NCBI GenBank assembly: GCA_016841245.1
Contig: JAENZN010000014.1
Location: 1-64,000 of the forward strand
DNA from: Syntrophomonas sp.
Lineage (GTDB): Bacteria; Bacillota; Syntrophomonadia; Syntrophomonadales; Syntrophomonadaceae
Length of the DNA: 64,000 bases
Direction: 5' to 3'
Positions within the stretch are counted from its first letter, which is position 1. The number at the start of each line of letters is the position of its first letter. The notes under the pieces were generated by a model. That model was not told the DNA's origin. It worked only from the letters and a program-made list of their open reading frames with translations, and searched no databases. This document shows positions 1 to 64,000 of the stretch, piece by piece. Made by a program: the position numbers and the translations under genes.

Positions 1-194
1 ACTATTTTCTCATCATTTTGATGATGATTGGTATACTTTTATTCTAGCGTTTATAATACGAAAATATAGTAATCTGTTTTTATCAGCCTAATATCTTATA
101 TTACTGTTAAAATTGGTGATTTTATGATACTTTAAGGGAAGTCAGGGTATGATAAAATAGGAAATATGAGGGATATTTTAAGGAGCGTTAGACC

Positions 195-752
195 ATGAAA
201 AATACGGTAGATTCGGACAATGGGGCTCTTGAACACGTAAAAAGGGACAGACCACTAACTGCTGTTGCTCATTCAGATCTACATACTGACCTTAACCCTA
301 CCATGGGGTCAATAAGCAAAGTTGCTAACCAAAATCAGAATATATGCGGGGGTTATTATATCGATATAGGTAAGGAGGAAAGTATCAGCAACATCAGTCT
401 GAGCATAAGCATGTATGCTAACCTGGTACTGCTTATAGGAAGCAGCGTTTTGGGTCATGGAGATGATCAGCAGGGCAGTACCTTAATGAATAGTTTTGTA
501 TATGCTATTACCAGGCTGGAAAGTATTCCTGCCACAATAATATTTATAAATAGCGGTGTCTTTCTGGTTAGTGAAGGCTCACCGGTGCTAGATCATCTGA
601 AGTTGCTGGAAGAGAGAGGCGTGGAAATAATTTCGAGTGCCAGCTGTCTGGAGTATTATAATTTACAGGATAAGCTCAAAGTGGGATATTCTAGTAATAT
701 GTATTCTATTACTGAAAAGCTGTTTGCAGCGGCCAGACTTATTACGATTTAG
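195..752 (+). CDS. YedF-like DsrE-fold protein lacking a TusA domain
   Basis: The last 110 residues match, position by position, the C-terminal DsrE-like half of the full YedF at 16123-16707: both share a GDD/GDE motif, SPVLDH, a G-V-E block and NMYS near the end. The first 70 residues do not look like a TusA domain and have no CPxP motif, so the sulfur-carrier half present in normal YedF is missing or replaced. The CGTC motif of the other copy is SASC here, so only one of the two cysteines remains. The ATG has AAGGAGCG upstream. YedF proteins are linked to selenium or sulfur trafficking; without the TusA domain this copy may only bind or regulate. Its function is unknown. The next gene starts 23 bases downstream. 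Confidence 0.75.
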   Translation: MKNTVDSDNGALEHVKRDRPLTAVAHSDLHTDLNPTMGSISKVANQNQNICGGYYIDIGKEESISNISLSISMYANLVLLIGSSVLGHGDDQQGSTLMNSFVYAITRLESIPATIIFINSGVFLVSEGSPVLDHLKLLEERGVEIISSASCLEYYNLQDKLKVGYSSNMYSITEKLFAAARLITI

Positions 753-775
753 ATATATAGGCAGGGGATGGGGTA

Positions 776-2125
776 TTGCTGGAATTAGATACAACGGTTT
801 TACAAAGCTTAATAGAAAACAGGCAGTGGGGCAAATTGCGTGAAGAATTGTCTTCCTGGCCGGTAGCAGATATAGGCGAATTCTTGTTCGAACTGGACAA
901 GGCAGACCAGGTCCTGGTTTTTCGACTTTTACCTCGTCATATATCATCTGAAGTTTTTACATTTTTGAAGAAGGAGCAACGCAATGCATTACTAGCTGCA
1001 CTGAGCGATGAGGAGACCAGAAGTCTGCTGCATAATATGGAACCGGATGACCGGGCCGATTTATTTGAAGAATTGCCTGGTAGAGTTACCCAGAAGCTGC
1101 TCAATCTTTTAAGTCCCCAGGAACTGGAGAAAACCAGAGAATTGATGGGATATCCTGAAGAAAGCATTGGCAGGATAATGACCCCCAATTATGTGGCAGT
1201 CAGACCCGGGTGGACCCTCAGGCAAGGTTTGGAGCAGATAAGGGCTAAAGGGAAAGAGGATAGTGAGACCCTTAATGTTATCTATGTTACGGATTCCAAC
1301 TGGAAACTGCTCGATGCCCTGGAATTGCAGCGTTTTATCTTTAACTCCCCGGATACCAGTATTGAAAAGATTATGGATAATTCTTATGTTAGCTTATCTG
1401 CTTTTGAGGATAGGGAAGAAGCAGTGCATGTGATGTCCAAGTATGACCTGTCTGCTCTGCCGGTGGTAGATTCAGAAGGGGTTCTGCTGGGTGTGGTTAC
1501 TTTTGATGATGTTATGGATGTTGCCGAAGAAGAAGCTACCGAAGACTTTCATAAAGGAGCGGCGGTAGCGCCCTTGAAAAATAGTTACTATGAAACAGGA
1601 ATAGCAGAACTGTATAAAAAACGTATTGGATGGCTGATTATTCTGGTTTTGGTCAACTTGATTTCTCTTGAGATACTGGCAGCTTACCAGGAGATACTAG
1701 CCTCAACCATTGCTTTAACCTTCTTCATACCACTTCTCATAGGCAGCGGTGGTAATGCAGGAGCTCAGTCAGCAACATTAATGGTTCGTGCTCTGGGAAC
1801 GGGAGATATCGAGTTAAGTCAATGGGCTGTTACCTTGGTTAAAGAACTTAGTGTGGGTGCCGGGCTGGGTATTACTATGGGTGTTGCTGGTGCTGCACTG
1901 GGACTTCTGCGGGGAGGAACTGAAATTGCTCTAATAGTATGTTTGACTATGGTTACTATAGTAATGGTAGCTAACATAATTGGGGTAATGTTGCCCTTTT
2001 TATTAACCAGGTTAAATCTGGACCCGGCTGTAGCCAGTAATCCGTTAATTATGTCTATTACCGATGCAGCCGGTTTGTTAATATATCTATCTATTTCCAC
2101 CTGGCTGCTCAAACTAGTAGGTTAA
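776..2125 (+). CDS. mgtE: Magnesium transporter MgtE
   Basis: A 449-residue protein of normal MgtE length. The N-terminal helical domain (about 1-130, with the MEPDDRADLFEELP block) is followed by two CBS domains (about 135-255) that sense cytosolic Mg2+, and a membrane domain of about five helices (about 285-449) with the pore segment GSGGNAGAQS. In this family the homodimer in the plasma membrane lets Mg2+ in and closes when the cytosolic domains bind it. The start is a TTG preceded by AGGGGATGGGG. I saw no M-box riboswitch in the 23 bases before it, so it is probably read with the gene upstream. A terminator follows. Confidence 0.95.
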   Translation: MLELDTTVLQSLIENRQWGKLREELSSWPVADIGEFLFELDKADQVLVFRLLPRHISSEVFTFLKKEQRNALLAALSDEETRSLLHNMEPDDRADLFEELPGRVTQKLLNLLSPQELEKTRELMGYPEESIGRIMTPNYVAVRPGWTLRQGLEQIRAKGKEDSETLNVIYVTDSNWKLLDALELQRFIFNSPDTSIEKIMDNSYVSLSAFEDREEAVHVMSKYDLSALPVVDSEGVLLGVVTFDDVMDVAEEEATEDFHKGAAVAPLKNSYYETGIAELYKKRIGWLIILVLVNLISLEILAAYQEILASTIALTFFIPLLIGSGGNAGAQSATLMVRALGTGDIELSQWAVTLVKELSVGAGLGITMGVAGAALGLLRGGTEIALIVCLTMVTIVMVANIIGVMLPFLLTRLNLDPAVASNPLIMSITDAAGLLIYLSISTWLLKLVG

Positions 2126-2152
2126 AATTTGCTGGGCTGAATACATAAAAAT

Positions 2153-2201
2153 TAAAATCCCCCTATGGATAATTCCCCTGATATCATAGGAGGATTTTTT
2201 T
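2153..2201 (+). terminator. Terminator after mgtE
   Basis: AAATCCCCCTATG pairs with CATAGGAGGATTT around a 17-base loop and runs into T7. It separates mgtE from cheW. Confidence 0.75.
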
Positions 2202-2307
2202 ATAAAATTTTTACTTTATAAAGGAGGAAATACTTCAATAATGTAGAAAAAGAATTATAATATATTATAGGTCTAATGTATTGAATTGTAATTAGAGGAG
2301 GTGTCTT

Positions 2308-2781
2308 ATGGCTGATGAAATACAATTAGTGGTGTTTACGTTGAATAATAATGGGACCATTTGTGAATATGGGGTGCCAATTGTCAATGTGCAGGAAATA
2401 ATACCTATGAATGCACCTACGAAAGTGCCAGGAACCCCAGGCTTTGTAGAAGGTATTATTAACCTCAGAGGACAAATTATTCCTATAATCGATTTAAAAA
2501 AGAAATTTAATATGGGAGTAGCGGAGACTAATTCTGATGCGAGAAGTGTGGTAGTTGAAGTGGAAGGACAGACTGTGGGAATAATAGTCGACGAAGTTAG
2601 TGAAGTACTGCGTTTACCGGTAGAGGGCATTGAACCACCCCCGGGTTTAATAGGAAGTATTTCTGAGGAATTTATCACCGGGGTGGGCAAATACGATGGC
2701 AGGTTGTTAATACTGCTAGATATGGATAGAATACTAAATGACGCTGAAAAAGCTGATCTTGCTATGAGTATGAGTGCCTAA
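2308..2781 (+). CDS. cheW: CheW-like chemotaxis coupling protein
   Basis: A 157-residue single CheW domain. Visible family features are the early V-x-F-x-L strand, YGVPIVNVQEII, the VEGIINLRGQIIPIIDL core (about 49-65) and the VDEVSEVLRLP segment. CheW links methyl-accepting receptors to the kinase CheA at the membrane. It sits alone between two terminators with no other chemotaxis gene nearby, so its receptor and kinase partners must be elsewhere. The ATG has AGAGGAGGTG at good spacing. Confidence 0.93.
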   Translation: MADEIQLVVFTLNNNGTICEYGVPIVNVQEIIPMNAPTKVPGTPGFVEGIINLRGQIIPIIDLKKKFNMGVAETNSDARSVVVEVEGQTVGIIVDEVSEVLRLPVEGIEPPPGLIGSISEEFITGVGKYDGRLLILLDMDRILNDAEKADLAMSMSA

Positions 2782-2803
2782 GTAAAATTGCTGGATATCT
2801 CTA

Positions 2804-2838
2804 GGCCCTGAAATCTTTAAAGGTTTCAGGGTTTATTG
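2804..2838 (+). terminator. Terminator after cheW
   Basis: CCCTGAAA (2806-2813) pairs perfectly with TTTCAGGG (2824-2831), followed by a T-rich stretch. Confidence 0.8.
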
Positions 2839-2909
2839 TTATATAGCTTAATATAAATGGTAAAATTGGTTATAGGTATAAATAGTATATTATAAGGGGG
2901 GGGGACGAA

Positions 2910-3278
2910 TTGCTGATAGGTATAGATATAATTGATATTGAAAGGATAAGGAAGAGTGTAGAAAGAACTCCACGCTTTCTGGAAAGGGTCTTTACCCATC
3001 AAGAACTCAGTTATTGTTTAAGTAAGGCTAATCCGTATCCGTCACTGGCAGTTCGATTTGCTGCCAAGGAAGCAGTTCGCAAACTTGATCCGGTGTTGTC
3101 CGAGGGGATAAAATTTCATGACGTTGAAATAGTTGTAGGTAATAATGGAAAGCCTGATTTGCGTTTACACGGCAGAGCTGAGGAAAAGGGCAGACAGGCC
3201 GGAATAAGCAGCCTTTCTGTCAGCCTGTCGCACGCTGCCCAACAGGCTGTTGCCGCTGTAATTGCATTGAAAGGGTGA
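2910..3278 (+). CDS. acpS: Holo-[acyl-carrier-protein] synthase
   Basis: 122 residues, the normal AcpS length. It moves phosphopantetheine from CoA to a serine of apo-ACP. GIDIIDIERI at the N terminus supplies the Mg-binding Asp, and FAAKEAVRK (about 50-58) has the second metal-binding Glu and the CoA-contacting Lys. The start is TTG after a G9 run that serves as ribosome site. It begins the acpS-nnr-CBS-alr-mazEF cluster, whose order is close to Bacillus acpS-ydcC-alr-ndoAI-ndoA. Confidence 0.96.
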   Translation: MLIGIDIIDIERIRKSVERTPRFLERVFTHQELSYCLSKANPYPSLAVRFAAKEAVRKLDPVLSEGIKFHDVEIVVGNNGKPDLRLHGRAEEKGRQAGISSLSVSLSHAAQQAVAAVIALKG

Positions 3279-3284
3279 TATGCT

Positions 3285-4832
3285 TTGAAATTGTTAAATT
3301 CACGGGAAATGAGGGAAATTGATTATCAGGCAATTAACGAATATGGTATTCCCAGCATAGTGTTGATGGAAAATGCTGGAATTAGAACCGTGGAAGTAGT
3401 CGATAATCTACTGGAACGTGAGGGGGGCAAGAATGTTATTGTCCTGGCGGGAAAGGGCAATAATGGTGGTGATGGTTTAGTTATTGCCAGGCACCTGGTA
3501 AACTCGGGAGTAAATGTGGAAACTTTTCTCCTGGCATTTCCCGATGAAATAACTGCCGATTCATATACCAATTATAAGGTGCTCTCTAAATTAAGCCAAA
3601 ATATTTTCCAGCTGTTAGGGGAAGAAGATCTGGATAAATTGATGCTTTCTCTTTTATCTGGTGACCTGGTGGTGGATGCCATATATGGTAATGGATTTAA
3701 AGGCAGTTTGAGTAAATTTGAAGAGCGAATAGTAAAAATGGTTAACTGGAGCAATCTGCCAGTTGTAGCGGTGGATGTTCCATCCGGGGTAGAAGCAGAC
3801 ACGGGTAAGGTATATGGGGAGGCAGTCAAGGCAACTCATACGGTAACTTTTGCCCTGCCCAAACTGGGATTGGTTTTTGAACCAGGCAGGGAATATACTG
3901 GCACATTAAGTGTGGCAGATATTTCTATCCCTCGGGTTTTGCTAGAAGATAGGAAGCTTAAAAAAAATTTAATAGATGACGAGATGATAAGGCCGTTAAT
4001 TAAGCCCCGGTTTGCAGAATCACATAAGGGTTCCTACGGCCATGTTCTGGTGATAGGGGGTTCTCCCGGTTTAACCGGAGCAGTAATTATGTCAGCCTAT
4101 TCTGCGCTCAAGACTGGTGCCGGTCTGGTGACTGCCGCTCTTCCTGAGTCACTGCTTCCTATTGTTGAATCGCATGTAATGGAAGTAATGACTGCTCCTC
4201 TATCGGAAAATGCCCAAGGTTATATATCCCTGGAGGCACTGCCGGCCATTGAGAATCTGTTGGATACTGCTTCAGTATGCGTTATTGGTCCTGGCATGTC
4301 AGGATATCCCGAGGGGAATGCGGTGCTGCGTTTTGTTCTGGAGCGGTCCGGTATCCCCCTGGTCATAGATGCGGATGGTCTCAATGCTCTAAAAGATGAT
4401 ACCGGAGTACTAAAAGGCAGACAGGTGCCGGTAGTCCTGACGCCCCATCCAGGAGAGATGGCGCGTTTGACTGGTAAGAGCATAGAAGAAATACAGCTTA
4501 ACCGCCTGGATATTGCTGCCCATTATGCACAGGAGTGGGGAGTCACCCTGGTATTGAAAGGCAACAAAACTGTAATAGCAGACCCATCTGGAAACATATA
4601 TATTAATATAACCGGTAACCCCGGTATGGCAACTGCAGGCAGCGGAGATGTGCTGTGTGGAATGATCACCGGCCTAATTGCTCAAGGTTTGAAGCCTCAG
4701 GATGCTGCAATTGCAGGAGTATACTTCCATGGTTTGGCAGGGGACCTGAGTAAAGAAAATAAGGGTGAGCGAAGCATAGTAGCCGGGGATATAATAGATT
4801 CCATTTCGGATATAATGTCTCGTTTTGAGTGA
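3285..4832 (+). CDS. nnr: Bifunctional NAD(P)H-hydrate epimerase / ADP-dependent dehydratase
   Basis: 515 residues with two fused domains. The NnrE-like epimerase (about 1-215, GKGNNGGDG near 57-65) interconverts R and S NAD(P)HX. The NnrD-like, ribokinase-fold dehydratase (about 225-505) restores NAD(P)H using ADP; TPHPGEM, KGNKT and the GSGDVL phosphate loop mark it. The fusion is common in bacteria. It starts with TTG six bases after the acpS stop, so the two are surely co-transcribed. This is a metabolite-repair housekeeping enzyme of the cytosol. Confidence 0.95.
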   Translation: MKLLNSREMREIDYQAINEYGIPSIVLMENAGIRTVEVVDNLLEREGGKNVIVLAGKGNNGGDGLVIARHLVNSGVNVETFLLAFPDEITADSYTNYKVLSKLSQNIFQLLGEEDLDKLMLSLLSGDLVVDAIYGNGFKGSLSKFEERIVKMVNWSNLPVVAVDVPSGVEADTGKVYGEAVKATHTVTFALPKLGLVFEPGREYTGTLSVADISIPRVLLEDRKLKKNLIDDEMIRPLIKPRFAESHKGSYGHVLVIGGSPGLTGAVIMSAYSALKTGAGLVTAALPESLLPIVESHVMEVMTAPLSENAQGYISLEALPAIENLLDTASVCVIGPGMSGYPEGNAVLRFVLERSGIPLVIDADGLNALKDDTGVLKGRQVPVVLTPHPGEMARLTGKSIEEIQLNRLDIAAHYAQEWGVTLVLKGNKTVIADPSGNIYINITGNPGMATAGSGDVLCGMITGLIAQGLKPQDAAIAGVYFHGLAGDLSKENKGERSIVAGDIIDSISDIMSRFE

Positions 4833-4882
4833 CAATAAAAATATAATTTATTTAGGAAATAAATTAGGTGAGGGGTTGAAAT

Positions 4883-5338
4883 ATGCGCGCAAGAGATATA
4901 ATGACTAAGGAAGTACTAGCGGTTAAACCAAACGACAGCGTAGAAAAAGTTGCCAGGATACTTCTGGAAAACAAAATCAGCGGTATACCGGTAGTTGATG
5001 CGGACGATAAGGTGATGGGAATAATAAGTGAGAAAGATTTAATAATTAAGGCTGGAGAGTTGAAAATACCATTTTACATAACCCTGTTTGATAGTATTAT
5101 ATTTTTGGAAAATACTATGCGGTTCAATAACAATCTAAAAAAATATACTGCTTCTAGGGTTAAAGATGCCATGACCACCAAAGTAATAGCAGTGGATGAG
5201 GATGAGCCGGTTGGTAATATAGTTAAGCTGATGCAGGACAAAAAGGTTAATCGCGTACCAGTCCTCAGGCATGAAAAACTGGTGGGTATTATTACCCGCA
5301 ACGATATTTTAAAAGCTATGGTAAGCGACAATGGATAA
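4883..5338 (+). CDS. Two-CBS-domain protein
   Basis: 151 residues made of two CBS motifs and little else: ARDIMTKEV...SGIPVVD...GIISEKDL (about 1-60) and VKDAMTTKV...VNRVPVL...GIITRNDIL (about 92-146). Such stand-alone pairs bind adenine nucleotides and act as sensors for partner proteins; the partner is not known here. The ATG has GTGAGGGG upstream. Its last 8 bases overlap alr in another frame, which points to translational coupling. Confidence 0.9.
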   Translation: MRARDIMTKEVLAVKPNDSVEKVARILLENKISGIPVVDADDKVMGIISEKDLIIKAGELKIPFYITLFDSIIFLENTMRFNNNLKKYTASRVKDAMTTKVIAVDEDEPVGNIVKLMQDKKVNRVPVLRHEKLVGIITRNDILKAMVSDNG

Positions 5339-6452
5339 TAAGAGCCCAACCTGGGCAGAAATAGATTTAGCGGCTATAAGAAATAATTTGCAATGCATAA
5401 AAAAAGCTATAAGCCCTGGAACCAGGATTATGGCAGCCGTTAAAGCTAATGCCTATGGACATGGTGTCAAGGAGATAAGCCGGGTTTGTCTGGAAGAGAT
5501 GGTTGATTTCCTGGCTGTAGCAACCCTGAATGAAGCATTGGAATTGCGTGATGAGGGTATTAAGGCTCCAGTTATGGTTTTAGGCTACATTCCCCGGCAG
5601 TATGTTGACTTAATAGTCAGTAATGATATAAGGACTGCCGTATATGATGCATCTTTTGCCAGGTCACTGTCAACAGAGGCGCAAGCACAAGGCCGTCCGG
5701 CCCATATACACATTAAGATTGATACTGGCATGGGCAGAATAGGTTTTGCACCGGGTTTAGATACCATACGAATTATAGAAAATATCGCCGCCTTACCAGG
5801 TATTAATGTAGAGGGTGTTTTTACTCATTTTACGGAAGCAGACCGTGAAAATGACCAGTTTACCATGGAACAGTTTAAAGTATTTCAGGATGTCACCAGA
5901 GAACTGGATGAGAGAGGTATTCATATTCCACTTAAACACTGCTCGAATAGTGCCGCCATATTCAGGTATCCCGAGACTAATTTGGATATGGTGCGGGCAG
6001 GCATAATGTTGTATGGCTTATACCCTTCCCAGTTTATGAAGGGTATGAATTTAGGTCTTGTGCCAGCTATGACTTTAAAAAGCCGGATTAGTATGGTGAA
6101 GAACCTCGCTGAAGGTCATGGGGTTAGTTATGGCCGGACTCATATATGTAAGCAGGAGACCAGAGTGGCTACGCTGCCGATTGGGTATGCAGATGGGTAC
6201 CGCAGAAGTTTTTCCAATCAAGCCTGGGCCGTAATCAATGGCCAAAGGGCATATTCGCTGGGTGCAGTATGCATGGATCAATGTATGTTCGATATTAGCG
6301 GGAGAGAAGAAATTGCAGAAGGAGATGAAGTAATTCTTTTTGGCAGAGACGCAGATGGGATAACAGCAGATGATCTGGCAGCAATTGCAGATACTATTAA
6401 TTATGAGATAGTTTGTTCCGTAAGCTCGCGAGTTCCCAGAATTTATGTATAA
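5331..6452 (+). CDS. alr: Alanine racemase
   Basis: 373 residues, full length. It is a PLP enzyme that makes D-alanine for peptidoglycan. The PLP lysine is in AAVKANAYGHG (about residues 36-46) and the catalytic tyrosine is in GVSYGRT (near 265). HFTEAD and GIMLYG are further family blocks. It overlaps the CBS gene by 8 bases and is followed after 98 bases by mazEF, an order also seen in Bacillus. Confidence 0.97.
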   Translation: MDNKSPTWAEIDLAAIRNNLQCIKKAISPGTRIMAAVKANAYGHGVKEISRVCLEEMVDFLAVATLNEALELRDEGIKAPVMVLGYIPRQYVDLIVSNDIRTAVYDASFARSLSTEAQAQGRPAHIHIKIDTGMGRIGFAPGLDTIRIIENIAALPGINVEGVFTHFTEADRENDQFTMEQFKVFQDVTRELDERGIHIPLKHCSNSAAIFRYPETNLDMVRAGIMLYGLYPSQFMKGMNLGLVPAMTLKSRISMVKNLAEGHGVSYGRTHICKQETRVATLPIGYADGYRRSFSNQAWAVINGQRAYSLGAVCMDQCMFDISGREEIAEGDEVILFGRDADGITADDLAAIADTINYEIVCSVSSRVPRIYV

Positions 6453-6550
6453 ATGAGTATCATATTTGTAATTATTGGATTTGCGAGTCACCTAACTTAT
6501 CAATATAATAGATATATCGGGTTTGCTATCTATTTCTGGGGGTGTTCGCT

Positions 6551-6820
6551 TTGCCAGTATCTAAAAGAATTATTATAACAGTACCAGAAAGTCTCTTGTG
6601 TGAAATGGACTGTGTTACTGCCGTGGAATCTAAAAATCGTAGTGAGATAATAAGAGAAGCCATTAAGTTTTATCTGGGGGAGCGTAAAAGGAATTTAATG
6701 AAAGAGCAGATGAAAAAGGGTTATCTTGAAATGGCACAAATCAACCTCAATATAGCCTGTGAAAATACGGGACTGGATGAAGAAGCTCTGACCACCTGCA
6801 TAGAAAAATTGTTGGAGTGA
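6551..6820 (+). CDS. mazE: MazE-type (EndoAI) antitoxin
   Basis: 89 residues from a TTG at 6551. I prefer this to the GTG at 6542 because the GGGGG ribosome site at 6537-6542 is 8 bases before TTG but overlaps GTG. The N-terminal half is a ribbon-helix-helix DNA-binding fold (RIIITVPESLLCEMDCV, then SRSEIIREAIKFYL-like helices). The C-terminal half should wrap the toxin. It neutralises the downstream MazF and probably autoregulates the pair. It ends 9 bases before mazF. Confidence 0.9.
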   Translation: MPVSKRIIITVPESLLCEMDCVTAVESKNRSEIIREAIKFYLGERKRNLMKEQMKKGYLEMAQINLNIACENTGLDEEALTTCIEKLLE

Positions 6821-6829
6821 TATAATTAT

Positions 6830-7177
6830 ATGATTAAACGAGGGGAAATTTATTTTGCCCAGCTAAACCCAGTAGTAGGATCAGAACAGGGAGGGATAAG
6901 ACCGGTTCTGGTAATACAGAATGATATAGGAAATCAGTACAGTCCGACCACCATTGTGTTGGCTATTACATCTCAGATAAATAAGGCCAAGCTGCCAACT
7001 CATATCGAACTTAAAGCTGAGCAGTATGGATTGGAAAGAGATTCGGTAATACTGGCGGAACAGATTAGGACTATAGATAAAACCAGATTAAAACAGAGGA
7101 TTGCTATTTTAGATGAAGAAATGATGGGTAATGTCGATCAAGCCCTGGAAGTAAGTCTGGGGCTCAGTGAAATGTAG
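6830..7177 (+). CDS. mazF: MazF/EndoA endoribonuclease toxin
   Basis: 115 residues, very close to Bacillus EndoA in length and pattern: [19 protein letters not shown] with the catalytic Arg, RPVLVIQND, the T/S-rich [10 protein letters not shown] strand and [12 protein letters not shown]. The family cuts mRNA at short motifs (UACAU in Bacillus); the specificity of this one cannot be read from sequence. Tandem with its antitoxin and followed by a terminator. Confidence 0.95.
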
Positions 7178-7224
7178 ATACCCGGAAATAATTTATACAT
7201 AATCATATTATTATATTACTATAC

Positions 7225-7257
7225 AGAACAGGTTGCATGTTAAGAACCTGTTTTTTT
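7225..7257 (+). terminator. Terminator after mazF
   Basis: AACAGGTT (7227-7234) pairs with AACCTGTT (7245-7252) with a 10-base loop, followed by T7. Confidence 0.85.
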
Positions 7258-7278
7258 ATTGGGGTCAGCTAGGTCAGT

Positions 7279-7353
7279 GTGTGTCAAGGGGACGGGGTTA
7301 TTGACACACACAATACTATTTGGTGTGTCAATAACCCCGTCCCCTTGACACAC
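7279..7353. repeat. GGGGAC-family inverted repeat, 31-bp perfect arms
   Basis: Arms 7279-7309 and 7323-7353 are perfect reverse complements separated by 13 bases. Each arm begins GTGTGTCA and ends TGACACAC, so the arm ends can also pair within one arm, and each carries GGGGACGGGG. It lies between the mazF terminator and the ribosome site of the next gene. It belongs with the repeats at 33727, 41323 and 43262. Confidence 0.9.
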
Positions 7354-7372
7354 CGAATAGAGGAGGGGTAAG

Positions 7373-8083
7373 ATGAAGCCAATTGTTGGGATTAGTACCA
7401 GTTATGATAATGATGAGAAAGCTCATTTGCTTAGGGATCATTATATATTGGCGATATTGAAGGCTGGAGGAGTACCGATAATGTTACCTGCGGTTGCTGA
7501 GTATGATATTATTCAATCGTACACAAAAATCTGTGATGCATTAGTGCTCTCCGGAGGCGGCGATGCACATCCTTCTCACTGGGGCGAACTACCTGATAAA
7601 CAGCTGGGAGAAGTTAATCCTGTAAGAGATGCTTTTGAGATAGAATTGGTCAGGAATATCATGAAAATTCAAAAACCGGTATTGGGTATATGCCGCGGAT
7701 GCCAGATGGTTAACATTGCATTCGGGGGAAGCATCATTCAGAACCTGGGAGGAAACTTTATGCACCAGCAAAAGGCTCCCAGGAATTACGCTTTTCACCA
7801 GGTGTTTATTCAGAAACATAGCAAATTAGCGGCAATATTAAAAACCGAAGAGATTAAGGTAAATAGTTTTCATCACCAGGCAGTTAAAGTTCCTGGCCCA
7901 GGCATGAAGATATCGGCCTGTGCATCTGATGGAACCATAGAGGCTATTGAATTTTCCGGCGGTAATCAATTTGCAGTAGGTATTCAGTGGCATCCAGAAT
8001 GCCTGGAGGATGTTTATACCGATTATATATTTAAAGCCCTGATAGAGGCAGCAGACATACGAGACAGAAACTCCTCCGGATAA
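7373..8083 (+). CDS. Gamma-glutamyl-gamma-aminobutyrate hydrolase-like peptidase (class I GATase, C26)
   Basis: 236 residues with the class I glutamine amidotransferase fold of PuuD-type enzymes. The nucleophile elbow is GICRGCQMVN (Cys near residue 107) and the catalytic His-Glu is in QWHPECLE (near 205). SGGGDAHP is the oxyanion region. The family cleaves gamma-glutamyl amides; the true substrate here is unknown. The ATG follows AGAGGAGGGG, which begins right after the 31-bp inverted repeat, so an mRNA starting upstream would carry a long hairpin next to the ribosome site. Confidence 0.9.
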   Translation: MKPIVGISTSYDNDEKAHLLRDHYILAILKAGGVPIMLPAVAEYDIIQSYTKICDALVLSGGGDAHPSHWGELPDKQLGEVNPVRDAFEIELVRNIMKIQKPVLGICRGCQMVNIAFGGSIIQNLGGNFMHQQKAPRNYAFHQVFIQKHSKLAAILKTEEIKVNSFHHQAVKVPGPGMKISACASDGTIEAIEFSGGNQFAVGIQWHPECLEDVYTDYIFKALIEAADIRDRNSSG

Positions 8084-8199
8084 GCTCACGGGACACATCT
8101 GACCATTTATAATATAATTGAAAAAGACAGGTAGATAATACTAAGATTATCATTGAACAGGTGTTTGTGATTTTTCATAAGATAAGGAAGGAGAATTCA

Positions 8200-9336
8200 G
8201 TGTTAGCGATAAAGGGTGCCAGCGTGCTTACCATGGCTGAACCAGGTTTACTTGAAAATGCGACTGTAATACTAGATGAAGAATTAATAATTGAGGTTGG
8301 AGAGAATGTAGTTATTCCTGATGATTGTGATATTTATAATGCGGCAGGCAAATATTTAGCCCCTGGCTTCATAGATTCTCATACTCATATAGGTTTGGAA
8401 GAGGAGATATACAGAATCGAGGGAAGCGATGTAAACGAAATATCTGACCCGATCACACCACAGTTAAGAGCTCTGGATGGTATAAATTTTTGGGATCTGG
8501 CGTTTAAAGATGCACTGAAAGGCGGAGTTACTCGTTCATTGAGTATGCCTGGCAGTGCCAACATTATCGGTGGGCAGGCAGTTTTTTTGAAACATCTGGC
8601 GCAAAGGCCGGAAGATATGATATATAAGAATCCCTGGGGATTAAAAGCTGCCCTGGGTGAAAATCCCAAAAGAGTATATGCTGAGCAAAAAAAGTCACCC
8701 ATTACCCGGATGGCTAATGCCAGCCTTTTGAGAGAAGCATTATATATTGCAGCTAGAAGTATTGATAAAGAGGATAGGAAGGCTGCTGATGCATACCAGC
8801 AGGAAGCATTAGCAAAAGTTTTGAAAAAGGAAATGCCCTTGCTAATTCATGTTCACCGGGCAGACGATATTCTAACTGCTCTGCGTATTAAGGATGAATT
8901 TGATATTGATATTATAATTCAGCATGGTACCGAGGCGGTTAAAGTAGCCGATGAACTGCTGAAAAGGAATGTGCCGGTGTTTCTGGGACCGCTGCTGATT
9001 AATCGGGCTAAAGTTGAACTCCAGGAAGTATCCTTCAAAAATGCTATGCTGTTGGCTGAACGAGGAGTAAAATTTAGCTTGATTACTGATCATCCAGTGG
9101 TACCTATTGAACACCTGAGGGTTTGTGCCGCCATAGCTGTGCGAGAAGGGCTGGACGAAGATACAGCATTGAAATCAATAACCTCCTGGCCAGCTGAAAT
9201 ACTGAATGTATCGCAGGACCTGGGATCCATCTCCAGGGGGAAAAAAGCTGATATAGTAATATACAGCGGCCATCCTCTTGAATTTCGCTCTCGAGTGGAA
9301 ATGGTCATCGTGGATGGAATAACGTGGAGGGGGTAA
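8200..9336 (+). CDS. Amidohydrolase-superfamily protein
   Basis: 378 residues from a GTG at 8200. An upstream in-frame GTG (8161) exists, but AAGGAAGGAG at 8184-8193 is well placed only for 8200. Metal-binding motifs of the superfamily are visible: DSHTHIG, a second histidine in LIHVHRADD, QHGTEA and ITDHPV. The C terminus (GKKADIVIYSGHPLE) is the usual composite beta-domain of imidazolonepropionase and dihydroorotase-like enzymes. It probably hydrolyses a cyclic amide or similar bond in the cytosol. The substrate is unknown. It is nearly continuous with the small gene that follows. Confidence 0.88.
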   Translation: MLAIKGASVLTMAEPGLLENATVILDEELIIEVGENVVIPDDCDIYNAAGKYLAPGFIDSHTHIGLEEEIYRIEGSDVNEISDPITPQLRALDGINFWDLAFKDALKGGVTRSLSMPGSANIIGGQAVFLKHLAQRPEDMIYKNPWGLKAALGENPKRVYAEQKKSPITRMANASLLREALYIAARSIDKEDRKAADAYQQEALAKVLKKEMPLLIHVHRADDILTALRIKDEFDIDIIIQHGTEAVKVADELLKRNVPVFLGPLLINRAKVELQEVSFKNAMLLAERGVKFSLITDHPVVPIEHLRVCAAIAVREGLDEDTALKSITSWPAEILNVSQDLGSISRGKKADIVIYSGHPLEFRSRVEMVIVDGITWRG

Positions 9337-9338
9337 AT

Positions 9339-9530
9339 TTGAATAGAGGAGACCTGTTTACAGTTTATTTAAATGGTGTGATGATCACAGTATGCGTTGT
9401 CGGCACTTATCATGAAGAATACACCGGGGAAGAAATGGCGGTGCTAGCAGTAGTGAGCCAGGAAAATATCGTGCACATTCCACTTACTGAGTTGGATGCT
9501 TTATTTCCGGCCAAGAAATATCTTCATTAG
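9339..9530 (+). CDS. Small unknown protein
   Basis: 63 residues from a TTG at 9339, with GGAGGGGG at 9326-9333 lying inside the end of the amidohydrolase gene. A GTG at 9324 would give a few more residues. I do not recognise the family. The sequence is mostly beta-strand-like (LFTVYLNGVMITVCVVGTYH, then MAVLAVV and IVHIPL), like a small barrel, and has no signal or membrane segment. Its position suggests co-translation with the amidohydrolase. Confidence 0.7.
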   Translation: MNRGDLFTVYLNGVMITVCVVGTYHEEYTGEEMAVLAVVSQENIVHIPLTELDALFPAKKYLH

Positions 9531-9645
9531 CTGCCGAGCGGTATTAATTAAGAGAATTAAGAGATTCAGACCGGGGCCTCTAACGAATATAAAGAAACAT
9601 TTATAAGGTAAGAAATAAGAGTACTGTTAAAAAATAAAATGTGTT

Positions 9646-9694
9646 CGAATAAAATCATACCCATGCTACAGCAGCATGGGTATGATTTTATTCG
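9646..9694. terminator. Perfect 22-bp hairpin, likely two-way terminator
   Basis: Arms 9646-9667 and 9673-9694 are perfect complements with a 5-base loop; the ATTTTATT and AATAAAAT ends give U-rich tails on both strands. It sits between a plus-strand gene and the convergent gene at 9839. Gap 9531-9838 holds only this and the element at 9735. Confidence 0.75.
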
Positions 9695-9734
9695 TAGGCG
9701 AATTTAATGAAGATTGAATGTGCTATTGATTAGG

Positions 9735-9838
9735 TCCCCCTGAAGCCAGTCAACAAACAGTTGAAGCTGTCCAGGCGAAGACTGGCGTAAGTATATTTAT
9801 GCATTACCTTACATCCAAGTCGACTTTTTCAGGGGGAA
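9735..9838. mobile_element. Possible 104-bp MITE or IS remnant
   Basis: TCCCCCTGAA at 9735-9744 and TTCAGGGGGA at 9829-9838 form 10-bp terminal inverted repeats, with an inner pair GCCAGTC (9745-9751) and GACTGGC (9780-9786). No ORF and no clear target duplication. The right end abuts the stop codon of the next gene. Confidence 0.45.
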
Positions 9839-10780
9839 CTAAGTTAGCATGGATTCCTTAGCCTTAAGCATCATCGTAATAAATCTGTTTGCTGGAGTTT
9901 CCACACCATATCTTTGCCCAAGATCAACTACCGCTCCGTTCAGGGAATCGATTTCGGTTTTGCGTCCGCGCTGTATATCCTGCAGCATAGAAGCATGATG
10001 GGCGGCAGTAGATGGAACTAATTGGGAATAAAAATCTTTGCGGTAGGCGGCAGCATTTTCCCACATAGTAGTTTGACCGACTGCTTTTAAAACAGCAAAA
10101 ATTTCTTCAATAACCTGATCTATTAAATCCTTACTAAAATTTATTTCTGCCAGTTTGCCATAAGGTACTTCCAGTATTGCACCCAGTGGATTGAGGGCAG
10201 AATTGTATATTATTTTTCCCCATACATAGCGCATTATTTCGTTAGAAGCCCGGGTAGGAATCCCCGCCTGAGAGAAAATGTCCGCAAACTGCTGGAGCAC
10301 CTCCATATCTATTAAATTGCCAGGCGAACCAAGTATTACATCATCAGCAATAACAGTTACTCTGGCAGCCCCTGCACCGATAGTTTCAGAACCAAAAATT
10401 ACCCGACCGAGTATTATTTGATCTGCAGGTATGTGTTTCGATGCTGTTTCGAAATTTCCATACCCATTTTGGGCCAGTATAAGATAGGTAGTATCTGTAA
10501 TTATATTTTTAAGCTGGCGTGCAACTTCTTCAGTTTCATAAGCTTTGACACTGACAATTATCAAATCAAAAACCTGCTCATCGAGTTCGTCCAGGTTGCA
10601 TACTAACTGATTGAGTGCTGCCTCATGCTCCCCCCAAATACCGGTTACCTGAACTCCGTCCTGCTTGATCGCTTTAACCACAGGTTGATGATCTACGCCA
10701 GTAATCTCATGTCCTTGTTTCTGCAGTAAACAAGAATACACAGTACCTAATGCACCCAGTCCAAAGACCAAAATTTTCAT
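9839..10780 (-). CDS. panE: Ketopantoate reductase family protein
   Basis: 313 residues. The Rossmann motif GLGALGTVYSCLL starts at residue 7, LIIVSVKAY contains the lysine region of the PanE/ApbA family, and the C-terminal domain (about 175-305) has WGKIIYNSALNPLGAI with the catalytic Lys-Asn pattern and the late DIQRGRKTEIDSLNG block with the substrate-binding Glu and Asn. PanE makes pantoate with NADPH for CoA synthesis. No other pantothenate gene is nearby, so a related 2-oxo acid reductase is possible. Confidence 0.85.
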   Translation of the reverse strand: MKILVFGLGALGTVYSCLLQKQGHEITGVDHQPVVKAIKQDGVQVTGIWGEHEAALNQLVCNLDELDEQVFDLIIVSVKAYETEEVARQLKNIITDTTYLILAQNGYGNFETASKHIPADQIILGRVIFGSETIGAGAARVTVIADDVILGSPGNLIDMEVLQQFADIFSQAGIPTRASNEIMRYVWGKIIYNSALNPLGAILEVPYGKLAEINFSKDLIDQVIEEIFAVLKAVGQTTMWENAAAYRKDFYSQLVPSTAAHHASMLQDIQRGRKTEIDSLNGAVVDLGQRYGVETPANRFITMMLKAKESMLT

Positions 10781-10893
10781 ACTTTACCGTCACCTCTTCT
10801 ATATAAATTCCTATATTGACTGTGCTTAACAGTTATTGACAGTGATTAACAGTATTATAAACTATTGTGCTTTTTATATCATTAAATGTTTTA

Positions 10894-11112
10894 TTAAGGG
10901 CTCAACTTTCGCACTTACCCCACTGGCTAGTTTTATGCTTGGTTTTAGCAAGGAGGGTAAGGCGGGTTACAGGGGGAAAGCGACTTGAATAACCAGGTAT
11001 TGCGTATGAAGACCATATTTCTAGATTGTTTAAAATAAGACCGGCGACGGCGGGACAAAGTATAATGCTCGCCACTACGAAGTTGTTACCATCTGCGAAA
11101 GTTGAGTTAAGG
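10894..11112. mobile_element. MITE-like element with 13-bp terminal repeats
   Basis: CTCAACTTTCGCA (10901-10913) and TGCGAAAGTTGAG (11094-11106) are perfect inverted ends of a 206-bp non-coding segment. TTAAGG occurs on both flanks (10894-10899 and 11107-11112), as a target duplication would, with one extra G on the left. It fills most of the gap 10781-11253; the rest shows nothing. Confidence 0.65.
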
Positions 11113-11253
11113 ATAAAATGTTAAAGTGAAGAAGGAAGCCGCTAGAAAGTCTTGAATTTTACTAATAGGGAATTTTTCTTTATCTTATTGTCAAATCTAA
11201 CTTGAGTGATGAAACAATCCCTGCCAACAACTAAATCGTACAAGGAGGAAGCT

Positions 11254-12027
11254 ATGCCCGATTATTCTTATGTAGATCAGCCCTATTTCCTGCAGATGCT
11301 TTTTTATCCTCGACCTGATTTCACCCGACCCCCAAATAATGCTTTTGACCTGTATATAGATGCAGCAGATAATGTAAGAATTGCAGCTCGATTTTACGAA
11401 GGTTCTAAGCATTGGCCGTGGATCTTATATTTTCACGGCAATGGAGAAGTAGTACCTGATTATGATGACCTGGCTCCCCTGTACTTCGCCCAGGGGATAA
11501 ATTTAGTGGTAGCGGATTACCGGGGTTACGGAGCCAGTACCGGGACTCCTGATTTTACCAGTATGGTCAGGGATGCCCACCATATTTACGGTGCTGTTAT
11601 TAAGGAGCTAGTTGAACGTGACTATAAATCCGACCTTTATATTATGGGTCGTTCATTGGGAAGTATTCCCGCTTTGGAGCTGGCCTATCATTATCATGAA
11701 TCCTTTAACGGGCTGATAATAGAAAGCGGATTTGCGAGCGTAAACCGGCTCATTTATCATCTGGGCATTATGGACCCTAATGCTTATCTGGATAAAATAG
11801 AGAAGGATTGTCTGGATATGATAGCTGAAATAAAAATACCTGCTCTGATTATTCATGGTGAGGCAGACAATCTGGTGCTGCCTGAGGAGGGACGCCTGGT
11901 GTTTAATACACTTGGGTCCAGGGATAAGGAGATGGTTATCATATCTCGGGCAGGCCATAATGACGTAATAATAAGAGATATTCCTAAATATTTTTCTGCT
12001 ATTAAGAATTTGGTGGAGTTAGGATAA
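11254..12027 (+). CDS. Alpha/beta hydrolase
   Basis: 257 residues from the ATG at 11254, chosen over 11206 because of AAGGAGG at 11241-11247. The fold is clear: LYFHGNGE (oxyanion strand), DYRGYGASTG, the nucleophile elbow GRSLGSIPA (Ser near residue 133), IHGEADNLV (acid) and SRAGHND (His). It resembles the BEM46/YfhR-like serine hydrolases. No signal peptide or membrane anchor is seen, so it should be cytosolic. Substrate unknown; probably an ester or thioester. Confidence 0.9.
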   Translation: MPDYSYVDQPYFLQMLFYPRPDFTRPPNNAFDLYIDAADNVRIAARFYEGSKHWPWILYFHGNGEVVPDYDDLAPLYFAQGINLVVADYRGYGASTGTPDFTSMVRDAHHIYGAVIKELVERDYKSDLYIMGRSLGSIPALELAYHYHESFNGLIIESGFASVNRLIYHLGIMDPNAYLDKIEKDCLDMIAEIKIPALIIHGEADNLVLPEEGRLVFNTLGSRDKEMVIISRAGHNDVIIRDIPKYFSAIKNLVELG

Positions 12028-12062
12028 GGGGACACAACGGGTCAAGGAACAGGGACACACCT
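12028..12062. repeat. Degenerate GGGGACAC repeat remnant
   Basis: Two direct GGGACAC units with GGTCAAGGAAC between them follow the hydrolase stop at once. It resembles the GGGGAC family but no longer forms a strong hairpin. Confidence 0.4.
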
Positions 12063-12095
12063 ACTGGGGGGAACCTGGTTGTAGGAATGTCCTCA

Positions 12096-12983
12096 TTATA
12101 TGAAATTGGTGATGAATTTTATGGATACGTAGAAAAAATATATACTGAAAATCAGCTTAAGGGTCTGGGGCTTAAAATATTTAATGGTACCTGCACCTAT
12201 CTGTGCTCCAACAACAGTACCGGCTGAGGCAATAAGGGCGGCCAGGATGTCAACATATCCTCCGGATATTTTTAAAATGCTGCCAATTACTGCAACAGGA
12301 AATATCACAGTCAGTGATGTACCCATAGTTAGGAAAACTGGTAGGTGAAAGAAATATATCAGGCCCGGCACTAATAGATAACCCCCTCCAAGTCCCAGCA
12401 ACCCGGTTAAGGTACCTGATATTAAACCCAGGCAGGGCATGTAATTCGGGCTGATTATTAATTTATCCAGTTTAGATTTAAACCTGGATGGATAAATGCT
12501 CTCCCATACCATAAGTACTGCTGGTATGATAAAGGCTATACCGAGAAGCAGGCCCAGGGCTGGAGTGTCGTTTGCCAGGTGGGTGAATAACCAGGAACCC
12601 AGCAGAACTCCCCCGATAGCTGCAGGGGCTGTCCGCTTGACTGATTCAATACTCACGTTTTTTCTTATAATGTGCCCATAGCCTCCCGAAGCGGAAGAAA
12701 ACATTACTATTAACAAAGAAGTACCTACGGCTATAGGTGAAGGATAACCCAATCCAAAATGCAGGATAGGCAAAAGAATGACCCCACCTCCCACTCCGGT
12801 AAGTGAACCAAAAAAACCGGCCATTAAACCGCTTACAACCAGAAATATACCTGTGGTAAGAGTTAAGGCCGGGGTATTCAGAACTGAATGGTTTCCCAAC
12901 AGCAAATATATTGAAATTCCTGTCAGCATCAAAAACAAAAGTCCAGCTGCCCCCCGCTTGTTTTGAATACCCCTATCACTCAT
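12096..12983 (-). CDS. TauE/SafE-family sulfite/sulfonate exporter-like membrane protein
   Basis: 295 residues from the ATG at 12983, which has AAGGAG just upstream; the open frame extends 25 codons further. About eight membrane helices in two repeats, each with the family signature: GSLTGVGGGVILLPIL and SGTLTGLLGLGGGYLLVP. The family (pfam TauE) moves small sulfur-containing or organic anions across the plasma membrane. Direction and substrate are not shown. Nothing nearby makes or uses sulfite. Confidence 0.9.
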   Translation of the reverse strand: MSDRGIQNKRGAAGLLFLMLTGISIYLLLGNHSVLNTPALTLTTGIFLVVSGLMAGFFGSLTGVGGGVILLPILHFGLGYPSPIAVGTSLLIVMFSSASGGYGHIIRKNVSIESVKRTAPAAIGGVLLGSWLFTHLANDTPALGLLLGIAFIIPAVLMVWESIYPSRFKSKLDKLIISPNYMPCLGLISGTLTGLLGLGGGYLLVPGLIYFFHLPVFLTMGTSLTVIFPVAVIGSILKISGGYVDILAALIASAGTVVGAQIGAGTIKYFKPQTLKLIFSIYFFYVSIKFITNFI

Positions 12984-13077
12984 ATCTAAGGCTCCTTGTA
13001 ATATCAAGTTTAAACGTATTATCTGATTATTATATCTCATAAGGGCACTTGTAATCAAAAGAGGCGCTGAGGAAAAA

Positions 13078-13638
13078 TCATCCGGAAATTTTTTTAGAAT
13101 CTTTATTATTCTTAATCATTACACCTATATGTTTAATGCATATTATCAAGGCTAGTAAGATGAGAAAGCCATCCCAACCATAAAATATGGTGGATATAAT
13201 GGCTGCAGCAGCAGTTCCCAGAAGGCTAATCAAGTCATCCTTTTTCACCAGTGGATAGGTGAGTAGGAAAAAAACAGGAAAAACTATTACCGTAAGCGGA
13301 GAACCAGCAGCAATTAAAGCTCCGGCAGCAACTGCCAGTCCCTTTCCTCCCTTAAACTTCAGCCAGACTGGATAAACGTGGCCTATCACCGCCATGCTAG
13401 CGGCAAACATCAGATCAACTCCGGCAATGTGAGCCAGGTATACTGCGGTCATTCCTTTGGCCAGATCCATGACCAGCACCAGCAGAGCGGGTCTCCATCC
13501 CAGGGCTGCCCGGGTATTCATGGTGCCAACATTTCCGCTGCCTTTAGTGCGGATATCGATCTGATATATTTTACCCAGCAGATAGGCGCTGGGAATACTG
13601 CCCAGCAGGTAGCTGGTAATGCTTATCAGTATATACAT
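13078..13638 (-). CDS. plsY: Acyl-phosphate:glycerol-3-phosphate acyltransferase PlsY
   Basis: 186 residues, a multi-pass membrane enzyme that makes lysophosphatidate from acyl-phosphate. The family motifs are present: GSIPSAYLLGK, GSGNVGTMNTRAALG and FKGGKGLAVAAG. The C terminus is a little short and polar. It is 17 bases from the upstream transporter gene on the same strand. Confidence 0.95.
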   Translation of the reverse strand: MYILISITSYLLGSIPSAYLLGKIYQIDIRTKGSGNVGTMNTRAALGWRPALLVLVMDLAKGMTAVYLAHIAGVDLMFAASMAVIGHVYPVWLKFKGGKGLAVAAGALIAAGSPLTVIVFPVFFLLTYPLVKKDDLISLLGTAAAAIISTIFYGWDGFLILLALIICIKHIGVMIKNNKDSKKISG

Positions 13639-13655
13639 GCTGCCTCCTTGAAAAT

Positions 13656-14771
13656 TTATAATTTTACCAGCCCTTTATTGAGCAAATACATCACGGGAAT
13701 TCCTGCCAGGAATCCTACCCCGGGGTTAATTGCAATACTTATTATTACCACCACAACAAAAGTATATATGCTATTTTTGTTATCGAGGCCCTTGATGTTG
13801 GTGGTTAGATCTATCCCGCTGTAGAAAAGCAGACAGCCGAGTACCGCCCGGGGAATTATATCCAGCACTTTGATGCTGGATGGGCCTAGAAGAACGGCGA
13901 TTGATAATAGAAACGCTCCCATGATTATTGTAGTAAGACCGGTTCGCCCTCCGAAGCGGTGGTGGGCAGCCATTCCTCCGCTGCCATGGCACATAACAAA
14001 TCCACCCAGAGGCATGCCGATCAAATTGCCTATACCCAGTGTGAGACAAAGGTTTCTCTCGCTTACCTTGTGGGCCCGGTCTGGATAAAGTTCTTGGGCG
14101 AAAGCAGCCGTAACCAGTACCGAATTAGTAAGGGTTAAGGGAAGCTGGGGCAGGAAAGCCAGGGTGAATCCTCGATAAAAATCACTCCATTGCGGTAAAA
14201 TAAGGTGAGGCAGATTGAACCCAATAGATAAAGCGGGCAGACGGAGTTCAGTATGGATGATCATAGCTAATATAACCCCTCCCCCTATTGCGACCAGAGA
14301 AACCGGTATTTTGGGATTTCCCATCAGCAGGAACATGATTATCAGGATGGTCAAGCCTAGTATCGGATCGCTGCTGATAAACTTAATTCCCAGCAGGGCC
14401 AGGCTTATACCCAGCCCTGCCTGTATACCGGCAGTTACGCTGGCAGGAGTCAAATAGGCAAGTTTATCAACCAGCCCGGTAAAGGCAAATACCAGCAGGG
14501 TCAGGCCCATCAGGATGCCAGAGGCAGCAATTTCACCTGTAGTAAGACCGTGAACCAGAACCGCGGCACCTATAATTTTCATGGGCTGCACCGGTACCGG
14601 AACTTGATAAAAGTAACCGGTGAAAATGTACATGAGGCCAAAAGCGAAAAGAACACCGGTGGCGTCCATACCACCCAGAGTTATTACTCCCACCACAAAG
14701 GGCAGGAATGTACCCAGGTCTCCAATGGAACCTGATATGTCGCCTTTAATGTTGTTCAAGTTGCTGTGCAT
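13656..14771 (-). CDS. MOT1-type molybdate (or sulfate) transporter
   Basis: 371 residues with ten or so membrane helices. The two MOT1/SulP-like half motifs are clear: SGSIGDLGTFLPF near the N terminus with PVPVQPMKIIGA, and the later GNLIGMPLGGFVMCHGSGGMAAHHRFG. MOT1 proteins import molybdate with high affinity in plants and occur widely in bacteria. Divergent from a cupin gene and from mop, which binds molybdate, so molybdate is the likely substrate. Confidence 0.85.
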   Translation of the reverse strand: MHSNLNNIKGDISGSIGDLGTFLPFVVGVITLGGMDATGVLFAFGLMYIFTGYFYQVPVPVQPMKIIGAAVLVHGLTTGEIAASGILMGLTLLVFAFTGLVDKLAYLTPASVTAGIQAGLGISLALLGIKFISSDPILGLTILIIMFLLMGNPKIPVSLVAIGGGVILAMIIHTELRLPALSIGFNLPHLILPQWSDFYRGFTLAFLPQLPLTLTNSVLVTAAFAQELYPDRAHKVSERNLCLTLGIGNLIGMPLGGFVMCHGSGGMAAHHRFGGRTGLTTIIMGAFLLSIAVLLGPSSIKVLDIIPRAVLGCLLFYSGIDLTTNIKGLDNKNSIYTFVVVVIISIAINPGVGFLAGIPVMYLLNKGLVKL

Positions 14772-14897
14772 ACTATCTATCCTTTTTGTTCATTATTATC
14801 TCACATTTGGAATGGCGTAATCAGAGGATCAAGCTGCTCCATACATGAGTGCTGCATACTGATTTTAACATCATAATAGAATTAATAGGAGGTATTT

Positions 14898-15221
14898 ATG
14901 AATATTAACTTGTTTAACCTGCCTGATAATCTCTCGGGTGATGAAGTGTTTGAAGCTATTATACCGGATAATGGGATTCTAATTGAAAGAATAATTTCCC
15001 CCGGGCATTCTTCACCGCCGGATTTCTGGTATCTGCAGGACCGGGATGAATGGGTAGTGCTGCTGCAGGGTGAAGCTGGTTTATTATGGGAGCAGGGGGA
15101 GTTAACCCATTTAAATAAAGGTGACTGGCTCTTAATACCGGCAGGGAAAAAACACCGAGTGGAATATACTTCCAGTGCACCTCCTTGTATATGGTTGGCA
15201 GTACATGGTAAACTCACATAA
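14898..15221 (+). CDS. Small cupin protein
   Basis: 107 residues forming one cupin barrel. WVVLLQGEAGLLW and KGDWLLIPAGKKHRVEYT are cupin motifs 1 and 2. The second has one metal-binding His (KKHRV), but the HxH of motif 1 is missing, so metal binding may be weak. A strong AGGAGG precedes the ATG. It lies between the MOT1 transporter and mop, so a role linked to molybdate is possible but unproven. Confidence 0.85.
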   Translation: MNINLFNLPDNLSGDEVFEAIIPDNGILIERIISPGHSSPPDFWYLQDRDEWVVLLQGEAGLLWEQGELTHLNKGDWLLIPAGKKHRVEYTSSAPPCIWLAVHGKLT

Positions 15222-15274
15222 ATAGGCTTTTAATATTTCAGTTTACATAAAGAGCAATACGAGGAGGTAATAAA

Positions 15275-15478
15275 ATGAAAGCTGGTGTCAGAAACAGATT
15301 TGAGGGACAAGTTGTAGAGATCAAGACGGATACTATCATGGCTCAGGCTAAAGTCAAAGTAGGAGACACTATAATTAGTTCGGTTATGACTGCTGAATCT
15401 GTGCAGGAAATGGATATAAAAGCTGGAGATACGGTTACTGCGCTAACCAAGGCCATACATGTAACTCTGGTAAAATAA
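15275..15478 (+). CDS. mop: Molybdate-binding Mop/molbindin protein
   Basis: 67 residues, a single Mop (TOBE-like) domain: R-N-x-F-x-G-x-V-V-E-I at the start, then MAQAKVKVGDTIISSVMTAESV and LTKAIHVTLVK. Mop proteins form hexamers that store molybdate or tungstate in the cytosol. A terminator follows. Together with MOT1 it suggests the cell uses Mo/W enzymes such as formate dehydrogenases. Confidence 0.93.
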   Translation: MKAGVRNRFEGQVVEIKTDTIMAQAKVKVGDTIISSVMTAESVQEMDIKAGDTVTALTKAIHVTLVK

Positions 15479-15540
15479 CTAATGCAACTCATCCACTTGA
15501 TAAAAATAACTACCTTCAAGCAAGTAAGGATGAATTTTTG

Positions 15541-15581
15541 TAACGCCGTCAGCCGGTCTTATCTAAGATAAGGGCGTTTTT
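15541..15581 (+). terminator. Terminator after mop
   Basis: AACGCC and GGCGTT (15573-15578) close a structure that also contains the palindrome CTTATCTAAGATAAG, followed by T5. The rest of gap 15479-15893 shows only the hairpin at 15819. Confidence 0.7.
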
Positions 15582-15816
15582 GTACGGTTATATTAGTGTA
15601 TTTTATAAGAAAAACGTATTTTAACAGCTTATATCGCCTTTCCTTCCTTGCGCTACAAAGTTTCATCCTTGCTTGCATGTCAACTGGGAAAGTTTAGCGA
15701 TTCCTATTATAGCAGGTGATTTTGCTTCCTAAATATAGTAAAATTCTAATTAGACAGCACAATGTATAACCAAAAGTAATTTTTAATATAAAGATCAAAA
15801 TGATATATTTGTAATA

Positions 15817-15844
15817 AGCATGATGCAATATCATGTTTTTTTAT
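15817..15844 (+). terminator. Short hairpin with T-run upstream of the DUF1858 gene
   Basis: CATGAT (15819-15824) pairs with ATCATG (15830-15835), then T7. Lying 50 bases before the start codon, it could be a leader attenuator rather than a gene end. Confidence 0.5.
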
Positions 15845-15893
15845 TCTACTACTAATGATAATTCTTGCTGCATATTTATTGGAGGGACAACCG

Positions 15894-16097
15894 ATGATAA
15901 ATGATATGAAAATTATTGACATAGTATATAAATATCCACAGACCGAAGAGATATTCAGAAGATATGACGAAAAGGCAGGATGCTGCGTGCTATGTCAGCA
16001 TCTTTTCGATACCATTAATGAGCTGGCAGTTCTTTATAGATTGGATTTGGAGGAGTTAGTAGATAATCTTGCAGCCACAGTTTATGATCAAGCCTAA
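15894..16097 (+). CDS. DUF1858 redox-disulfide protein
   Basis: 67 residues from the ATG at 15894, with GGAGGG at 15881-15886; the open frame extends 13 codons upstream. It begins with the DUF1858 pattern I-x-D-I-V-x-K-Y-P followed by the cysteine cluster GCCVLCQ (near residues 28-34). The domain is usually found beside hybrid-cluster proteins, NAD(P)H oxidoreductases and sulfur carriers, and the cysteines are thought to be redox active. It leads an operon with yedF and a cysteine desulfurase-like gene. Confidence 0.85.
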   Translation: MINDMKIIDIVYKYPQTEEIFRRYDEKAGCCVLCQHLFDTINELAVLYRLDLEELVDNLAATVYDQA

Positions 16098-16122
16098 AAA
16101 GTAGGGGAAAGGATTGATGTAG

Positions 16123-16707
16123 GTGAGTAAAATAGTTGATGCCAGGGGTTTGGATTGTCCTCAGCCGGTAATTTTAACTAAAAAAGCCATGGACGAAGGG
16201 GAAGGCATAGAGAAACTTACTACGATCGTGGATAGAGATGTAGCCAGGGAAAATGTGAAGAGACTGGCTCAAAATCAGGGCTATAAGTATAATGTGGAGC
16301 AAAAAGAAGGAGAATATCATATTCATATGCATAAGACCGCAAGACTGGAGGAAGATGAGCCATCGAGCGCTGGCGACATAGTCATTTTAATCAAAAGCAG
16401 CCTATTTGGTGAAGGGGATGAAGAGCTGGGTAAAGTTCTGATGAAAGGTTTTCTTTATACCTTAAACGAACTGGAAGCGGATTTAAAAACCCTGATATTT
16501 ATGAATAAGGCAATTTTTCTTACCACGGAAGACTCACCGGTTTTAGACCATATTCAGACCCTGGAGAAAAAGGGTGTAGAAGTTTTATCCTGTGGTACTT
16601 GTCTGGATTATTACCAAAAAACCGATGCATTAGCGGTAGGAAAAATTACCAACATGTATTCGGCAGTTGAAACTATGGCTGGAGCTGCCAAGATTATATC
16701 TATTTAG
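16123..16707 (+). CDS. yedF: Sulfurtransferase-like selenium-metabolism protein YedF
   Basis: 194 residues, the usual two-domain layout. The TusA domain (about 1-72) has ARGLDCPQPVILTK with the sulfur-carrying cysteine of the CPxP motif. The DsrE-like domain (about 85-194) contains DSPVLDH and SCGTCLDYY with two cysteines. YedF genes track with selenium use. The GTG start is preceded by GGGGAAAGGATTG. Upstream of a cysteine desulfurase-like gene by 11 bases, which could supply S or Se. Confidence 0.93.
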   Translation: MSKIVDARGLDCPQPVILTKKAMDEGEGIEKLTTIVDRDVARENVKRLAQNQGYKYNVEQKEGEYHIHMHKTARLEEDEPSSAGDIVILIKSSLFGEGDEELGKVLMKGFLYTLNELEADLKTLIFMNKAIFLTTEDSPVLDHIQTLEKKGVEVLSCGTCLDYYQKTDALAVGKITNMYSAVETMAGAAKIISI

Positions 16708-16718
16708 AGGAGGATATA

Positions 16719-17870
16719 ATGCGGACTATTTATATGGATAATGCTGCTACTACTTTTCCTAAACCAGAACAGGTTTACCAGGCAGTAGACTTTTTTAATC
16801 GTCATATGGGGGGGAATCCGGGGCGGGGAAGCAACAAAGCTACTCTGCAGGCTGGTTCGATGCTGCTAGATTGTCGGGATGCCTTGGCTGGTTTCTTTAA
16901 CATCGCGGATAGTTCGCATATTGCATTTACTATTAATATAACTGAAGCTATAAACACAGCTTTGAAAGGCATTCTTAATCCGGGAGACCACGTGATAAGC
17001 AGCAGTATGGAACATAATGCCGTGGCTCGTCCTCTTTATGCTATGTACCAGCAGGATGGGGTGGAGTGGACGGCAGTTCCATGTGCTGGGGACGGAACCC
17101 TGGATCCAGAAGACATAAGAAAGGCAATTCGGTCGAACACCAGAATGATATGTATGCTGCATGCTTCTAATCTTACCGGGACCCTGATGCCGGTAGAGGA
17201 AGTCGGGAAAATTGCTCGAGACCATAAGCTTATATTTGTGCTGGATACAGCTCAAACAGCTGGAGTGGTGCCGATTGATGTGGAAAAGCAGTCTATTGAT
17301 GTACTGACTTTTACCGGTCATAAGGGATTGCTGGGGCCTCAGGGTACCGGTGGTATATATCTGAGGCCGAGGCTGAATATCAAACCTTTAAAACAGGGAG
17401 GAACCGGATCATTATCTCAATATTTGGAACAGCCTTCTTTGATGCCGGATATGCTTGAAAGTGGTACTCATAATACTCCTGGTATAGCAGGCCTCTTAGC
17501 CGGGGTTAATTTTATTAAAGAAAATGGCCTGGACAAAATTCGCCGCCATGAGCAGGAATTATGTGAAAGGCTTATCAGCGGCCTTAAAGAAATTCCCGGG
17601 GTTATGGTGTATGGGCCTGCTGATATCAGCAAGAGAACAGCGGTAGTGGTTTTCAATATAAACGATATGGACTGTGGAGAAGTCAGCACCCAGTTAGATT
17701 ATAAATATGGAGTAGTAACCCGCTCGGGACTTCATTGTGCACCCTTAGCTCATAGAACTATAGGAACTTTTGAAAGTGGTTCCTGCCGCCTCAGCCCGGG
17801 ATATTTTAGCAGTACAGAAGATATCGAAACAGTTATCAGAGCAGTATATGAAATCACTTGCTCGGTATAA
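16719..17870 (+). CDS. Cysteine desulfurase / selenocysteine lyase-like aminotransferase V
   Basis: 383 residues. The PLP lysine is in TFTGHKGLLGPQG (Lys near 203) and the catalytic cysteine in TRSGLHCAPLAH (near 334). YMDNAATTFPKP is the family start. This is the TIGR01977-type branch commonly encoded beside yedF. It should take S from cysteine or Se from selenocysteine and pass it to a carrier; YedF is the obvious partner. A terminator lies 120 bases downstream. Confidence 0.93.
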   Translation: MRTIYMDNAATTFPKPEQVYQAVDFFNRHMGGNPGRGSNKATLQAGSMLLDCRDALAGFFNIADSSHIAFTINITEAINTALKGILNPGDHVISSSMEHNAVARPLYAMYQQDGVEWTAVPCAGDGTLDPEDIRKAIRSNTRMICMLHASNLTGTLMPVEEVGKIARDHKLIFVLDTAQTAGVVPIDVEKQSIDVLTFTGHKGLLGPQGTGGIYLRPRLNIKPLKQGGTGSLSQYLEQPSLMPDMLESGTHNTPGIAGLLAGVNFIKENGLDKIRRHEQELCERLISGLKEIPGVMVYGPADISKRTAVVVFNINDMDCGEVSTQLDYKYGVVTRSGLHCAPLAHRTIGTFESGSCRLSPGYFSSTEDIETVIRAVYEITCSV

Positions 17871-17989
17871 ATAAGCAAGGCAGATACAGTACTGTTGGTC
17901 TCATATTATTGGTATAGGAAATAGGAGGGCTGCCCTTTATATTCTGTTGCCTGGCACGGATGACGGGTATCCCATCTGTCGGGAGAAAA

Positions 17990-18021
17990 ATTAAGTGGGC
18001 CATATGCCCACTTAATTTTTT
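17990..18021 (+). terminator. Terminator of the yedF operon
   Basis: ATTAAGTGGGC and GCCCACTTAAT are perfect 11-bp arms with a 5-base loop, followed by T6. Confidence 0.88.
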
Positions 18022-18062
18022 GCTTATAGTTAATTTTATGTTATAAAGACTGCTGAGAACCG

Positions 18063-18096
18063 ATTAAAATGTTCCCCTGTTTGGGAACATTTTAAT
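18063..18096 (-). terminator. Terminator of the YaaH-like gene
   Basis: ATTAAAATGTTCCC and GGGAACATTTTAAT are perfect 14-bp arms with a 6-base loop. On the minus strand it lies just after the YaaH-like stop; it can work both ways. Confidence 0.8.
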
Positions 18097-18111
18097 TTAT
18101 ATTGTTACAGC

Positions 18112-18726
18112 CTATGCTCCTATATTTTTGGGTTTTATGAATGGGCTCCCTGTAGGCAGTACCACTTTTCCGAACTCGGTATTGAGTATAATAGCGGACG
18201 CCATGTAAATACCGCAAAGTCCAGCCGCAAAAAGTGTATCAGCAGCCAGCCATGCATAATCATGACCGATTACTCCCATATCCTGCAGGCAAACAATAGG
18301 AACTGCTATGTCAAGGAAAAGAACCACAAAGGTCATAACCAGTGGAGACTTGAAGTATGCCGGAGTCCACATCCAGAGACCGATCCATAATGCCAACCAG
18401 GCATAACCGTCTATCCGAGCATCTATTGCCGGCCATCCATTAGCAAGAGCCAGATATTTGAAAATAAACTCTATTCCACCAACAAACATGAAGAAAGCTG
18501 AGAAGAACAGGAATACGTTACCACCGGTTGTAGCCCCTTCTTCAAGTTCAATAACTGCAACTCTATACTGCACCATGGCACCACCGAGCAACCAGCAGCC
18601 AAGTAATGGTATACAGGAATGTTCAACCTTACCTCCCAAAATTGCATAAAAAGTAAAACATGCTATTGCCAGAGCAAGCAAGCCCGCGGGGGCGGGATTC
18701 GCCCAACCACTTCCATGTCCAGACAT
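18112..18726 (-). CDS. GPR1/FUN34/YaaH-family acetate-type transporter
   Basis: 204 residues with six predicted membrane helices. The family signature N-P-A-P-x-G-L is at residues 10-16. Members such as SatP carry acetate or succinate with protons; acetate or another short acid would suit a fermenting or syntrophic cell. A good GGAGG precedes the ATG. It is flanked upstream by a 1.35-kb gene-free region. Confidence 0.9.
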   Translation of the reverse strand: MSGHGSGWANPAPAGLLALAIACFTFYAILGGKVEHSCIPLLGCWLLGGAMVQYRVAVIELEEGATTGGNVFLFFSAFFMFVGGIEFIFKYLALANGWPAIDARIDGYAWLALWIGLWMWTPAYFKSPLVMTFVVLFLDIAVPIVCLQDMGVIGHDYAWLAADTLFAAGLCGIYMASAIILNTEFGKVVLPTGSPFIKPKNIGA

Positions 18727-19430
18727 TTTAACTCCTCCTTTTCTCTTTTGAACTCTTATCTATCTTACTAAAGGGATAAATCCTACTATTTGTACACCCC
18801 CTCACTATTTATTTTACATCGAATTCCAACTGTTGCTGGAAATCGAAAGTTCTTTTTCTGAGTAAAAGAGTTTGAGAATTGGTCCAGGCCGACCTGGTAT
18901 GCGGAAATTGAAGATAAGATGAGCAAATACATCAGACTAAATCCTGATTTGCTTTAGCGTAATATGCTTTTTGATGTGAATAAGCTAGAATGGATAACTA
19001 CAACTTGCTAAAATGATTTATCGCCGGCCTTATTGCTGATTTATAAAATTGGGTTTTTGACGTATTAATCATTATTCTACAGATTCCAAAATTATTCAGA
19101 AAACCTATTTAAATTTTCAGCTATTACGGGTCGGGAAAACTTGTTAAAACTGATAAGAATCAAAATAAAAATCTAGCATAAAAAAAGCTAAAAGGTGCTT
19201 TAATTGTATGAGACGAAGGCATCTTTGTCAAGATGTAGTAGTCGGAATGTTTTTAAAATTCTGATAGGCATGGATTCCAGGCCGTAATAACTACCATCTA
19301 GGAGGGATATTGCTACACATCTCATATTACTCCGTTCATAAAAATTTATAACATAAAAAAAGTCCTATCTCAATTATAGCCATAATATGGTTGTTGACCA
19401 TACCTCAAAAACCAAATTATAATTTAATTA
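18727..19430. other. Gene-free stretch without recognised content
   Basis: AT-rich sequence with stops in all frames. It presumably holds the promoter of the YaaH-like gene. I saw no tRNA, terminator pair or clear repeat in it; a short GGAGGG near 19304 is not followed by an open frame. Confidence 0.5.
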
Positions 19431-19591
19431 AGGTGGCGGAGAAAAACTTGTGAGCAGGTTTAGCAAGGGCTTTACTCCTGTTTACCATATATTGTATATC
19501 CGGGTTGGTGCATATTAGTCGGGTTGTTGAGAGCGGTTGGCAAATGTTCCTTTTTGTTTGGTCATGAGTCTTATTATCTACTCCGCCACCT
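19431..19591. other. 161-base element closed by an 11-bp GC-rich stem
   Basis: AGGTGGCGGAG (19431-19441) is the exact reverse complement of CTCCGCCACCT (19581-19591). The inside is AT-rich and non-coding. Either a structured RNA or a small mobile element; no target duplication is visible. Confidence 0.45.
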
Positions 19592-19664
19592 GACAAATCA
19601 AAGCAGGTAATCAGACTTTGGCAGTTTAAAAACAGGCCGGAGTTTTTTTATTGATTGTTTGCGT

Positions 19665-19916
19665 CCACTGCCAAAAGGTATAATGTGCTGGCTTGGATGC
19701 ATGAATATTCCGCCGCCAAGACTCCGCATGGGAAGCCCCAACTGCTCGACTTATGGCTCCAGGGGGACGTTTCAATTCCGCATCCGTGCAAAGCGTCACT
19801 CTCGCCCCGTCCATGGGGCTCACCCCCTTCCACCGCTTCTCCTCGCAGGGTGTTTCTGCCATGCTCCGTAGAAGGCTCCTGCATATTTATGCATCCAAAC
19901 AGGGTTTTGGCAGTGA
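19665..19916 (+). repeat. ATGCAT-ended repeat element, long copy
   Basis: Outer inverted ends CACTGCCAAAA (19666-19676) and TTTTGGCAGTG (19905-19915), inner ends TTGGATGCATGAATAT (19693-19708) and ATATTTATGCATCCAA (19883-19898, 15 of 16 complementary). The core matches the element at 51288-51396 on the other strand but carries an extra GC-rich block of about 110 bases between two GGCTCC copies. Open frames inside run in several overlapping phases and are not credible genes. Confidence 0.8.
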
Positions 19917-20083
19917 AATCATTAATTTTACTGTAATAAATAATATGCGAATTTTTTTAATGATTATACGCATGGGAAACACTCACTGATTATATTATAA
20001 TGGTTTACAGGGATTAATACTGTTATGCGTATAGATTCTATGCTAGTCATATACTGTAAACTGGTGAACCTGGAGGTGCAGCT

Positions 20084-20848
20084 TTGGATCATATTAACAA
20101 CAGCCTGGAAGGGCAGGTTTGCCTGATAACAGGAGCGGGCCGAGGTATAGGTGCGGCTGTGGCTCGGGCGGCTGCCGCCAGGGGGGCTCGGGTGGTAGTG
20201 AATTACAATTCTTCCTATAAAGAAGCCCAGACATTAATCGCAGAATTGCAGCAGTCTGGATGTATTGCTTTAGCACTGCAAGGGGACGTTAGCAGTGAGC
20301 AGGAGGTAAGCAAATTATTTGCAGAGATAAGAAATACTGTGGGTGATGTTGATCTGCTGGTAAATAATGCCGGGGTAACCCTCCGATCTCTAGTTCAGGA
20401 TACCAGTGCTGACGAGTGGGATCGAGTTATGAATGTTAACTTGAAGGGTGCCTTCTTATGCTGCAAACAAGCGCTGCCATACATGATCAGGAAACAATAT
20501 GGCCGAATAGTAAATATTGCATCTGCCCAGGGGATCAACGGAGCTGCTTTTGAGTCGGTTTATGCCGCTTCCAAAGGAGGGCTCATTGCCTTTACCAAAT
20601 CCCTGGGAAGCGAAGTGGCCCCTTCTGGGATAACCGCAAATGCTATTGCTCCAGGTCCAGTGGCAACTGATATGATATACTCTCATCTGGATGAAGCGGA
20701 CATAAAAACTTTACTGGATGAGATTCCTGCAGGAAGGCTGGCTGAACCGGAAGAAATTGCCAGTGCCTGTGTATTTCTTCTTTCCAGAGATGCAGCTTAT
20801 ATAAATGCTCAAGTTTTGTGCATAGACGGAGGATGGATAGCTCGGTGA
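20084..20848 (+). CDS. SDR-family 3-oxoacyl-ACP reductase-like enzyme
   Basis: 254 residues, classical short-chain dehydrogenase. The cofactor motif TGAGRGIG starts near 17, NNAG near 92, the catalytic Ser in NIASAQG and Tyr-Lys in YAASKGG (near 159-163). It looks most like FabG, which reduces 3-oxoacyl-ACP or CoA with NAD(P)H. No fatty-acid genes are adjacent, so a specialised beta-oxidation or other alcohol dehydrogenase is possible. The start is TTG after GGAGGTG. Confidence 0.92.
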   Translation: MDHINNSLEGQVCLITGAGRGIGAAVARAAAARGARVVVNYNSSYKEAQTLIAELQQSGCIALALQGDVSSEQEVSKLFAEIRNTVGDVDLLVNNAGVTLRSLVQDTSADEWDRVMNVNLKGAFLCCKQALPYMIRKQYGRIVNIASAQGINGAAFESVYAASKGGLIAFTKSLGSEVAPSGITANAIAPGPVATDMIYSHLDEADIKTLLDEIPAGRLAEPEEIASACVFLLSRDAAYINAQVLCIDGGWIAR

Positions 20849-20920
20849 GATTACCTTTATAATGGTGGTAAAACATAAGGTCTGGACAGGTAGTATTCTC
20901 ATAGCGGAGGAGAGATAGAA

Positions 20921-21571
20921 TTGAAGAAATATAAACTGGTTATATTTGATTTGGATGGAACCCTGACTGATTCCGCTGAGGGTATCATAAATTCAGTGCA
21001 GTATGCTTTGAAAAAACTTGGGATAGCAGAGGATGATCGCTATAAGCTCCGAGCTTTTATAGGTCCGCCGCTGGTAAATTCATTTGAGCAATTTTATGCT
21101 TTGAGCAGTCTCGAAGCATGGCAGGCAGTACAATATTACCGAGAATATTATGCCTTAAATGGTATGTTTGAAAACAGGGTTTATAAAGGCATACCATCAT
21201 TACTAAATCGGCTTCAGAAGTATGGCCGGCTGATGGCGGTAGCGACTTCTAAACCAGGTGTTTATGCTGAACAAATACTTGACCATTTCGATATGTTAAA
21301 GTTTTTTGACCAGGTTGCCGGCAGTAACCTGGATGGCAGTATGACAGATAAAGCAGAACTCATAGCTTTAGTGCTTAATGATTTTGAGTACCTGCCAGGT
21401 GATAAGATTATTATGGTGGGGGATAGAAAACATGATGTGGAAGGTGCCCAGGCTAATGGGATTGATGTGGCCGCCGTTGCCTACGGCTATGCTTCCCAGG
21501 AAGAATTATTATACTCCCAGCCTTCCTATATAGTAGATACGGTATCAGAATTAGAAAAGCTGTTATGCTAA
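20921..21571 (+). CDS. HAD-superfamily phosphatase, phosphoglycolate phosphatase-like
   Basis: 216 residues. The four HAD motifs are visible: DLDGTLTDS (nucleophile and acid Asp near 9 and 11), AVATSKP (Ser/Thr), the later lysine, and MVGDRKHDVEGA (metal-binding acids). The helical cap between motifs I and II is that of Gph/YjjG-like proteins. It removes phosphate from a small metabolite in the cytosol; substrate not determined. TTG start with GGAGGAGAG. Confidence 0.9.
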   Translation: MKKYKLVIFDLDGTLTDSAEGIINSVQYALKKLGIAEDDRYKLRAFIGPPLVNSFEQFYALSSLEAWQAVQYYREYYALNGMFENRVYKGIPSLLNRLQKYGRLMAVATSKPGVYAEQILDHFDMLKFFDQVAGSNLDGSMTDKAELIALVLNDFEYLPGDKIIMVGDRKHDVEGAQANGIDVAAVAYGYASQEELLYSQPSYIVDTVSELEKLLC

Positions 21572-21723
21572 TATAGCCTTTATCTTACGCTGCTGAGTTG
21601 CCGCTGTCCACGAACCGCAAGATATGTTAAACCACAGTGGAAATTCAATCCGCTTAAGAGTAAGATAGATAAGGTAAATATTAGGATCGTGGATTATGTG
21701 GAAAGGAGATTATTTATCTAACA

Positions 21724-22596
21724 ATGTTTTTTAAAAAGATATCCCGTAATGACCCCTGTTGGTGCGGCAGCGGGAATAAATACAAGAAATGCCATATGGA
21801 ACAGGACGAAAAGCTGAAAGAAATGAGGAAGCTGGGAGTTTCCATCCCGGGACGCAATTTAATAAAAACTGAAGCTCAGATAGAAGGCATCCGAAAAGCA
21901 TGCCAGGTAAGCAAGAAAATTATGGACACTATTTCAGAGAAAATACAGGTGGGGATAACTACTGAGGACATCAATACCTGGGTTCATGATTTAACCATAA
22001 AACATGGTGCCATCCCGGCTCCGCTGGGTTATAATGGGTATCCCAAGAGCGTTTGTACTTCCCTTAATAATGTTATCTGTCATGGAATACCTGATGATAC
22101 GGTTTTAAAAGATGGGGATATACTTAACATTGATATAACCTGCATTCTAAAGGGATTCTATGGAGATATGAGCCGAATGTTTTTGCTGGGAGAACCTTCC
22201 CCAGAGGCTCGAAGTCTGGTGCAAGCAGCTCAAGAATGTATGAATCTGGGCATAGAACAGGTTAAACCTTTTAATCGTACCGGGCATATTGGTTATGTTA
22301 TTGAGCAGCATGCCCAAAAATACGGCTATTCAGTGGTGCAAAATTATGGTGGTCATGGAACTGGCAATAAATTTCATGAGGATCCGTTTGTACAGCATTA
22401 TGGGCAGCAGAATTCAGGAATGGTACTGGTACCTAACATGGTAATTACAGTGGAACCGATGATAAATGCAGGGGATTATCGCTGTAAGGTGCTGGAAGAC
22501 AACTGGACTGCCGTTACCCTGGATGGATCTCTATCTGCTCAATGGGAACATACGGTGCGAGTCACTGAAGAGGGAGTAGAAATTCTAACCTTATAA
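21724..22596 (+). CDS. map: Methionine aminopeptidase with N-terminal SEC-C zinc motif
   Basis: 290 residues. An N-terminal SEC-C motif (DPCWCGSGNKYKKCH, residues 9-23) precedes a type I M24 peptidase domain. The metal-binding residues are in NIDITCILKGFYGDMS, GHGTGNKFHE, VEPMIN and WEHTVRV. It trims the initiator methionine from nascent proteins; the SEC-C part resembles the ribosome- or SecA-interacting tails of other proteins. Such SEC-C fusions are known in Clostridia, where they usually coexist with a shorter Map in the ribosomal operon. Confidence 0.95.
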   Translation: MFFKKISRNDPCWCGSGNKYKKCHMEQDEKLKEMRKLGVSIPGRNLIKTEAQIEGIRKACQVSKKIMDTISEKIQVGITTEDINTWVHDLTIKHGAIPAPLGYNGYPKSVCTSLNNVICHGIPDDTVLKDGDILNIDITCILKGFYGDMSRMFLLGEPSPEARSLVQAAQECMNLGIEQVKPFNRTGHIGYVIEQHAQKYGYSVVQNYGGHGTGNKFHEDPFVQHYGQQNSGMVLVPNMVITVEPMINAGDYRCKVLEDNWTAVTLDGSLSAQWEHTVRVTEEGVEILTL

Positions 22597-22658
22597 AAGC
22601 CATTTCTGAAGTTAGAGGCTGTCCTGAAGGTCAAAAACGGATAGACATTTTCAATTAG

Positions 22659-22704
22659 TGATTCCACTGCAAAAAGTTATCTTTAGGGTTTTGGCAGTGG
22701 AATC
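22659..22704. repeat. Minimal copy of the CACTGCCAAAA-ended element
   Basis: TGATTCCACTGCAAAA (22659-22674) and the complement of TTTTGGCAGTGGAATCA differ by one base insertion. The right part AGGGTTTTGGCAGTG recurs at 19901-19915. It lies after the map stop and could act as a terminator. Confidence 0.65.
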
Positions 22705-22765
22705 AATTAGTATATATTCGTGTCCCTAAAAGCAAATCGATATACAATAAACAGCAGCTCTTACA

Positions 22766-23410
22766 CTAATCAAGATTATCATAAAATAATTCAGCTCTGT
22801 TTTTATAATAGAATATAGCCAATTGTGTTCTGCTCCGCAACTGAAGTTTTTCGAGAATCACCGTAACATAGTTTCGTATAGTTCCTTCGCTTAAAAATAA
22901 TCGTCCGGCAATTTCTTTATTGTTCAAGCCTTCCGCGATAAGGGTGATGACTTTCATTTCCTTAGGGCTGATATTGTATTTGGCCATATCAGGTTTCTTA
23001 TTCCTGATTAACGAGGGAATTTTGGCAATGATATCTTCTCCGAACACGCTCTGACCAGCATTAACCGCTATCAGAGATGGGACTATACTTTCAAAATTCT
23101 GCTTTAAAAGGTATCCACGGGCACCTATTTTTAGTGCGGTAATTATATACTCATCATCGGCGAAGGTGGTGAGGTACAAGAGTTTAGCCTCTGGATATTG
23201 GCTTAATATAATTTCACCCGCTTCTAATCCTGACATAGTGTCCATTCTGATATCCATCATTAGAATGTCAGGTTCAAATTTTTTAAACAGGGCAATTGCA
23301 TCTTGGCCGCTGTGTCCTATATCCATCACCTGTACCTCCGGGGATGCTTCAATAATGGTTTTCAGTGAGGTGCATACCAGTCTGTCATCATCAATGATTA
23401 CAATTTTCAT
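22766..23410 (-). CDS. NarL/LuxR-family response regulator
   Basis: 214 residues. The receiver domain (about 1-120) has the acidic pair near 8-9 and the phospho-acceptor in DILMMDIRM (near 54). The LuxR-type helix-turn-helix (about 148-210) reads ISPKEMKVITLIAEGLNNKEIA then the recognition helix with SEGTIRNYV. It overlaps the 3' end of its kinase gene by 20 bases and is read after it. Probable target: the divergent ABC exporter promoter at about 24480-24740. Confidence 0.95.
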   Translation of the reverse strand: MKIVIIDDDRLVCTSLKTIIEASPEVQVMDIGHSGQDAIALFKKFEPDILMMDIRMDTMSGLEAGEIILSQYPEAKLLYLTTFADDEYIITALKIGARGYLLKQNFESIVPSLIAVNAGQSVFGEDIIAKIPSLIRNKKPDMAKYNISPKEMKVITLIAEGLNNKEIAGRLFLSEGTIRNYVTVILEKLQLRSRTQLAIFYYKNRAELFYDNLD

Positions 23411-24473
23411 AAGACTCCTCCCTGGGAATTGAAATAAATATTACAAAACCTCTTTCACTGCTGATATTGATGTTTCCGTTCAAACTATTGACGCGGTCCC
23501 TAATATTATTAAGCCCTATTCCATCAGAGTTCACAAGCTCTTTGGTGCCGTTATCCTTGATAATCAGCTGGTACAATGCGGGATGTTCCCGCAGGGTAAT
23601 ATTAACCTGGGTGGCATTGGAGTGCTTGATAATATTTGCTAAAGCTTCCTTTATTATAGCAATGAAAGCATATTTAATCCTTTTATCGGGACTAACGGCC
23701 ATGTCGTAGTCAAGAGAGATCGGGCAAAAATTGAAATTGTTAACTAAGATAGCGGTTTGGGTATACAAGTCGAGTGAGTCATCGTGCAGGTCATGGATAC
23801 TATCTCTAATACTATTCATACCTTGCGATAGAGTAAGGTTTAAAGTTTTTAAACTCTCCTTTAATCCTTCATCCTGGCACCTGGCTATCAAAGCTCCGAT
23901 TTGTAAAATGGAGCTGGAAAGCAGATGGCCAACACTATCATGGATCTCCCTGGCAATACGATTGCGTTCCTGCAGAGTTGCCAGGTTTTTTTCGTAATCC
24001 TGTTTTTCCATCAGCTCTTTATTCCTGCTTTCCAACTGCAGGGAAAATTCCTTCGCACTATCTCGGAGCTTAATGTATTCATACTTTGTCGTGGCAGAAC
24101 TTACTGCCCGGTATTTCATCAGCCCGGCTAAGGCCAGCAGTAAAACGATTAGAAAACAGGAGATAGGAGATATTGTTTGATAGTTTATGGCTAGAGGAAA
24201 CGCTGCCAGCAATACTATAAGCTGCCATTTTAACAAAATAATATCATAAGTGATCAGGGGCATAAAAAAGAGGAGAGGTGGGAAATAAATGCAAGCTGCG
24301 ATATATAGTGAGAAGCTTATTAATTGGAAATACTCGCTTTCAACAAAGCTGTTCATGGCGCTGCAGGACATAGCTATTATCACCGGTACAATAACATAAA
24401 AGTCTGCCGTATTTTGAATATAGAAGACCAGGCAAAAAAGAAAGATTATTAGCTTATCCAGCAGCTTGTTCAT
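23391..24473 (-). CDS. Membrane sensor histidine kinase (HisKA_3 type)
   Basis: 360 residues. The first 130 residues hold four to five closely spaced membrane helices with almost no outside loop, the intramembrane-sensing layout. A coiled linker leads to the phospho-acceptor box AREIHDSVGHLLSSS (His near 179), then a HATPase domain with ALANIIKHSNATQVNI and DNGTKELVNSDGIGLNNI. DesK/LnrJ-like kinases of this form often sense membrane-active compounds. Partner: the response regulator that overlaps its end. Confidence 0.93.
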   Translation of the reverse strand: MNKLLDKLIIFLFCLVFYIQNTADFYVIVPVIIAMSCSAMNSFVESEYFQLISFSLYIAACIYFPPLLFFMPLITYDIILLKWQLIVLLAAFPLAINYQTISPISCFLIVLLLALAGLMKYRAVSSATTKYEYIKLRDSAKEFSLQLESRNKELMEKQDYEKNLATLQERNRIAREIHDSVGHLLSSSILQIGALIARCQDEGLKESLKTLNLTLSQGMNSIRDSIHDLHDDSLDLYTQTAILVNNFNFCPISLDYDMAVSPDKRIKYAFIAIIKEALANIIKHSNATQVNITLREHPALYQLIIKDNGTKELVNSDGIGLNNIRDRVNSLNGNINISSERGFVIFISIPREESYENCNH

Positions 24474-24742
24474 ACTCTACCTGCCTATAATTCTTTTGGA
24501 ATAGTCTCCCATCCAGGATTTTCTATTAAGAGCAATTTCAGTCTATCACACTCAATAGCTGTTCTCAAGCAGGATAGGGCTGTTCGTAACCATGGTTCAT
24601 ACTGTGCTTTTGCGTATTCAGCTCAGCATTAGACAACAGGGTAATAGATTACATTTGTCACATCATATCGGGAATGAATTCACTTATGATCGAAGCAGAT
24701 AAGCGGTACGATAATGATAACAAAGCAAGAGGGGTGAAAAGT

Positions 24743-25675
24743 TTGGTAGTCAAGGTCAATAATCTGGTAAAAAGATACGGTGAACTTATTGCTCTGGATC
24801 ACTTTAACCTGGCGGTGAATGAAGGGGAAATATTTGGCCTTTTAGGTCCGAACGGTTCCGGCAAGACAACCGCCATCAACTGCATTTTAGCTCTGCTGAA
24901 ATATGATAAAGGGACGATTGAGGTATTCGGTCAGACTATGTCTCCTGATGCCAGCAGCATAAAACAAGAGATTGGCATTATAATGCAAAATGTGGCCGTC
25001 TTTAACGAACTGACTGTACGAGAAAATATAAATTACTTCTGCGGTCTCTATATTTCAGATAAACAAAGGCGTGCTGCCCTGGTCGAGGAAGCCATCGAGT
25101 TTGTGGGATTGCATGATTTCAGAAAATTTTATCCGCGCAAGCTCAGCGGAGGACTCTTGCGCAGGCTCAATATAGCCTGCGGAATAGCACATCAGCCCAA
25201 ACTGATTATTCTCGATGAACCAACTGTGGCTGTTGATCCGCAGAGCAGAAATAATATTCTGGAAGGTATACAAAAATTGAATCGCAGAGGGGCCACCATT
25301 ATTTATACCAGCCACTATATGGAAGAGGTAGAGCAAATCTGCACCCGGATCGCCATTATGGACCGGGGCAAAATCATTGCCATCGGTACTAAAGATGAGC
25401 TCAAGAGCATGATTAACGCCGGTGAAAAAATAAGTGCTGAAATCTATGCCCTGGCAGCAGTACACATTGATAAGCTTAAACAACTGCCATATATAAGCTT
25501 GCTTGAATACCATGATCCCATACTGCTTATTAAGTCAGAGCGGGGCAAAAACAACCTGGGAGCAGTGCTTGAATATTTCAGAGCTGAAAATATTCCCTAT
25601 GGTAGGATTTATTGTGAGCAGCCAACCTTAAACGATGTGTTTCTCGAAATAACTGGCAAGCAGCTCAGGGATTGA
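24743..25675 (+). CDS. ABC-2 exporter ATP-binding subunit
   Basis: 310 residues from a TTG at 24743 with GAGGGGTG upstream; the open frame starts 23 codons earlier but those codons look like leader sequence. Walker A is GPNGSGKTT, Walker B LIILDEPTVAVDP, and the H-loop lies in YTSHYMEEVE. The signature motif is LSGGLLRR where LSGGQ is usual. The C-terminal extension (about 230-310) is that of DrrA/LnrL-like drug-export ATPases. It energises the two permeases encoded next. Confidence 0.93.
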   Translation: MVVKVNNLVKRYGELIALDHFNLAVNEGEIFGLLGPNGSGKTTAINCILALLKYDKGTIEVFGQTMSPDASSIKQEIGIIMQNVAVFNELTVRENINYFCGLYISDKQRRAALVEEAIEFVGLHDFRKFYPRKLSGGLLRRLNIACGIAHQPKLIILDEPTVAVDPQSRNNILEGIQKLNRRGATIIYTSHYMEEVEQICTRIAIMDRGKIIAIGTKDELKSMINAGEKISAEIYALAAVHIDKLKQLPYISLLEYHDPILLIKSERGKNNLGAVLEYFRAENIPYGRIYCEQPTLNDVFLEITGKQLRD

Positions 25676-25689
25676 GGGGAGGATACAGC

Positions 25690-26835
25690 ATGTTTTTACA
25701 CATATTTGTCAACAGATGCAAATGCCTGCTCCGCAACAAAGAGGCGATGTTTTGGACTTTGATGTTTCCAATTATTTTAGCCACCCTTTTCGGATTAGCC
25801 TTCAACAACTTGTCCAGTGAGGATAAATTCCGGGAAATAGATATTGCCGTGGTCGATAATGAAGAGTACCAGAATAATCAAGGGTTTCAATCTGCTCTGG
25901 CAGCTGTAAGTGCTAAGGATGCGGGAGAAGAAAGTCTATTCAAGCTCAGACTGTCCACCCTGGAAGAGGCTGAAGACTTGCTGAAAAATAACCAGATTAC
26001 AGGCTATATCTTATTGGATGGCGGGACCAATCTGGCAGTTAGAGAATCAGGCATTAAGGAAACTATAATCAAAGAGTTCTTAGATGACTATGCCCAGAAA
26101 AACTCAGCCTTTTCCAGTATCATAAAACAAAATCCGGAGGCCCGGACCAGGCTTGCGGCTGATGCTATGGAAAATAAGAACTATCTTAAAGAAGTATCAC
26201 CCACCCGGGCGGAGCCGGATACAACTTTGAACTACTATTATGCTCTGGTGGCTATGGCCTGCCTGTTCGGCAGCTTCTGGGGAATTAGAGAAGTATCTGC
26301 AGTGCAGGCTGATCTTTCTCCCCAGGGCGCACGGATAAACCTGGCTCCGGTATCCAAGCTCAAGTATTTTGCTTATTCTTTGTGCACCGCCACCCTGATT
26401 CATATATTATCTATTATTGTATTGCTAGCTTATCTAAGCCTGGTCTTAAAGGTGAATTTTGGCAATGATCTGCTCTACATCCTGCTGGCCAGTATGGCAG
26501 GAAGTGCCACCGGTGTTTCCATGGGAGCCATGATAGGAGCATTGATTAAAAAGGGTGAAAACTTCAAATCTGCCGTCTTGGTTTGCGTATCCATGACCTG
26601 CTCCTTTTTAGCAGGCCTTATGGTGGTAAACATGAAGTATATGGTTACTCAGGTCGTCCCGCTTATGGCATACCTCAATCCTGCCAACTTGATAACCGAC
26701 GCATTTTATTCCTTATATTATTACGACAGCTATGGCAGGTTCTATACCAATATCGGGTTGCTTCTGGGAATTTCACTTGTCTTTTACCTGGTCGTTTACT
26801 TGGTATTAAGGAGGCAGCGCTATGCAAGTTTATAG
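25690..26835 (+). CDS. ABC-2 exporter permease 1
   Basis: 381 residues from the ATG at 25690, preceded by GGGGAGG; an earlier in-frame TTG overlaps the previous stop. One N-terminal membrane helix, a long outside loop (about 50-170), and five C-terminal helices: the ABC2_membrane_3 form of LnrM/YhgE-like proteins. It pairs with the next gene product to make the export channel. Confidence 0.9.
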   Translation: MFLHIFVNRCKCLLRNKEAMFWTLMFPIILATLFGLAFNNLSSEDKFREIDIAVVDNEEYQNNQGFQSALAAVSAKDAGEESLFKLRLSTLEEAEDLLKNNQITGYILLDGGTNLAVRESGIKETIIKEFLDDYAQKNSAFSSIIKQNPEARTRLAADAMENKNYLKEVSPTRAEPDTTLNYYYALVAMACLFGSFWGIREVSAVQADLSPQGARINLAPVSKLKYFAYSLCTATLIHILSIIVLLAYLSLVLKVNFGNDLLYILLASMAGSATGVSMGAMIGALIKKGENFKSAVLVCVSMTCSFLAGLMVVNMKYMVTQVVPLMAYLNPANLITDAFYSLYYYDSYGRFYTNIGLLLGISLVFYLVVYLVLRRQRYASL

Positions 26836-27985
26836 AGCATGTTTTAAGGTGATCAAACAGAGTTTGCCGGCCATTTCCATCTATGTAGGCGTCTTTCTGA
26901 TTATTACACTTATGTTCACTTATTTTGGAAATGAAACAACGAGCCCGGACTTTAGCAAGGCTAAAATAAACATAGCTCTTTTTAATGAGGACCAAGATTT
27001 TGGAATTGCCGCGGGTCTTGGAAATTATCTGAATGAAAATACCAATATAATCAATATTCCCGATAATCAGGAGAGCCTGCAGGATGCATTGTTTTTCCGG
27101 GAAGTCGAGTATATCGTGAGAATACCCCCAGGTTTTTCTCAAAGTTTTTTGAGTGACCAAAATGACATAAAGATTGAAAAGACATCAGTTCAAGATTCTC
27201 AGAGCAGGGTCTATTTAGATTTTCTGATAAACCGTTATTTAAACATAGTGAATCTTTACGCCGATAATACCAGCAGCATAAGTGATTCGGAATTATTAAG
27301 TCTGGTAAAGAGCGATCTGGACCAGCAGGCCGGTGTGCTGATGAAAACCTATGGACAAATGCCTGACAATAAAACTGCTGCTTATTATACCTATTTGGCC
27401 TATGCTATGATTGCAGTTATATTCCTCGGAACAACTTCAATTATGCTGGTTTTTAATGATGCCGATATAAAAAGAAGGAACCTGGGATCACCGATGAAAT
27501 CCTTTAATATGAATATGCAGCTGTTCCTGGGTAATCTGACTTTTGCCGCAGCCGTTTGGCTTATCATGGTGGTCTTGAGTTTTGCAGTTTCAGGTGGGGC
27601 TGCTTTTGATTTGAATAATGTGCTGCTTTATGTGAATGCACTTTGTTTTACAGTGGTGTGTTTGAGCCTTAGTTTTTTTACCGCTAATCTTATTACCAGC
27701 AGAGATGCGCAGCAGGCGATTGCCAACGTATTATCTCTTGGTCTTTGCTTCCTGGGTGGTGTGTTTGTATCCCAACAGTTATTAGGCAAAACCGTAAATT
27801 TGATTGCCAGTTTTACTCCCACCTACTGGTATGTAAAGGCAGTAAACGATATTGAACAGCTGCTGGTCATTAAGCAGGCCAATATATCACCAATCATTAA
27901 CAGTATGTTAATACAGCTGGGGTTTTCAGCAGCTTTATTAACAGTGGCACTGGCTATCTCCAAACAAAAACGAGTTAGAAGTTGA
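26822..27985 (+). CDS. ABC-2 exporter permease 2
   Basis: 387 residues, same topology as the preceding permease: a helix at about 14-35, an outside loop to about 190, then five or six helices ending in a basic tail. It overlaps the preceding gene by 14 bases, so the two are translationally coupled. With the ATPase and the divergent two-component system it matches the LnrJK-LnrLMN layout that gives Bacillus resistance to membrane-disrupting polyenes; the compound exported here is unknown. Confidence 0.9.
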   Translation: MQVYRACFKVIKQSLPAISIYVGVFLIITLMFTYFGNETTSPDFSKAKINIALFNEDQDFGIAAGLGNYLNENTNIINIPDNQESLQDALFFREVEYIVRIPPGFSQSFLSDQNDIKIEKTSVQDSQSRVYLDFLINRYLNIVNLYADNTSSISDSELLSLVKSDLDQQAGVLMKTYGQMPDNKTAAYYTYLAYAMIAVIFLGTTSIMLVFNDADIKRRNLGSPMKSFNMNMQLFLGNLTFAAAVWLIMVVLSFAVSGGAAFDLNNVLLYVNALCFTVVCLSLSFFTANLITSRDAQQAIANVLSLGLCFLGGVFVSQQLLGKTVNLIASFTPTYWYVKAVNDIEQLLVIKQANISPIINSMLIQLGFSAALLTVALAISKQKRVRS

Positions 27986-28061
27986 TTTCTATACTACCGT
28001 GTGCTGCTCCAGCATCAGCCCTACAGGACCATCATTTGAGCTCGATTAGCTTGTAATAAAG

Positions 28062-28111
28062 AAGCCCGCTCAATCAACGTATTCAGGTACGCCTCAATCG
28101 CGGGCTTTTGT
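28062..28111 (+). terminator. Terminator of the ABC exporter operon
   Basis: AAGCCCGC (28062-28069) pairs with GCGGGCTT (28100-28107), then TTTT. The long loop contains a weaker inner stem. Confidence 0.7.
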
Positions 28112-28161
28112 CACCGGTCTGCTATCTGCTTGACAAAGTCGGCCAAGTACCAGATCTTGTA

Positions 28162-28890
28162 TTAAATTGGCAGCAAATATCTGTAAACCAACCAGTAGTG
28201 ACAAAAGCTGCCCAGCAGCACAAATATATGAAATATTTCGTGAAATCCCAGATATTTAATTTTAATATCTGGTTTTTTTAAGGCATAAATAACTGCTCCG
28301 ACAGTATAGCTCAGTCCTCCCAGGGCCAGCCATAAAACCCCTGAAAACGATACCCGCAGATAAAGCGGATAAATTGCTACTATGACCATCCATCCCATAA
28401 GGATATATAAAAGGGTAGACAACCAGCGGGGGGCGTTAAAATACCAAATTTTAAGACAGATACCCGCTGCGGTCAAACTCCATATCGCAATCAACAGCCC
28501 CCATCCCCACCAGCCGGGCAGGGCTATTATACATATGGGGGTATAAGAACCAGCAATAAGTATATAGATCATCATATGATCGACCCGCCTTAAATTTATG
28601 GTGCATCGCTCGGATATATTCAACAGGTGATAAGTTGCACTGGCGGTATATAGAAGAAAAAGACTGACACCGAAAATATAAAGAGACAAATAGACAGCCA
28701 GGCTGCTGCCCGCAGGCGCCTTCTGTATAAGGATGTATAGAGCTGGAACAGCAAGTAATACTCCCAGGAGATGAGTCAAACCGTTGACCAGTTCATGGGG
28801 GCGGATAAATTTTATTATTCTCCATTCAGAAGATTTAGTTGGGTATAGATCTTTTATCGGGGATTGCGTTTCGGGATCAGTTGAACACAT
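28162..28890 (-). CDS. trhA: Hemolysin III / PAQR-family membrane protein
   Basis: 242 residues from the ATG at 28890, which has AAGGAGGG at good spacing; the frame extends 26 codons upstream. Seven membrane helices with the conserved PAQR residues: HELVNGLTHLLG at the start, SATYHL, DHMMIYILIAGSYTP and HEIFHIFVLLGSFCHY. The invariant His and Asp residues form a metal site in the homologous adiponectin receptors. TrhA in E. coli affects membrane energy balance; here the role is inferred from family only. Confidence 0.92.
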   Translation of the reverse strand: MCSTDPETQSPIKDLYPTKSSEWRIIKFIRPHELVNGLTHLLGVLLAVPALYILIQKAPAGSSLAVYLSLYIFGVSLFLLYTASATYHLLNISERCTINLRRVDHMMIYILIAGSYTPICIIALPGWWGWGLLIAIWSLTAAGICLKIWYFNAPRWLSTLLYILMGWMVIVAIYPLYLRVSFSGVLWLALGGLSYTVGAVIYALKKPDIKIKYLGFHEIFHIFVLLGSFCHYWLVYRYLLPI

Positions 28891-29033
28891 AGAGACCCTC
28901 CTTGACCTTTGCACATAGTTTTTAAAACCACGTGTTAGTATATTTATATAATAATATATCTTGTGCAATCAGGCAATAAATAATAATATTTATGCAGAGA
29001 TATTTTGAATAATTAGTTGATGGAGGAATAGTG

Positions 29034-29603
29034 ATGCTGAATAAAGAGAATCTGGACGATCTGATCCGGGAAATTTCATCTGCCGCCCAGCTCCGGACGA
29101 TAGATATTCCTGATATAGATCTATACATGGATCAGGTTACTACCTATATTGATAATAAACTGGGTGGTTTTAAAAGAAACGATAAAGATAAAATATTAAC
29201 AAAAGCAATGATAAATAACTATGCAAAAGCCGGACTATTAATCCCACCTCAAAACAAAAAGTATTCCAAGGATAACATGATTCTCCTGATACTTATTTAT
29301 AAGCTCAAACAGATGCTGTCTATTAACGATATCGGAGAATTATTTTCCCACCTGTTTGAAGGGTTAAAACAGGATGACAAATTTCTGGAGAAAGTATATG
29401 ATACTTTTCTAGAGATAGAGAAGGATCGATATACTAGTCTGGAGGAATACGCCTTTCACGAGATGGAGTCCATAAAGAACCTGAGCAGCAGGATTGAAGG
29501 GGAATCTGAGCAATTACAGTGGTTCTTGCTGATTATGCTTCTGCTGACCCGGGCAGAAACGGAAAGAAGGCTGGCTGAAAAGATAATTGATACCTATTTT
29601 TGA
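29034..29603 (+). CDS. DUF1836 protein
   Basis: 189 residues from the ATG at 29034 with GGAGGA 6 bases away. DUF1836 proteins of Clostridia and Bacilli contain a MerR-like winged helix; here NDKDKILTKAMINNYAKAGLLIPP (two helices and a wing-like turn) followed by YSKDNMILLILIYKLKQ fits. They are often placed in housekeeping regions and are thought to be regulators, but no target is established. Tex follows 26 bases on. Confidence 0.85.
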   Translation: MLNKENLDDLIREISSAAQLRTIDIPDIDLYMDQVTTYIDNKLGGFKRNDKDKILTKAMINNYAKAGLLIPPQNKKYSKDNMILLILIYKLKQMLSINDIGELFSHLFEGLKQDDKFLEKVYDTFLEIEKDRYTSLEEYAFHEMESIKNLSSRIEGESEQLQWFLLIMLLLTRAETERRLAEKIIDTYF

Positions 29604-29629
29604 TATTAAATTTTATTACAGGAGGATTT

Positions 29630-31771
29630 ATGCAAAATCAAATCTTAAATATTGTAGCTCGAAGCAGCAGTATTGATATTAAAAAGGTTAGCAGTACCGT
29701 GAAGCTGCTGGATGATGGGAATACTATACCTTTTATCGCCAGATATCGAAAAGAAATGACCGGAGGACTGGACGAGGTACAGATAAGGCAGATCGCAGAG
29801 CTGTTGGATTTCCATCGCAGTCTCAATGAACGCAAACAGGATGTAGTTCGCTTGATTGATGAACAGGGAAAGTTGACTGCTGAACTGCAGCAGGAGATTA
29901 TGAACGCAACTACCATTACCCGGGTGGATGATATCTACCGGCCTTTCCGCCCCAAAAAGAAAACCAGAGCCGGTGCAGCCAGAGAAAAAGGACTGGAACC
30001 GCTGGCCGAGTATCTGCTGTCATTTCCATTACAGGGCAACATTTTCGATAAAGCCGCTGAATTTTTGGGTGAGGATCTTAGTTCCATCGATGAAGCTCTT
30101 AAAGGAGCTCGGGATATTATAGCTGAAAATACAGCTGATGATCCATCAGTACGGGGGTGGATACGTGATTTTACCCGCCGTCAGGGACTTATTAGTTCCA
30201 CTGCCCGCGACCAGGAAAAAATATCAGTATATACCATGTATTACGAATATCAAGAAGAAATTAAAAAGATACCAGCCCATAGAATACTGGCCATTAACCG
30301 CGGTGAAAGGGAAGATATATTAAAAGTAAAGATCGATGTGGATGAAGCCAGGATAGTAAAATATCTGGAGGAAAAGTTTGTTGAAGCAGGGTCTCTCAGT
30401 TCAGAAATAGTACGTGAGGCAATCCTGGATGCATATAAACGACTAATTCAACCTGCGGTTCAGAGGGATATCCGGGCTGAACTAACTGAAAAAGCGGAAA
30501 AACAAGCCGTTATTATCTTCTCTAAAAACCTGAAACAGCTGCTGCTGCAGCCTCCGGTCAAGGGAAATAAGGTCCTGGGGATAGATCCCGCCTTTCGTAC
30601 TGGCTGTAAGCTGGGGGTAGTAGACGAAACCGGTAAATTACTGGAAACCGGGGTGATATATCCTACTCCACCTCATAACCAAACAGAGGAGGCTAAAAGA
30701 TTTCTAAGCCGGATAGTCTCTCAATACGATATTGACTTGATAGCCATAGGGAATGGCACCGCTTCTCGGGAAACTGAAAAATTTGTGGCCGATTTTATTA
30801 AGGAACAAAAGGATCGAAGTCTGTTTTACATAATCGTGAATGAGGCAGGGGCCAGTGTATATTCAGCATCTACCCTGGCTGCCCATGAATTTCCACAGCT
30901 GGATGTGTCGGAAAGGAGTGCGGTTTCTATTGCCCGCAGGCTGCAGGATCCCCTGGCAGAACTGGTGAAGATAGAACCTAGAGCGATTGGGGTAGGTCAG
31001 TACCAGCATGATATAAATGATAAAATTTTAGAGGAAAAACTTGCTGCAGTAGTAGAAACAGCAGTAAATTATGTTGGTGTGGACTTGAATACTGCATCTC
31101 CATCGCTGTTAAGTTATGTTGCTGGTATCAATATGCCGGTAGCAGAAAACATAGTCAGATTCAGAGAGAGCAATGGGGAATTCAAACAACGCCATGATTT
31201 ACTGAAGGTTCCCCGCCTGGGACCAAAAACATTTGAACAATGTGCCGGGTTTCTAAGGCTGCCAGGAGGAGAGCACCCTCTTGATGCAACCGCCATACAT
31301 CCTGAGTCATACCCCCTGACTGAAAAAATGCTGCAAATGCTTGATGCCCATCTGGAGGATATAGGAAAAAGTGAACTCAAAGAAAAATTAAAACAGCTTG
31401 ATTTACGAAGTACAGCCGAACATCTTGATACCGGAGTTCCTACCTTAAAAGACATTGTGGATAATCTCAGCAAGCCGGGACGCGATCCCCGGGAAGACCT
31501 TCCCACCCCGGTTTTCCGAGAAGATATCTTGAATCTGGATGATTTAAGAGAAGGTATGGAACTGCAGGGGACAGTAATAAATGTAGTTGATTTTGGAGCA
31601 TTTGTAGATATAGGTCTAAAACAGAGCGGTATGGTACATATATCGCAGCTAGCTGATTACTATGTGAAACACCCCATGGACGTAGTCAATGTAGGTGACC
31701 GGGTTAAAGTACGGGTGCTTTCAATAGATAAAGATCGAGGCCGGGTAGCGCTGTCCATGAGGCAGGCTTAG
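29630..31771 (+). CDS. tex: Tex-family transcription accessory / RNA-binding protein
   Basis: 713 residues from the ATG at 29630 (CAGGAGG before it). Domain order is normal: an N-terminal helical Tex domain (about 1-190), a YqgF/RNase-H-like domain (about 320-450, GIDPAFRTGCKLGVVD), helix-hairpin-helix repeats (about 490-570) and a C-terminal S1 domain (about 640-712, GAFVDIGLKQSGMVHISQL). It binds nucleic acid and is linked to transcript and toxin control in some bacteria; highly conserved housekeeping protein. Confidence 0.97.
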   Translation: MQNQILNIVARSSSIDIKKVSSTVKLLDDGNTIPFIARYRKEMTGGLDEVQIRQIAELLDFHRSLNERKQDVVRLIDEQGKLTAELQQEIMNATTITRVDDIYRPFRPKKKTRAGAAREKGLEPLAEYLLSFPLQGNIFDKAAEFLGEDLSSIDEALKGARDIIAENTADDPSVRGWIRDFTRRQGLISSTARDQEKISVYTMYYEYQEEIKKIPAHRILAINRGEREDILKVKIDVDEARIVKYLEEKFVEAGSLSSEIVREAILDAYKRLIQPAVQRDIRAELTEKAEKQAVIIFSKNLKQLLLQPPVKGNKVLGIDPAFRTGCKLGVVDETGKLLETGVIYPTPPHNQTEEAKRFLSRIVSQYDIDLIAIGNGTASRETEKFVADFIKEQKDRSLFYIIVNEAGASVYSASTLAAHEFPQLDVSERSAVSIARRLQDPLAELVKIEPRAIGVGQYQHDINDKILEEKLAAVVETAVNYVGVDLNTASPSLLSYVAGINMPVAENIVRFRESNGEFKQRHDLLKVPRLGPKTFEQCAGFLRLPGGEHPLDATAIHPESYPLTEKMLQMLDAHLEDIGKSELKEKLKQLDLRSTAEHLDTGVPTLKDIVDNLSKPGRDPREDLPTPVFREDILNLDDLREGMELQGTVINVVDFGAFVDIGLKQSGMVHISQLADYYVKHPMDVVNVGDRVKVRVLSIDKDRGRVALSMRQA

Positions 31772-31950
31772 CTAATCCGGCAGCTATATTAATTCCTGGG
31801 ACAGTTCGGAATTTAGTATAGCTATAGTGCTAGGCCGATTATATATTATTTACTTACCTAGGTCCTATTAAATAGTGGGCAGGAAATATCGATAATAATA
31901 TAGAAGCAGTTGTATAAAAAGTGCTTGAATTTTTTACAGGAGTGATGGTT

Positions 31951-32415
31951 TTGAAACCCAGACCCAGCAAAAACGATTATTACCTGAATATTGCCATAGA
32001 TGTAGCCTCTCGAGGCACGTGTTTGAGAAGGAACTACGGGGCAGTAATTGTAAAGAACGACGCTATAGTTTCCACCGGATATACAGGAGCCCCCCGGGGT
32101 CTGCCTAATTGCTGTGATCTGGGCTTTTGTGATCGAGAAGCCAAGGGTGTACCCAGCGGAGAACGTTATGAACTGTGCCGGAGTGTGCATGCCGAGATGA
32201 ATGCTATAGTAAATGCTGGCCGGGGCAAAACTCTGGGTGCAATATTGTATCTGTCTGGATATGAAGTACAAACTGGTAAATTAATAGATGCCGAGCCATG
32301 TTTTTTGTGCAAAAGGATAATACTAAATGCAGGCATCTATAAAGTGATATGCCGCAACGCTGATGGCAGCTCATGGGGAATAATACCGGAAGGACATCCA
32401 ACTTATGATACATAA
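31951..32415 (+). CDS. dCMP deaminase / ComEB-like zinc deaminase
   Basis: 154 residues from a TTG at 31951; I prefer it to the ATG at 31945 because CAGGAG (31937-31942) is 8 bases away. The catalytic HAEMNAI motif (His and Glu, near residue 78) and the zinc-binding PCFLCKRI (two Cys, near 116-119) mark the cytidine/deoxycytidylate deaminase fold. ComEB-type proteins are encoded in many Gram-positives. No competence genes are adjacent; a dCMP deaminase role in dTTP supply is likely. Confidence 0.9.
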   Translation: MKPRPSKNDYYLNIAIDVASRGTCLRRNYGAVIVKNDAIVSTGYTGAPRGLPNCCDLGFCDREAKGVPSGERYELCRSVHAEMNAIVNAGRGKTLGAILYLSGYEVQTGKLIDAEPCFLCKRIILNAGIYKVICRNADGSSWGIIPEGHPTYDT

Positions 32416-32458
32416 TATTTATTCTGTTTCCATGCAAGAATAGTACGAAGATGTGTAA

Positions 32459-32484
32459 GCCCGGGGAATGCCGGGCGTTTTATT
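32459..32484 (+). terminator. Terminator after the deaminase gene
   Basis: GCCCGG (32460-32465) pairs with CCGGGC (32471-32476), with GTTTTATTTT after it. Confidence 0.8.
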
Positions 32485-32573
32485 TTAACGACCTTGAATC
32501 AGGTTTATTAAACGGAATATTGCATATACTCTAACTGCGATCAATGGTTATGGAGATGTTGAGGTGTAAGCGA

Positions 32574-33713
32574 ATGGCTGTAGTAGCCCTGGTAAAATGT
32601 GAAAGTTATGATTATTCAGAGGTTAAAGCCGCCGTTGAAAGAGGACTGGATCTGATAGGCGGATGCGAGCAGTTTTTAAAAGTAGGAGAAAGACTCCTGC
32701 TTAAGCCTAATCTTCTGGCCCCTGCTTCTCCAGAAGAATGTGTTACTACTCATCCGGCAGTGTTTAAAGCGGTTGGTGAAGTATTAGCTTCCCGAGGTGC
32801 TCAGCTGATCTATGGTGACTCTCCGGCTATGAGCAGCCCCTTCAATGCTGCCAGGAAATCTGGGGTTTATCAGGCAGGTCAGGAGTTGGGGCTAGAGATG
32901 GCTGATTTTAAGGAAGGGATCAAAATATCTTTTCCCGAAGGGAAGCAGCACAAAAGCTTTATTTTAGCCCGGGGAGTAGTAGAAAGCGATGGGATCATAA
33001 GCATCTCCAAAATGAAGACTCACGGACTTACCCGCCTAACCGGGGCAGTCAAAAATCAATTTGGATGTATTCCGGGAGTATTAAAAGGGGAGTTTCATGC
33101 CAAATTACCTGAATTGGATGACTTTGCAACCATGCTGGTGGATCTTAACCTTTTGATAAGGCCGCGATTGTATGTAATGGATGGTATTATGGCTATGGAA
33201 GGAAATGGTCCTCGAGGAGGCCGGCCCAGAAAAATGAATGTGCTATTGTTCTCTGCCGATCCAGTGGCGCTGGATGCTACTGTATGCAGAATGCTAGGTG
33301 TAAAGCCCGATGATGTTCCCACTATTAAAATAGGTCAAAAAAATGGTTTGGGGCAGTATGCAGAAGATTCCTTAAGGTTGGTGGGGGACCCCCTAGACAC
33401 ATTTGTGACCAGTGATTTTGCAATTGCCAGGGGCGGTTTGGTTTCCAATTTTAAAAGTAAGCGTCTAAGAAATATAATCGTTCCCCGACCAGCTATAATT
33501 GATGCCAAATGCATTCAATGCGGTATCTGCGTGAATATGTGTCCGGTTAGCCCCAAGGCGGTTAAATGGGAAGGGGAAGAAAAAAAGAACACACCGGTAT
33601 ATAATTATGACCGGTGCATAAGATGCTATTGCTGTCAGGAAATGTGCCCGGAGGGAGCCATAGAAATAGTGACTCCACTTGTAGGCAGGCTCTTTAACCA
33701 TTTTAAACCATGA
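32574..33713 (+). CDS. DUF362 protein with two 4Fe-4S clusters
   Basis: 379 residues from the ATG at 32574 (the frame extends 10 codons further). The DUF362 domain (about 1-290, KPNLLAPASPEECVTTHP and KMKTHGLTRLTGAVKNQFG) is followed by a ferredoxin domain with CIQCGICVNMCP and CIRCYCCQEMCP (about 317-365). Such proteins are common in anaerobes and probably carry electrons or act in corrinoid or metal chemistry, but no reaction is known. A repeat hairpin lies right after the stop. Confidence 0.9.
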   Translation: MAVVALVKCESYDYSEVKAAVERGLDLIGGCEQFLKVGERLLLKPNLLAPASPEECVTTHPAVFKAVGEVLASRGAQLIYGDSPAMSSPFNAARKSGVYQAGQELGLEMADFKEGIKISFPEGKQHKSFILARGVVESDGIISISKMKTHGLTRLTGAVKNQFGCIPGVLKGEFHAKLPELDDFATMLVDLNLLIRPRLYVMDGIMAMEGNGPRGGRPRKMNVLLFSADPVALDATVCRMLGVKPDDVPTIKIGQKNGLGQYAEDSLRLVGDPLDTFVTSDFAIARGGLVSNFKSKRLRNIIVPRPAIIDAKCIQCGICVNMCPVSPKAVKWEGEEKKNTPVYNYDRCIRCYCCQEMCPEGAIEIVTPLVGRLFNHFKP

Positions 33714-33726
33714 CAAAGGAGAATCG

Positions 33727-33775
33727 GGGGACAGTCCCTCTGTCTCCTTAGAGCAAGACAGCAGGGACTGTCCCC
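33727..33775. repeat. GGGGAC-family hairpin between convergent genes
   Basis: GGGGACAGTCCCT (33727-33739) and AGGGACTGTCCCC (33763-33775) are perfect 13-bp arms, with an inner GTCT/AGAC pair. It starts 13 bases after the DUF362 stop and abuts the stop codon of the convergent gene, so it may end transcription both ways. Confidence 0.8.
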
Positions 33776-34099
33776 TTATTCACTGCAGTTTTGGTATACC
33801 GAATTTACTTCTTTAACTGCACTCGCGGTAGAAATAAATGCTGGCATATGAATTAGATCAATAGTCAGCAGGTTATTGCTGGTACGCTTTATATTGGCAA
33901 TAAAATCCAGGTTAGGTTTGTTTAGCTTGTCACTTTCCAACCTTATATGCCATCTCCCGATATCCTTATCGGGAACCTGCCAAACGCTAATCGTATAGTT
34001 GTTATTTTGGGCAAAATCTCTCACCCTGGAACGCATGGCGGACTTCATGCAGTTAAACCGCTTTGAAGTTACGTTCTTATAACTTAGACTTCTGCTCAT
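33776..34099 (-). CDS. Unknown small protein
   Basis: 107 residues; I do not recognise the family. It is basic in the first half (RSRVRDFAQNNN) and beta-rich later (YTISVWQVPD, GRWHIRLESD, LLTIDLIHMP), with no signal peptide or membrane helix. The ATG follows GGGGGATTGAGG. Its stop codon abuts the GGGGAC repeat. It stands alone on the minus strand between two plus-strand genes. Confidence 0.6.
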   Translation of the reverse strand: MSRSLSYKNVTSKRFNCMKSAMRSRVRDFAQNNNYTISVWQVPDKDIGRWHIRLESDKLNKPNLDFIANIKRTSNNLLTIDLIHMPAFISTASAVKEVNSVYQNCSE

Positions 34100-34334
34100 A
34101 CCTCAATCCCCCGTGAACACGTTATGATCCATATTATTCATATTGATCGGGAAAAGTGCATGAAATTTGCCATTCATGATTTACAGTGCAGATGGAGCGT
34201 CTTTTAAATCTGTAAACGCTAATAATGATTTTGCGTCTGCTAAAATAAGCCAGGTTGGTGATAAAAAAAGTTTGGTATGTTACCGTTATTAGGTGTATAA
34301 TCGTAAGAAAATTTCGTACTGGAGATGGTCGAAT

Positions 34335-34853
34335 ATGCTGGTTAGGAAGGCGCAAACCGATGATGCAGCGGCTATTGCTAAAGTGAATGTAGACACCTGG
34401 AGATCAGCATTCTGCGATATTATTTCTGATGCCTATCTGGAAGCCCTATCATATACAAATAGGGAAAAGAATTTTCGTGAACTTATTTGCCAATCAGGCG
34501 ATCTGTCATTTGCTTATGTAGCAGAAGATGAGGCCGGAGCAATTGTTGGTTTTACCATGGGAGGTAGAGAACGAGAGGGCATTAATAATTATGCAGGAGA
34601 AATATATGCCCTTTATGTATCAGAGCCATGGCAGAAGAATGGTGTCGGTAAAATGCTGGTTAAGGCAGCGACCGGCCAGCTTTTTCAGTCTGGAATCTCC
34701 TCTTTGCTGTTGTGGACTCTGGCCCAGGGATCAGCCTGCGGGTTTTATGAAAAACTGGGCGGCCGGCTCATAATAAATAAACCATTTGCCATAGAAAAAG
34801 ACGAAATTATGTTTGCGGCTTACGGCTGGGATAATATTGAGGTGCTCTTGTAA
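34335..34853 (+). CDS. GNAT-family N-acetyltransferase
   Basis: 172 residues from the ATG at 34335 with CTGGAG upstream; the frame is open 14 codons further. The acetyl-CoA-binding block is EIYALYVSEPWQKNGVGKML (near 98-117), and SLLLWTLAQGSACGFYEKLGG is the usual motif B region. It transfers an acetyl group to an unknown amine. The genes on both sides are unrelated. Confidence 0.9.
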   Translation: MLVRKAQTDDAAAIAKVNVDTWRSAFCDIISDAYLEALSYTNREKNFRELICQSGDLSFAYVAEDEAGAIVGFTMGGREREGINNYAGEIYALYVSEPWQKNGVGKMLVKAATGQLFQSGISSLLLWTLAQGSACGFYEKLGGRLIINKPFAIEKDEIMFAAYGWDNIEVLL

Positions 34854-35238
34854 AAAGTAATTATAGCTTAATGGGATGCTGTTAATTTGTTAATGGAGGG
34901 CTAGCACTGACCATGGTGGTGGAAATCCCCATGCTGTTTAAGAAATAAGCGGTATGATTACGGTGTTTAAGGCTTAATGTTTTTCAAGGAATATAGATGC
35001 CGATTAGTACTGGTTAACAAAACAAGGATTGATAAGGGGGAGACTGGAGTCTCACCCTTACAGTTAGATAATTCGAAAGCTGTACTTATTACTGGAAATA
35101 TTTTTCCATTTTGGATGCAGTATGTAAATTTTAAAAACGCTAAGCATATCTCATAAGCTAATCAAGGAGGCAGCAAAGATCGGCCTCTCTGTATTTGCTG
35201 GCGGGTTGAAAAAAGCTTACCTTAAAAAATAAATCCTA
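34854..35238. other. Gene-free gap
   Basis: 385 bases with no credible frame. Only weak structures are seen (a GAGAC/GTCTC stem near 35041 and a GAGGC/GCCTC pair near 35167). Confidence 0.5.
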
Positions 35239-36792
35239 CTAAATTTTCCTGGAAGGAATAATATCAGCTACATTTTTCCCGGCCGCAATAATTCCAGCTA
35301 TGCGTCCGAAGGTGATGCAGCGTCCATGACCTATGCCCGGGCATATGGTAGGATAATCATTAGCAAAGAAACCACCCGCTGTGGATCCTGCCACATAAAG
35401 GTTTTTTATCGGCTCATCATCTTCATCCAGCACTTCGCACTGAATGTTAGTACGCAGACCACCTGAAGCAGTCAGGATGGTAGCCAGGAGTTTACCTGCA
35501 TAAAAGGGGGGGGTTACTACAGGGGTAAGCAGCCCGGGCCTTTTCCCAAAGTCCTCGTCATCTTTTTGTTCAGCCAGTTCATTATACCGGGCTATCGTGG
35601 CCATAAAATTATCCACGGAAACCTTCATTTTTTTTGCTAACTCTTCCAGGGTGTTAGCGGTTACTACCTTCCCAGTCTTCACATGATCCTGCAGTAAAGC
35701 TTGTTCGGCTTCCATATTCCATTCCTGGCCCATCAAGCGCTCCGTTTGATCCCAGAACAATCCGCCGCCTATATCGCTGACAATGCTCTTTTGAACATCG
35801 GACAGACCATTGGCATCGTAGACGGTCCAGGCTATACCGCCGGGTTCCAGTAGTTTGCCGCAGCTTTTTGATTGGGTATTAACATCTTCATTTTTGAAGC
35901 GTTTACCCTTAGCATTAACGTGCAGAAAGAAGTAGCTCATGGCCCCGGCTTCCAGGTGAATAACTGCCGAATGCGGTTCCGCCTTCTGCATGGCTGCACC
36001 CACCCACATGGCTATTTTATGTCCTTCACCTACATTGGTCTCCTGGGGAAAATAAACCTGGGCATCAGCTTCCAGAGCAAAAGCATTGTATCTCTCCAGC
36101 ATTTCCATATCCGATGCATAGTCTCCAGTGGTAATTATGATACCCTTACTGGCATTGTACTGAGTATATTCCCCGGGCTTACCAGCAATAACCCCGGTAA
36201 CCGGACCATCGTCTTCTCTAATCAATCGTACCGCAGGCATATTGTACTGGATATCTATGCCGCTGTTTCTTATGTTTCTTTCCAGGATATTGCTTAAACC
36301 GTAATTCCAGGAATTATCTGGGTCACCTGGTGCATAAAACATATGTGTTACCGGATATTCGGTATAATCAGGCCCTTTGTAATAACCATCCCAGATACCT
36401 GCTTTCATTCCACCGGCTTCAGCAATATCTATCAGCCAGTCCATGCACGCTCCGCTCTTCCTGGCAAACTCCCAGAGCAACACCTCGTCGGCTTTACTCT
36501 GAGACCATCTTATCCAATCCCGGATAACCTGCCGGTAATCTACCTCGATACCCATCTGCTGCTGCACCTTGCTGCCAAAGGCAGCGTTATGATACCCGCG
36601 AGCAGAGAAGGTCCAGTTTTTTTCAATAATTATGGGACTGGCCCCTGCTTCCCGGGCAGACAGGGCAGCCACCATTCCGGCCAGTCCGGCTCCAATCACC
36701 ACTATGTCGGTATCCAGTGTTTTCTTAATGTCGATAGACGGGATTGGTATAGGCCGCTTTTCCCAACTCCATTTACAATTTGGAGTGTTCAT
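35239..36792 (-). CDS. Cytosolic flavocytochrome-type FAD reductase (FAD_binding_2)
   Basis: 517 residues from the ATG at 36792 (GGGGG upstream). The FAD motif GAGLAGMVAALSAREAG is near residue 34. The C-terminal GLYVAGSTAGGFFANDYPT and GIGHGRCITFGRLAG-like segments belong to the fumarate reductase / urocanate reductase group. It is a clear paralogue of the enzyme at 38437-40155: the KWSWE start and the MWDGYYKGPDYTEYPVTH block are shared. Unlike that copy it has no Tat signal and no haem or FMN-attachment domain, so it should act in the cytosol. The usual H-T-x-G-G substrate motif is replaced by SGGLRTN. Substrate unknown. Confidence 0.88.
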   Translation of the reverse strand: MNTPNCKWSWEKRPIPIPSIDIKKTLDTDIVVIGAGLAGMVAALSAREAGASPIIIEKNWTFSARGYHNAAFGSKVQQQMGIEVDYRQVIRDWIRWSQSKADEVLLWEFARKSGACMDWLIDIAEAGGMKAGIWDGYYKGPDYTEYPVTHMFYAPGDPDNSWNYGLSNILERNIRNSGIDIQYNMPAVRLIREDDGPVTGVIAGKPGEYTQYNASKGIIITTGDYASDMEMLERYNAFALEADAQVYFPQETNVGEGHKIAMWVGAAMQKAEPHSAVIHLEAGAMSYFFLHVNAKGKRFKNEDVNTQSKSCGKLLEPGGIAWTVYDANGLSDVQKSIVSDIGGGLFWDQTERLMGQEWNMEAEQALLQDHVKTGKVVTANTLEELAKKMKVSVDNFMATIARYNELAEQKDDEDFGKRPGLLTPVVTPPFYAGKLLATILTASGGLRTNIQCEVLDEDDEPIKNLYVAGSTAGGFFANDYPTICPGIGHGRCITFGRIAGIIAAGKNVADIIPSRKI

Positions 36793-36973
36793 AAAATCAT
36801 CCCCCATTGATAAAGCTCTGGTAATAATTTCCCCTATTAATAATACTAGAAATAATGACTTTCTTAAAACCCTGATCTACAAAATGTCTTTCTATTTTTA
36901 ACTGCAACTCTAAGTTAGCTAGTCCGAAAAAAGCTTGAGCTGTGGAATCTTTGTTTTGTTGTCAGAACATGAT

Positions 36974-38173
36974 CTACTCCAAGAAATGGCATAGGTTAAG
37001 AGTATCCCAGGCTCTAATGGCCGTATATAGATGAAGACGGGTTTCAAACAAAGAAAAATCCACATTGAGAAGTTTTTGCACTTTGAACATCCTGTAATAA
37101 ACAGTATTAACATGCACATACATCTGGTTAGCAGTTGTTGTCCAACTGCACGAATTATCCAGTAAAATTCTAAGAGTGTCCACTAAATCAGTCCCGTATT
37201 TTTCATCGTGTTCTATCAACTGACCCAGTACTTGCAGGCAGTAATTTTTAACCGTTTCACAATCATGGGAAAATATTATGGAAAATACGCCCAATTGAGA
37301 AAAATATTGAATAAACTGCTTCTGACCCGTAAGGCGGGGTAGGGCTATGGCGATACAAGCTTCCTGATAACTCTTCAGTAAACCCGATGGCTTGCATATT
37401 CGTCCTGAGCCCTGAGAATAAGTTAGGCTAAATTTGTTCTCGATAGCCTGTTTAGTTGCAGTCACCGTTGCCCTGCCCGGCCAGTCAGGATCCATATCCA
37501 TAGGACCGCCTTTCGGATTCGCCCGTAAAATGTTGACCAGACGGCCGGGGGCTATAATGGAACTGATATTTTCTGAACCATCTTTGTTCATAGTTGCATT
37601 GATATAAGAACGAAGTGTAGCCCAGTCCAGATTGGGAGGACTTTCTTCGATATCCAAGACCGACACAAAATAATAATTATTAATGTCCATCTTCTGTTCA
37701 TACATTTTTAGCTTATCCGGAATGCTTACATCGGCCGATAAGAAGAAGTTATCATAAAGGCTCTGCCCAAAATCTTCCTTATTTTTAATCATCTCATTAT
37801 ACATAAAAAAGTGATATTTTAAAGCCAGATTACTTTCTTTTAGAATCGCCAGCACTGAAGCTGTGTTCTCTTGGGATATATTTTCTATTATTACATAACC
37901 GCTGCAGGTAGAGTTGTGTAGGATTTGATAATAAAGACCATGATCATTTAATAGGGAATTGGCATGGGTAGTAAACTCATCTGGAATATCTAAAAACAAA
38001 TCGTTGGCTTTATATACCGTATCTGATTTATCTGGGTAGATTATTCTGCCGGATGCATCAGTTATAGTTACGGCTTTGCCAATTTTTTTCTCCAGGTAGG
38101 CACCTACAAAAGGCAGACCAGCATCCAGCATACCTTCCAGTAAATAATGAGAGATTTTAAAGTCCATTGACAT
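36974..38173 (-). CDS. PucR/CdaR-type transcriptional regulator
   Basis: 399 residues from an ATG at 38173 (GTG at 38188 is an alternative). The C-terminal 60 residues are the PucR helix-turn-helix: LVDTLRILLDNSCSWTTTAN, then VHVNTVYYRMFKVQKLL. The first 300 residues lack a named sensor motif but resemble the GAF-like or GGDEF-like middle parts of CdaR proteins. Members respond to organic acids or purines. Placed between the two flavoenzyme genes on the same strand, it probably controls them. Confidence 0.88.
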   Translation of the reverse strand: MSMDFKISHYLLEGMLDAGLPFVGAYLEKKIGKAVTITDASGRIIYPDKSDTVYKANDLFLDIPDEFTTHANSLLNDHGLYYQILHNSTCSGYVIIENISQENTASVLAILKESNLALKYHFFMYNEMIKNKEDFGQSLYDNFFLSADVSIPDKLKMYEQKMDINNYYFVSVLDIEESPPNLDWATLRSYINATMNKDGSENISSIIAPGRLVNILRANPKGGPMDMDPDWPGRATVTATKQAIENKFSLTYSQGSGRICKPSGLLKSYQEACIAIALPRLTGQKQFIQYFSQLGVFSIIFSHDCETVKNYCLQVLGQLIEHDEKYGTDLVDTLRILLDNSCSWTTTANQMYVHVNTVYYRMFKVQKLLNVDFSLFETRLHLYTAIRAWDTLNLCHFLE

Positions 38174-38436
38174 AAAATACACCACCAATATTTTTAAACC
38201 AATGATCGATTCAGTGTTTACGGCTTTTCATAGTATGGCTAGTAAAAGAAGTTGTGATGCTCACGGGTAGGTATTTAATTCTTTATGATAATATTCTAGC
38301 TTAAGTTTATTATTGTCTTAAGAAATAATAAACTATCATATTTCCGGGTATAAGTAATAGGGAGAATCGGATATATCGATGCTCCCTATATACTTATATT
38401 TTGACTCTACACAACTTTGATTTTGACCGGTAAGGA

Positions 38437-40155
38437 TTATACTTCTATTGATGGAACAATATCAACTGACTTGCCAGCCGCAATAATTCCAGCCAAACGA
38501 CCGAAAGTAATACAGCGACCATGTCCTATACCAGGGCAAATAGTAGGATAGTCGTTGGCAAAGAAGTCCCCGGCAGCCGACCCGGCTACATAAAGGCCTT
38601 CGATAGGCTGGTCATCTTCATCCAGTACATTCAAGTTAGTATTGGTACGCAGTCCGCCTACCATGGTCAGTACGGTGCTCAGGAGTTTTCCAGCGTAGAA
38701 AGGTGCCTTTACGATTGGAGTCAGCAGCTCAGCCCGTTTACCATAATCCACATCATTTTTATCTGCCACTATTTCATTATAACGCTTAACTGTAGCTACA
38801 AAGTTATCAACCGGTACTTCCATCTTTTCTGCCAGTTCTTCCAGGGTATTGGCAGTGACCACTTTGCCGTTGCTCAAATGCAGATCCAACACCTGCTGTT
38901 CAGCTGCCAGGTCGAATTTGGTCCCTATACGCTGGAAGGTCTGACCATAGAATAATCCGCCGCCGATGCCGGCATCAATCTGCTGTTTAACCTCGGATAA
39001 ACCATCGGCATCATATACCGTCCAGGCTATACCTTCCGGTTCATATTCCTTGGTACAGCTCTTGGACTGGGTGTTCACATCTTCATTTTTGAAGCGATTC
39101 CCTAGAGCATTAACATGCAGGAAAGCATAGCTTTGCGCGCCAGATTCCAGGTGGATAACTGCTGCATGGGGTTCCACCTTCTGCATGGCTCCGCCAGCCC
39201 ACATGGCCATTTTATGAGCATCACCGGTATTACATTTGTTGGGGAAATAAATCTGGGAATCAGCCTGAAGAGCAAAAGGATCGTATCTTTCTACCATCTC
39301 TTTGTCAGAGGCATAGTCACCGGTAGCTATTATTACGCCTTTGCTGGCATTATACTGGGTATAGTTGCCTGCTTCTCCTGCAATTATGCCGGTAACCGGT
39401 CCATCTCCATCCCTAACCAGCTGTACAGCCGGAGTTTTATAATGAATCTCAATTCCGTTTTCCTTGATGATCTGTTCCAGAATAGGAAGCAGAACTGCGT
39501 TGCCAGCCCCTTCAATGTTACCATTCTGGTACATAAAGTCGGTGCCGTCCTGATAGAAGAAATGAGTAACAGGATATTCGGTATAATCAGGTCCTTTAAA
39601 ATATCCGTCCCACATGGCAATTTTCAATCCCCGGGGTTCAACCTGGTCTCTTACCCAGTCGAAACAGGCGCCGCTCTTTTCTGCAAAGAGCCAGAGTAAA
39701 TCTTCCTTACATCTGCCTTGAGCCCAGTAAATCCAACGCCTTATGACCTCGCGGTACTTTACCTCTATGCCCATTTCATGCTGCAGCTTGGTTCCGAAAG
39801 CGGTGATATGACCTCCGCGAGCTGCCGTAGTATCATTTTTGTCGATAAGAATAGTCTTGGCCCCTGCTTCGTGAGCTGATAAAACTGCAACTGTGCCAGC
39901 CAGTCCGGCACCAATTACTAAAACTTCGGTATCAACGGTTTTCTTGATTTCAGAGGCAGGTATCGGGTCAGGCTTAGTATCCCAACTCCATTTACTGTCA
40001 GTTGATGTGCCGGCCTGTCCTTCAGAAGGGGTTTCCTCATTCGGGCTGCATCCTGCCAGCATGCCTGCTGAAGCTAAGCCCACAGCCCCAATAGCTGTGC
40101 CCTGGATGAATTTTCTTCTGGAGATGCCTTTGCTACCATTTTCTTCTAAACTCAT
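38437..40155 (-). CDS. Exported flavocytochrome-type FAD reductase with Tat signal and lipobox
   Basis: 572 residues from the ATG at 40155 (AGAGGAGACGG upstream; 16 more codons are open). The N terminus carries the Tat motif SRRKFIQ and then LAGC, a lipobox, so the protein should be moved folded across the membrane and perhaps lipid-anchored. The FAD motif GAGLAGTVAVLSAHEAG is near 82. The remainder parallels fumarate and urocanate reductases. No haem motif is in the chain, so electrons must come from another protein: the divergent pentahaem cytochrome is the obvious donor, as for methacrylate reductases. The substrate is likely an unsaturated acid, but this is inferred. Confidence 0.9.
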   Translation of the reverse strand: MSLEENGSKGISRRKFIQGTAIGAVGLASAGMLAGCSPNEETPSEGQAGTSTDSKWSWDTKPDPIPASEIKKTVDTEVLVIGAGLAGTVAVLSAHEAGAKTILIDKNDTTAARGGHITAFGTKLQHEMGIEVKYREVIRRWIYWAQGRCKEDLLWLFAEKSGACFDWVRDQVEPRGLKIAMWDGYFKGPDYTEYPVTHFFYQDGTDFMYQNGNIEGAGNAVLLPILEQIIKENGIEIHYKTPAVQLVRDGDGPVTGIIAGEAGNYTQYNASKGVIIATGDYASDKEMVERYDPFALQADSQIYFPNKCNTGDAHKMAMWAGGAMQKVEPHAAVIHLESGAQSYAFLHVNALGNRFKNEDVNTQSKSCTKEYEPEGIAWTVYDADGLSEVKQQIDAGIGGGLFYGQTFQRIGTKFDLAAEQQVLDLHLSNGKVVTANTLEELAEKMEVPVDNFVATVKRYNEIVADKNDVDYGKRAELLTPIVKAPFYAGKLLSTVLTMVGGLRTNTNLNVLDEDDQPIEGLYVAGSAAGDFFANDYPTICPGIGHGRCITFGRLAGIIAAGKSVDIVPSIEV

Positions 40156-40618
40156 AGATCCGTCTCCTCTCTTATTGGTAATTTGTAAAAAAAACGCGAA
40201 CAATGTAAAAAAAGTATTGAGTTTAGCTTAATGGTACCATGCGGAATTAAGATATTCGATTGGGGGGCGATACTAAAATGTGGTCAAAAACTTGGGGTGT
40301 GCTCTAAAAGAAATTAGCTGGTGGATAGATTATAATTGAGGTGCAACTTATGAGGAACAAAAAGTAGGTTGTTTCTTCCAACATGCTGGGGTTCATTATA
40401 AACGGGAATCGTTGTTTTGTATAGTGGGGGAAGTGTAGTTTTGTGTAAAGAATGCAGCATAAAGCAGCAGATCCAGGTTAAACGCCATATTCTGAATCAG
40501 ACGGGGAAAACGGAGTGATCCTTACAGATCAAGCCCTTCTGGCTTAAGCGAAGAACTTGACCATTTAATTGTCGGCTGCCTCAAATGCCAGAACAATTTA
40601 AACAGGGAGGACTCATAA
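40156..40618. other. Divergent control region, no gene
   Basis: 463 bases between the exported flavoenzyme and the cytochrome gene. It must hold both promoters. I saw no strong operator-like inverted repeat. Confidence 0.5.
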
Positions 40619-41164
40619 ATGGAAAATAAAGCGGAAAAAGTCAAAATAGGATGGAAAGCTCTATTTAGTAAAAAAGTAATACTGGCAGCATTGGGATTAA
40701 CTGTTATTATTGGAGGGGGAGCAGGGGCTTATCTTGTCAAGGCCAGTGAAAATCCAGCTTTCTGTGCTGCCTGTCATATTATGCAGTCCTATTACGATTC
40801 CTATCATGACAGTGATCTATTAGCCAATAAGCACGCTGAAGCGGATCTGGTATGCCACGACTGTCATGAAAGTTCAATCGCAATACAAGCTGAGGAAGGC
40901 TTTAAATTTATTACCGGAAATTACCAGGTTCCCCTGGAAAAACGAGAGTTTTCCCGGGAATTTTGTTTAGAATGCCATGATGATTTTGATACCATGGTCA
41001 AGGCCGCTACTAATTTTGAAGAATCCAACCCTCATGATTCACACAATGGGGAAATGGAATGCACTGTCTGCCATAACATGCACCAGGAGTCAGAAGTATT
41101 ATGCTCCGAGTGTCATATCTTCAATTGGATTGACCAGCTGGATGAAAGCTGGGTTAAATCATAG
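40619..41164 (+). CDS. Membrane-anchored pentahaem c-type cytochrome (NapC/NrfH-like)
   Basis: 181 residues. One membrane helix (about 20-40) anchors an outer domain with five CxxCH haem sites at about residues 49, 79, 116, 148 and 162. The size and anchor match NrfH/NapC-type quinol-oxidising cytochromes, which usually carry four haems. It should take electrons from the quinone pool or another donor and pass them to an exported partner, most simply the Tat flavoenzyme encoded divergently. The haem-ligation genes resB and ccsA follow. AGGGAGGA ribosome site. Confidence 0.93.
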   Translation: MENKAEKVKIGWKALFSKKVILAALGLTVIIGGGAGAYLVKASENPAFCAACHIMQSYYDSYHDSDLLANKHAEADLVCHDCHESSIAIQAEEGFKFITGNYQVPLEKREFSREFCLECHDDFDTMVKAATNFEESNPHDSHNGEMECTVCHNMHQESEVLCSECHIFNWIDQLDESWVKS

Positions 41165-41322
41165 CAATGCAGTTTCATATAAATGCAGGATAGGAAGCCA
41201 ATTGGATGCCTGTACAATTAAATGCCCTTGAATTTGTTCATTCATCTAAAGGCAAAAGCCAGAGATAATTGTACAATATAGTCAACCGGTAATCTGAACA
41301 ATCTGATAGCTAAGAGAAGTCG

Positions 41323-41387
41323 AGGACGGTTCTGCTGTTAAATGATGTCTAAATAACTATTGATTAGGAAAACAGTAGAACTGTTTT
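41323..41387 (+). repeat. Decayed GGGGAC-family hairpin before resB
   Basis: AGGACGGTTCTGCTGTT (41323-41339) and AACAGTAGAACTGTTTT (41371-41387) pair over all 17 positions if four G-U pairs are allowed on the plus-strand RNA. It lies between the cytochrome and resB and could act as a partial terminator. Confidence 0.6.
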
Positions 41388-41416
41388 CTTGTTTATGGGG
41401 CCGGAGGAGTCGCTAT

Positions 41417-42421
41417 ATGGGTCACGTTTTTAATAATATGTTCAAAATATCATCTTCCATGAAAACCGGAGTAGCTTTACTGGCACTGCTGGCTGTATTT
41501 TCAGCAGTAGGAAGCAGTATACTGCCGGATAGGTTTTACCATCTGCTGTTGTTTAATGCCTTATTAATTATGCTGTTTATAAACCTGGGCCTATGTACCT
41601 TTAACCGCTGTCTCAAGCTCCGGAAGCTGCTGGCAAAGCAGACCGATATTATAAAGCAATTAAGGCAGTGGGGCCTCTTGATTCTGCATAGCGGATTGAT
41701 ATTTATCCTGATCGGGGGAATGATTAATGGCTGGGCCGGGCACAGTGGTACGGTTAAGCTGGCAGAAGGGGAACGAGCACTTATTACCCGGGATAAAGAG
41801 GGGGAAAAAGTAACTCTGTTCCTGGAAGCATTTGAAATCGAATTATATGAAAATAATATGCCATCCCAATATTTGTCTAGAGTAAGCCTGTATAAAGGCG
41901 ACCGCCTGGAACAACAGGCTACTATCAGTGTTAATCATCCCCTGCAGTATGAAGGGATAAAAATTTACCAGCAGAGTTATGGCAGCATGGTAGATGTGAC
42001 TATAGAAGGGCAGGGGCAGGTTGATACCTTTACCGCTCAGGAAGGACAGCTGCTGGATATTCCGGGGAGCAGCTGGCAGGTAAAGGTCTTCAAGTATATA
42101 CCGGATTTTGATCCTGCCTACGGTATGGAAAGTAAATCTATACAGCCTAATAATCCCAGGATAATATATTCTGTTTATCAGGATAAAGTGCTCATGGGCG
42201 TAGGCGCTGCCCCCTTTGGCGAAAGGATTGAAATAGACTCAGCTGCCTATGTTGAGTTTAATGGCCTCAAGTCGTACTCGGTTTTGAAAGTGAAAGAAGA
42301 TCCAGGACTGCCTTATGCAGGAGCTGGAGGAATATTATTTATGCTGGGGGCAGCCTTAGCCGAAATCAATATCTTTGCCAAACCAAGAAAGAGTACTGAC
42401 AGTAAAATGGCGGAGGAATAA
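41417..42421 (+). CDS. resB: System II cytochrome c biogenesis protein ResB/CcsB
   Basis: 334 residues from the ATG at 41417, with CCGGAGGAG before it; a TTG at 41360 would add 19 codons. About three membrane helices near the N terminus (about 17-40, 45-65, 95-115), a large outside domain and a final helix (about 305-325). ResB/CcsB and CcsA together move haem across the membrane and attach it to CxxCH motifs. It is just ahead of ccsA and after a pentahaem cytochrome, so it probably serves that protein. Shorter than typical ResB. Confidence 0.88.
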   Translation: MGHVFNNMFKISSSMKTGVALLALLAVFSAVGSSILPDRFYHLLLFNALLIMLFINLGLCTFNRCLKLRKLLAKQTDIIKQLRQWGLLILHSGLIFILIGGMINGWAGHSGTVKLAEGERALITRDKEGEKVTLFLEAFEIELYENNMPSQYLSRVSLYKGDRLEQQATISVNHPLQYEGIKIYQQSYGSMVDVTIEGQGQVDTFTAQEGQLLDIPGSSWQVKVFKYIPDFDPAYGMESKSIQPNNPRIIYSVYQDKVLMGVGAAPFGERIEIDSAAYVEFNGLKSYSVLKVKEDPGLPYAGAGGILFMLGAALAEINIFAKPRKSTDSKMAEE

Positions 42422-42423
42422 AT

Positions 42424-43209
42424 ATGGCGGTATTAATTAAAATCAGTATTGGACTGGCCATGTTCGTATATTTAATAAGCGGTATTTTATATGCAGTGGG
42501 GCTAAAGACCAGGCACAATCAGCTATTCCAGGCAGCCAAGCTGGCAGCTATAACAGGTGTCCTGGCTAATCTCACCGCACTGGTGGCGCGAACCATAATA
42601 AGCGGCCGGCTGCCTTTAACTGACGGTTATGAGTTTTTGATTAGCTTCACTTTCATAAGTGTGCTCTTGTATTTGCTGTATGAAAAGATGAGTCAGAGTA
42701 AAACCAGTGGGGCAGTATTGATGTTTATTGCTGCCTTATTGCTGGCATCGGTGTTTATTTTAATGCCTCATCAGCATGGAGCTTACAGTCCGTTGATGCC
42801 GGCATTGAAAAGCCCGTGGCTTACCAGTCATGTATTAACAGCAGTAATTGCCTACAGCGCTTTCACGCTGGGTGCAGCCCTGGCAGCAGTGCAGCTGGTA
42901 AAAAAGGAAAACAATGAGGATATCAATGTTTATCGAGCAGCGGGTGGGGGCTTCGTAATGCTCTCAATCTCTATAGTTCTAGGCGGCATATGGGCTGAAC
43001 AGGCCTGGGGAACCTATTGGAGTTGGGACCCCAAAGAAACCTGGGCTCTGGTAACGTGGATAATTTATGCTATCTACCTGCATGTTTATCGCAGCAAAGG
43101 GTGGAAAGGCAGCAATGCCAACCTTATGGTAGTGGCTGGCTTCATCCTGGTACTATTTACTTTCTTTGGAGTCAACTATCTATTGTCTGGACTGCACAGC
43201 TATGGCTAG
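42424..43209 (+). CDS. ccsA: System II cytochrome c biogenesis protein CcsA/ResC
   Basis: 261 residues with about eight membrane helices. The haem-handling tryptophan-rich motif is WGTYWSWDPKETWALVTW (near 197-214), flanked by conserved histidines (HQHG, SHVLTA, GLHSYG). It partners ResB, whose stop is 2 bases upstream. A strong repeat hairpin follows 52 bases after the stop and separates it from the convergent kinase gene. Confidence 0.95.
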   Translation: MAVLIKISIGLAMFVYLISGILYAVGLKTRHNQLFQAAKLAAITGVLANLTALVARTIISGRLPLTDGYEFLISFTFISVLLYLLYEKMSQSKTSGAVLMFIAALLLASVFILMPHQHGAYSPLMPALKSPWLTSHVLTAVIAYSAFTLGAALAAVQLVKKENNEDINVYRAAGGGFVMLSISIVLGGIWAEQAWGTYWSWDPKETWALVTWIIYAIYLHVYRSKGWKGSNANLMVVAGFILVLFTFFGVNYLLSGLHSYG

Positions 43210-43261
43210 AAATCAGGGTGTTATCCTTTCAGCCGCAGCCGATCGAGACTAAAAGTGTGGC

Positions 43262-43338
43262 GTGTCGCGGGGACGGTTCTTTTGACACGCCGCAAAGATC
43301 AGATAGATAGCGTGTCAAAAGAACCGTCCCCGCGACAC
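43262..43338. repeat. GGGGAC-family inverted repeat, 29-bp perfect arms
   Basis: Arms 43262-43290 and 43310-43338 are perfect complements with a 19-base loop. Each arm reads GTGTCGCGGGGACGGTTCTT then TTGACACGC. The right arm is the last 24 coding bases of the convergent kinase gene. Probably also a two-way terminator. Confidence 0.92.
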
Positions 43339-45636
43339 CCGCGACACCTGGAATATTACATAAAAATTGGTGCCTTCAGGACTTGTCTCCAATGTTATTT
43401 GAGCATGGTGTCGAGCTGCAATATTATAGCACACTGGCAGGCCCAACCCGGTCCCATTCTCTTTAGTGGTAATAAATGGAGTGCCAAGTTTATCCAGTAT
43501 ACTCTCATCTACTCCGCTGCCCTGATCTTTGATAGCCAAAACTACCTTGTTATTACTGGTAAATGTTTCTATGCTCAGAATTCCCCCTGACTGCATGGCA
43601 TCCAATCCATTGCGAACCAGGTTAAGGATCAACTGGCGGATTTCTCTTTCATCCAGCAGGAGATATGGGATTGGTTTTAGATTAATGCTGATATGTTTAT
43701 CATGGACTATGGCCTCTGCTTGTATTAAGGGAAGGATAGCTGCTATTATATCATTGAGGTCAGCTGCTTCCAGCTTAACTTCCCGATTTTTAGCCAGGGA
43801 GAGAAATTCTGTAATGATGGAGTTGGCACGGTCCAATTCTTCAATCATCAGGTTAAAATGTTCCTTATCATGGAGGTACTTTTCGTCCTGGCTCAGTATT
43901 TGCAAGAAACCGCGTACTGCGGTCATGGGATTTCTTATTTCATGGCCGATCCCCGCAGCAATTTCTCCCACCAGATTTAGACGGTCCAGATGGGCCACTT
44001 CCATTTCTAGTTTTTTGTTTTCACTGATATCAGTAACCATACCTAGAGAACCTACATAGTTCCCAGAGTTATCTACAATAGGCTGAGCGACAACAACAGC
44101 CCATAAAGCAGAACCATCCTTACGTCGGTATTTGATATTACAGATTTCTTTAACTCCTTGCCTCCGTTTTTGCATAAGGGCATCAATCAACAATTTGTCA
44201 TCTTTAAAAGTAAAATCATATAGTGACATATTGATCATTTCATCAGCATTATAACCCAGCATTTCAGCCAATTTATGGTTAGCAAATAATACCGTACCGA
44301 CATCGTCTGTCATACCTATCCCTTCGTTGGCTGTTTCTACAATTCGGCGGTACATTTCTTCACTATTTCGTAATGCCTCTTCGGCCTTTTTTCTTTCAGT
44401 TATGTCGGTGATCATAACCAGCGAACCTGAAAATTTTTTCTCTTTATCATAAACAGGAGCTATTGATGACAGGGTCCAGACCGCATCTCCATTTTTGCGC
44501 AGGTATTTAAACTCACAAGTTTCAACCAAATCCTGCTGCCTGAGGAGGTTATGTTTTCGGGCGATAATTTCCCGTTCCTCATCCATAAATTCATATAATG
44601 ACTTCCCCATGATCTCATCTATATCATAGCCGAGCATCTGAGCCATTTTTTTATTAACGAGAATAATTTTATTATCTTGATCCAGCAGCCAGATCCCCTC
44701 ATTGGCTGTCTCGACAATGCAGCGATACATTGCCTCACTGTTTCGTAGGGCTTTCTCTGTACGCCGGTGATCGCTTATATCGCTTATGCACTCGATAGCC
44801 CCGATGATGTTACCGGCGGGATCGTAAAGGGGTGCTGCTGTGCCCCGCAGATACAAACCCGATACTCTGGCCAGGGCGTAACTTCTTTCCCCGATTAAGA
44901 CATTACCCTTTCTATATATTTTTTCATAATCTTTTTCCCACTGCTCTTCCGGTTTCAGAACCAGGTCAATCAGTATGGGGCGCCTTTCGCCATAAAAGGG
45001 GACAGCATAGGCGTAATCAGCATGGCCCAAAATATCTTCACGTTTTATTCCAGTCATATCTTCGGCAGCTCTATTCCAGGCTATGACCCGACCCTGGCAG
45101 TTAATGACCATAGCTGCATCGGGCAGAAAATTGATAATGTCATCGATAACCTGCTTGGATTCCCTGAAAGCCTCTTCCGCTACTTTGCGTTCCGTGATAT
45201 CACGAATAAATACTGCCAGAATATCCTGGTTAGGGTAGGCATTAACTTCGAGCCATTGGTTTAGATCAGGTTCATATATATCTAAATGTAATTCCGTGTT
45301 TTCCTGCATAGCCTTTATACAATGGCTATATATGTTTTTGCCAATGCAGCGGGGCAATAAATCTACTGCGCCGGTGCCGATAAGGTCTTGCTTAGGGCGG
45401 CCCAGGACCTGTTCAGTTCTTTTGTTTAAACTGACAAATCTCCATTCTTTATCCAGGGTAAAGATAATATCGGTCATATTATCAAAGAGATTTTCAATGT
45501 AATGCTGGAAAGAACAATATTCTTCTTCAGCCTGTTTACGCAGGACCGCTTCATTATCTAGTTCGACCTTGAGTGCGGCCATGCGCTTCTCGTATAACTT
45601 CAATAGATGATTGCCTTTGCTGGCAGTGGCTATCAA
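43315..45636 (-). CDS. Soluble multi-PAS sensor histidine kinase
   Basis: 773 residues from a TTG at 45636 with GGAGGGGAGGGG upstream. About four PAS domains (roughly 45-150, 155-290, 300-415, 420-535), the last two near duplicates (NSEAMYRCIVETANEGI and NSEEMYRRIVETANEGI). A HisKA box GIGHEIRNPMTAVRGF (near 560) and a HATPase domain (NLVRNGLDAM, GTGLGLPVCYNIA) follow. No membrane helix is visible, so it should sense a cytosolic signal such as redox state or a ligand. No response regulator is adjacent. The final residues VSRGRFF and the stop codon come from the repeat at 43310-43338. Confidence 0.92.
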   Translation of the reverse strand: MIATASKGNHLLKLYEKRMAALKVELDNEAVLRKQAEEEYCSFQHYIENLFDNMTDIIFTLDKEWRFVSLNKRTEQVLGRPKQDLIGTGAVDLLPRCIGKNIYSHCIKAMQENTELHLDIYEPDLNQWLEVNAYPNQDILAVFIRDITERKVAEEAFRESKQVIDDIINFLPDAAMVINCQGRVIAWNRAAEDMTGIKREDILGHADYAYAVPFYGERRPILIDLVLKPEEQWEKDYEKIYRKGNVLIGERSYALARVSGLYLRGTAAPLYDPAGNIIGAIECISDISDHRRTEKALRNSEAMYRCIVETANEGIWLLDQDNKIILVNKKMAQMLGYDIDEIMGKSLYEFMDEEREIIARKHNLLRQQDLVETCEFKYLRKNGDAVWTLSSIAPVYDKEKKFSGSLVMITDITERKKAEEALRNSEEMYRRIVETANEGIGMTDDVGTVLFANHKLAEMLGYNADEMINMSLYDFTFKDDKLLIDALMQKRRQGVKEICNIKYRRKDGSALWAVVVAQPIVDNSGNYVGSLGMVTDISENKKLEMEVAHLDRLNLVGEIAAGIGHEIRNPMTAVRGFLQILSQDEKYLHDKEHFNLMIEELDRANSIITEFLSLAKNREVKLEAADLNDIIAAILPLIQAEAIVHDKHISINLKPIPYLLLDEREIRQLILNLVRNGLDAMQSGGILSIETFTSNNKVVLAIKDQGSGVDESILDKLGTPFITTKENGTGLGLPVCYNIAARHHAQITLETSPEGTNFYVIFQVSRVSRGRFF

Positions 45637-45746
45637 TAATACCCCTCCCCTCCAAACACCTTGGACAAATTATCAGGTAGAATATTAAAAATCATTTATT
45701 TCTACCAATTATCAACATCCAGATAATGTAAATATGGTTAAGATCA

Positions 45747-45776
45747 CAAAAACCGCAGCCTCAGCCGCAGTTTTGC
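45747..45776 (-). terminator. Terminator of the TRAP operon
   Basis: On the minus strand AAAACTGCGG pairs with CTGCGGTTTT (two G-U pairs) and runs into T5. It ends the dctPQM transcript; the rest of gap 45637-45968 shows no gene I trust. Confidence 0.65.
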
Positions 45777-45968
45777 ATGTCGATGGTTTGGATACTAATT
45801 TTTTCCATGATACACATTATTTACTTATTAATCAATGGGATGCAAAGCATATAAAAACACTCAATTTAAGTTTACAGTCTTATGAAAAGAAATATTGTCA
45901 GAAAATACATATAGATAGTCATGAAAATTGTTCTCTTGTCCTACCCCTACCGTCCCTATTGGAAAAAA

Positions 45969-47279
45969 TTATTTCATTAGTGAATAGGGAAGGAATATGG
46001 CAATGGAGGGAAAGGCTATCAATACTATCAAACAAATTATCAAAGCGATGAGAAAAGGCCATATACCCCTGAATATTGATTCTATCGGAATTTCTGGCGC
46101 TACTCCTTTGATTACATAGACATTCATACCTACCGGAGGAGTGATTACCCCCATAGCTACTACCATAACCATGATCACTCCAAACCATATCGGGTCGTAA
46201 CCCAGAGTATTTACCACCACTGGGAAGAAGATAGGGATGGTCAGCAGAATAAGTGCCAGAGCATCAATAAAGCAGCCGAGGATCAGATAGATAAGCAAAA
46301 TAATGGCCATTACCGCAAACGGAGGAAGGAGTAATGATCCGGCCCAGGAAGCCAGTTCAAAAGGGACCCGGCTGATGGCCATAAAGCGGCCAAATATCAT
46401 AGCTCCCGCAATCATCAGCATAATCATTGCTGTAGTACGGGTGGCATCGAAAAGAGATTTCTTAAAATTTTCTATCGTCAAGTTTCTGCCCAGCAGTGCC
46501 ACTAGCAGTACACCAGCCGCACCTACTGCCCCGGCTTCGGTGGGAGTGAACCATCCCGCAAACAGACCGCCCATAGATAAGGCAAATACAAACAGCACTT
46601 CGGCCAGGCCGCCGCGCAGGCTATTAAATCGCTCTTTCCAGCCTGCTCTGGGTCCAGGTGGGCCCAGGGCAGGCTGGCGCAGGGTTAAAATCCAGATGGT
46701 GATAATATAAAACAACATAAGCATAATGCCCGGGATGATACCGGCCATAAACAGTTTGCCAATGGACTGTTCGGTAGCCATACCGTAAACAATAAATATT
46801 ACGCTGGGAGGAATCAGTACCCCCAGCACTCCGCCAGCAGCAATGCTGGCAGTAGCCAGGGACATATCATAGTTGTATTTTTTCATTTCCGGCAGGGCAA
46901 TCGCACCCATGGTTGCTGCAGTAGCCGTATTAGAACCGCAGATGGCGCCAAAAACCCCACATGCTATCTGAGTAGCAATGGCCAGGCCGCCCGGCCAGTG
47001 TCCAATCAGCTTATATGCAAATACATACAATCGAGTTCCAATGCCCGAGTAATAGGCAAGAAATCCCATCCAGATGAACATTACAATAACACTTAGAGAA
47101 TATGAAGAAAAAGTGTTATAGATTTCCTTGGCTACCATACTGAAACTTGAAGACACAGAAGTAAGGCAGCTAAAACCTACAAATCCGACCAGGGCCATAG
47201 CATAGGCAATAGGCATTCTTAGTACCAATAAGAGCATAAAAGCAGCTAAACCTAAAAGTCCCGCAAGCAGTGAATTCAT
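45969..47279 (-). CDS. dctM: TRAP transporter large permease
   Basis: 436 residues, about twelve membrane helices. DctM signatures are present: PIAYAMALVGFVG near the start, ACGVFGAICGSNTATAATMGAIALPEM, ASIAAGGVLGVLIPPSV and the late CFIDALALILLTIPIFFPVV. It is the ion-coupled part of the TRAP system. The ATG sits directly on the dctQ stop (TAGATG). The dctQ frame inferred to be ancestral would have ended in an ATGA overlap with it. Confidence 0.95.
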   Translation of the reverse strand: MNSLLAGLLGLAAFMLLLVLRMPIAYAMALVGFVGFSCLTSVSSSFSMVAKEIYNTFSSYSLSVIVMFIWMGFLAYYSGIGTRLYVFAYKLIGHWPGGLAIATQIACGVFGAICGSNTATAATMGAIALPEMKKYNYDMSLATASIAAGGVLGVLIPPSVIFIVYGMATEQSIGKLFMAGIIPGIMLMLFYIITIWILTLRQPALGPPGPRAGWKERFNSLRGGLAEVLFVFALSMGGLFAGWFTPTEAGAVGAAGVLLVALLGRNLTIENFKKSLFDATRTTAMIMLMIAGAMIFGRFMAISRVPFELASWAGSLLLPPFAVMAIILLIYLILGCFIDALALILLTIPIFFPVVVNTLGYDPIWFGVIMVMVVAMGVITPPVGMNVYVIKGVAPEIPIESIFRGIWPFLIALIICLIVLIAFPSIAIFLPYSLMK

Positions 47280-47849
47280 CTAAAAACCCTCTTCAATGGC
47301 AGGGTTAATTGGAGCGTCAATACCAGGCTTAAAGCCAGCAGGCCGCAAGCGGTTAGGGAGACTGGCGGCAAAAGCCATCTGTAATGATTGGGTCAATTGG
47401 ACTGTCAATACCAGGCTTAAAGCCATAAGGCCTAAAGCTATCAGGAAGACTACCGGCCACAGGGGAAACTGGGTGGTAGGTGATACGGTATTGCTTTCCA
47501 GCATGGTACGGGCATACTTGGCCACGTGCCATGCTGACATACTCCAAAATGATAGTGCAGTAACATTGGTAAGCACATCGGCCGCGGTCTGCATTTTTTG
47601 CGAAAGACGTTCAATTATAAAATCTACCGCAATGTGACCATTCTGATAGGCGCAGTATGCCAGGGCTAGGCCGACACCCACAGCGGTTAGCATGTTCACA
47701 TATTCGTAGGTTCCCAGTATAGGGCGATGAACAAGGGTGCGGAGCAGGACATTGCTTACTACCAGCAGCATCACCGCTACAATACATAATCCCGCCAGAT
47801 AATCCAGATGCTGGCTTATCTCCTTGGCCAGCCGGGCTAATTTGTTCAT
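47280..47849 (-). CDS. dctQ: TRAP transporter small permease, C terminus altered by duplication
   Basis: 189 residues with four membrane helices (about 17-37, 50-70, 92-112, 130-155), the usual DctQ form. The last 30 or so residues (from ASLPNRLRPAG to the end) are polar, proline-rich and unlike DctQ. They are encoded by a diverged copy, offset by 88 bases, of the DNA for the last helix (LMALSLVLTVQLTQ); 88 is not a multiple of three, so the copy is read in another frame. The core is intact, so the protein may still work. GGAGGTG precedes the ATG. Confidence 0.9.
   Translation of the reverse strand: MNKLARLAKEISQHLDYLAGLCIVAVMLLVVSNVLLRTLVHRPILGTYEYVNMLTAVGVGLALAYCAYQNGHIAVDFIIERLSQKMQTAADVLTNVTALSFWSMSAWHVAKYARTMLESNTVSPTTQFPLWPVVFLIALGLMALSLVLTVQLTQSLQMAFAASLPNRLRPAGFKPGIDAPINPAIEEGF
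47303..47459. repeat. Diverged tandem duplication in the 3' end of dctQ
   Basis: About 68 bases at 47303-47370 resemble 47391-47459, offset by 88. A 20-base identical core starts at 47316 and at 47404. Confidence 0.85.
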
Positions 47850-47871
47850 ATCATCTGCACCTCCTCATCCC

Positions 47872-48969
47872 TTATTGGTATTCGGCGTTGTATTTATCAG
47901 CCAGCCTCTTAACTGTATCCAGTATTTCCTGTCCCGACTGTCCGGCTGCATCCATTCTGGCCACAAAATCGTCTTGAATGGGTTGGACTAGATTAATCCA
48001 CTTATCGCTTTCCTCCTGGGAGAGGGTGATGACCTCCATGCCCTGCTCATCGACTGCATACTTTAAGGCATCCTCATTTTGTTTATCCCATAAACCTATA
48101 GCTACCTGTTCAAAATACTCATCATTGACGGCTTCAATTGCTTCTTTAATATCCGGGTCCAGTGAATTCCATTTATCAAGATTCATGGTAATAAAAAACA
48201 AAGTATTATATAAGAACGGGGTCTCAGTGATGTAACTGGTGACTTCCGCTTGTTTCCATCCCTTCAAGACTTCAACCGGGCCAAGATTTCCCTTGACCAC
48301 ACCTTTGGTCAGGGCTTCATATGCATCTGATTGAGGCATCGCGGCTGGAACAGCTCCCAGGGTCTCCAGGGTTGTAGCGCTTAGTCCGGTGGCTCTAATT
48401 TCCATGCCTTGTAAATCCTGCAGGCTGCGGACTGGATCCTTGGTATACAAGTCCCCCGGGCCGGTAGTTAGCACCATCATAAGTTTAGTATCCTGAATTT
48501 CTGGTGGATTAAGTTCCTGTATACCCTCCCAGGCCACTTTGCTGGCAACTTTGGAATTATTATAAGTAACCCCAGGCAGTTCAAAGACTTCCAGTACCGG
48601 GAAACGGCCCCGGGTGTATGAAAAACATGAAAGACCCAGATCAGTACTGCCATCAACTACCCCGGCATATATGGAATCAGCGTTCAAGAGGGTTTGATTG
48701 GGGTAACTGGTTATTTTCACCTGTCCATTGCTTGCTTCTTCTACAGCTTTAATCCAGGGCTGGATCAATTCAGTCTCAGCCGGGTGAGTACTGGGGAAAA
48801 AATGTGCCAATCTCAGTTCAACTACTTCTGCCTGCTTCGGTTCTTGTGTGGATTCATTACTCGAATTCGAGCATCCCACGGCTGTGCTCAGTACCAAAAT
48901 CAGCATCAGGCACAGCAATTTTTTGCTCATTCCCAAACTCTTTTTTCTGCTACCCAACAATTCTTGCAT
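47872..48969 (-). CDS. dctP: TRAP transporter substrate-binding lipoprotein
   Basis: 365 residues from the ATG at 48969 (AGGAGGAG upstream; 19 further codons are open). A signal peptide ends at the lipobox AVGC, so the protein is a lipid-anchored outside receptor, as expected in a Gram-positive cell. The DctP fold is clear: LRLAHFFPSTHPAE, GSTDLGLSCFSYTRGRFP and LQDLQGMEIRATGLSATT with the conserved carboxylate-binding arginine. Ligands of the family are organic acids; which one is unknown. Two leader elements precede it. Confidence 0.92.
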   Translation of the reverse strand: MQELLGSRKKSLGMSKKLLCLMLILVLSTAVGCSNSSNESTQEPKQAEVVELRLAHFFPSTHPAETELIQPWIKAVEEASNGQVKITSYPNQTLLNADSIYAGVVDGSTDLGLSCFSYTRGRFPVLEVFELPGVTYNNSKVASKVAWEGIQELNPPEIQDTKLMMVLTTGPGDLYTKDPVRSLQDLQGMEIRATGLSATTLETLGAVPAAMPQSDAYEALTKGVVKGNLGPVEVLKGWKQAEVTSYITETPFLYNTLFFITMNLDKWNSLDPDIKEAIEAVNDEYFEQVAIGLWDKQNEDALKYAVDEQGMEVITLSQEESDKWINLVQPIQDDFVARMDAAGQSGQEILDTVKRLADKYNAEYQ

Positions 48970-48998
48970 TTTTCTCCTCCTCATAACTGGCTTCAGGC

Positions 48999-49125
48999 AA
49001 GAAAAAAACTCCCATAGGAGTTCCAAGAATGGTGCTGAATCCTGCTCACGTAAAGTGCAGCCAGGATTACCAGGTTTAACACCTCATTCTTTTACCTACC
49101 GTCTTACCTTCCTACCTTTTTAATT
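48999..49125 (-). promoter_or_regulatory. Leader element 1 (proximal) with terminator, upstream of dctP
   Basis: Read on the minus strand from about 49120. The 5' part shares GGTAGGAAGGT, ACGGTAGGTAAAAGAAT and AGGTGTTAA with the element at 49261-49380. The 3' part ends in ACTCCTATGGGAGT followed by T7, an intrinsic terminator only 33 bases before the dctP ATG. An inner AATCCTG/CAGGATT stem is visible. It looks like a transcription-attenuating leader; I cannot match it to a riboswitch class. Confidence 0.7.
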
Positions 49126-49260
49126 GTTTAGCCATTCTGCAATACTACTTTTAAAAACCTTGAAGGGCTTTTGGACTGTAGTATCAAATAACAATGGTGA
49201 TTAACACAAATCAATGATACTAGTCGTGTTCGCCTCCTTTGCCTCAAATATCAAGGTAAC

Positions 49261-49380
49261 AAAAAAACTCCCGCAGGAGTCCGAGAACGGCACTTAATAC
49301 CTGATCCCTTTACGAGATCTAAAAACGGGTATTAACACCTGATTCTTTTACCTACCGTTCTAACCTTCCTACCTTATAAG
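49261..49380 (-). promoter_or_regulatory. Leader element 2 (distal) with terminator
   Basis: Second copy, about 260 bases upstream of the first. Besides the shared 5' block it has AGAACGG/CCGTTCT and TTAATACC/GGTATTAA pairings and ends in ACTCCTGCGGGAGT then T7. Together they form a tandem regulatory leader. The rest of gap 48970-49692 is AT-rich and presumably holds the promoter (49440-49520). Confidence 0.7.
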
Positions 49381-49644
49381 AGAATATTAATTCTACATTT
49401 ACTTAAAAACCAACTCAAAGCTGGCATTTATTCCTACTCCTGTATTTTCTCAAATTTATATACAAATTTCAATATAAAGTTTTGTTTATCTTTATATTAT
49501 TCTATGCACGGTCTTTGTTAGCTAACTCTTTTTAAATAAAAAAATTATCTTAAAATTACACCTCCTTCTATTTAAAGAATTAAAATGGGATAGGCATCTC
49601 TTATGATTTATGTTGTATGAATATGGGGAAAATGTCCTGCGGAT

Positions 49645-49682
49645 AAAACGGGAGCGTCCAGCTATAGGACGCCCCATTTTTC
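49645..49682 (-). terminator. Terminator of the double-cubane/DUF3343 operon
   Basis: On the minus strand GGGGCGTCC pairs with GGACGCTCCC (one bulge) and ends in GTTTTAT. It separates this operon from the TRAP leader. Confidence 0.75.
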
Positions 49683-49692
49683 GCAGAATTAT

Positions 49693-49962
49693 TTAACCAG
49701 ACCGGTATCCATTTTGATTCTTGCTCAGAATCTTTACTATACCGTCTATTTTTATACTGTGATCTCCAATAGCGTTTCTGGCCGAGCTAACATTTTCTTC
49801 GTCGATTAGCAGGGAAATACCGCAGGATTTACTGGCCTCTCGGGGAGTGGGGGAAATGGTGCACTTTATCCCGGCTTCCTTCAGATACTTGTGGGCCTTC
49901 AATCCTTCATGGTGGTTAGGAAACAATATGTAATATCTATATATTTCCTGGTTATCAGCCAT
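49693..49962 (-). CDS. DUF3343 putative Se/S-carrier-like protein
   Basis: 89 residues. DUF3343 hallmarks: YYILFPNHHEGLKAHKYL, then the conserved CTISPTPREASKSCGISL with two cysteines (near 34 and 47). The family is annotated as a putative Se/S carrier and is often encoded beside 2-hydroxyacyl-CoA-dehydratase-like proteins, as here (8 bases from the upstream stop). Its chemistry is unproven. Possibly it delivers sulfur to the clusters of its neighbours. Confidence 0.88.
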   Translation of the reverse strand: MADNQEIYRYYILFPNHHEGLKAHKYLKEAGIKCTISPTPREASKSCGISLLIDEENVSSARNAIGDHSIKIDGIVKILSKNQNGYRSG

Positions 49963-49970
49963 ATAATTAC

Positions 49971-51245
49971 CTATTTTTCCAGCATTTCCAGAAATGCTTC
50001 TACTCTGGTTCTCATTTGTTCAAAATCCTGTTCACTGTAATCGGTTTCTATATGCATTACTGGAATTCCGGCCTTTTTTACAGCCTGCTGGACCAGATAA
50101 CTTTCTGTGGAGTACAGGCCGCAGAACTGCAGGTTGCAATCGATTATTCCATCTATCCGATATTCTTCAGCCAGTCGCATAATATCTTCGATCCGACCTG
50201 GATTAGGAGTAAAGCAGGCGCAGTTGGTTTTCATATAGCGTTCTGCCAGGTATTGTACCTGTTCATCCAGGCTGCTGCCGCTCTGGTCAACCGGGTTCTC
50301 AAAATAACGTACTCCAGTACATAATTCTTCTACTACTACAGCTGCTCCCAGGGTTTCCACTACATGATGCAGTTTCCAATTGGGGATAGCCATAGGTGTT
50401 CCAGTAATCATTATACGGGGGGCATCGGCCGGGAAAACTCCTTCACCGTTAGATACTCTTTTATCCAGTTCATCGCATAGCAAGTTAAGCTGGTCAGTGA
50501 AGCGGCCCGGGTCATCATAAAAAGCGATCTGGGTTATTAAGAGCGCATCTTTACCGCTGATTGGTACCGGTGAGGTTTTTCGGAGTGCATAGAGACGAGC
50601 CAGGGCATTCCTTTTTTTATTAATAAGCTTAATATTTTCCGCCAGTACCTCTATGGTAATTTTATTGCCGGTTACTTCTTCGACCTTTTGCATAAGAGAT
50701 TTGATTTCTTCTTCCCAAGCCTGGAGGTCTTTTTCTCGTTTCATCTGAGGGAGATCCATTACATAAACCGGGACATCCTGATTAAGGATTTCCCAGGCCT
50801 TTTTCTTGCCATCGCAGGTAGTTTCACCAATATACATATCAGCTATCTGGAAAAAGGGGCAGGTACCATCCAAACGAGCACCAACCGAGGCCTTAATTAA
50901 CGGGCAGGTGTTAGCCGGCAGGACTTTCTCACCACCCGGGACCCAGAACTGAGAACCTCCACACAACCCGGTAGCAATGCCACCAGCAGCAAATATTATT
51001 TCATCTGGAACATAAACACAGAAGGTGCCGAAAACCTTACCTCCTTTCTGTTGGTGCTCTATCAGTTCAGCCGGTCTAACTCCATGAATTTCAGCTACGA
51101 CAAAATTAAAGTAATCCATCCCCTCGGGGCGGTTTTCCTGGGAGAGATAAACCCCCCCAAAAGCATCAGGGAGGACTTCGCATAAAATATCATGTTTTTC
51201 CAGATCCATCCCCAGGTCACTCCACATCTGACGGTAATCAGCCAT
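49971..51245 (-). CDS. Double-cubane-cluster reductase-like protein (2-hydroxyacyl-CoA dehydratase family)
   Basis: 424 residues. The conserved cysteines of the family are visible: LCGGSQ, NTCPLIKAS, GTCPFF, ETTCDGKKK, NCACFTPNPGR and NLQFCG. This pattern fits the DCCP branch of the HgdB/FldC superfamily, whose members carry a [8Fe-9S] double cubane and reduce small molecules at low potential with an ATP-driven partner. No activator ATPase (HgdC type) is in the window. The N terminus is about 50 residues longer than in the neighbour at 51415. Confidence 0.88.
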   Translation of the reverse strand: MADYRQMWSDLGMDLEKHDILCEVLPDAFGGVYLSQENRPEGMDYFNFVVAEIHGVRPAELIEHQQKGGKVFGTFCVYVPDEIIFAAGGIATGLCGGSQFWVPGGEKVLPANTCPLIKASVGARLDGTCPFFQIADMYIGETTCDGKKKAWEILNQDVPVYVMDLPQMKREKDLQAWEEEIKSLMQKVEEVTGNKITIEVLAENIKLINKKRNALARLYALRKTSPVPISGKDALLITQIAFYDDPGRFTDQLNLLCDELDKRVSNGEGVFPADAPRIMITGTPMAIPNWKLHHVVETLGAAVVVEELCTGVRYFENPVDQSGSSLDEQVQYLAERYMKTNCACFTPNPGRIEDIMRLAEEYRIDGIIDCNLQFCGLYSTESYLVQQAVKKAGIPVMHIETDYSEQDFEQMRTRVEAFLEMLEK

Positions 51246-51287
51246 ACTTCTCCACTCCTTTTATATTATTAAGATGCAATGTAAAAA

Positions 51288-51396
51288 CCCTGTTTGGATG
51301 CATAAACATGCAGGAGCCGCAAGACGAGCAGTTGGTGTTTCACATGAGGAGTCTTAGCGACGGAATATTCATGCATCCAAGCCGGCACATTATATC
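51288..51396 (-). repeat. ATGCAT-ended repeat element, short copy
   Basis: TTGGATGCATAAACAT (51294-51309) and ATATTCATGCATCCAA (51365-51380) are imperfect inverted ends. Read on the minus strand, the core matches the element at 19673-19916 (ATAATGTGCYGGCTTGGATG, then AAGACTCC and CAACTGCTCG), lacking its 110-base insert. It lies between the two double-cubane genes. Confidence 0.8.
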
Positions 51397-51414
51397 TTTT
51401 TCCAGCAAAATTAT

Positions 51415-52539
51415 TTATATAATCTCCAGCAATGCTTCTATCCGAACTTTAAGGCTTTCCACATCAGCCTGGGAATAGTCGGTTTCCAACTGCAGGTAGG
51501 GCAATTCCAGGTTTCTGACCAGCTGGCCGACTTTATAAGCTTCAATATTATAAGTGTGGCAGGCCTGCCAGGTCAGATCTATTACCGCATCTACCTGAAA
51601 ATCCTTGATCATCTGTTGTATGAGTTCCAGTCGCCCCTGGTTAGGACTCATACAAGAACAGGGAATCTGCAGGTATTTGTCAGCCAGGGCAGTAATCGGG
51701 TCATCATAGGAGGTATCAGTCTGCAGACTGAGGGTTTTGTAGCCGCTGCAAAGCTCCATAGCTACTACGTTAGCTCCCAGGTCTTCAGCCAGTACGACTA
51801 CCTTTTCGGTACCGGTTCCGACCGGGCAGCCAGTTAGAAGAATGCGGGGCAGGCCGGTCTGCTTGCTGCTAGGAGAGGCAGCAAGGCTGGCACTAAGTTC
51901 TTCCAGCATCCTTATTACTTCTTCCACATCGGTGCTGAAACTGCGGGACCAGGATACAGACAATAATTCCTTTCCGCTCATAAGTGGGGGGTCGGCCTGG
52001 TTGAGATCGCATACCGCTTTAAGGGCTGCTGATTCCCGGTTAACCAGGTCAATGGCCTGCCAAATATCATCATCATTAATCTTTACTTCAAATTGCTCCT
52101 CCAGATACCGTCGCAGCCTGCGCAGTTCTTCGCTCCACATTTCCAGTGCATGTTTAAGACCCGCATAAGGAAGCTGCATAACGTGCACCGGCTTTATGTC
52201 CTGCATAATCTCGAACATCTTCTTTTTTCCATCACAGGTGGTTTCGCCCAGGATAAAATCTGAAAAATGAAAAAAGGGGCAGGTGTCGGTAGCGGCAAAA
52301 CCATAAGACGATTTTACCAGTGGACATAAATTCCGGGGCAGCACTTCTTCCGCAGCTGGAATGGGTTTTTCGCTGGTACCGCACAAACCTACCGGTACTG
52401 CTCCAGCTGCCAGGATGAGTTCAGTGGGGGTATAGGCACAGTAGCGGCCCACCACTTTGCCGCCAGCTTCCTTAAATGCCTTGAGCTGCATGATTGCTAT
52501 TTCCCTGATGCTCGAAAAACTTTCAATACTAGTTGCCAT
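51415..52539 (-). CDS. Double-cubane-cluster reductase-like protein, second copy
   Basis: 374 residues, a paralogue of the product of 49971-51245. Same motifs in the same order: LCGTSE, NLCPLVKSS, DTCPFFHFSD, ETTCDGKKK, CSCMSPNQGR and WQACHTYN, ending in LETDYSQADVESLKVRIEALLE. The two may form a heterodimer like HgdA/HgdB, or two homodimers. The substrate is unknown; acyl-CoA dehydration is possible but the DCCP-like pattern argues for a reductase. It is the first gene of the operon. Confidence 0.88.
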   Translation of the reverse strand: MATSIESFSSIREIAIMQLKAFKEAGGKVVGRYCAYTPTELILAAGAVPVGLCGTSEKPIPAAEEVLPRNLCPLVKSSYGFAATDTCPFFHFSDFILGETTCDGKKKMFEIMQDIKPVHVMQLPYAGLKHALEMWSEELRRLRRYLEEQFEVKINDDDIWQAIDLVNRESAALKAVCDLNQADPPLMSGKELLSVSWSRSFSTDVEEVIRMLEELSASLAASPSSKQTGLPRILLTGCPVGTGTEKVVVLAEDLGANVVAMELCSGYKTLSLQTDTSYDDPITALADKYLQIPCSCMSPNQGRLELIQQMIKDFQVDAVIDLTWQACHTYNIEAYKVGQLVRNLELPYLQLETDYSQADVESLKVRIEALLEII

Positions 52540-52823
52540 TGCCTACCTTCCTTTCGCAAAAGATAACCGTACAATATCTCAGCAAAGATTGAACAATGCT
52601 GCCTGCAATCATGATGCATAAACTGGATTTACTTGCATGATGAGCATAGGCACTGTAGTATTATTTAAACAAGATGTTAATCCAGATAGAAAACGAGTCT
52701 GTGTGATCATAATATATAACCCGAATTGCTTTCTAAGGAAATGCACAAGTGCAAGCTTACTTAAATTACTAAAGTTAATGATGCCGACAGAAATGTCTAT
52801 ATCACGGCATTAACATAAAAGAC

Positions 52824-52858
52824 TATACTTATTATAATATAATATTATAATAAGTATA
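52824..52858. repeat. Perfect AT palindrome, 17-bp arms
   Basis: TATACTTATTATAATAT (52824-52840), one central A, then its exact complement to 52858. It lies in the 834-base gap between divergent operons. A cruciform, regulator site or weak terminator are all possible. Confidence 0.75.
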
Positions 52859-53111
52859 TCGTTTTCGTATAACTCAATAAAATACTACTTTAACTATTAG
52901 GATACTGTCAATGCATATTCTTTAGTTGCAGATATTATGTGAAAAATAAAACAAGTTAATTTTTACTATTATAAAGTAGGCATTTTACTATGGGTTTTTA
53001 GAGGGGCTTGTATTATAATGAGACATAGTTAGACAAAATTTTCACAAATTACGGGATGTATATTACGCCAGCGGAACAAATCAGAATATGAGTGATCGAA
53101 AGTCAGCCGCT

Positions 53112-53140
53112 GTAACTGTTGAAAAAGTGTACAGTTACAT
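53112..53140 (+). promoter_or_regulatory. 9-bp inverted repeat upstream of nuoA
   Basis: TGTAACTGT (53112-53120) and ACAGTTACA (53132-53140) are perfect arms 11 bases apart, a spacing suited to an operator or a leader hairpin. No promoter was assigned with confidence; TATAAT at 53014-53019 is a candidate. Confidence 0.5.
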
Positions 53141-53156
53141 GTGTTTCAAATAGAAC

Positions 53157-53173
53157 AATTGTACAACAATTGC
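53157..53173 (+). promoter_or_regulatory. 7-bp inverted repeat CAATTGT upstream of nuoA
   Basis: CAATTGT (53157-53163), three bases, ACAATTG (53167-53173). A 17-bp dyad of operator size. It is not the Rex consensus (TTGTGAA and TTCACAA); a single TTCACAA half-site lies near 53041. Confidence 0.45.
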
Positions 53174-53373
53174 TTGGAATCTGAGGGGGGAAGGAGGCTA
53201 GGTAAGCGGGTACTCCGGCTGAAGATAGTATTGTTGGTGGATCTGGCATGAAAATTGCATATTTACTGATACTACTGCAAAAAATTGGAGAGGAGGATTT
53301 ATTTCATTATAAACAACATAAACAACCTGGAAAACATATGGGTTAGTATTTATCAGAAAAGGAGGGAAGGGGC

Positions 53374-53739
53374 TTGTTGGCAAATTATCCAGCCCTAGGG
53401 CTATTTTTTCTAATTACTCTGGCCTTTCCAGTTACCGCCATGGCTCTGGCCTGGCTTTTCCGGCCTAAACCAAAGGCAGGTCCTGACGATGAGAAATTTA
53501 CTACTTATGAATGTGGGGTAAATACTCAAGGCAAAACCTGGATCAGGTTTAAAGTGAACTATTTTTTGTATGCCCTGGTATTTCTGGCTTTTGATGTGGA
53601 AATTGTATTTCTTTATCCCTGGGCCGTTAAATTTGGGGTGCTGGGGCCTTTCGCCTTTATTGAGATGATAATCTTTATTGCCATATTGCTGATTGGCTTA
53701 TGGTATGCCTGGAAGGAAGGGGCGCTGGAATGGTACTAG
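53374..53739 (+). CDS. nuoA: NADH-quinone oxidoreductase subunit A
   Basis: 121 residues with three membrane helices. [10 protein letters not shown] holds the conserved cysteine loop and [15 protein letters not shown] the second helix. It is part of the membrane hinge of complex I. TTG start after AAGGAGGGAAGGGG. First gene of the nuoABCDHIJKLMN operon. Confidence 0.95.
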
Positions 53740-54239
53740 AAACGAAGAATGACCAGCTAAATGATGTGGAAGAGCTGGCCGGAAATAATATACTGGTTAC
53801 TACCTTTGAGAAACTGTGGAATTGGGGACGATCATGGTCCTTTTGGCCCTTGAACTATGGCTGCAACTGCTGCCCGATTGAGGTAATGGCGGCAGGAGCG
53901 GGCAGATTTGACCAGGCTCGCTTTGGATATGAGGTGGTAAGGGCGGTGCCGCGTCAGGCTGACCTATTGACTGTGGCTGGCCCTATTACACTGAAGATGA
54001 AGCCGGCCATTGAACGGGTGTGGGCGCAGATGCCGGAGCCCAAGTGGGTGATTGCCATGGGCAACTGTGCCGTTAGCGGCGGCCCCTTTAAAGATGGCTA
54101 CAGTGTACTGCCGGGGGTAGACTCGATCATACCCGTGGATGTATACATACCAGGATGCCCGGTAAGGCCGGAAGCCTTGTTTCACGGCATGCTGGAACTA
54201 AAAAAGAAAGTCCAGCAGGGCGAATACCGGAGGAGTTGA
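53730..54239 (+). CDS. nuoB: NADH-quinone oxidoreductase subunit B
   Basis: 169 residues from the ATG at 53730, which overlaps nuoA by 10 bases. Cluster N2 ligands are present: [13 protein letters not shown] (paired Cys), MGNCAVSGG and [13 protein letters not shown]. This subunit passes electrons to quinone. It has the quinone-side arginine region and no fusion. A frame extension to 53700 is open but less likely. Confidence 0.96.
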
Positions 54240-54243
54240 TAAG

Positions 54244-54693
54244 GTGCAGGAAATTAACCTGGAGCAGATGGTCCAGAAACTGGAAGAGCAGTTAGGAGAT
54301 AAATTGATAACGACGAGGGATCAGTTTTTCACTGTTTTAAACATAGACAAAATGGCATTACCGACATTAATGCTCAAGCTCAGAGATGATTATGGCTTCA
54401 ACCACCTGGCTAATTTAAGCTCGGTTGATTATGGTGAGGAGTTTGAAGTGGTTTACCATCTTTATTCAATTCCCGCTAATGATAAGGTCTGTGTTAAGAC
54501 CAGGATTCCTCGAATTTCGGCTGAAGTAGATTCTCTTATCGATATATGGCCCACTGCCGACTGGCAGGAAAGAGAAGTATATGACTTGATGGGGATCAAG
54601 TTTAAAGGTCATCCCAACCTGATCCGGGTACTACTGCCGGACGATTTTGTCGGGCATCCCCTGCGCAAAGATTTTGTGATGGGAGGGCGATGA
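54244..54693 (+). CDS. nuoC: NADH-quinone oxidoreductase subunit C
   Basis: 149 residues, 30-kDa subunit family. The signature [16 protein letters not shown] and [25 protein letters not shown], ending in GHPLRKDF, are all present. It is a separate gene here, not fused to nuoD. GTG start four bases after nuoB. Confidence 0.95.
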
Positions 54694-54699
54694 AAATTG

Positions 54700-55797
54700 A
54701 TGCAAAGCGACATATATAACGTTAATGTGGGCCCCATCCATCCCAGTACTCATGGTGGATTGCATGCCGAAGCAGTAATGGATGGAGAGATCATTCAGGA
54801 TGTTATAGTACACCTGGGGTATGTACATAGAAGCGTAGAAAAAATTGCAGAAAGCAAGACTTACCAGCAATTCGTCCCCTATACCGCCCGGCTTGATTAT
54901 CTGGCTACTAATTTACCGGTTTTGGGCTATTGTCAGGCAGTAGAAAAACTGCTGGGAATAGAGGTACCGGAAAGGGCTGAGTATATAAGAATAATAATGG
55001 CAGAACTATCACGTATAGCTTCTCATCAGATTGCCATATCAGCAACCGGAATAGACCTGGGGGCAACTACAGGCTTAATGTATGGGATGAGGGACAGGGA
55101 AAGGATAATGAATATCTTCGAAATGACCGGGGGGCAAAGACTCCTATCTTCGTATATCAGAATAGGAGGAGTCGGAGCTGATATCCCGGATGAATTCATT
55201 CCTGCTGTACAGAGTTTTGTTAATGATATCCCTAAAATGATGGATGAATATAACGGCTTAATGACTGGCAATGAAATTTGGGAAGCACGGATGAAAGGTG
55301 TAGGCATTTTGAGCAAGGAAGATGCTGTGAAATACGGTGTAACCGGGCCTAACCTTAGAGCCAGCGGTATAGCCTATGATATTCGGAAAGCTGAACCCTA
55401 TGGGATTTACGATCGTTTCGATTTTGACATACCTGCCCGCAGCGGCGGAGATTCACTGGATCGCTGGAACATAAGGATCGAGGAACTTGGAGAGAGTGGT
55501 CGTATTATTCAGCAGGCATTGGATAATCTGCCTGAAGGAGAAGTAAAGGCTAAAATTCCAAAAGTACTGAAAGCCGAAGCGGGAACAGAAGTTTATCACC
55601 GGATAGAATCAGCCAAAGGCGAACTGGGTTACTATATAGTAAGCGATGGTGGAAACAAACCTTATCGTTTGCACGTAAGGGCTCCATCTTTTATCAACTT
55701 GATGGTTCTGCCCCTGGTATGTAGGGGAGGGGTATTTCAAGACCTCATAACCAATATTGCTACCCTGGACCCTATACTGGGAGAATCAGATAGATAG
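54700..55797 (+). CDS. nuoD: NADH-quinone oxidoreductase subunit D
   Basis: 365 residues from the ATG at 54700 (TTG at 54697 adjacent). The 49-kDa subunit that lines the quinone site. GPIHPSTHGGLH near the start contains the key His pair and the C terminus reads GESDR. The four Ni-binding cysteines of hydrogenases are absent, so this is a true complex I subunit and not an energy-converting hydrogenase. Confidence 0.96.
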   Translation: MQSDIYNVNVGPIHPSTHGGLHAEAVMDGEIIQDVIVHLGYVHRSVEKIAESKTYQQFVPYTARLDYLATNLPVLGYCQAVEKLLGIEVPERAEYIRIIMAELSRIASHQIAISATGIDLGATTGLMYGMRDRERIMNIFEMTGGQRLLSSYIRIGGVGADIPDEFIPAVQSFVNDIPKMMDEYNGLMTGNEIWEARMKGVGILSKEDAVKYGVTGPNLRASGIAYDIRKAEPYGIYDRFDFDIPARSGGDSLDRWNIRIEELGESGRIIQQALDNLPEGEVKAKIPKVLKAEAGTEVYHRIESAKGELGYYIVSDGGNKPYRLHVRAPSFINLMVLPLVCRGGVFQDLITNIATLDPILGESDR

Positions 55798-55852
55798 GTA
55801 AATAGTTAGCTAATCCAGTTGATCAATCAGAATCTAGAGGAGAGACTGTTAT

Positions 55853-56893
55853 ATGGAACATTTGTTTACAAATCTGGCGACAGCCTTAACCGGGTGGATG
55901 ATAACCCTGGGACTATCACCGGTATGGGCCGATGTTATTTTGTTATTAGTTAAATGGATAATAATAATAACTATAATCACCCTGAACATTATTATCTTGA
56001 TATGGCTGGAGAGGAAGGTCAGTGCCTTTTTCCAGGAAAGACTGGGACCTAATCGGCTGGGGCCTTTCGGGATATTCCAGACCATAGCTGATGCCATCAA
56101 GCTTCTGACTAAAGAAGATATTGTACCATCAGCAGCAGACAAACTTATCTTTAAAACCGCGCCCATGTTTTTCATAGTGGTGGCAGTTATGCTGTATACA
56201 GTTATACCTATGGGTCAAGGCATGGAAGTAATTAACTTGAACATCGGACTCTTATTTTTTATTTCCATGGGGTCCTTGAGCACCATCGCTTTATTAATGG
56301 CCGGGTGGGGTTCGGATAATAAATGGTCCTTGATGGGGGCCGTACGGTCGGTGGCCCAGATGATAAGTTACGAGATTCCCCTGGCTTTTTCCCTGCTGGG
56401 GGTAGTGATGATCAGCGGCTCATTAAACCTCCAGGACATTGTGGCAGCGCAAGACAATATATGGTTTGTCATCCTGCAGCCGATTGCCTTTCTAACCTAT
56501 TTCATAGCAGCTACAGCCGAATTAAACCGGGGGCCTTTCGATATGCCGGAAGCCGAGCAGGAACTTACCGGCGGTGCTTATACCGAATATACCGGTATGC
56601 GCTGGGCTCTGTTTTTTCTGGCCGAATATACCAACCTGGTGGCGGTCTCCGCTTTGATGGCCACGGTCTTTCTGGGGGGATGGCAGGGTCCCTGGCTCCC
56701 ATCGTGGCTGTGGATCATAATCAAGACTTATGGGGTGATCCTGGTATTTTTCTGGGTTAAATGGACTTTCCCCCGTATCAGGATGGATCATCTGATGTCT
56801 TTCAGCTGGAAGGTGCTGGTTCCAGTCAGTCTGGGCAATATCTTGCTTACTGGTGCGGGAATCTATTTCTGCCAATGGATGGGGTGGTGTTAA
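55853..56893 (+). CDS. nuoH: NADH-quinone oxidoreductase subunit H
   Basis: 346 residues, eight membrane helices. ERKVSAFFQERLGPNRLGP and the acidic loop ELNRGPFDMPEAEQELTGG are diagnostic. It links the quinone site to the proton channels. A short 55-base gap after nuoD contains a GGAGAG ribosome site. Confidence 0.97.
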   Translation: MEHLFTNLATALTGWMITLGLSPVWADVILLLVKWIIIITIITLNIIILIWLERKVSAFFQERLGPNRLGPFGIFQTIADAIKLLTKEDIVPSAADKLIFKTAPMFFIVVAVMLYTVIPMGQGMEVINLNIGLLFFISMGSLSTIALLMAGWGSDNKWSLMGAVRSVAQMISYEIPLAFSLLGVVMISGSLNLQDIVAAQDNIWFVILQPIAFLTYFIAATAELNRGPFDMPEAEQELTGGAYTEYTGMRWALFFLAEYTNLVAVSALMATVFLGGWQGPWLPSWLWIIIKTYGVILVFFWVKWTFPRIRMDHLMSFSWKVLVPVSLGNILLTGAGIYFCQWMGWC

Positions 56894-56896
56894 GTT

Positions 56897-57586
56897 ATGA
56901 ATGGACAGGGTTTAATAAAAGGACTGGGTATTACCTTAAAGCATTTCTTCCAGAAAGAAATAACCGAACAGTATCCCGATGTAATGCCAGAGCTTGCTAC
57001 ACGTTTTCGGGGCTGCCTGCAGTTTGAATTTGAAAAATGCATAGCCTGCGGCATTTGTGTTAACAGCTGCCCCAATAATGTGCTGTCATTTGAAACGGAG
57101 AAGAGTGAAAACAGTAAAAAGAAAAAACTCTTGAGCTATACCATAGACTTTCAATACTGTATGTTCTGTAATCTATGTGTAGAAGGTTGTCCAAAAGATT
57201 GCCTGCATTTTGATCATGATTTTGAATTATCAACATTCAGCCGTGACGATATTAAACGGGTGTATCTCCGTCCGGCAGAAATGGATGAAGAGAAAGAAGC
57301 GGACGCTGCACCTGTGCAAGATGAGCAGGAAAGTAAGGAACAAAAGCAGATTGATGCTATGCTGAAAGCTCTGCAAAAGAACCCCCAGAAAATACTGGCC
57401 AAAATGCTGGAACAGGAAGAAGATATCGGTATTTTGTCAGAACTGATGCAGTCCAATGAAAAAACTGCAGGGAAAATTGCTGAGCTTCTGGTTAAAGATA
57501 AGGAAAAGGCTGCCAAAGTGGCAGCCGGTTTCGTGACTAAAGAAAAGAAAAATCGCTTACAGGCTGAGAAAGGAGGAGAGGAATAA
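56897..57586 (+). CDS. nuoI: NADH-quinone oxidoreductase subunit I with long charged tail
   Basis: 229 residues. The first 130 form the normal two-cluster NuoI: CIACGICVNSCPNNV (near 53-67) and CMFCNLCVEGCPKDC (near 92-106). The last 95 or so (from about 132) are an extra segment rich in Lys, Glu and Gln, with likely helical or coiled parts (IDAMLKALQKNPQKILAKML, KTAGKIAELLVKDKEKAAKV). Typical NuoI is about 140-180 residues. The tail could stand in for missing subunits or dock a ferredoxin; this is inference. It shares one base with nuoJ. Confidence 0.93.
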   Translation: MNGQGLIKGLGITLKHFFQKEITEQYPDVMPELATRFRGCLQFEFEKCIACGICVNSCPNNVLSFETEKSENSKKKKLLSYTIDFQYCMFCNLCVEGCPKDCLHFDHDFELSTFSRDDIKRVYLRPAEMDEEKEADAAPVQDEQESKEQKQIDAMLKALQKNPQKILAKMLEQEEDIGILSELMQSNEKTAGKIAELLVKDKEKAAKVAAGFVTKEKKNRLQAEKGGEE

Positions 57587-58113
57587 TGTTTGAATTCTCT
57601 GCCTTCTCACTGTATGATGCCGCATTTCTGGCTATCGGTGGGGTAACCATATTGGGAGCCCTGGGGGTAGTTTTATTTAGAAACATTATCTACAGTGCAT
57701 TGAGTCTGGTGTTTACAATGCTGGGAGTGGCTGCCATATACTTTCAGCTGAATGCTGGATTTCTGGGGGCTATCCAGATTTTGGTTTACGCAGGTGCCAT
57801 TTCGGTATTGATTATCTTTGCAGTGATGTTACTAATGAACAAAGAAGCGAGAAGGACTAACCTGCCGACTACCCGTACCAAGGCATGGTTTGCCGGAGGG
57901 ACTATAACCGTAATGATGTTGGCCTCCATAATTGCGGCAGTAGGGTTTAGCGAATGGCCCAAAACTGCTCTGCAGGGAGTAGATAATTCAGTCGGAATGC
58001 TGGCGGAGCTGATGCTGGGTGATTATGTTATTGCCTTTGAAGCCGCCGCCATATTGCTGCTGGTGGCAGTGATTGGAGCTATCATTCTTGCGAAGGGGGT
58101 TGAAAACAAATGA
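57586..58113 (+). CDS. nuoJ: NADH-quinone oxidoreductase subunit J
   Basis: 175 residues, five membrane helices. The helix-3 segment QILVYAGAISVLIIFAVMLLMNKE is the family signature. The start overlaps the nuoI stop (TAATG), and the end overlaps nuoK by four bases (ATGA). Confidence 0.95.
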   Translation: MFEFSAFSLYDAAFLAIGGVTILGALGVVLFRNIIYSALSLVFTMLGVAAIYFQLNAGFLGAIQILVYAGAISVLIIFAVMLLMNKEARRTNLPTTRTKAWFAGGTITVMMLASIIAAVGFSEWPKTALQGVDNSVGMLAELMLGDYVIAFEAAAILLLVAVIGAIILAKGVENK

Positions 58114-58418
58114 TAGGGTTACCCCATTATATATTACTGAGTGCTGTTATATTCAGTATCGGTGTTTATGGAGTACTGACCAGAAGAAACGCTATCGCGG
58201 TCCTGATGTCGGTAGAACTGATGCTGAATGCGGTAAATATTAATTTTGTCGCAGCTAACAAGTTTATGAATGCTGCTGCGGCTGTGGGACAATTATTTTC
58301 CGTATTTATTATTGTTGTCGCCGCTGCGGAAATAGCTGTGGGCCTGGCCCTGGTTATTTCTATATACCGGCAGAGAAAATCGGTTGATTTAAATGATTTC
58401 AACCTGTTGAAGTGGTGA
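58110..58418 (+). CDS. nuoK: NADH-quinone oxidoreductase subunit K
   Basis: 102 residues, three helices. MSVELMLNAVNINFVA with the conserved Glu, and VVAAAEIAVGLALVISIYR with the second, mark the proton path. Normal length. Overlaps nuoJ by ATGA. Confidence 0.96.
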   Translation: MIGLPHYILLSAVIFSIGVYGVLTRRNAIAVLMSVELMLNAVNINFVAANKFMNAAAAVGQLFSVFIIVVAAAEIAVGLALVISIYRQRKSVDLNDFNLLKW

Positions 58419-58428
58419 GGTGATGCAT

Positions 58429-60309
58429 ATGTATGAATTTATTTTACCCAATGCCTGGTTAATACCAGCCCTGCCTTTTCTAGCTTTTGCGTTAATAGGA
58501 TTATTTTTGCATCGCTGGCCCAAAGTATCGGCAGGATTATCGATATTTGCCATAGCGGCAGCATTTATATTATCTTTACCCATAGCGACAGCCGTATTTG
58601 CTGAAGAGGGTGGAGCCGTATTTGAATTTTCTGCCCGCTGGCTAAGTATGCCGGGATTGAATATTGATATGGGTCTTTTACTCGATCCATTAACTGCGGT
58701 TATGCTGATTGTAGTAACATCTATTGCAACTCTGGTACAGATATATTCGCTGGGTTATATGAAAGGTGATCCTGGGATAGCCAGCTACTATTCTTATCAA
58801 AGTTTATTTGCTGCTTCCATGCTGGGACTGGTGGTAGCCAATAACTTCGGACAAATGTTCGTCTTTTGGGAACTGGTAGGTATATGTTCCTACTTCCTGA
58901 TCGGCTTCTGGTTTGGTAAGGAATCAGCCAAAAACGCTGCTATTAAGGCGTTTGTTACCAATAGGGTGGGAGATTTTGGTTTTCTATTAGGTATACTCTT
59001 CCTGCAGATTATTTTTGGCACTCTGAATTTTGCAGGATTATCTCAAGAAATGGCGGGTTATACCAATATGGCAGTATTGATTCCTATTGCTATACTGCTG
59101 TTCTTTGGACCGATGGGTAAATCTGCTCAGTTTCCGCTGCATGTATGGCTGCCGGATGCTATGGAAGGGCCCACCCCGGTCAGTGCTCTGATCCATGCGG
59201 CCACCATGGTAGCCGCAGGGGTTTACCTGGTCGCCCGCGCCTTCTTTATATTCAGCAGTGTACCGCAGGCTATGACCTTCATAGCTGTTATTGGTGGTAT
59301 CACTGCCATATTTGCTGCCACTATCGCCATCACCCAGGATGACATAAAAAGGATCCTGGCCTATTCCACTTTGAGCCAGCTGGGATATATGATGATGGCT
59401 ATGGGCGTAGGAGCAATGACGGCGGGGATGTTCCATTTGATGACCCATGCATTTTTCAAAAGTCTATTGTTCCTGGGAGCAGGCAGCGTTATCGTGGCTA
59501 TGCATGAGGAACAGGATATCTGGAAGATGGGAAATCTGTATAAGAAGATGCCTGTCACTACCTGGACTTTCATTATAGGAGCTCTGGCCCTGTGTGGAAT
59601 ACCGCCATTATCAGGATTTTGGAGCAAGGATGAAATACTGCTGGCGGCTTATGCCAGTGGGAATACCGGTTTATATATCCTGGGAGCATTTGTAGCTTTC
59701 TTAACAGCTTTTTACATGTTCCGTCTGATTTTTGTCGCTTTCTTTGGCAGCAATAATTACGGACAGGAGAAAGCCCATGAGAATTCTGGCGTGATGACCA
59801 TACCTTTGATTATCCTGGCTATCGCTGCGGTTTGTGCGGGATTTGTAAATTCACCCCTTATGCATCATGCTTTTGGGCATTTTGTGAACAACCCGGCAGG
59901 GATACAGCCGGAGCCCAGTACAGCCATTATGATATCTTCTACTGTGATAGCCCTGGCCGGGATAATTCTGGCCTGGGTGATTTACCAGAAAAAGCTTATC
60001 AGCCATGAAGCTCTGCGGGAGAAATACAGTACGGTATATAACATTTTGAAAAATAAGTACTATATTGATGAACTGTACGCAAAACTGGGCGATGTCGTCA
60101 TTTTCGGAGCCGCGCAGGCGATGTTCTGGTTTGATATCCATGTGGTTAACGGTATAGTAAATGGCATCGCATTTTTCACCGGAAAGAGCGGAGATGCTTT
60201 GAAATACACTGAAGATGGACAGGTGCAGAGCTATGCGCTGTATATGGTGGCTGGGATAATGATTCTGGTAGTCGTAGCAACGGTCGCTGCTGTGTCTGTG
60301 ATAGTATAA
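58429..60309 (+). CDS. nuoL: NADH-quinone oxidoreductase subunit L
   Basis: 626 residues from an ATG at 58429, placed 7 bases after GAGGTG; ATG 58423 and GTG 58420 are in frame. Antiporter-like with about 14 helices plus the long C-terminal lateral helix region (about 490-600). FFGPMGKSAQFPLHVWLPDAMEGPTPVSALIHAATMV is the diagnostic block (stated as FGPMGKSAQFPLHVWLPDAM and following). It pumps protons (or Na+). Confidence 0.96.
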   Translation: MYEFILPNAWLIPALPFLAFALIGLFLHRWPKVSAGLSIFAIAAAFILSLPIATAVFAEEGGAVFEFSARWLSMPGLNIDMGLLLDPLTAVMLIVVTSIATLVQIYSLGYMKGDPGIASYYSYQSLFAASMLGLVVANNFGQMFVFWELVGICSYFLIGFWFGKESAKNAAIKAFVTNRVGDFGFLLGILFLQIIFGTLNFAGLSQEMAGYTNMAVLIPIAILLFFGPMGKSAQFPLHVWLPDAMEGPTPVSALIHAATMVAAGVYLVARAFFIFSSVPQAMTFIAVIGGITAIFAATIAITQDDIKRILAYSTLSQLGYMMMAMGVGAMTAGMFHLMTHAFFKSLLFLGAGSVIVAMHEEQDIWKMGNLYKKMPVTTWTFIIGALALCGIPPLSGFWSKDEILLAAYASGNTGLYILGAFVAFLTAFYMFRLIFVAFFGSNNYGQEKAHENSGVMTIPLIILAIAAVCAGFVNSPLMHHAFGHFVNNPAGIQPEPSTAIMISSTVIALAGIILAWVIYQKKLISHEALREKYSTVYNILKNKYYIDELYAKLGDVVIFGAAQAMFWFDIHVVNGIVNGIAFFTGKSGDALKYTEDGQVQSYALYMVAGIMILVVVATVAAVSVIV

Positions 60310-60324
60310 GGGGGTGGGTAATTA

Positions 60325-61833
60325 ATGAGTGGATTTCCAGTATTAACAACAACTCTGCTGGTGCCTTTGCTGGGAGCAATAATTATCATGTGCCTGCCCG
60401 CAGATAAGCACAAATCGATAAAATATACAGCTGCGGTCGCCACCTTTATCAGTATGATTTTATCCCTGGTGGTATTTCTGGGTTATGATAAAGCGCTCGG
60501 AGGCATGCAGTTTATTGAAACTATACCCTGGATAAAAGATCTGGGCGTAAATTATGCTCTGGGAGTGGATGGGATAAGCATTCCCATGCTGCTCTTAACC
60601 AACCTGATCGGTTTCAGTTCCATATATGCTTCCTGGAAAATAGAGGAGCGGGCCAAAGAATTTTTTACCCTGCTGTTGATATTGATCTCAGGAGTTATGG
60701 GAACATTTATTACCACAGATTTGTTTATATTCTTCCTGTTCTATGAAGTTGTGGTTATACCTATATATCTGCTGGTAATCATGTTTGGCAGCACCAAACG
60801 GGTTAGCAAGGAATACGCGGGTATGAAATTGACTATATATCTGCTGATAGGTAGTGCCTTTCTGCTGGCAGGTTTAATCGCATTGTTTATCAAAGCAAAA
60901 GCAATCAGCGGCATACCCAGCATGGATATGGCATTTCTGGGTACTCTGGATTATTCCAGCGGATTTCAGATTTTGGTCTTTGCTTTTATGGCCTTTGGCT
61001 TTGGCACTTTGCTGTCGATGTTCCCATTTCATGCCTGGTCTCCGGATGGATATGCGGGCGCGCCAACAGCGGTAAGCATGATTCATGCCGGGGTATTAAA
61101 GAAAATAGGCGGTTACGGGCTGATCCGCATCGCCCTGACTATACTGCCGCTCGGAGCCAAATTTATAGCCCCGGTTATAGCCGTACTGGCAATCGGCAAT
61201 GTGGTCTATGCGGCCTATATCTGTTTGAGTCAGAAGGATTTGAAATACATCGTGGGTTACTCCAGCGTAAGCCACATGGGATATGTTCTCATAGGCATCG
61301 CGGCCTTAAACATCATAAGCATAAACGGTGCAGTTATTATGATGTTTGCCCATGGAGTAATGGCGGCCCTGTTCTTTGCTATGATCGGCAACCTTTATGA
61401 AAAGAGCCACACTCGAAATATTGAAGACTTTGGCGGCCTGGCTCACCAGATGCCCAAATTGGCGACTGGCTTTATGATCGCCGGATTGGCTTCTTTGGGA
61501 TTACCGGGAACGGTTAATTTCATTGGAGAATTCACCATATTCGTAGGTGCTTTCAGCACATTTAAAGTGATTGCCATAATTGCCATCACTGGCATAATCC
61601 TAACCGCCCTTTATATACTTCGCACCTTAGGGACGATGCTATTTGGGCCGCGCAAGGAGGAATGGGATCACCTGCAGGACTTAAAAGGCCCGGAACTGGT
61701 ACCCCTGGTGGTACTGGGATTAGCCATTATACTGGGGGGATGTTTACCATTCACCCTTATGGATCTGATCACCAATGGGGTTGAGCCCCTGGTGGCTCAA
61801 ATGGCACTTATACAGATAGGAGGGTTGTTCTAA
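60325..61833 (+). CDS. nuoM: NADH-quinone oxidoreductase subunit M
   Basis: 502 residues, about 14 helices. FFLFYEVVVIPIYLLVIMFG contains the conserved Glu, and FPFHAWSPDGYAGAPTAVSM the antiporter signature. The second ion-pump subunit. It shares one base with nuoN (TAATG). Confidence 0.97.
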   Translation: MSGFPVLTTTLLVPLLGAIIIMCLPADKHKSIKYTAAVATFISMILSLVVFLGYDKALGGMQFIETIPWIKDLGVNYALGVDGISIPMLLLTNLIGFSSIYASWKIEERAKEFFTLLLILISGVMGTFITTDLFIFFLFYEVVVIPIYLLVIMFGSTKRVSKEYAGMKLTIYLLIGSAFLLAGLIALFIKAKAISGIPSMDMAFLGTLDYSSGFQILVFAFMAFGFGTLLSMFPFHAWSPDGYAGAPTAVSMIHAGVLKKIGGYGLIRIALTILPLGAKFIAPVIAVLAIGNVVYAAYICLSQKDLKYIVGYSSVSHMGYVLIGIAALNIISINGAVIMMFAHGVMAALFFAMIGNLYEKSHTRNIEDFGGLAHQMPKLATGFMIAGLASLGLPGTVNFIGEFTIFVGAFSTFKVIAIIAITGIILTALYILRTLGTMLFGPRKEEWDHLQDLKGPELVPLVVLGLAIILGGCLPFTLMDLITNGVEPLVAQMALIQIGGLF

Positions 61834-63251
61834 TGGATATTTCGTTATTATTGACTGAAATTATGGTAGCCCTCTTAGGTCTGCTGGTTCTGGTACTGGG
61901 TCTGGCTCTGCCAGCTCGGGGCAAGACGGTGGTAAACCGATTGGCTCTGCTGGGTATGATTGCCATACTCATTTACGCAATAAGCACATTTTCCCAGGAG
62001 GAAGCTTTCTTTAATGGAGTTTACCAGATTGACATGTTCGGCAGCTATTTCAAACTCCTATTCCTGAGTGCGGGTATTCTGGTAATGCTTATGGCAGGTA
62101 AATATATATCCCGCTTTGAAGAAAAGAGTTCGGAATTCTATGGGTTGATGATTTTAGCCACTCTGGGTATGATGCTGATGTGTTCAGCAGGTGAATTTAT
62201 TACCCTTTATGTAGGGTTAGAACTGATGACCATAAGTTTTTATATCCTGACGGCCTATCTGCAGAATGACCAGCTGTCAGCTGAAGCAGGATTGAAGTAT
62301 CTGATTTTAGGTGCTTTATCTTCGGCTATTTTACTCTTTGGTATAAGTCTGGTTTACGCTATGACCGGAACTACTATGTTTACTGAAATAGCATCCGCCT
62401 TTACCATGCAGCCAGCTTTATTAGCCGGTGTAGTAGTGATAATTGCCGGCTTTGCCTTCAAAATATCAGTAGTACCCTTCCATATGTGGACCCCGGACAT
62501 CTATCAGGGTGCACCGATACCGATTACTACCTACCTGTCCGTTGGTTCCAAAGCAGCCGGTTTTGCTGCCCTGGTCAGAGTATTTATGGTGGCCATAAAC
62601 GGAGCGGATACATCCTTTGACTGGAGCATGCTCTTAGCTATATTAGCAGCTCTGACCATTATAATAGGAAATCTTATCGCCCTGAGTCAGAAGGATGTAA
62701 AAAGGCTATTGGCCTACTCCAGCATAGCCCAGGCCGGGTATATCCTGGTGGGAGTAGTGGCAGCCAACTCTTTTGGATTAAAGGGTGTACTATTTTATGC
62801 TATGATCTATGTTTTTGCCAATACCGGTGCATTTGCAGTTGCTACGGCAGTAGAGGTGGATACCGGTAAAACCGGAATAGAAGCCTTTGCCGGACTCAGC
62901 AAACGCTCGCCTATGCTGGCCGCCATAATGACCATATGTATGCTGTCACTGGCAGGGATTCCACCCATGGCAGGATTTGCCGGTAAATTCTATCTCTTCG
63001 CTGGTGCTATACAAAATGGCTATCTGTGGCTGGCGGTGATCGGTTTGATCATGAGTATGGTATCAGTATACTACTATCTGGGCGTTTCCAAAGCCATGTA
63101 TATCGGAGAAAATGAAAATGAATCCCCGGTGCTGACAACTGGTGGCAGTACCGTCGCTCTGTGGATATGTGTTCTGGCCACTATCCTGCTGGGGGTTTAT
63201 CCCGGACCATTATCCGAACTGGCCGGATATGCCATACAGATACTGATGTGA
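61833..63251 (+). CDS. nuoN: NADH-quinone oxidoreductase subunit N
   Basis: 472 residues, about 14 helices. VGLELMTISFYILTAY holds the conserved Glu; VPFHMWTPDIYQGAPIPITT is the antiporter signature. Last gene of the operon; nuoE, nuoF and nuoG are not present before or after it. Confidence 0.97.
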   Translation: MDISLLLTEIMVALLGLLVLVLGLALPARGKTVVNRLALLGMIAILIYAISTFSQEEAFFNGVYQIDMFGSYFKLLFLSAGILVMLMAGKYISRFEEKSSEFYGLMILATLGMMLMCSAGEFITLYVGLELMTISFYILTAYLQNDQLSAEAGLKYLILGALSSAILLFGISLVYAMTGTTMFTEIASAFTMQPALLAGVVVIIAGFAFKISVVPFHMWTPDIYQGAPIPITTYLSVGSKAAGFAALVRVFMVAINGADTSFDWSMLLAILAALTIIIGNLIALSQKDVKRLLAYSSIAQAGYILVGVVAANSFGLKGVLFYAMIYVFANTGAFAVATAVEVDTGKTGIEAFAGLSKRSPMLAAIMTICMLSLAGIPPMAGFAGKFYLFAGAIQNGYLWLAVIGLIMSMVSVYYYLGVSKAMYIGENENESPVLTTGGSTVALWICVLATILLGVYPGPLSELAGYAIQILM

Positions 63252-63329
63252 GTCAAGGGGCGGCCATGTTAATACCGCCCTAAATAACTAGCAAATTGTC
63301 TGAACAGAAACGATTGTGGAACAAATTTA

Positions 63330-63368
63330 AGGGCTGGATCGGCTTATGCCGGTTCAGCCTTCTTACTA
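63330..63368 (+). terminator. Terminator of the nuo operon
   Basis: GGCTGGATCGGC pairs with GCCGGTTCAGCC around TTAT, using two G-U pairs, followed by TTCTTACT. The rest of gap 63252-63563 shows nothing else. Confidence 0.65.
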
Positions 63369-63563
63369 TCCGGGGGAGCCAACTAGTTGCCGCTGAAAAA
63401 GGCGATTGGGATGTAAGGTAATGTATAAATATACCTACTCCCATTCTCCACATAGGCAAATAGATTTTCTCATTATTTTATAAAAATTTTATGAAATCTT
63501 TAATTGGGTTTTATCTCTGTTCTATACAATGACCTGGAAGCAAATAAAAAGGAGGTCATTTTA

Positions 63564-64000
63564 ATGAACAAAATCAAACTTTTATACGATGTGGCCAGGG
63601 TGATGAGAGATAAGGATACTCTAAACGGGACTGTGAAAATCAGCGGGCTGAAAGATGGAGTGGAGGCATTCCGGGTAGACAATGAATTCAGCAAAGATAT
63701 GTTGAGCGGGACGAGCAGGGCCAGGATTACCAGCATAGTTGATTATGACGGCAAACAGATCAAACATGAGAGCAATACTGAGTTTAATGTATATCAGGAC
63801 CCCGAGGATGAGAAGCAGGACTATAAAAGGCCAATGTTCTTTCACCGGCATCATGCCTGTAAGCACAGGCTGGGGGCAAAAGAGAAGCTGGACAGGTTAA
63901 TGGTTGTACTGGGTGCACTCAATGATATGAAGGTTGATGAACAGGAGGACAAATCATTAATGCTATCGCTGGATTTAAAGAACATTCCTGAAGATTTAAA
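63564..64000 (+). CDS. Unknown protein, cut by the window end
   Basis: An ATG at 63564 with AAAAGGAGGTC just upstream opens a frame with no stop for 145 codons to the window edge. The product starts MNKIKLLYDVARVMRDKD; it is hydrophilic, without a signal peptide or membrane helix. RPMFFHRHHACKHRLGAKEK is a histidine-rich basic stretch that could bind metal. I do not recognise the family. It is separated from nuoN by a terminator, so it is its own unit. Confidence 0.7.
   Translation, partial: MNKIKLLYDVARVMRDKDTLNGTVKISGLKDGVEAFRVDNEFSKDMLSGTSRARITSIVDYDGKQIKHESNTEFNVYQDPEDEKQDYKRPMFFHRHHACKHRLGAKEKLDRLMVVLGALNDMKVDEQEDKSLMLSLDLKNIPEDL

Follow-up and report, generated by a model that had tools for sequence, protein, structure and literature searches.

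Tandem UAG-repeat leaders upstream of a dctPQM operon in Syntrophomonas: candidate attenuators of a HutP-family regulon

The dctPQM genes of a Syntrophomonas sp. are preceded by two tandem terminator-ended leaders, which we found in the window, a stretch of 64,000 nucleotides of contig JAENZN010000014.1. These leaders belong to a family that is real and widespread, and apparently this clostridial group of UAG-triplet switches has so far been undescribed. Our reading, to which we give a probability of about two in three, is that the leaders are protein-bound attenuators and part of a regulon in which a HutP-family protein governs the supply of aromatic amino acids. The leader family, the periodicity of the UAG triplets, the fold of the hairpin P1, the terminators, the shared gene contexts and the proximity of elements to hutP were computed here.

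Results

Two leaders upstream of dctPQM

Leader 1 (49373-49261) and leader 2 (49116-49002) are located on the minus strand, are about 115 nt long each and are both situated 5' of dctPQM. They align with a pairwise identity of 75-76%, and leader 2 is the sole strong match of leader 1 in the 3.9-Mb genome (E 1.6e-12). The blocks GGTAGGAAGGT, ACGGTAGGTAAAAGAAT and AGGTGTTAA are common to both, as is the sequence ACTCCT..GGGAGT followed by seven T, whereas folding of the middle regions yields hairpins of differing sequence. An earlier note on this DNA had described two tandem terminator-ended minus-strand segments with shared 5' and 3' blocks and differing loop regions, and all of these elements are present as quoted.

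UAG/NAG triplets in a row make up the conserved 5' block, which we call cluster B. In leader 1 it reads GGUAGGAAGGUUAGAACGGUAGG (49351..49373, minus strand) and was delimited by the positions that are invariant across 28 homologues; in leader 2 it reads GGUAGGAAGGUAAGACGGUAGG (49095..49116, minus strand), as taken from the alignments of the two leaders and of the homologues. The variable hairpin P1 follows at 49284..49346 in leader 1 (z -2.6) and at 49025..49091 in leader 2 (z -2.5). Each leader ends in an intrinsic terminator, ACUCCUGCGGGAGU plus U7 at 49261..49280 and ACUCCUAUGGGAGU plus U7 at 49002..49021, respectively. Both terminators were recovered by a pattern scan, which gave seven terminator-like sites in the region compared with 0.5 in shuffled sequences.

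An extra UAG cluster, cluster A, lies 5' of each leader and was assigned from the sequence and from the statistics of the family. For leader 1 it is situated beyond the coordinates first given (49391..49440, minus strand) and consists of GAGUAGG, a hairpin (49425-49409) and AUGUAGAA, containing just two UAGs that are far apart. For leader 2 it is found between the leaders (49131..49150, minus strand; AAGUAGUAUUGCAGAAUGGC).

In a consensus scan promoter-like sites were found only 5' of leader 1, with matches no better than chance. One of them, TTGAAA-17-GAAAAT (49444..49472, minus strand), has 9/12 matches, which by itself is chance level; it would start the leader RNA just 5' of the first UAG.

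The first gene proposed to be regulated is dctP (47872..48969, minus strand), encoding a TRAP transporter solute-binding protein (PF03480, 164 bits; NF037995). It is followed on the same strand by dctQ for the small permease subunit (47280..47849; PF04290) and dctM for the large one (45969..47279; PF06808, 335 bits; TIGR00786). Directly 3' of dctM a PAS-domain histidine kinase-like gene is found (43315-45636, minus strand), and the layout is similar in two further loci (L071 and L074). On the 5' side of the leaders, two 2-hydroxyacyl-CoA dehydratase subunit-like genes and a gene for a small protein (49693-52539, minus strand) form a group that is closed by a strong terminator at 49675-49651.

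Distribution of the leader family

At the gathering cut-off, Rfam gave no match in the window or in the loci of 13 relatives, which agrees with the earlier note, where the leaders were called of unknown class after a comparison with nine kinds of known element. The best sub-threshold match, Spot_42, scored 21 bits where 80 are needed and was rejected as chance. In the literature searched we found no description of a UAG-repeat leader family.

Homologues of the leaders were detected by BLAST in 21 of the 63 genomes of the order. A covariance model (R1) had matches in 54 of the 63 at a loose cut-off, and its strong matches come from at least 26 genomes within the order and extend to many further families of the phylum; the named records include Syntrophomonas, Syntrophothermus, Gelria and Pelotomaculum. 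The family is conserved far beyond this locus, and its members also stand upstream of dctP genes, for which the earlier note had suggested a search. The tandem pair is limited to the genus of the window (G000, G018-G021), and elsewhere a single leader is present per gene. The R1 matches L180 and L181 and the partial matches L143 and L178 were set aside as terminator-only or chance, and pattern matches in Alkalitalea (L081) and Terriglobales (L089) were dropped as chance.

The UAG repeat and the anatomy of the leaders

The conserved layout consists of a UAG cluster, a hairpin which keeps its fold and varies in sequence, and a CUCCU...GGGAG-U7 terminator; many leaders have a second UAG cluster upstream. 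Cluster B is clear in all 28 aligned leaders, where UAG-n-AAGG-n-nAG-n-YGGYAG is nearly or fully invariant, and the conserved alignment columns fall in the triplet block and the terminator, outside P1. The consensus of the cluster, GGUAGgAyGGUAGgAyGGYAGG, has its triplets about 8 nt apart. Distant members are cleaner and follow GGUAGGAYGGUAGGAYGGUAGG, i.e., UAG every 8 nt. The number and the spacing of the triplets differ from member to member.

The distances between UAG pairs were counted in 72 leaders and compared with dinucleotide shuffles. Distances of 8 (74 versus 7.0) and 9 (38 versus 7.6) as well as 16 (33 versus 7.0) and 17 (44 versus 6.8) were strongly over-represented; the model had been built from cluster B, so that this share of the UAG signal was selected for. 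Distance 5 was mildly enriched (16 versus 7.9), and no enrichment was seen in these leaders for distances 6 (5 versus 8.0) and 7 (6 versus 7.9). GAG was depleted (76 versus 151). The region 5' of cluster B played no part in finding the matches. In this cluster A region GUAG occurs 132 times compared with 40.5 in shuffles, and 38 of the 72 leaders contain a GYAG pair 7-10 nt apart (1.9 expected).

RNAalifold on a plain MAFFT alignment recovered the terminator alone, because P1 varies in length and sequence. The leaders were folded one by one in place of consensus alignment folding, and P1 proved to be kept as a fold: the mean z is -2.7, with 41 of 60 leaders below -2, and the closing pairs number 7.4 compared with 2.6 in shuffles.

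The sequence UUGCC is conserved after the U-tract and is missing from the leaders of MFS type (TTGGGCA); a pairing of UUGCC with GGUAG is possible. In two members, L125 and L136, GUAGG-like repeats run on past the start of dctP into its first codons (e.g. GTACGGTGGGACGGTAGGATGGCAAGG), which hints that binding sites may extend over the start region too.

Genes behind the element

After most elements dctP is the first gene. Four elements precede MFS transporters of the lactate/oxalate-formate type (L027, L029, L117 and L119; NF049980 for L117) and four precede TrpX-type ABC transporters (L137, L138, L176 and L177), for which the NF041285 matches were slightly below the cut-off in the three tested. 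The DAHP synthase gene aroF follows the element in L140, L142, L155, L158 and L161-L167, and the prephenate dehydrogenase gene tyrA in L168. A breakdown gene, related to tryptophanase and tyrosine phenol-lyase, is preceded by leader L179 (G137:C206, 501-588, plus strand), and once the element is situated 5' of hutP itself (L160, genome G351).

The window's own genome carries a third element, upstream of aroF (L174; AAUGUAGUAAGGUAGGUC..AAAUGGUAGUAUGGUAGGAUGGUGGG), with 20 nt between its two UAG clusters. This genome has an aroF-like gene in its hutP locus as well (L154 = G000:C34, 10309-11151), on whose 5' side no UAG repeats were seen, so that one DAHP synthase gene, near hutP-aroH, is without a UAG leader and the other has one. 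In another locus (L086, 3545-6427, minus strand) the UAG-led MFS gene is followed by an acyl-CoA ligase gene, a pair which suggests that a monocarboxylic acid is imported and activated.

As the element is common to aroF, tyrA, TrpX-type ABC transporters, the tryptophanase-like gene and hutP, we take the regulon to be that of aromatic amino acid supply. The same distribution means that the idea of a sensor for the transported acid, which the earlier note had offered as a natural guess, is probably wrong.

A HutP-family protein as candidate reader of the repeats

The window's genome encodes a protein matching PF09021 (HutP) with 165 bits (L154:7593-8009); B. subtilis HutP scores 111 bits. The gene either precedes the chorismate mutase gene aroH in an aromatic supra-operon or directly precedes the element and a TrpX-type transporter. 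Among genomes with mapped hutP, 9 of 90 elements lie within 1.5 kb of the gene compared with 0.10 expected, a figure not corrected for kinship. These nine closest links cover at least seven families. Within 10 kb of hutP 14 of the 90 elements are found, all 14 on the same strand.

Every one of the 37 genomes that have strong elements and are at least 90% complete carries the gene (a co-occurrence not corrected for kinship), as do 257 of the 398 genomes sampled from the phylum. It was not found in six element-bearing MAGs. Four of them, G016, G031, G041 and G057, have strong elements and are less than 90% complete; in the other two, G180 (80%) and G347 (91%), the elements are weaker and of TrpX type. 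A scan of viral contigs for HutP gave no hit.

The clostridial proteins share 55-83% identity with the copy of the window's genome across families. B. subtilis HutP, the sequence of which was checked against PDB 1vea, is only remotely similar, and no profile match to PDB HutP was obtained from the clostridial protein. Nothing was found on clostridial HutP in the literature searched. At the positions of His73 and His77 in B. subtilis HutP, each of the 21 aligned clostridial proteins has a glycine (Gly77 and Gly81, respectively), and His138 lacks conservation. We take these three histidines to be the site for Mg2+ and L-histidine. With glycine at the positions of this site, an effector other than histidine appears likely. 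As aroF-pheA-tyrA carry the UAG element while trpE carries TRAP sites, the best guess is phenylalanine and/or tyrosine; one of these or a close intermediate would most likely be the effector.

Could the repeats instead be read by TRAP (MtrB), the tryptophan-activated 11-mer, with an unusual spacing? TRAP binds (G/U)AG repeats in attenuators, the regulon of the UAG leaders is aromatic, and TRAP is present in the window's genome, in 32 of 35 element-bearing genomes, in 32 of the 37 near-complete genomes with strong elements and in 200 of the 398 genomes of the phylum. In TRAP sites, spacers of 2-3 nt separate as many as 11 GAG/UAG triplets (PMC3913778), and this is not the spacing found here, with distance 6 unenriched, distance 5 mildly and distance 8 strongly enriched, and GAG depleted. 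Five near-complete genomes (G014, G084, G045, G050 and G143) possess elements and hutP and lack TRAP, and the linkage of the elements to hutP also counts against TRAP as reader. No TRAP-like triplet run was seen in the window; such runs were present only 5' of trpE in three other genomes. In these genomes canonical repeats of TRAP type, with GAG/UAG at intervals of 5-6 nt and a terminator behind them, are situated 5' of trpE (L162 in G315, 15722, minus strand; L166 in G191, 8170, plus strand; L168 in G235, 8053, plus strand), and the 8-nt UAG repeats precede aroF in G315 and G191 and tyrA in G235. Each of these trpE leaders shares its supra-operon with the 8-nt UAG leader of aroF or tyrA and follows hutP at a distance of about 0.5 to 1.6 kb. 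The two leader types in one supra-operon point to two proteins with two codes, and we regard TRAP as an unlikely reader.

Some other RNA-binding protein would be a further candidate, the linkage to hutP then coming merely from the shared aromatic operon. Indeed hutP heads the aromatic supra-operon, and some linkage is expected from joint membership. Yet the order hutP-element-TrpX is found away from the aro operon in G282 and G371, G351 has the element in front of hutP itself, and the architecture of two NAG clusters, where cluster A contains a regular pair, would fit known HutP sites; we hold this explanation to be quite unlikely.

The earlier note had left it open whether the leaders are riboswitches or protein-bound attenuators. 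For a riboswitch, in which the 5' block and P1 would form an aptamer with either the transported acid or some aromatic metabolite as its ligand, one can adduce the tandem terminator-ended leaders, the strongly conserved block and the single metabolic theme of the gene contexts. However, the conserved nucleotides form a periodic triplet repeat and do not occupy junction or loop positions, P1 has no conserved sequence core, the triplets vary in number and spacing between members, and there is another UAG cluster far upstream. Since what is conserved is a periodicity of UAG, with nothing resembling an aptamer core, the protein-bound option is the better one and a riboswitch very improbable. A functionless local duplication, to which the restriction of the tandem copy to the window's genus would be suited, was rejected, as periodicity, terminators and gene context are conserved outside the locus and across families.

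Discussion

Model of regulation

For the HutP-family reading we infer which protein binds and which effector it senses, as well as the antiterminator and a polarity that is off when bound. A multimeric RNA-binding protein, most likely the clostridial HutP-family protein, would read two clusters of UAG triplets with a spacing of about 8 nt. When no protein is bound, the UAG block (GUAGG) would base-pair across P1 with CUCCURC, the terminator's 5' arm, and transcription would read through into dctPQM. The effector-loaded protein would cover the UAG repeats, the terminator could form and transcription would stop. A single transcript that has to pass two gates of this kind one after the other would be controlled more tightly. 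DctPQM would then most likely import an aromatic amino acid or a precursor.

Two parts of this scheme deserve comment. First, termination upon binding is predicted by analogy with the TRAP model, in which occupied repeats block the antiterminator (PMC3913778). Second, the antiterminator pairing is offered as a model, given that the expected number of pairs between the UAG block and the terminator 5' arm is 6.1, compared with 5.0 for blocks of shuffled composition, a slight excess.

On a broader reading, which we hold to be evenly balanced, clostridial HutP would be a second triplet-repeat attenuation system beside TRAP. It would sense an aromatic amino acid or intermediate other than tryptophan through 8-nt-spaced UAG triplets and would control DAHP synthase, aromatic transporters and a new class of aromatic-related dctPQM importers. 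If this is true, a conserved clostridial family named solely after a histidine regulator gains a function, and the hut regulator HutP would be a member that became specific for histidine later, as a derived state. The same aromatic operons would contain a second triplet-repeat attenuation code next to that of TRAP, and the orphan TRAP (dctPQM) and MFS transporters that syntrophic bacteria possess would gain substrate hints.

Comparison with known systems

The protein presumed to act on the UAG leaders falls in the same Pfam family, PF09021, as B. subtilis HutP, the regulator of hut. In the B. subtilis hut RNA, presumably, 4 nt separate the triplets, compared with 5 nt (triplets about 8 nt apart) in the UAG leaders. 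The controlled genes are those of histidine breakdown in hut and those of aromatic biosynthesis and uptake here. B. subtilis HutP prevents termination, and the polarity predicted for the UAG leaders is the reverse. In the hut RNA target the NAG triplets form two clusters close to a terminator (PMC7430163), and the two clusters 20 nt apart in the aroF leader of the window's genome resemble this arrangement.

The trpB motif (SRC-39-1) of Breaker and colleagues is a riboswitch candidate of Firmicutes with the antiterminator in P1 (PMC11109978). It resembles the present leaders in having two hairpins, the second being the terminator, and in its position upstream of ABC transporters of amino acid type and sometimes trpB (PMC11109978). 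The passages that describe the motif mention neither UAG repeats nor HutP (PMC11109978); a partial overlap with the TrpX-type members of our family is possible. The uORFC-13-1 motif likewise occurs upstream of aroF beside a terminator and is a leader-peptide attenuator of Acholeplasma with phenylalanine codons (PMC8632094).

With the trp leader bound by TRAP, the UAG leaders share triplet repeats that overlap a predicted antiterminator, a terminator and genes of aromatic amino acid metabolism. They differ in the code: (G/U)AG triplets with 2-3-nt spacers in the trp leader, UAG about every 8 nt with GAG depleted in the leaders described here.
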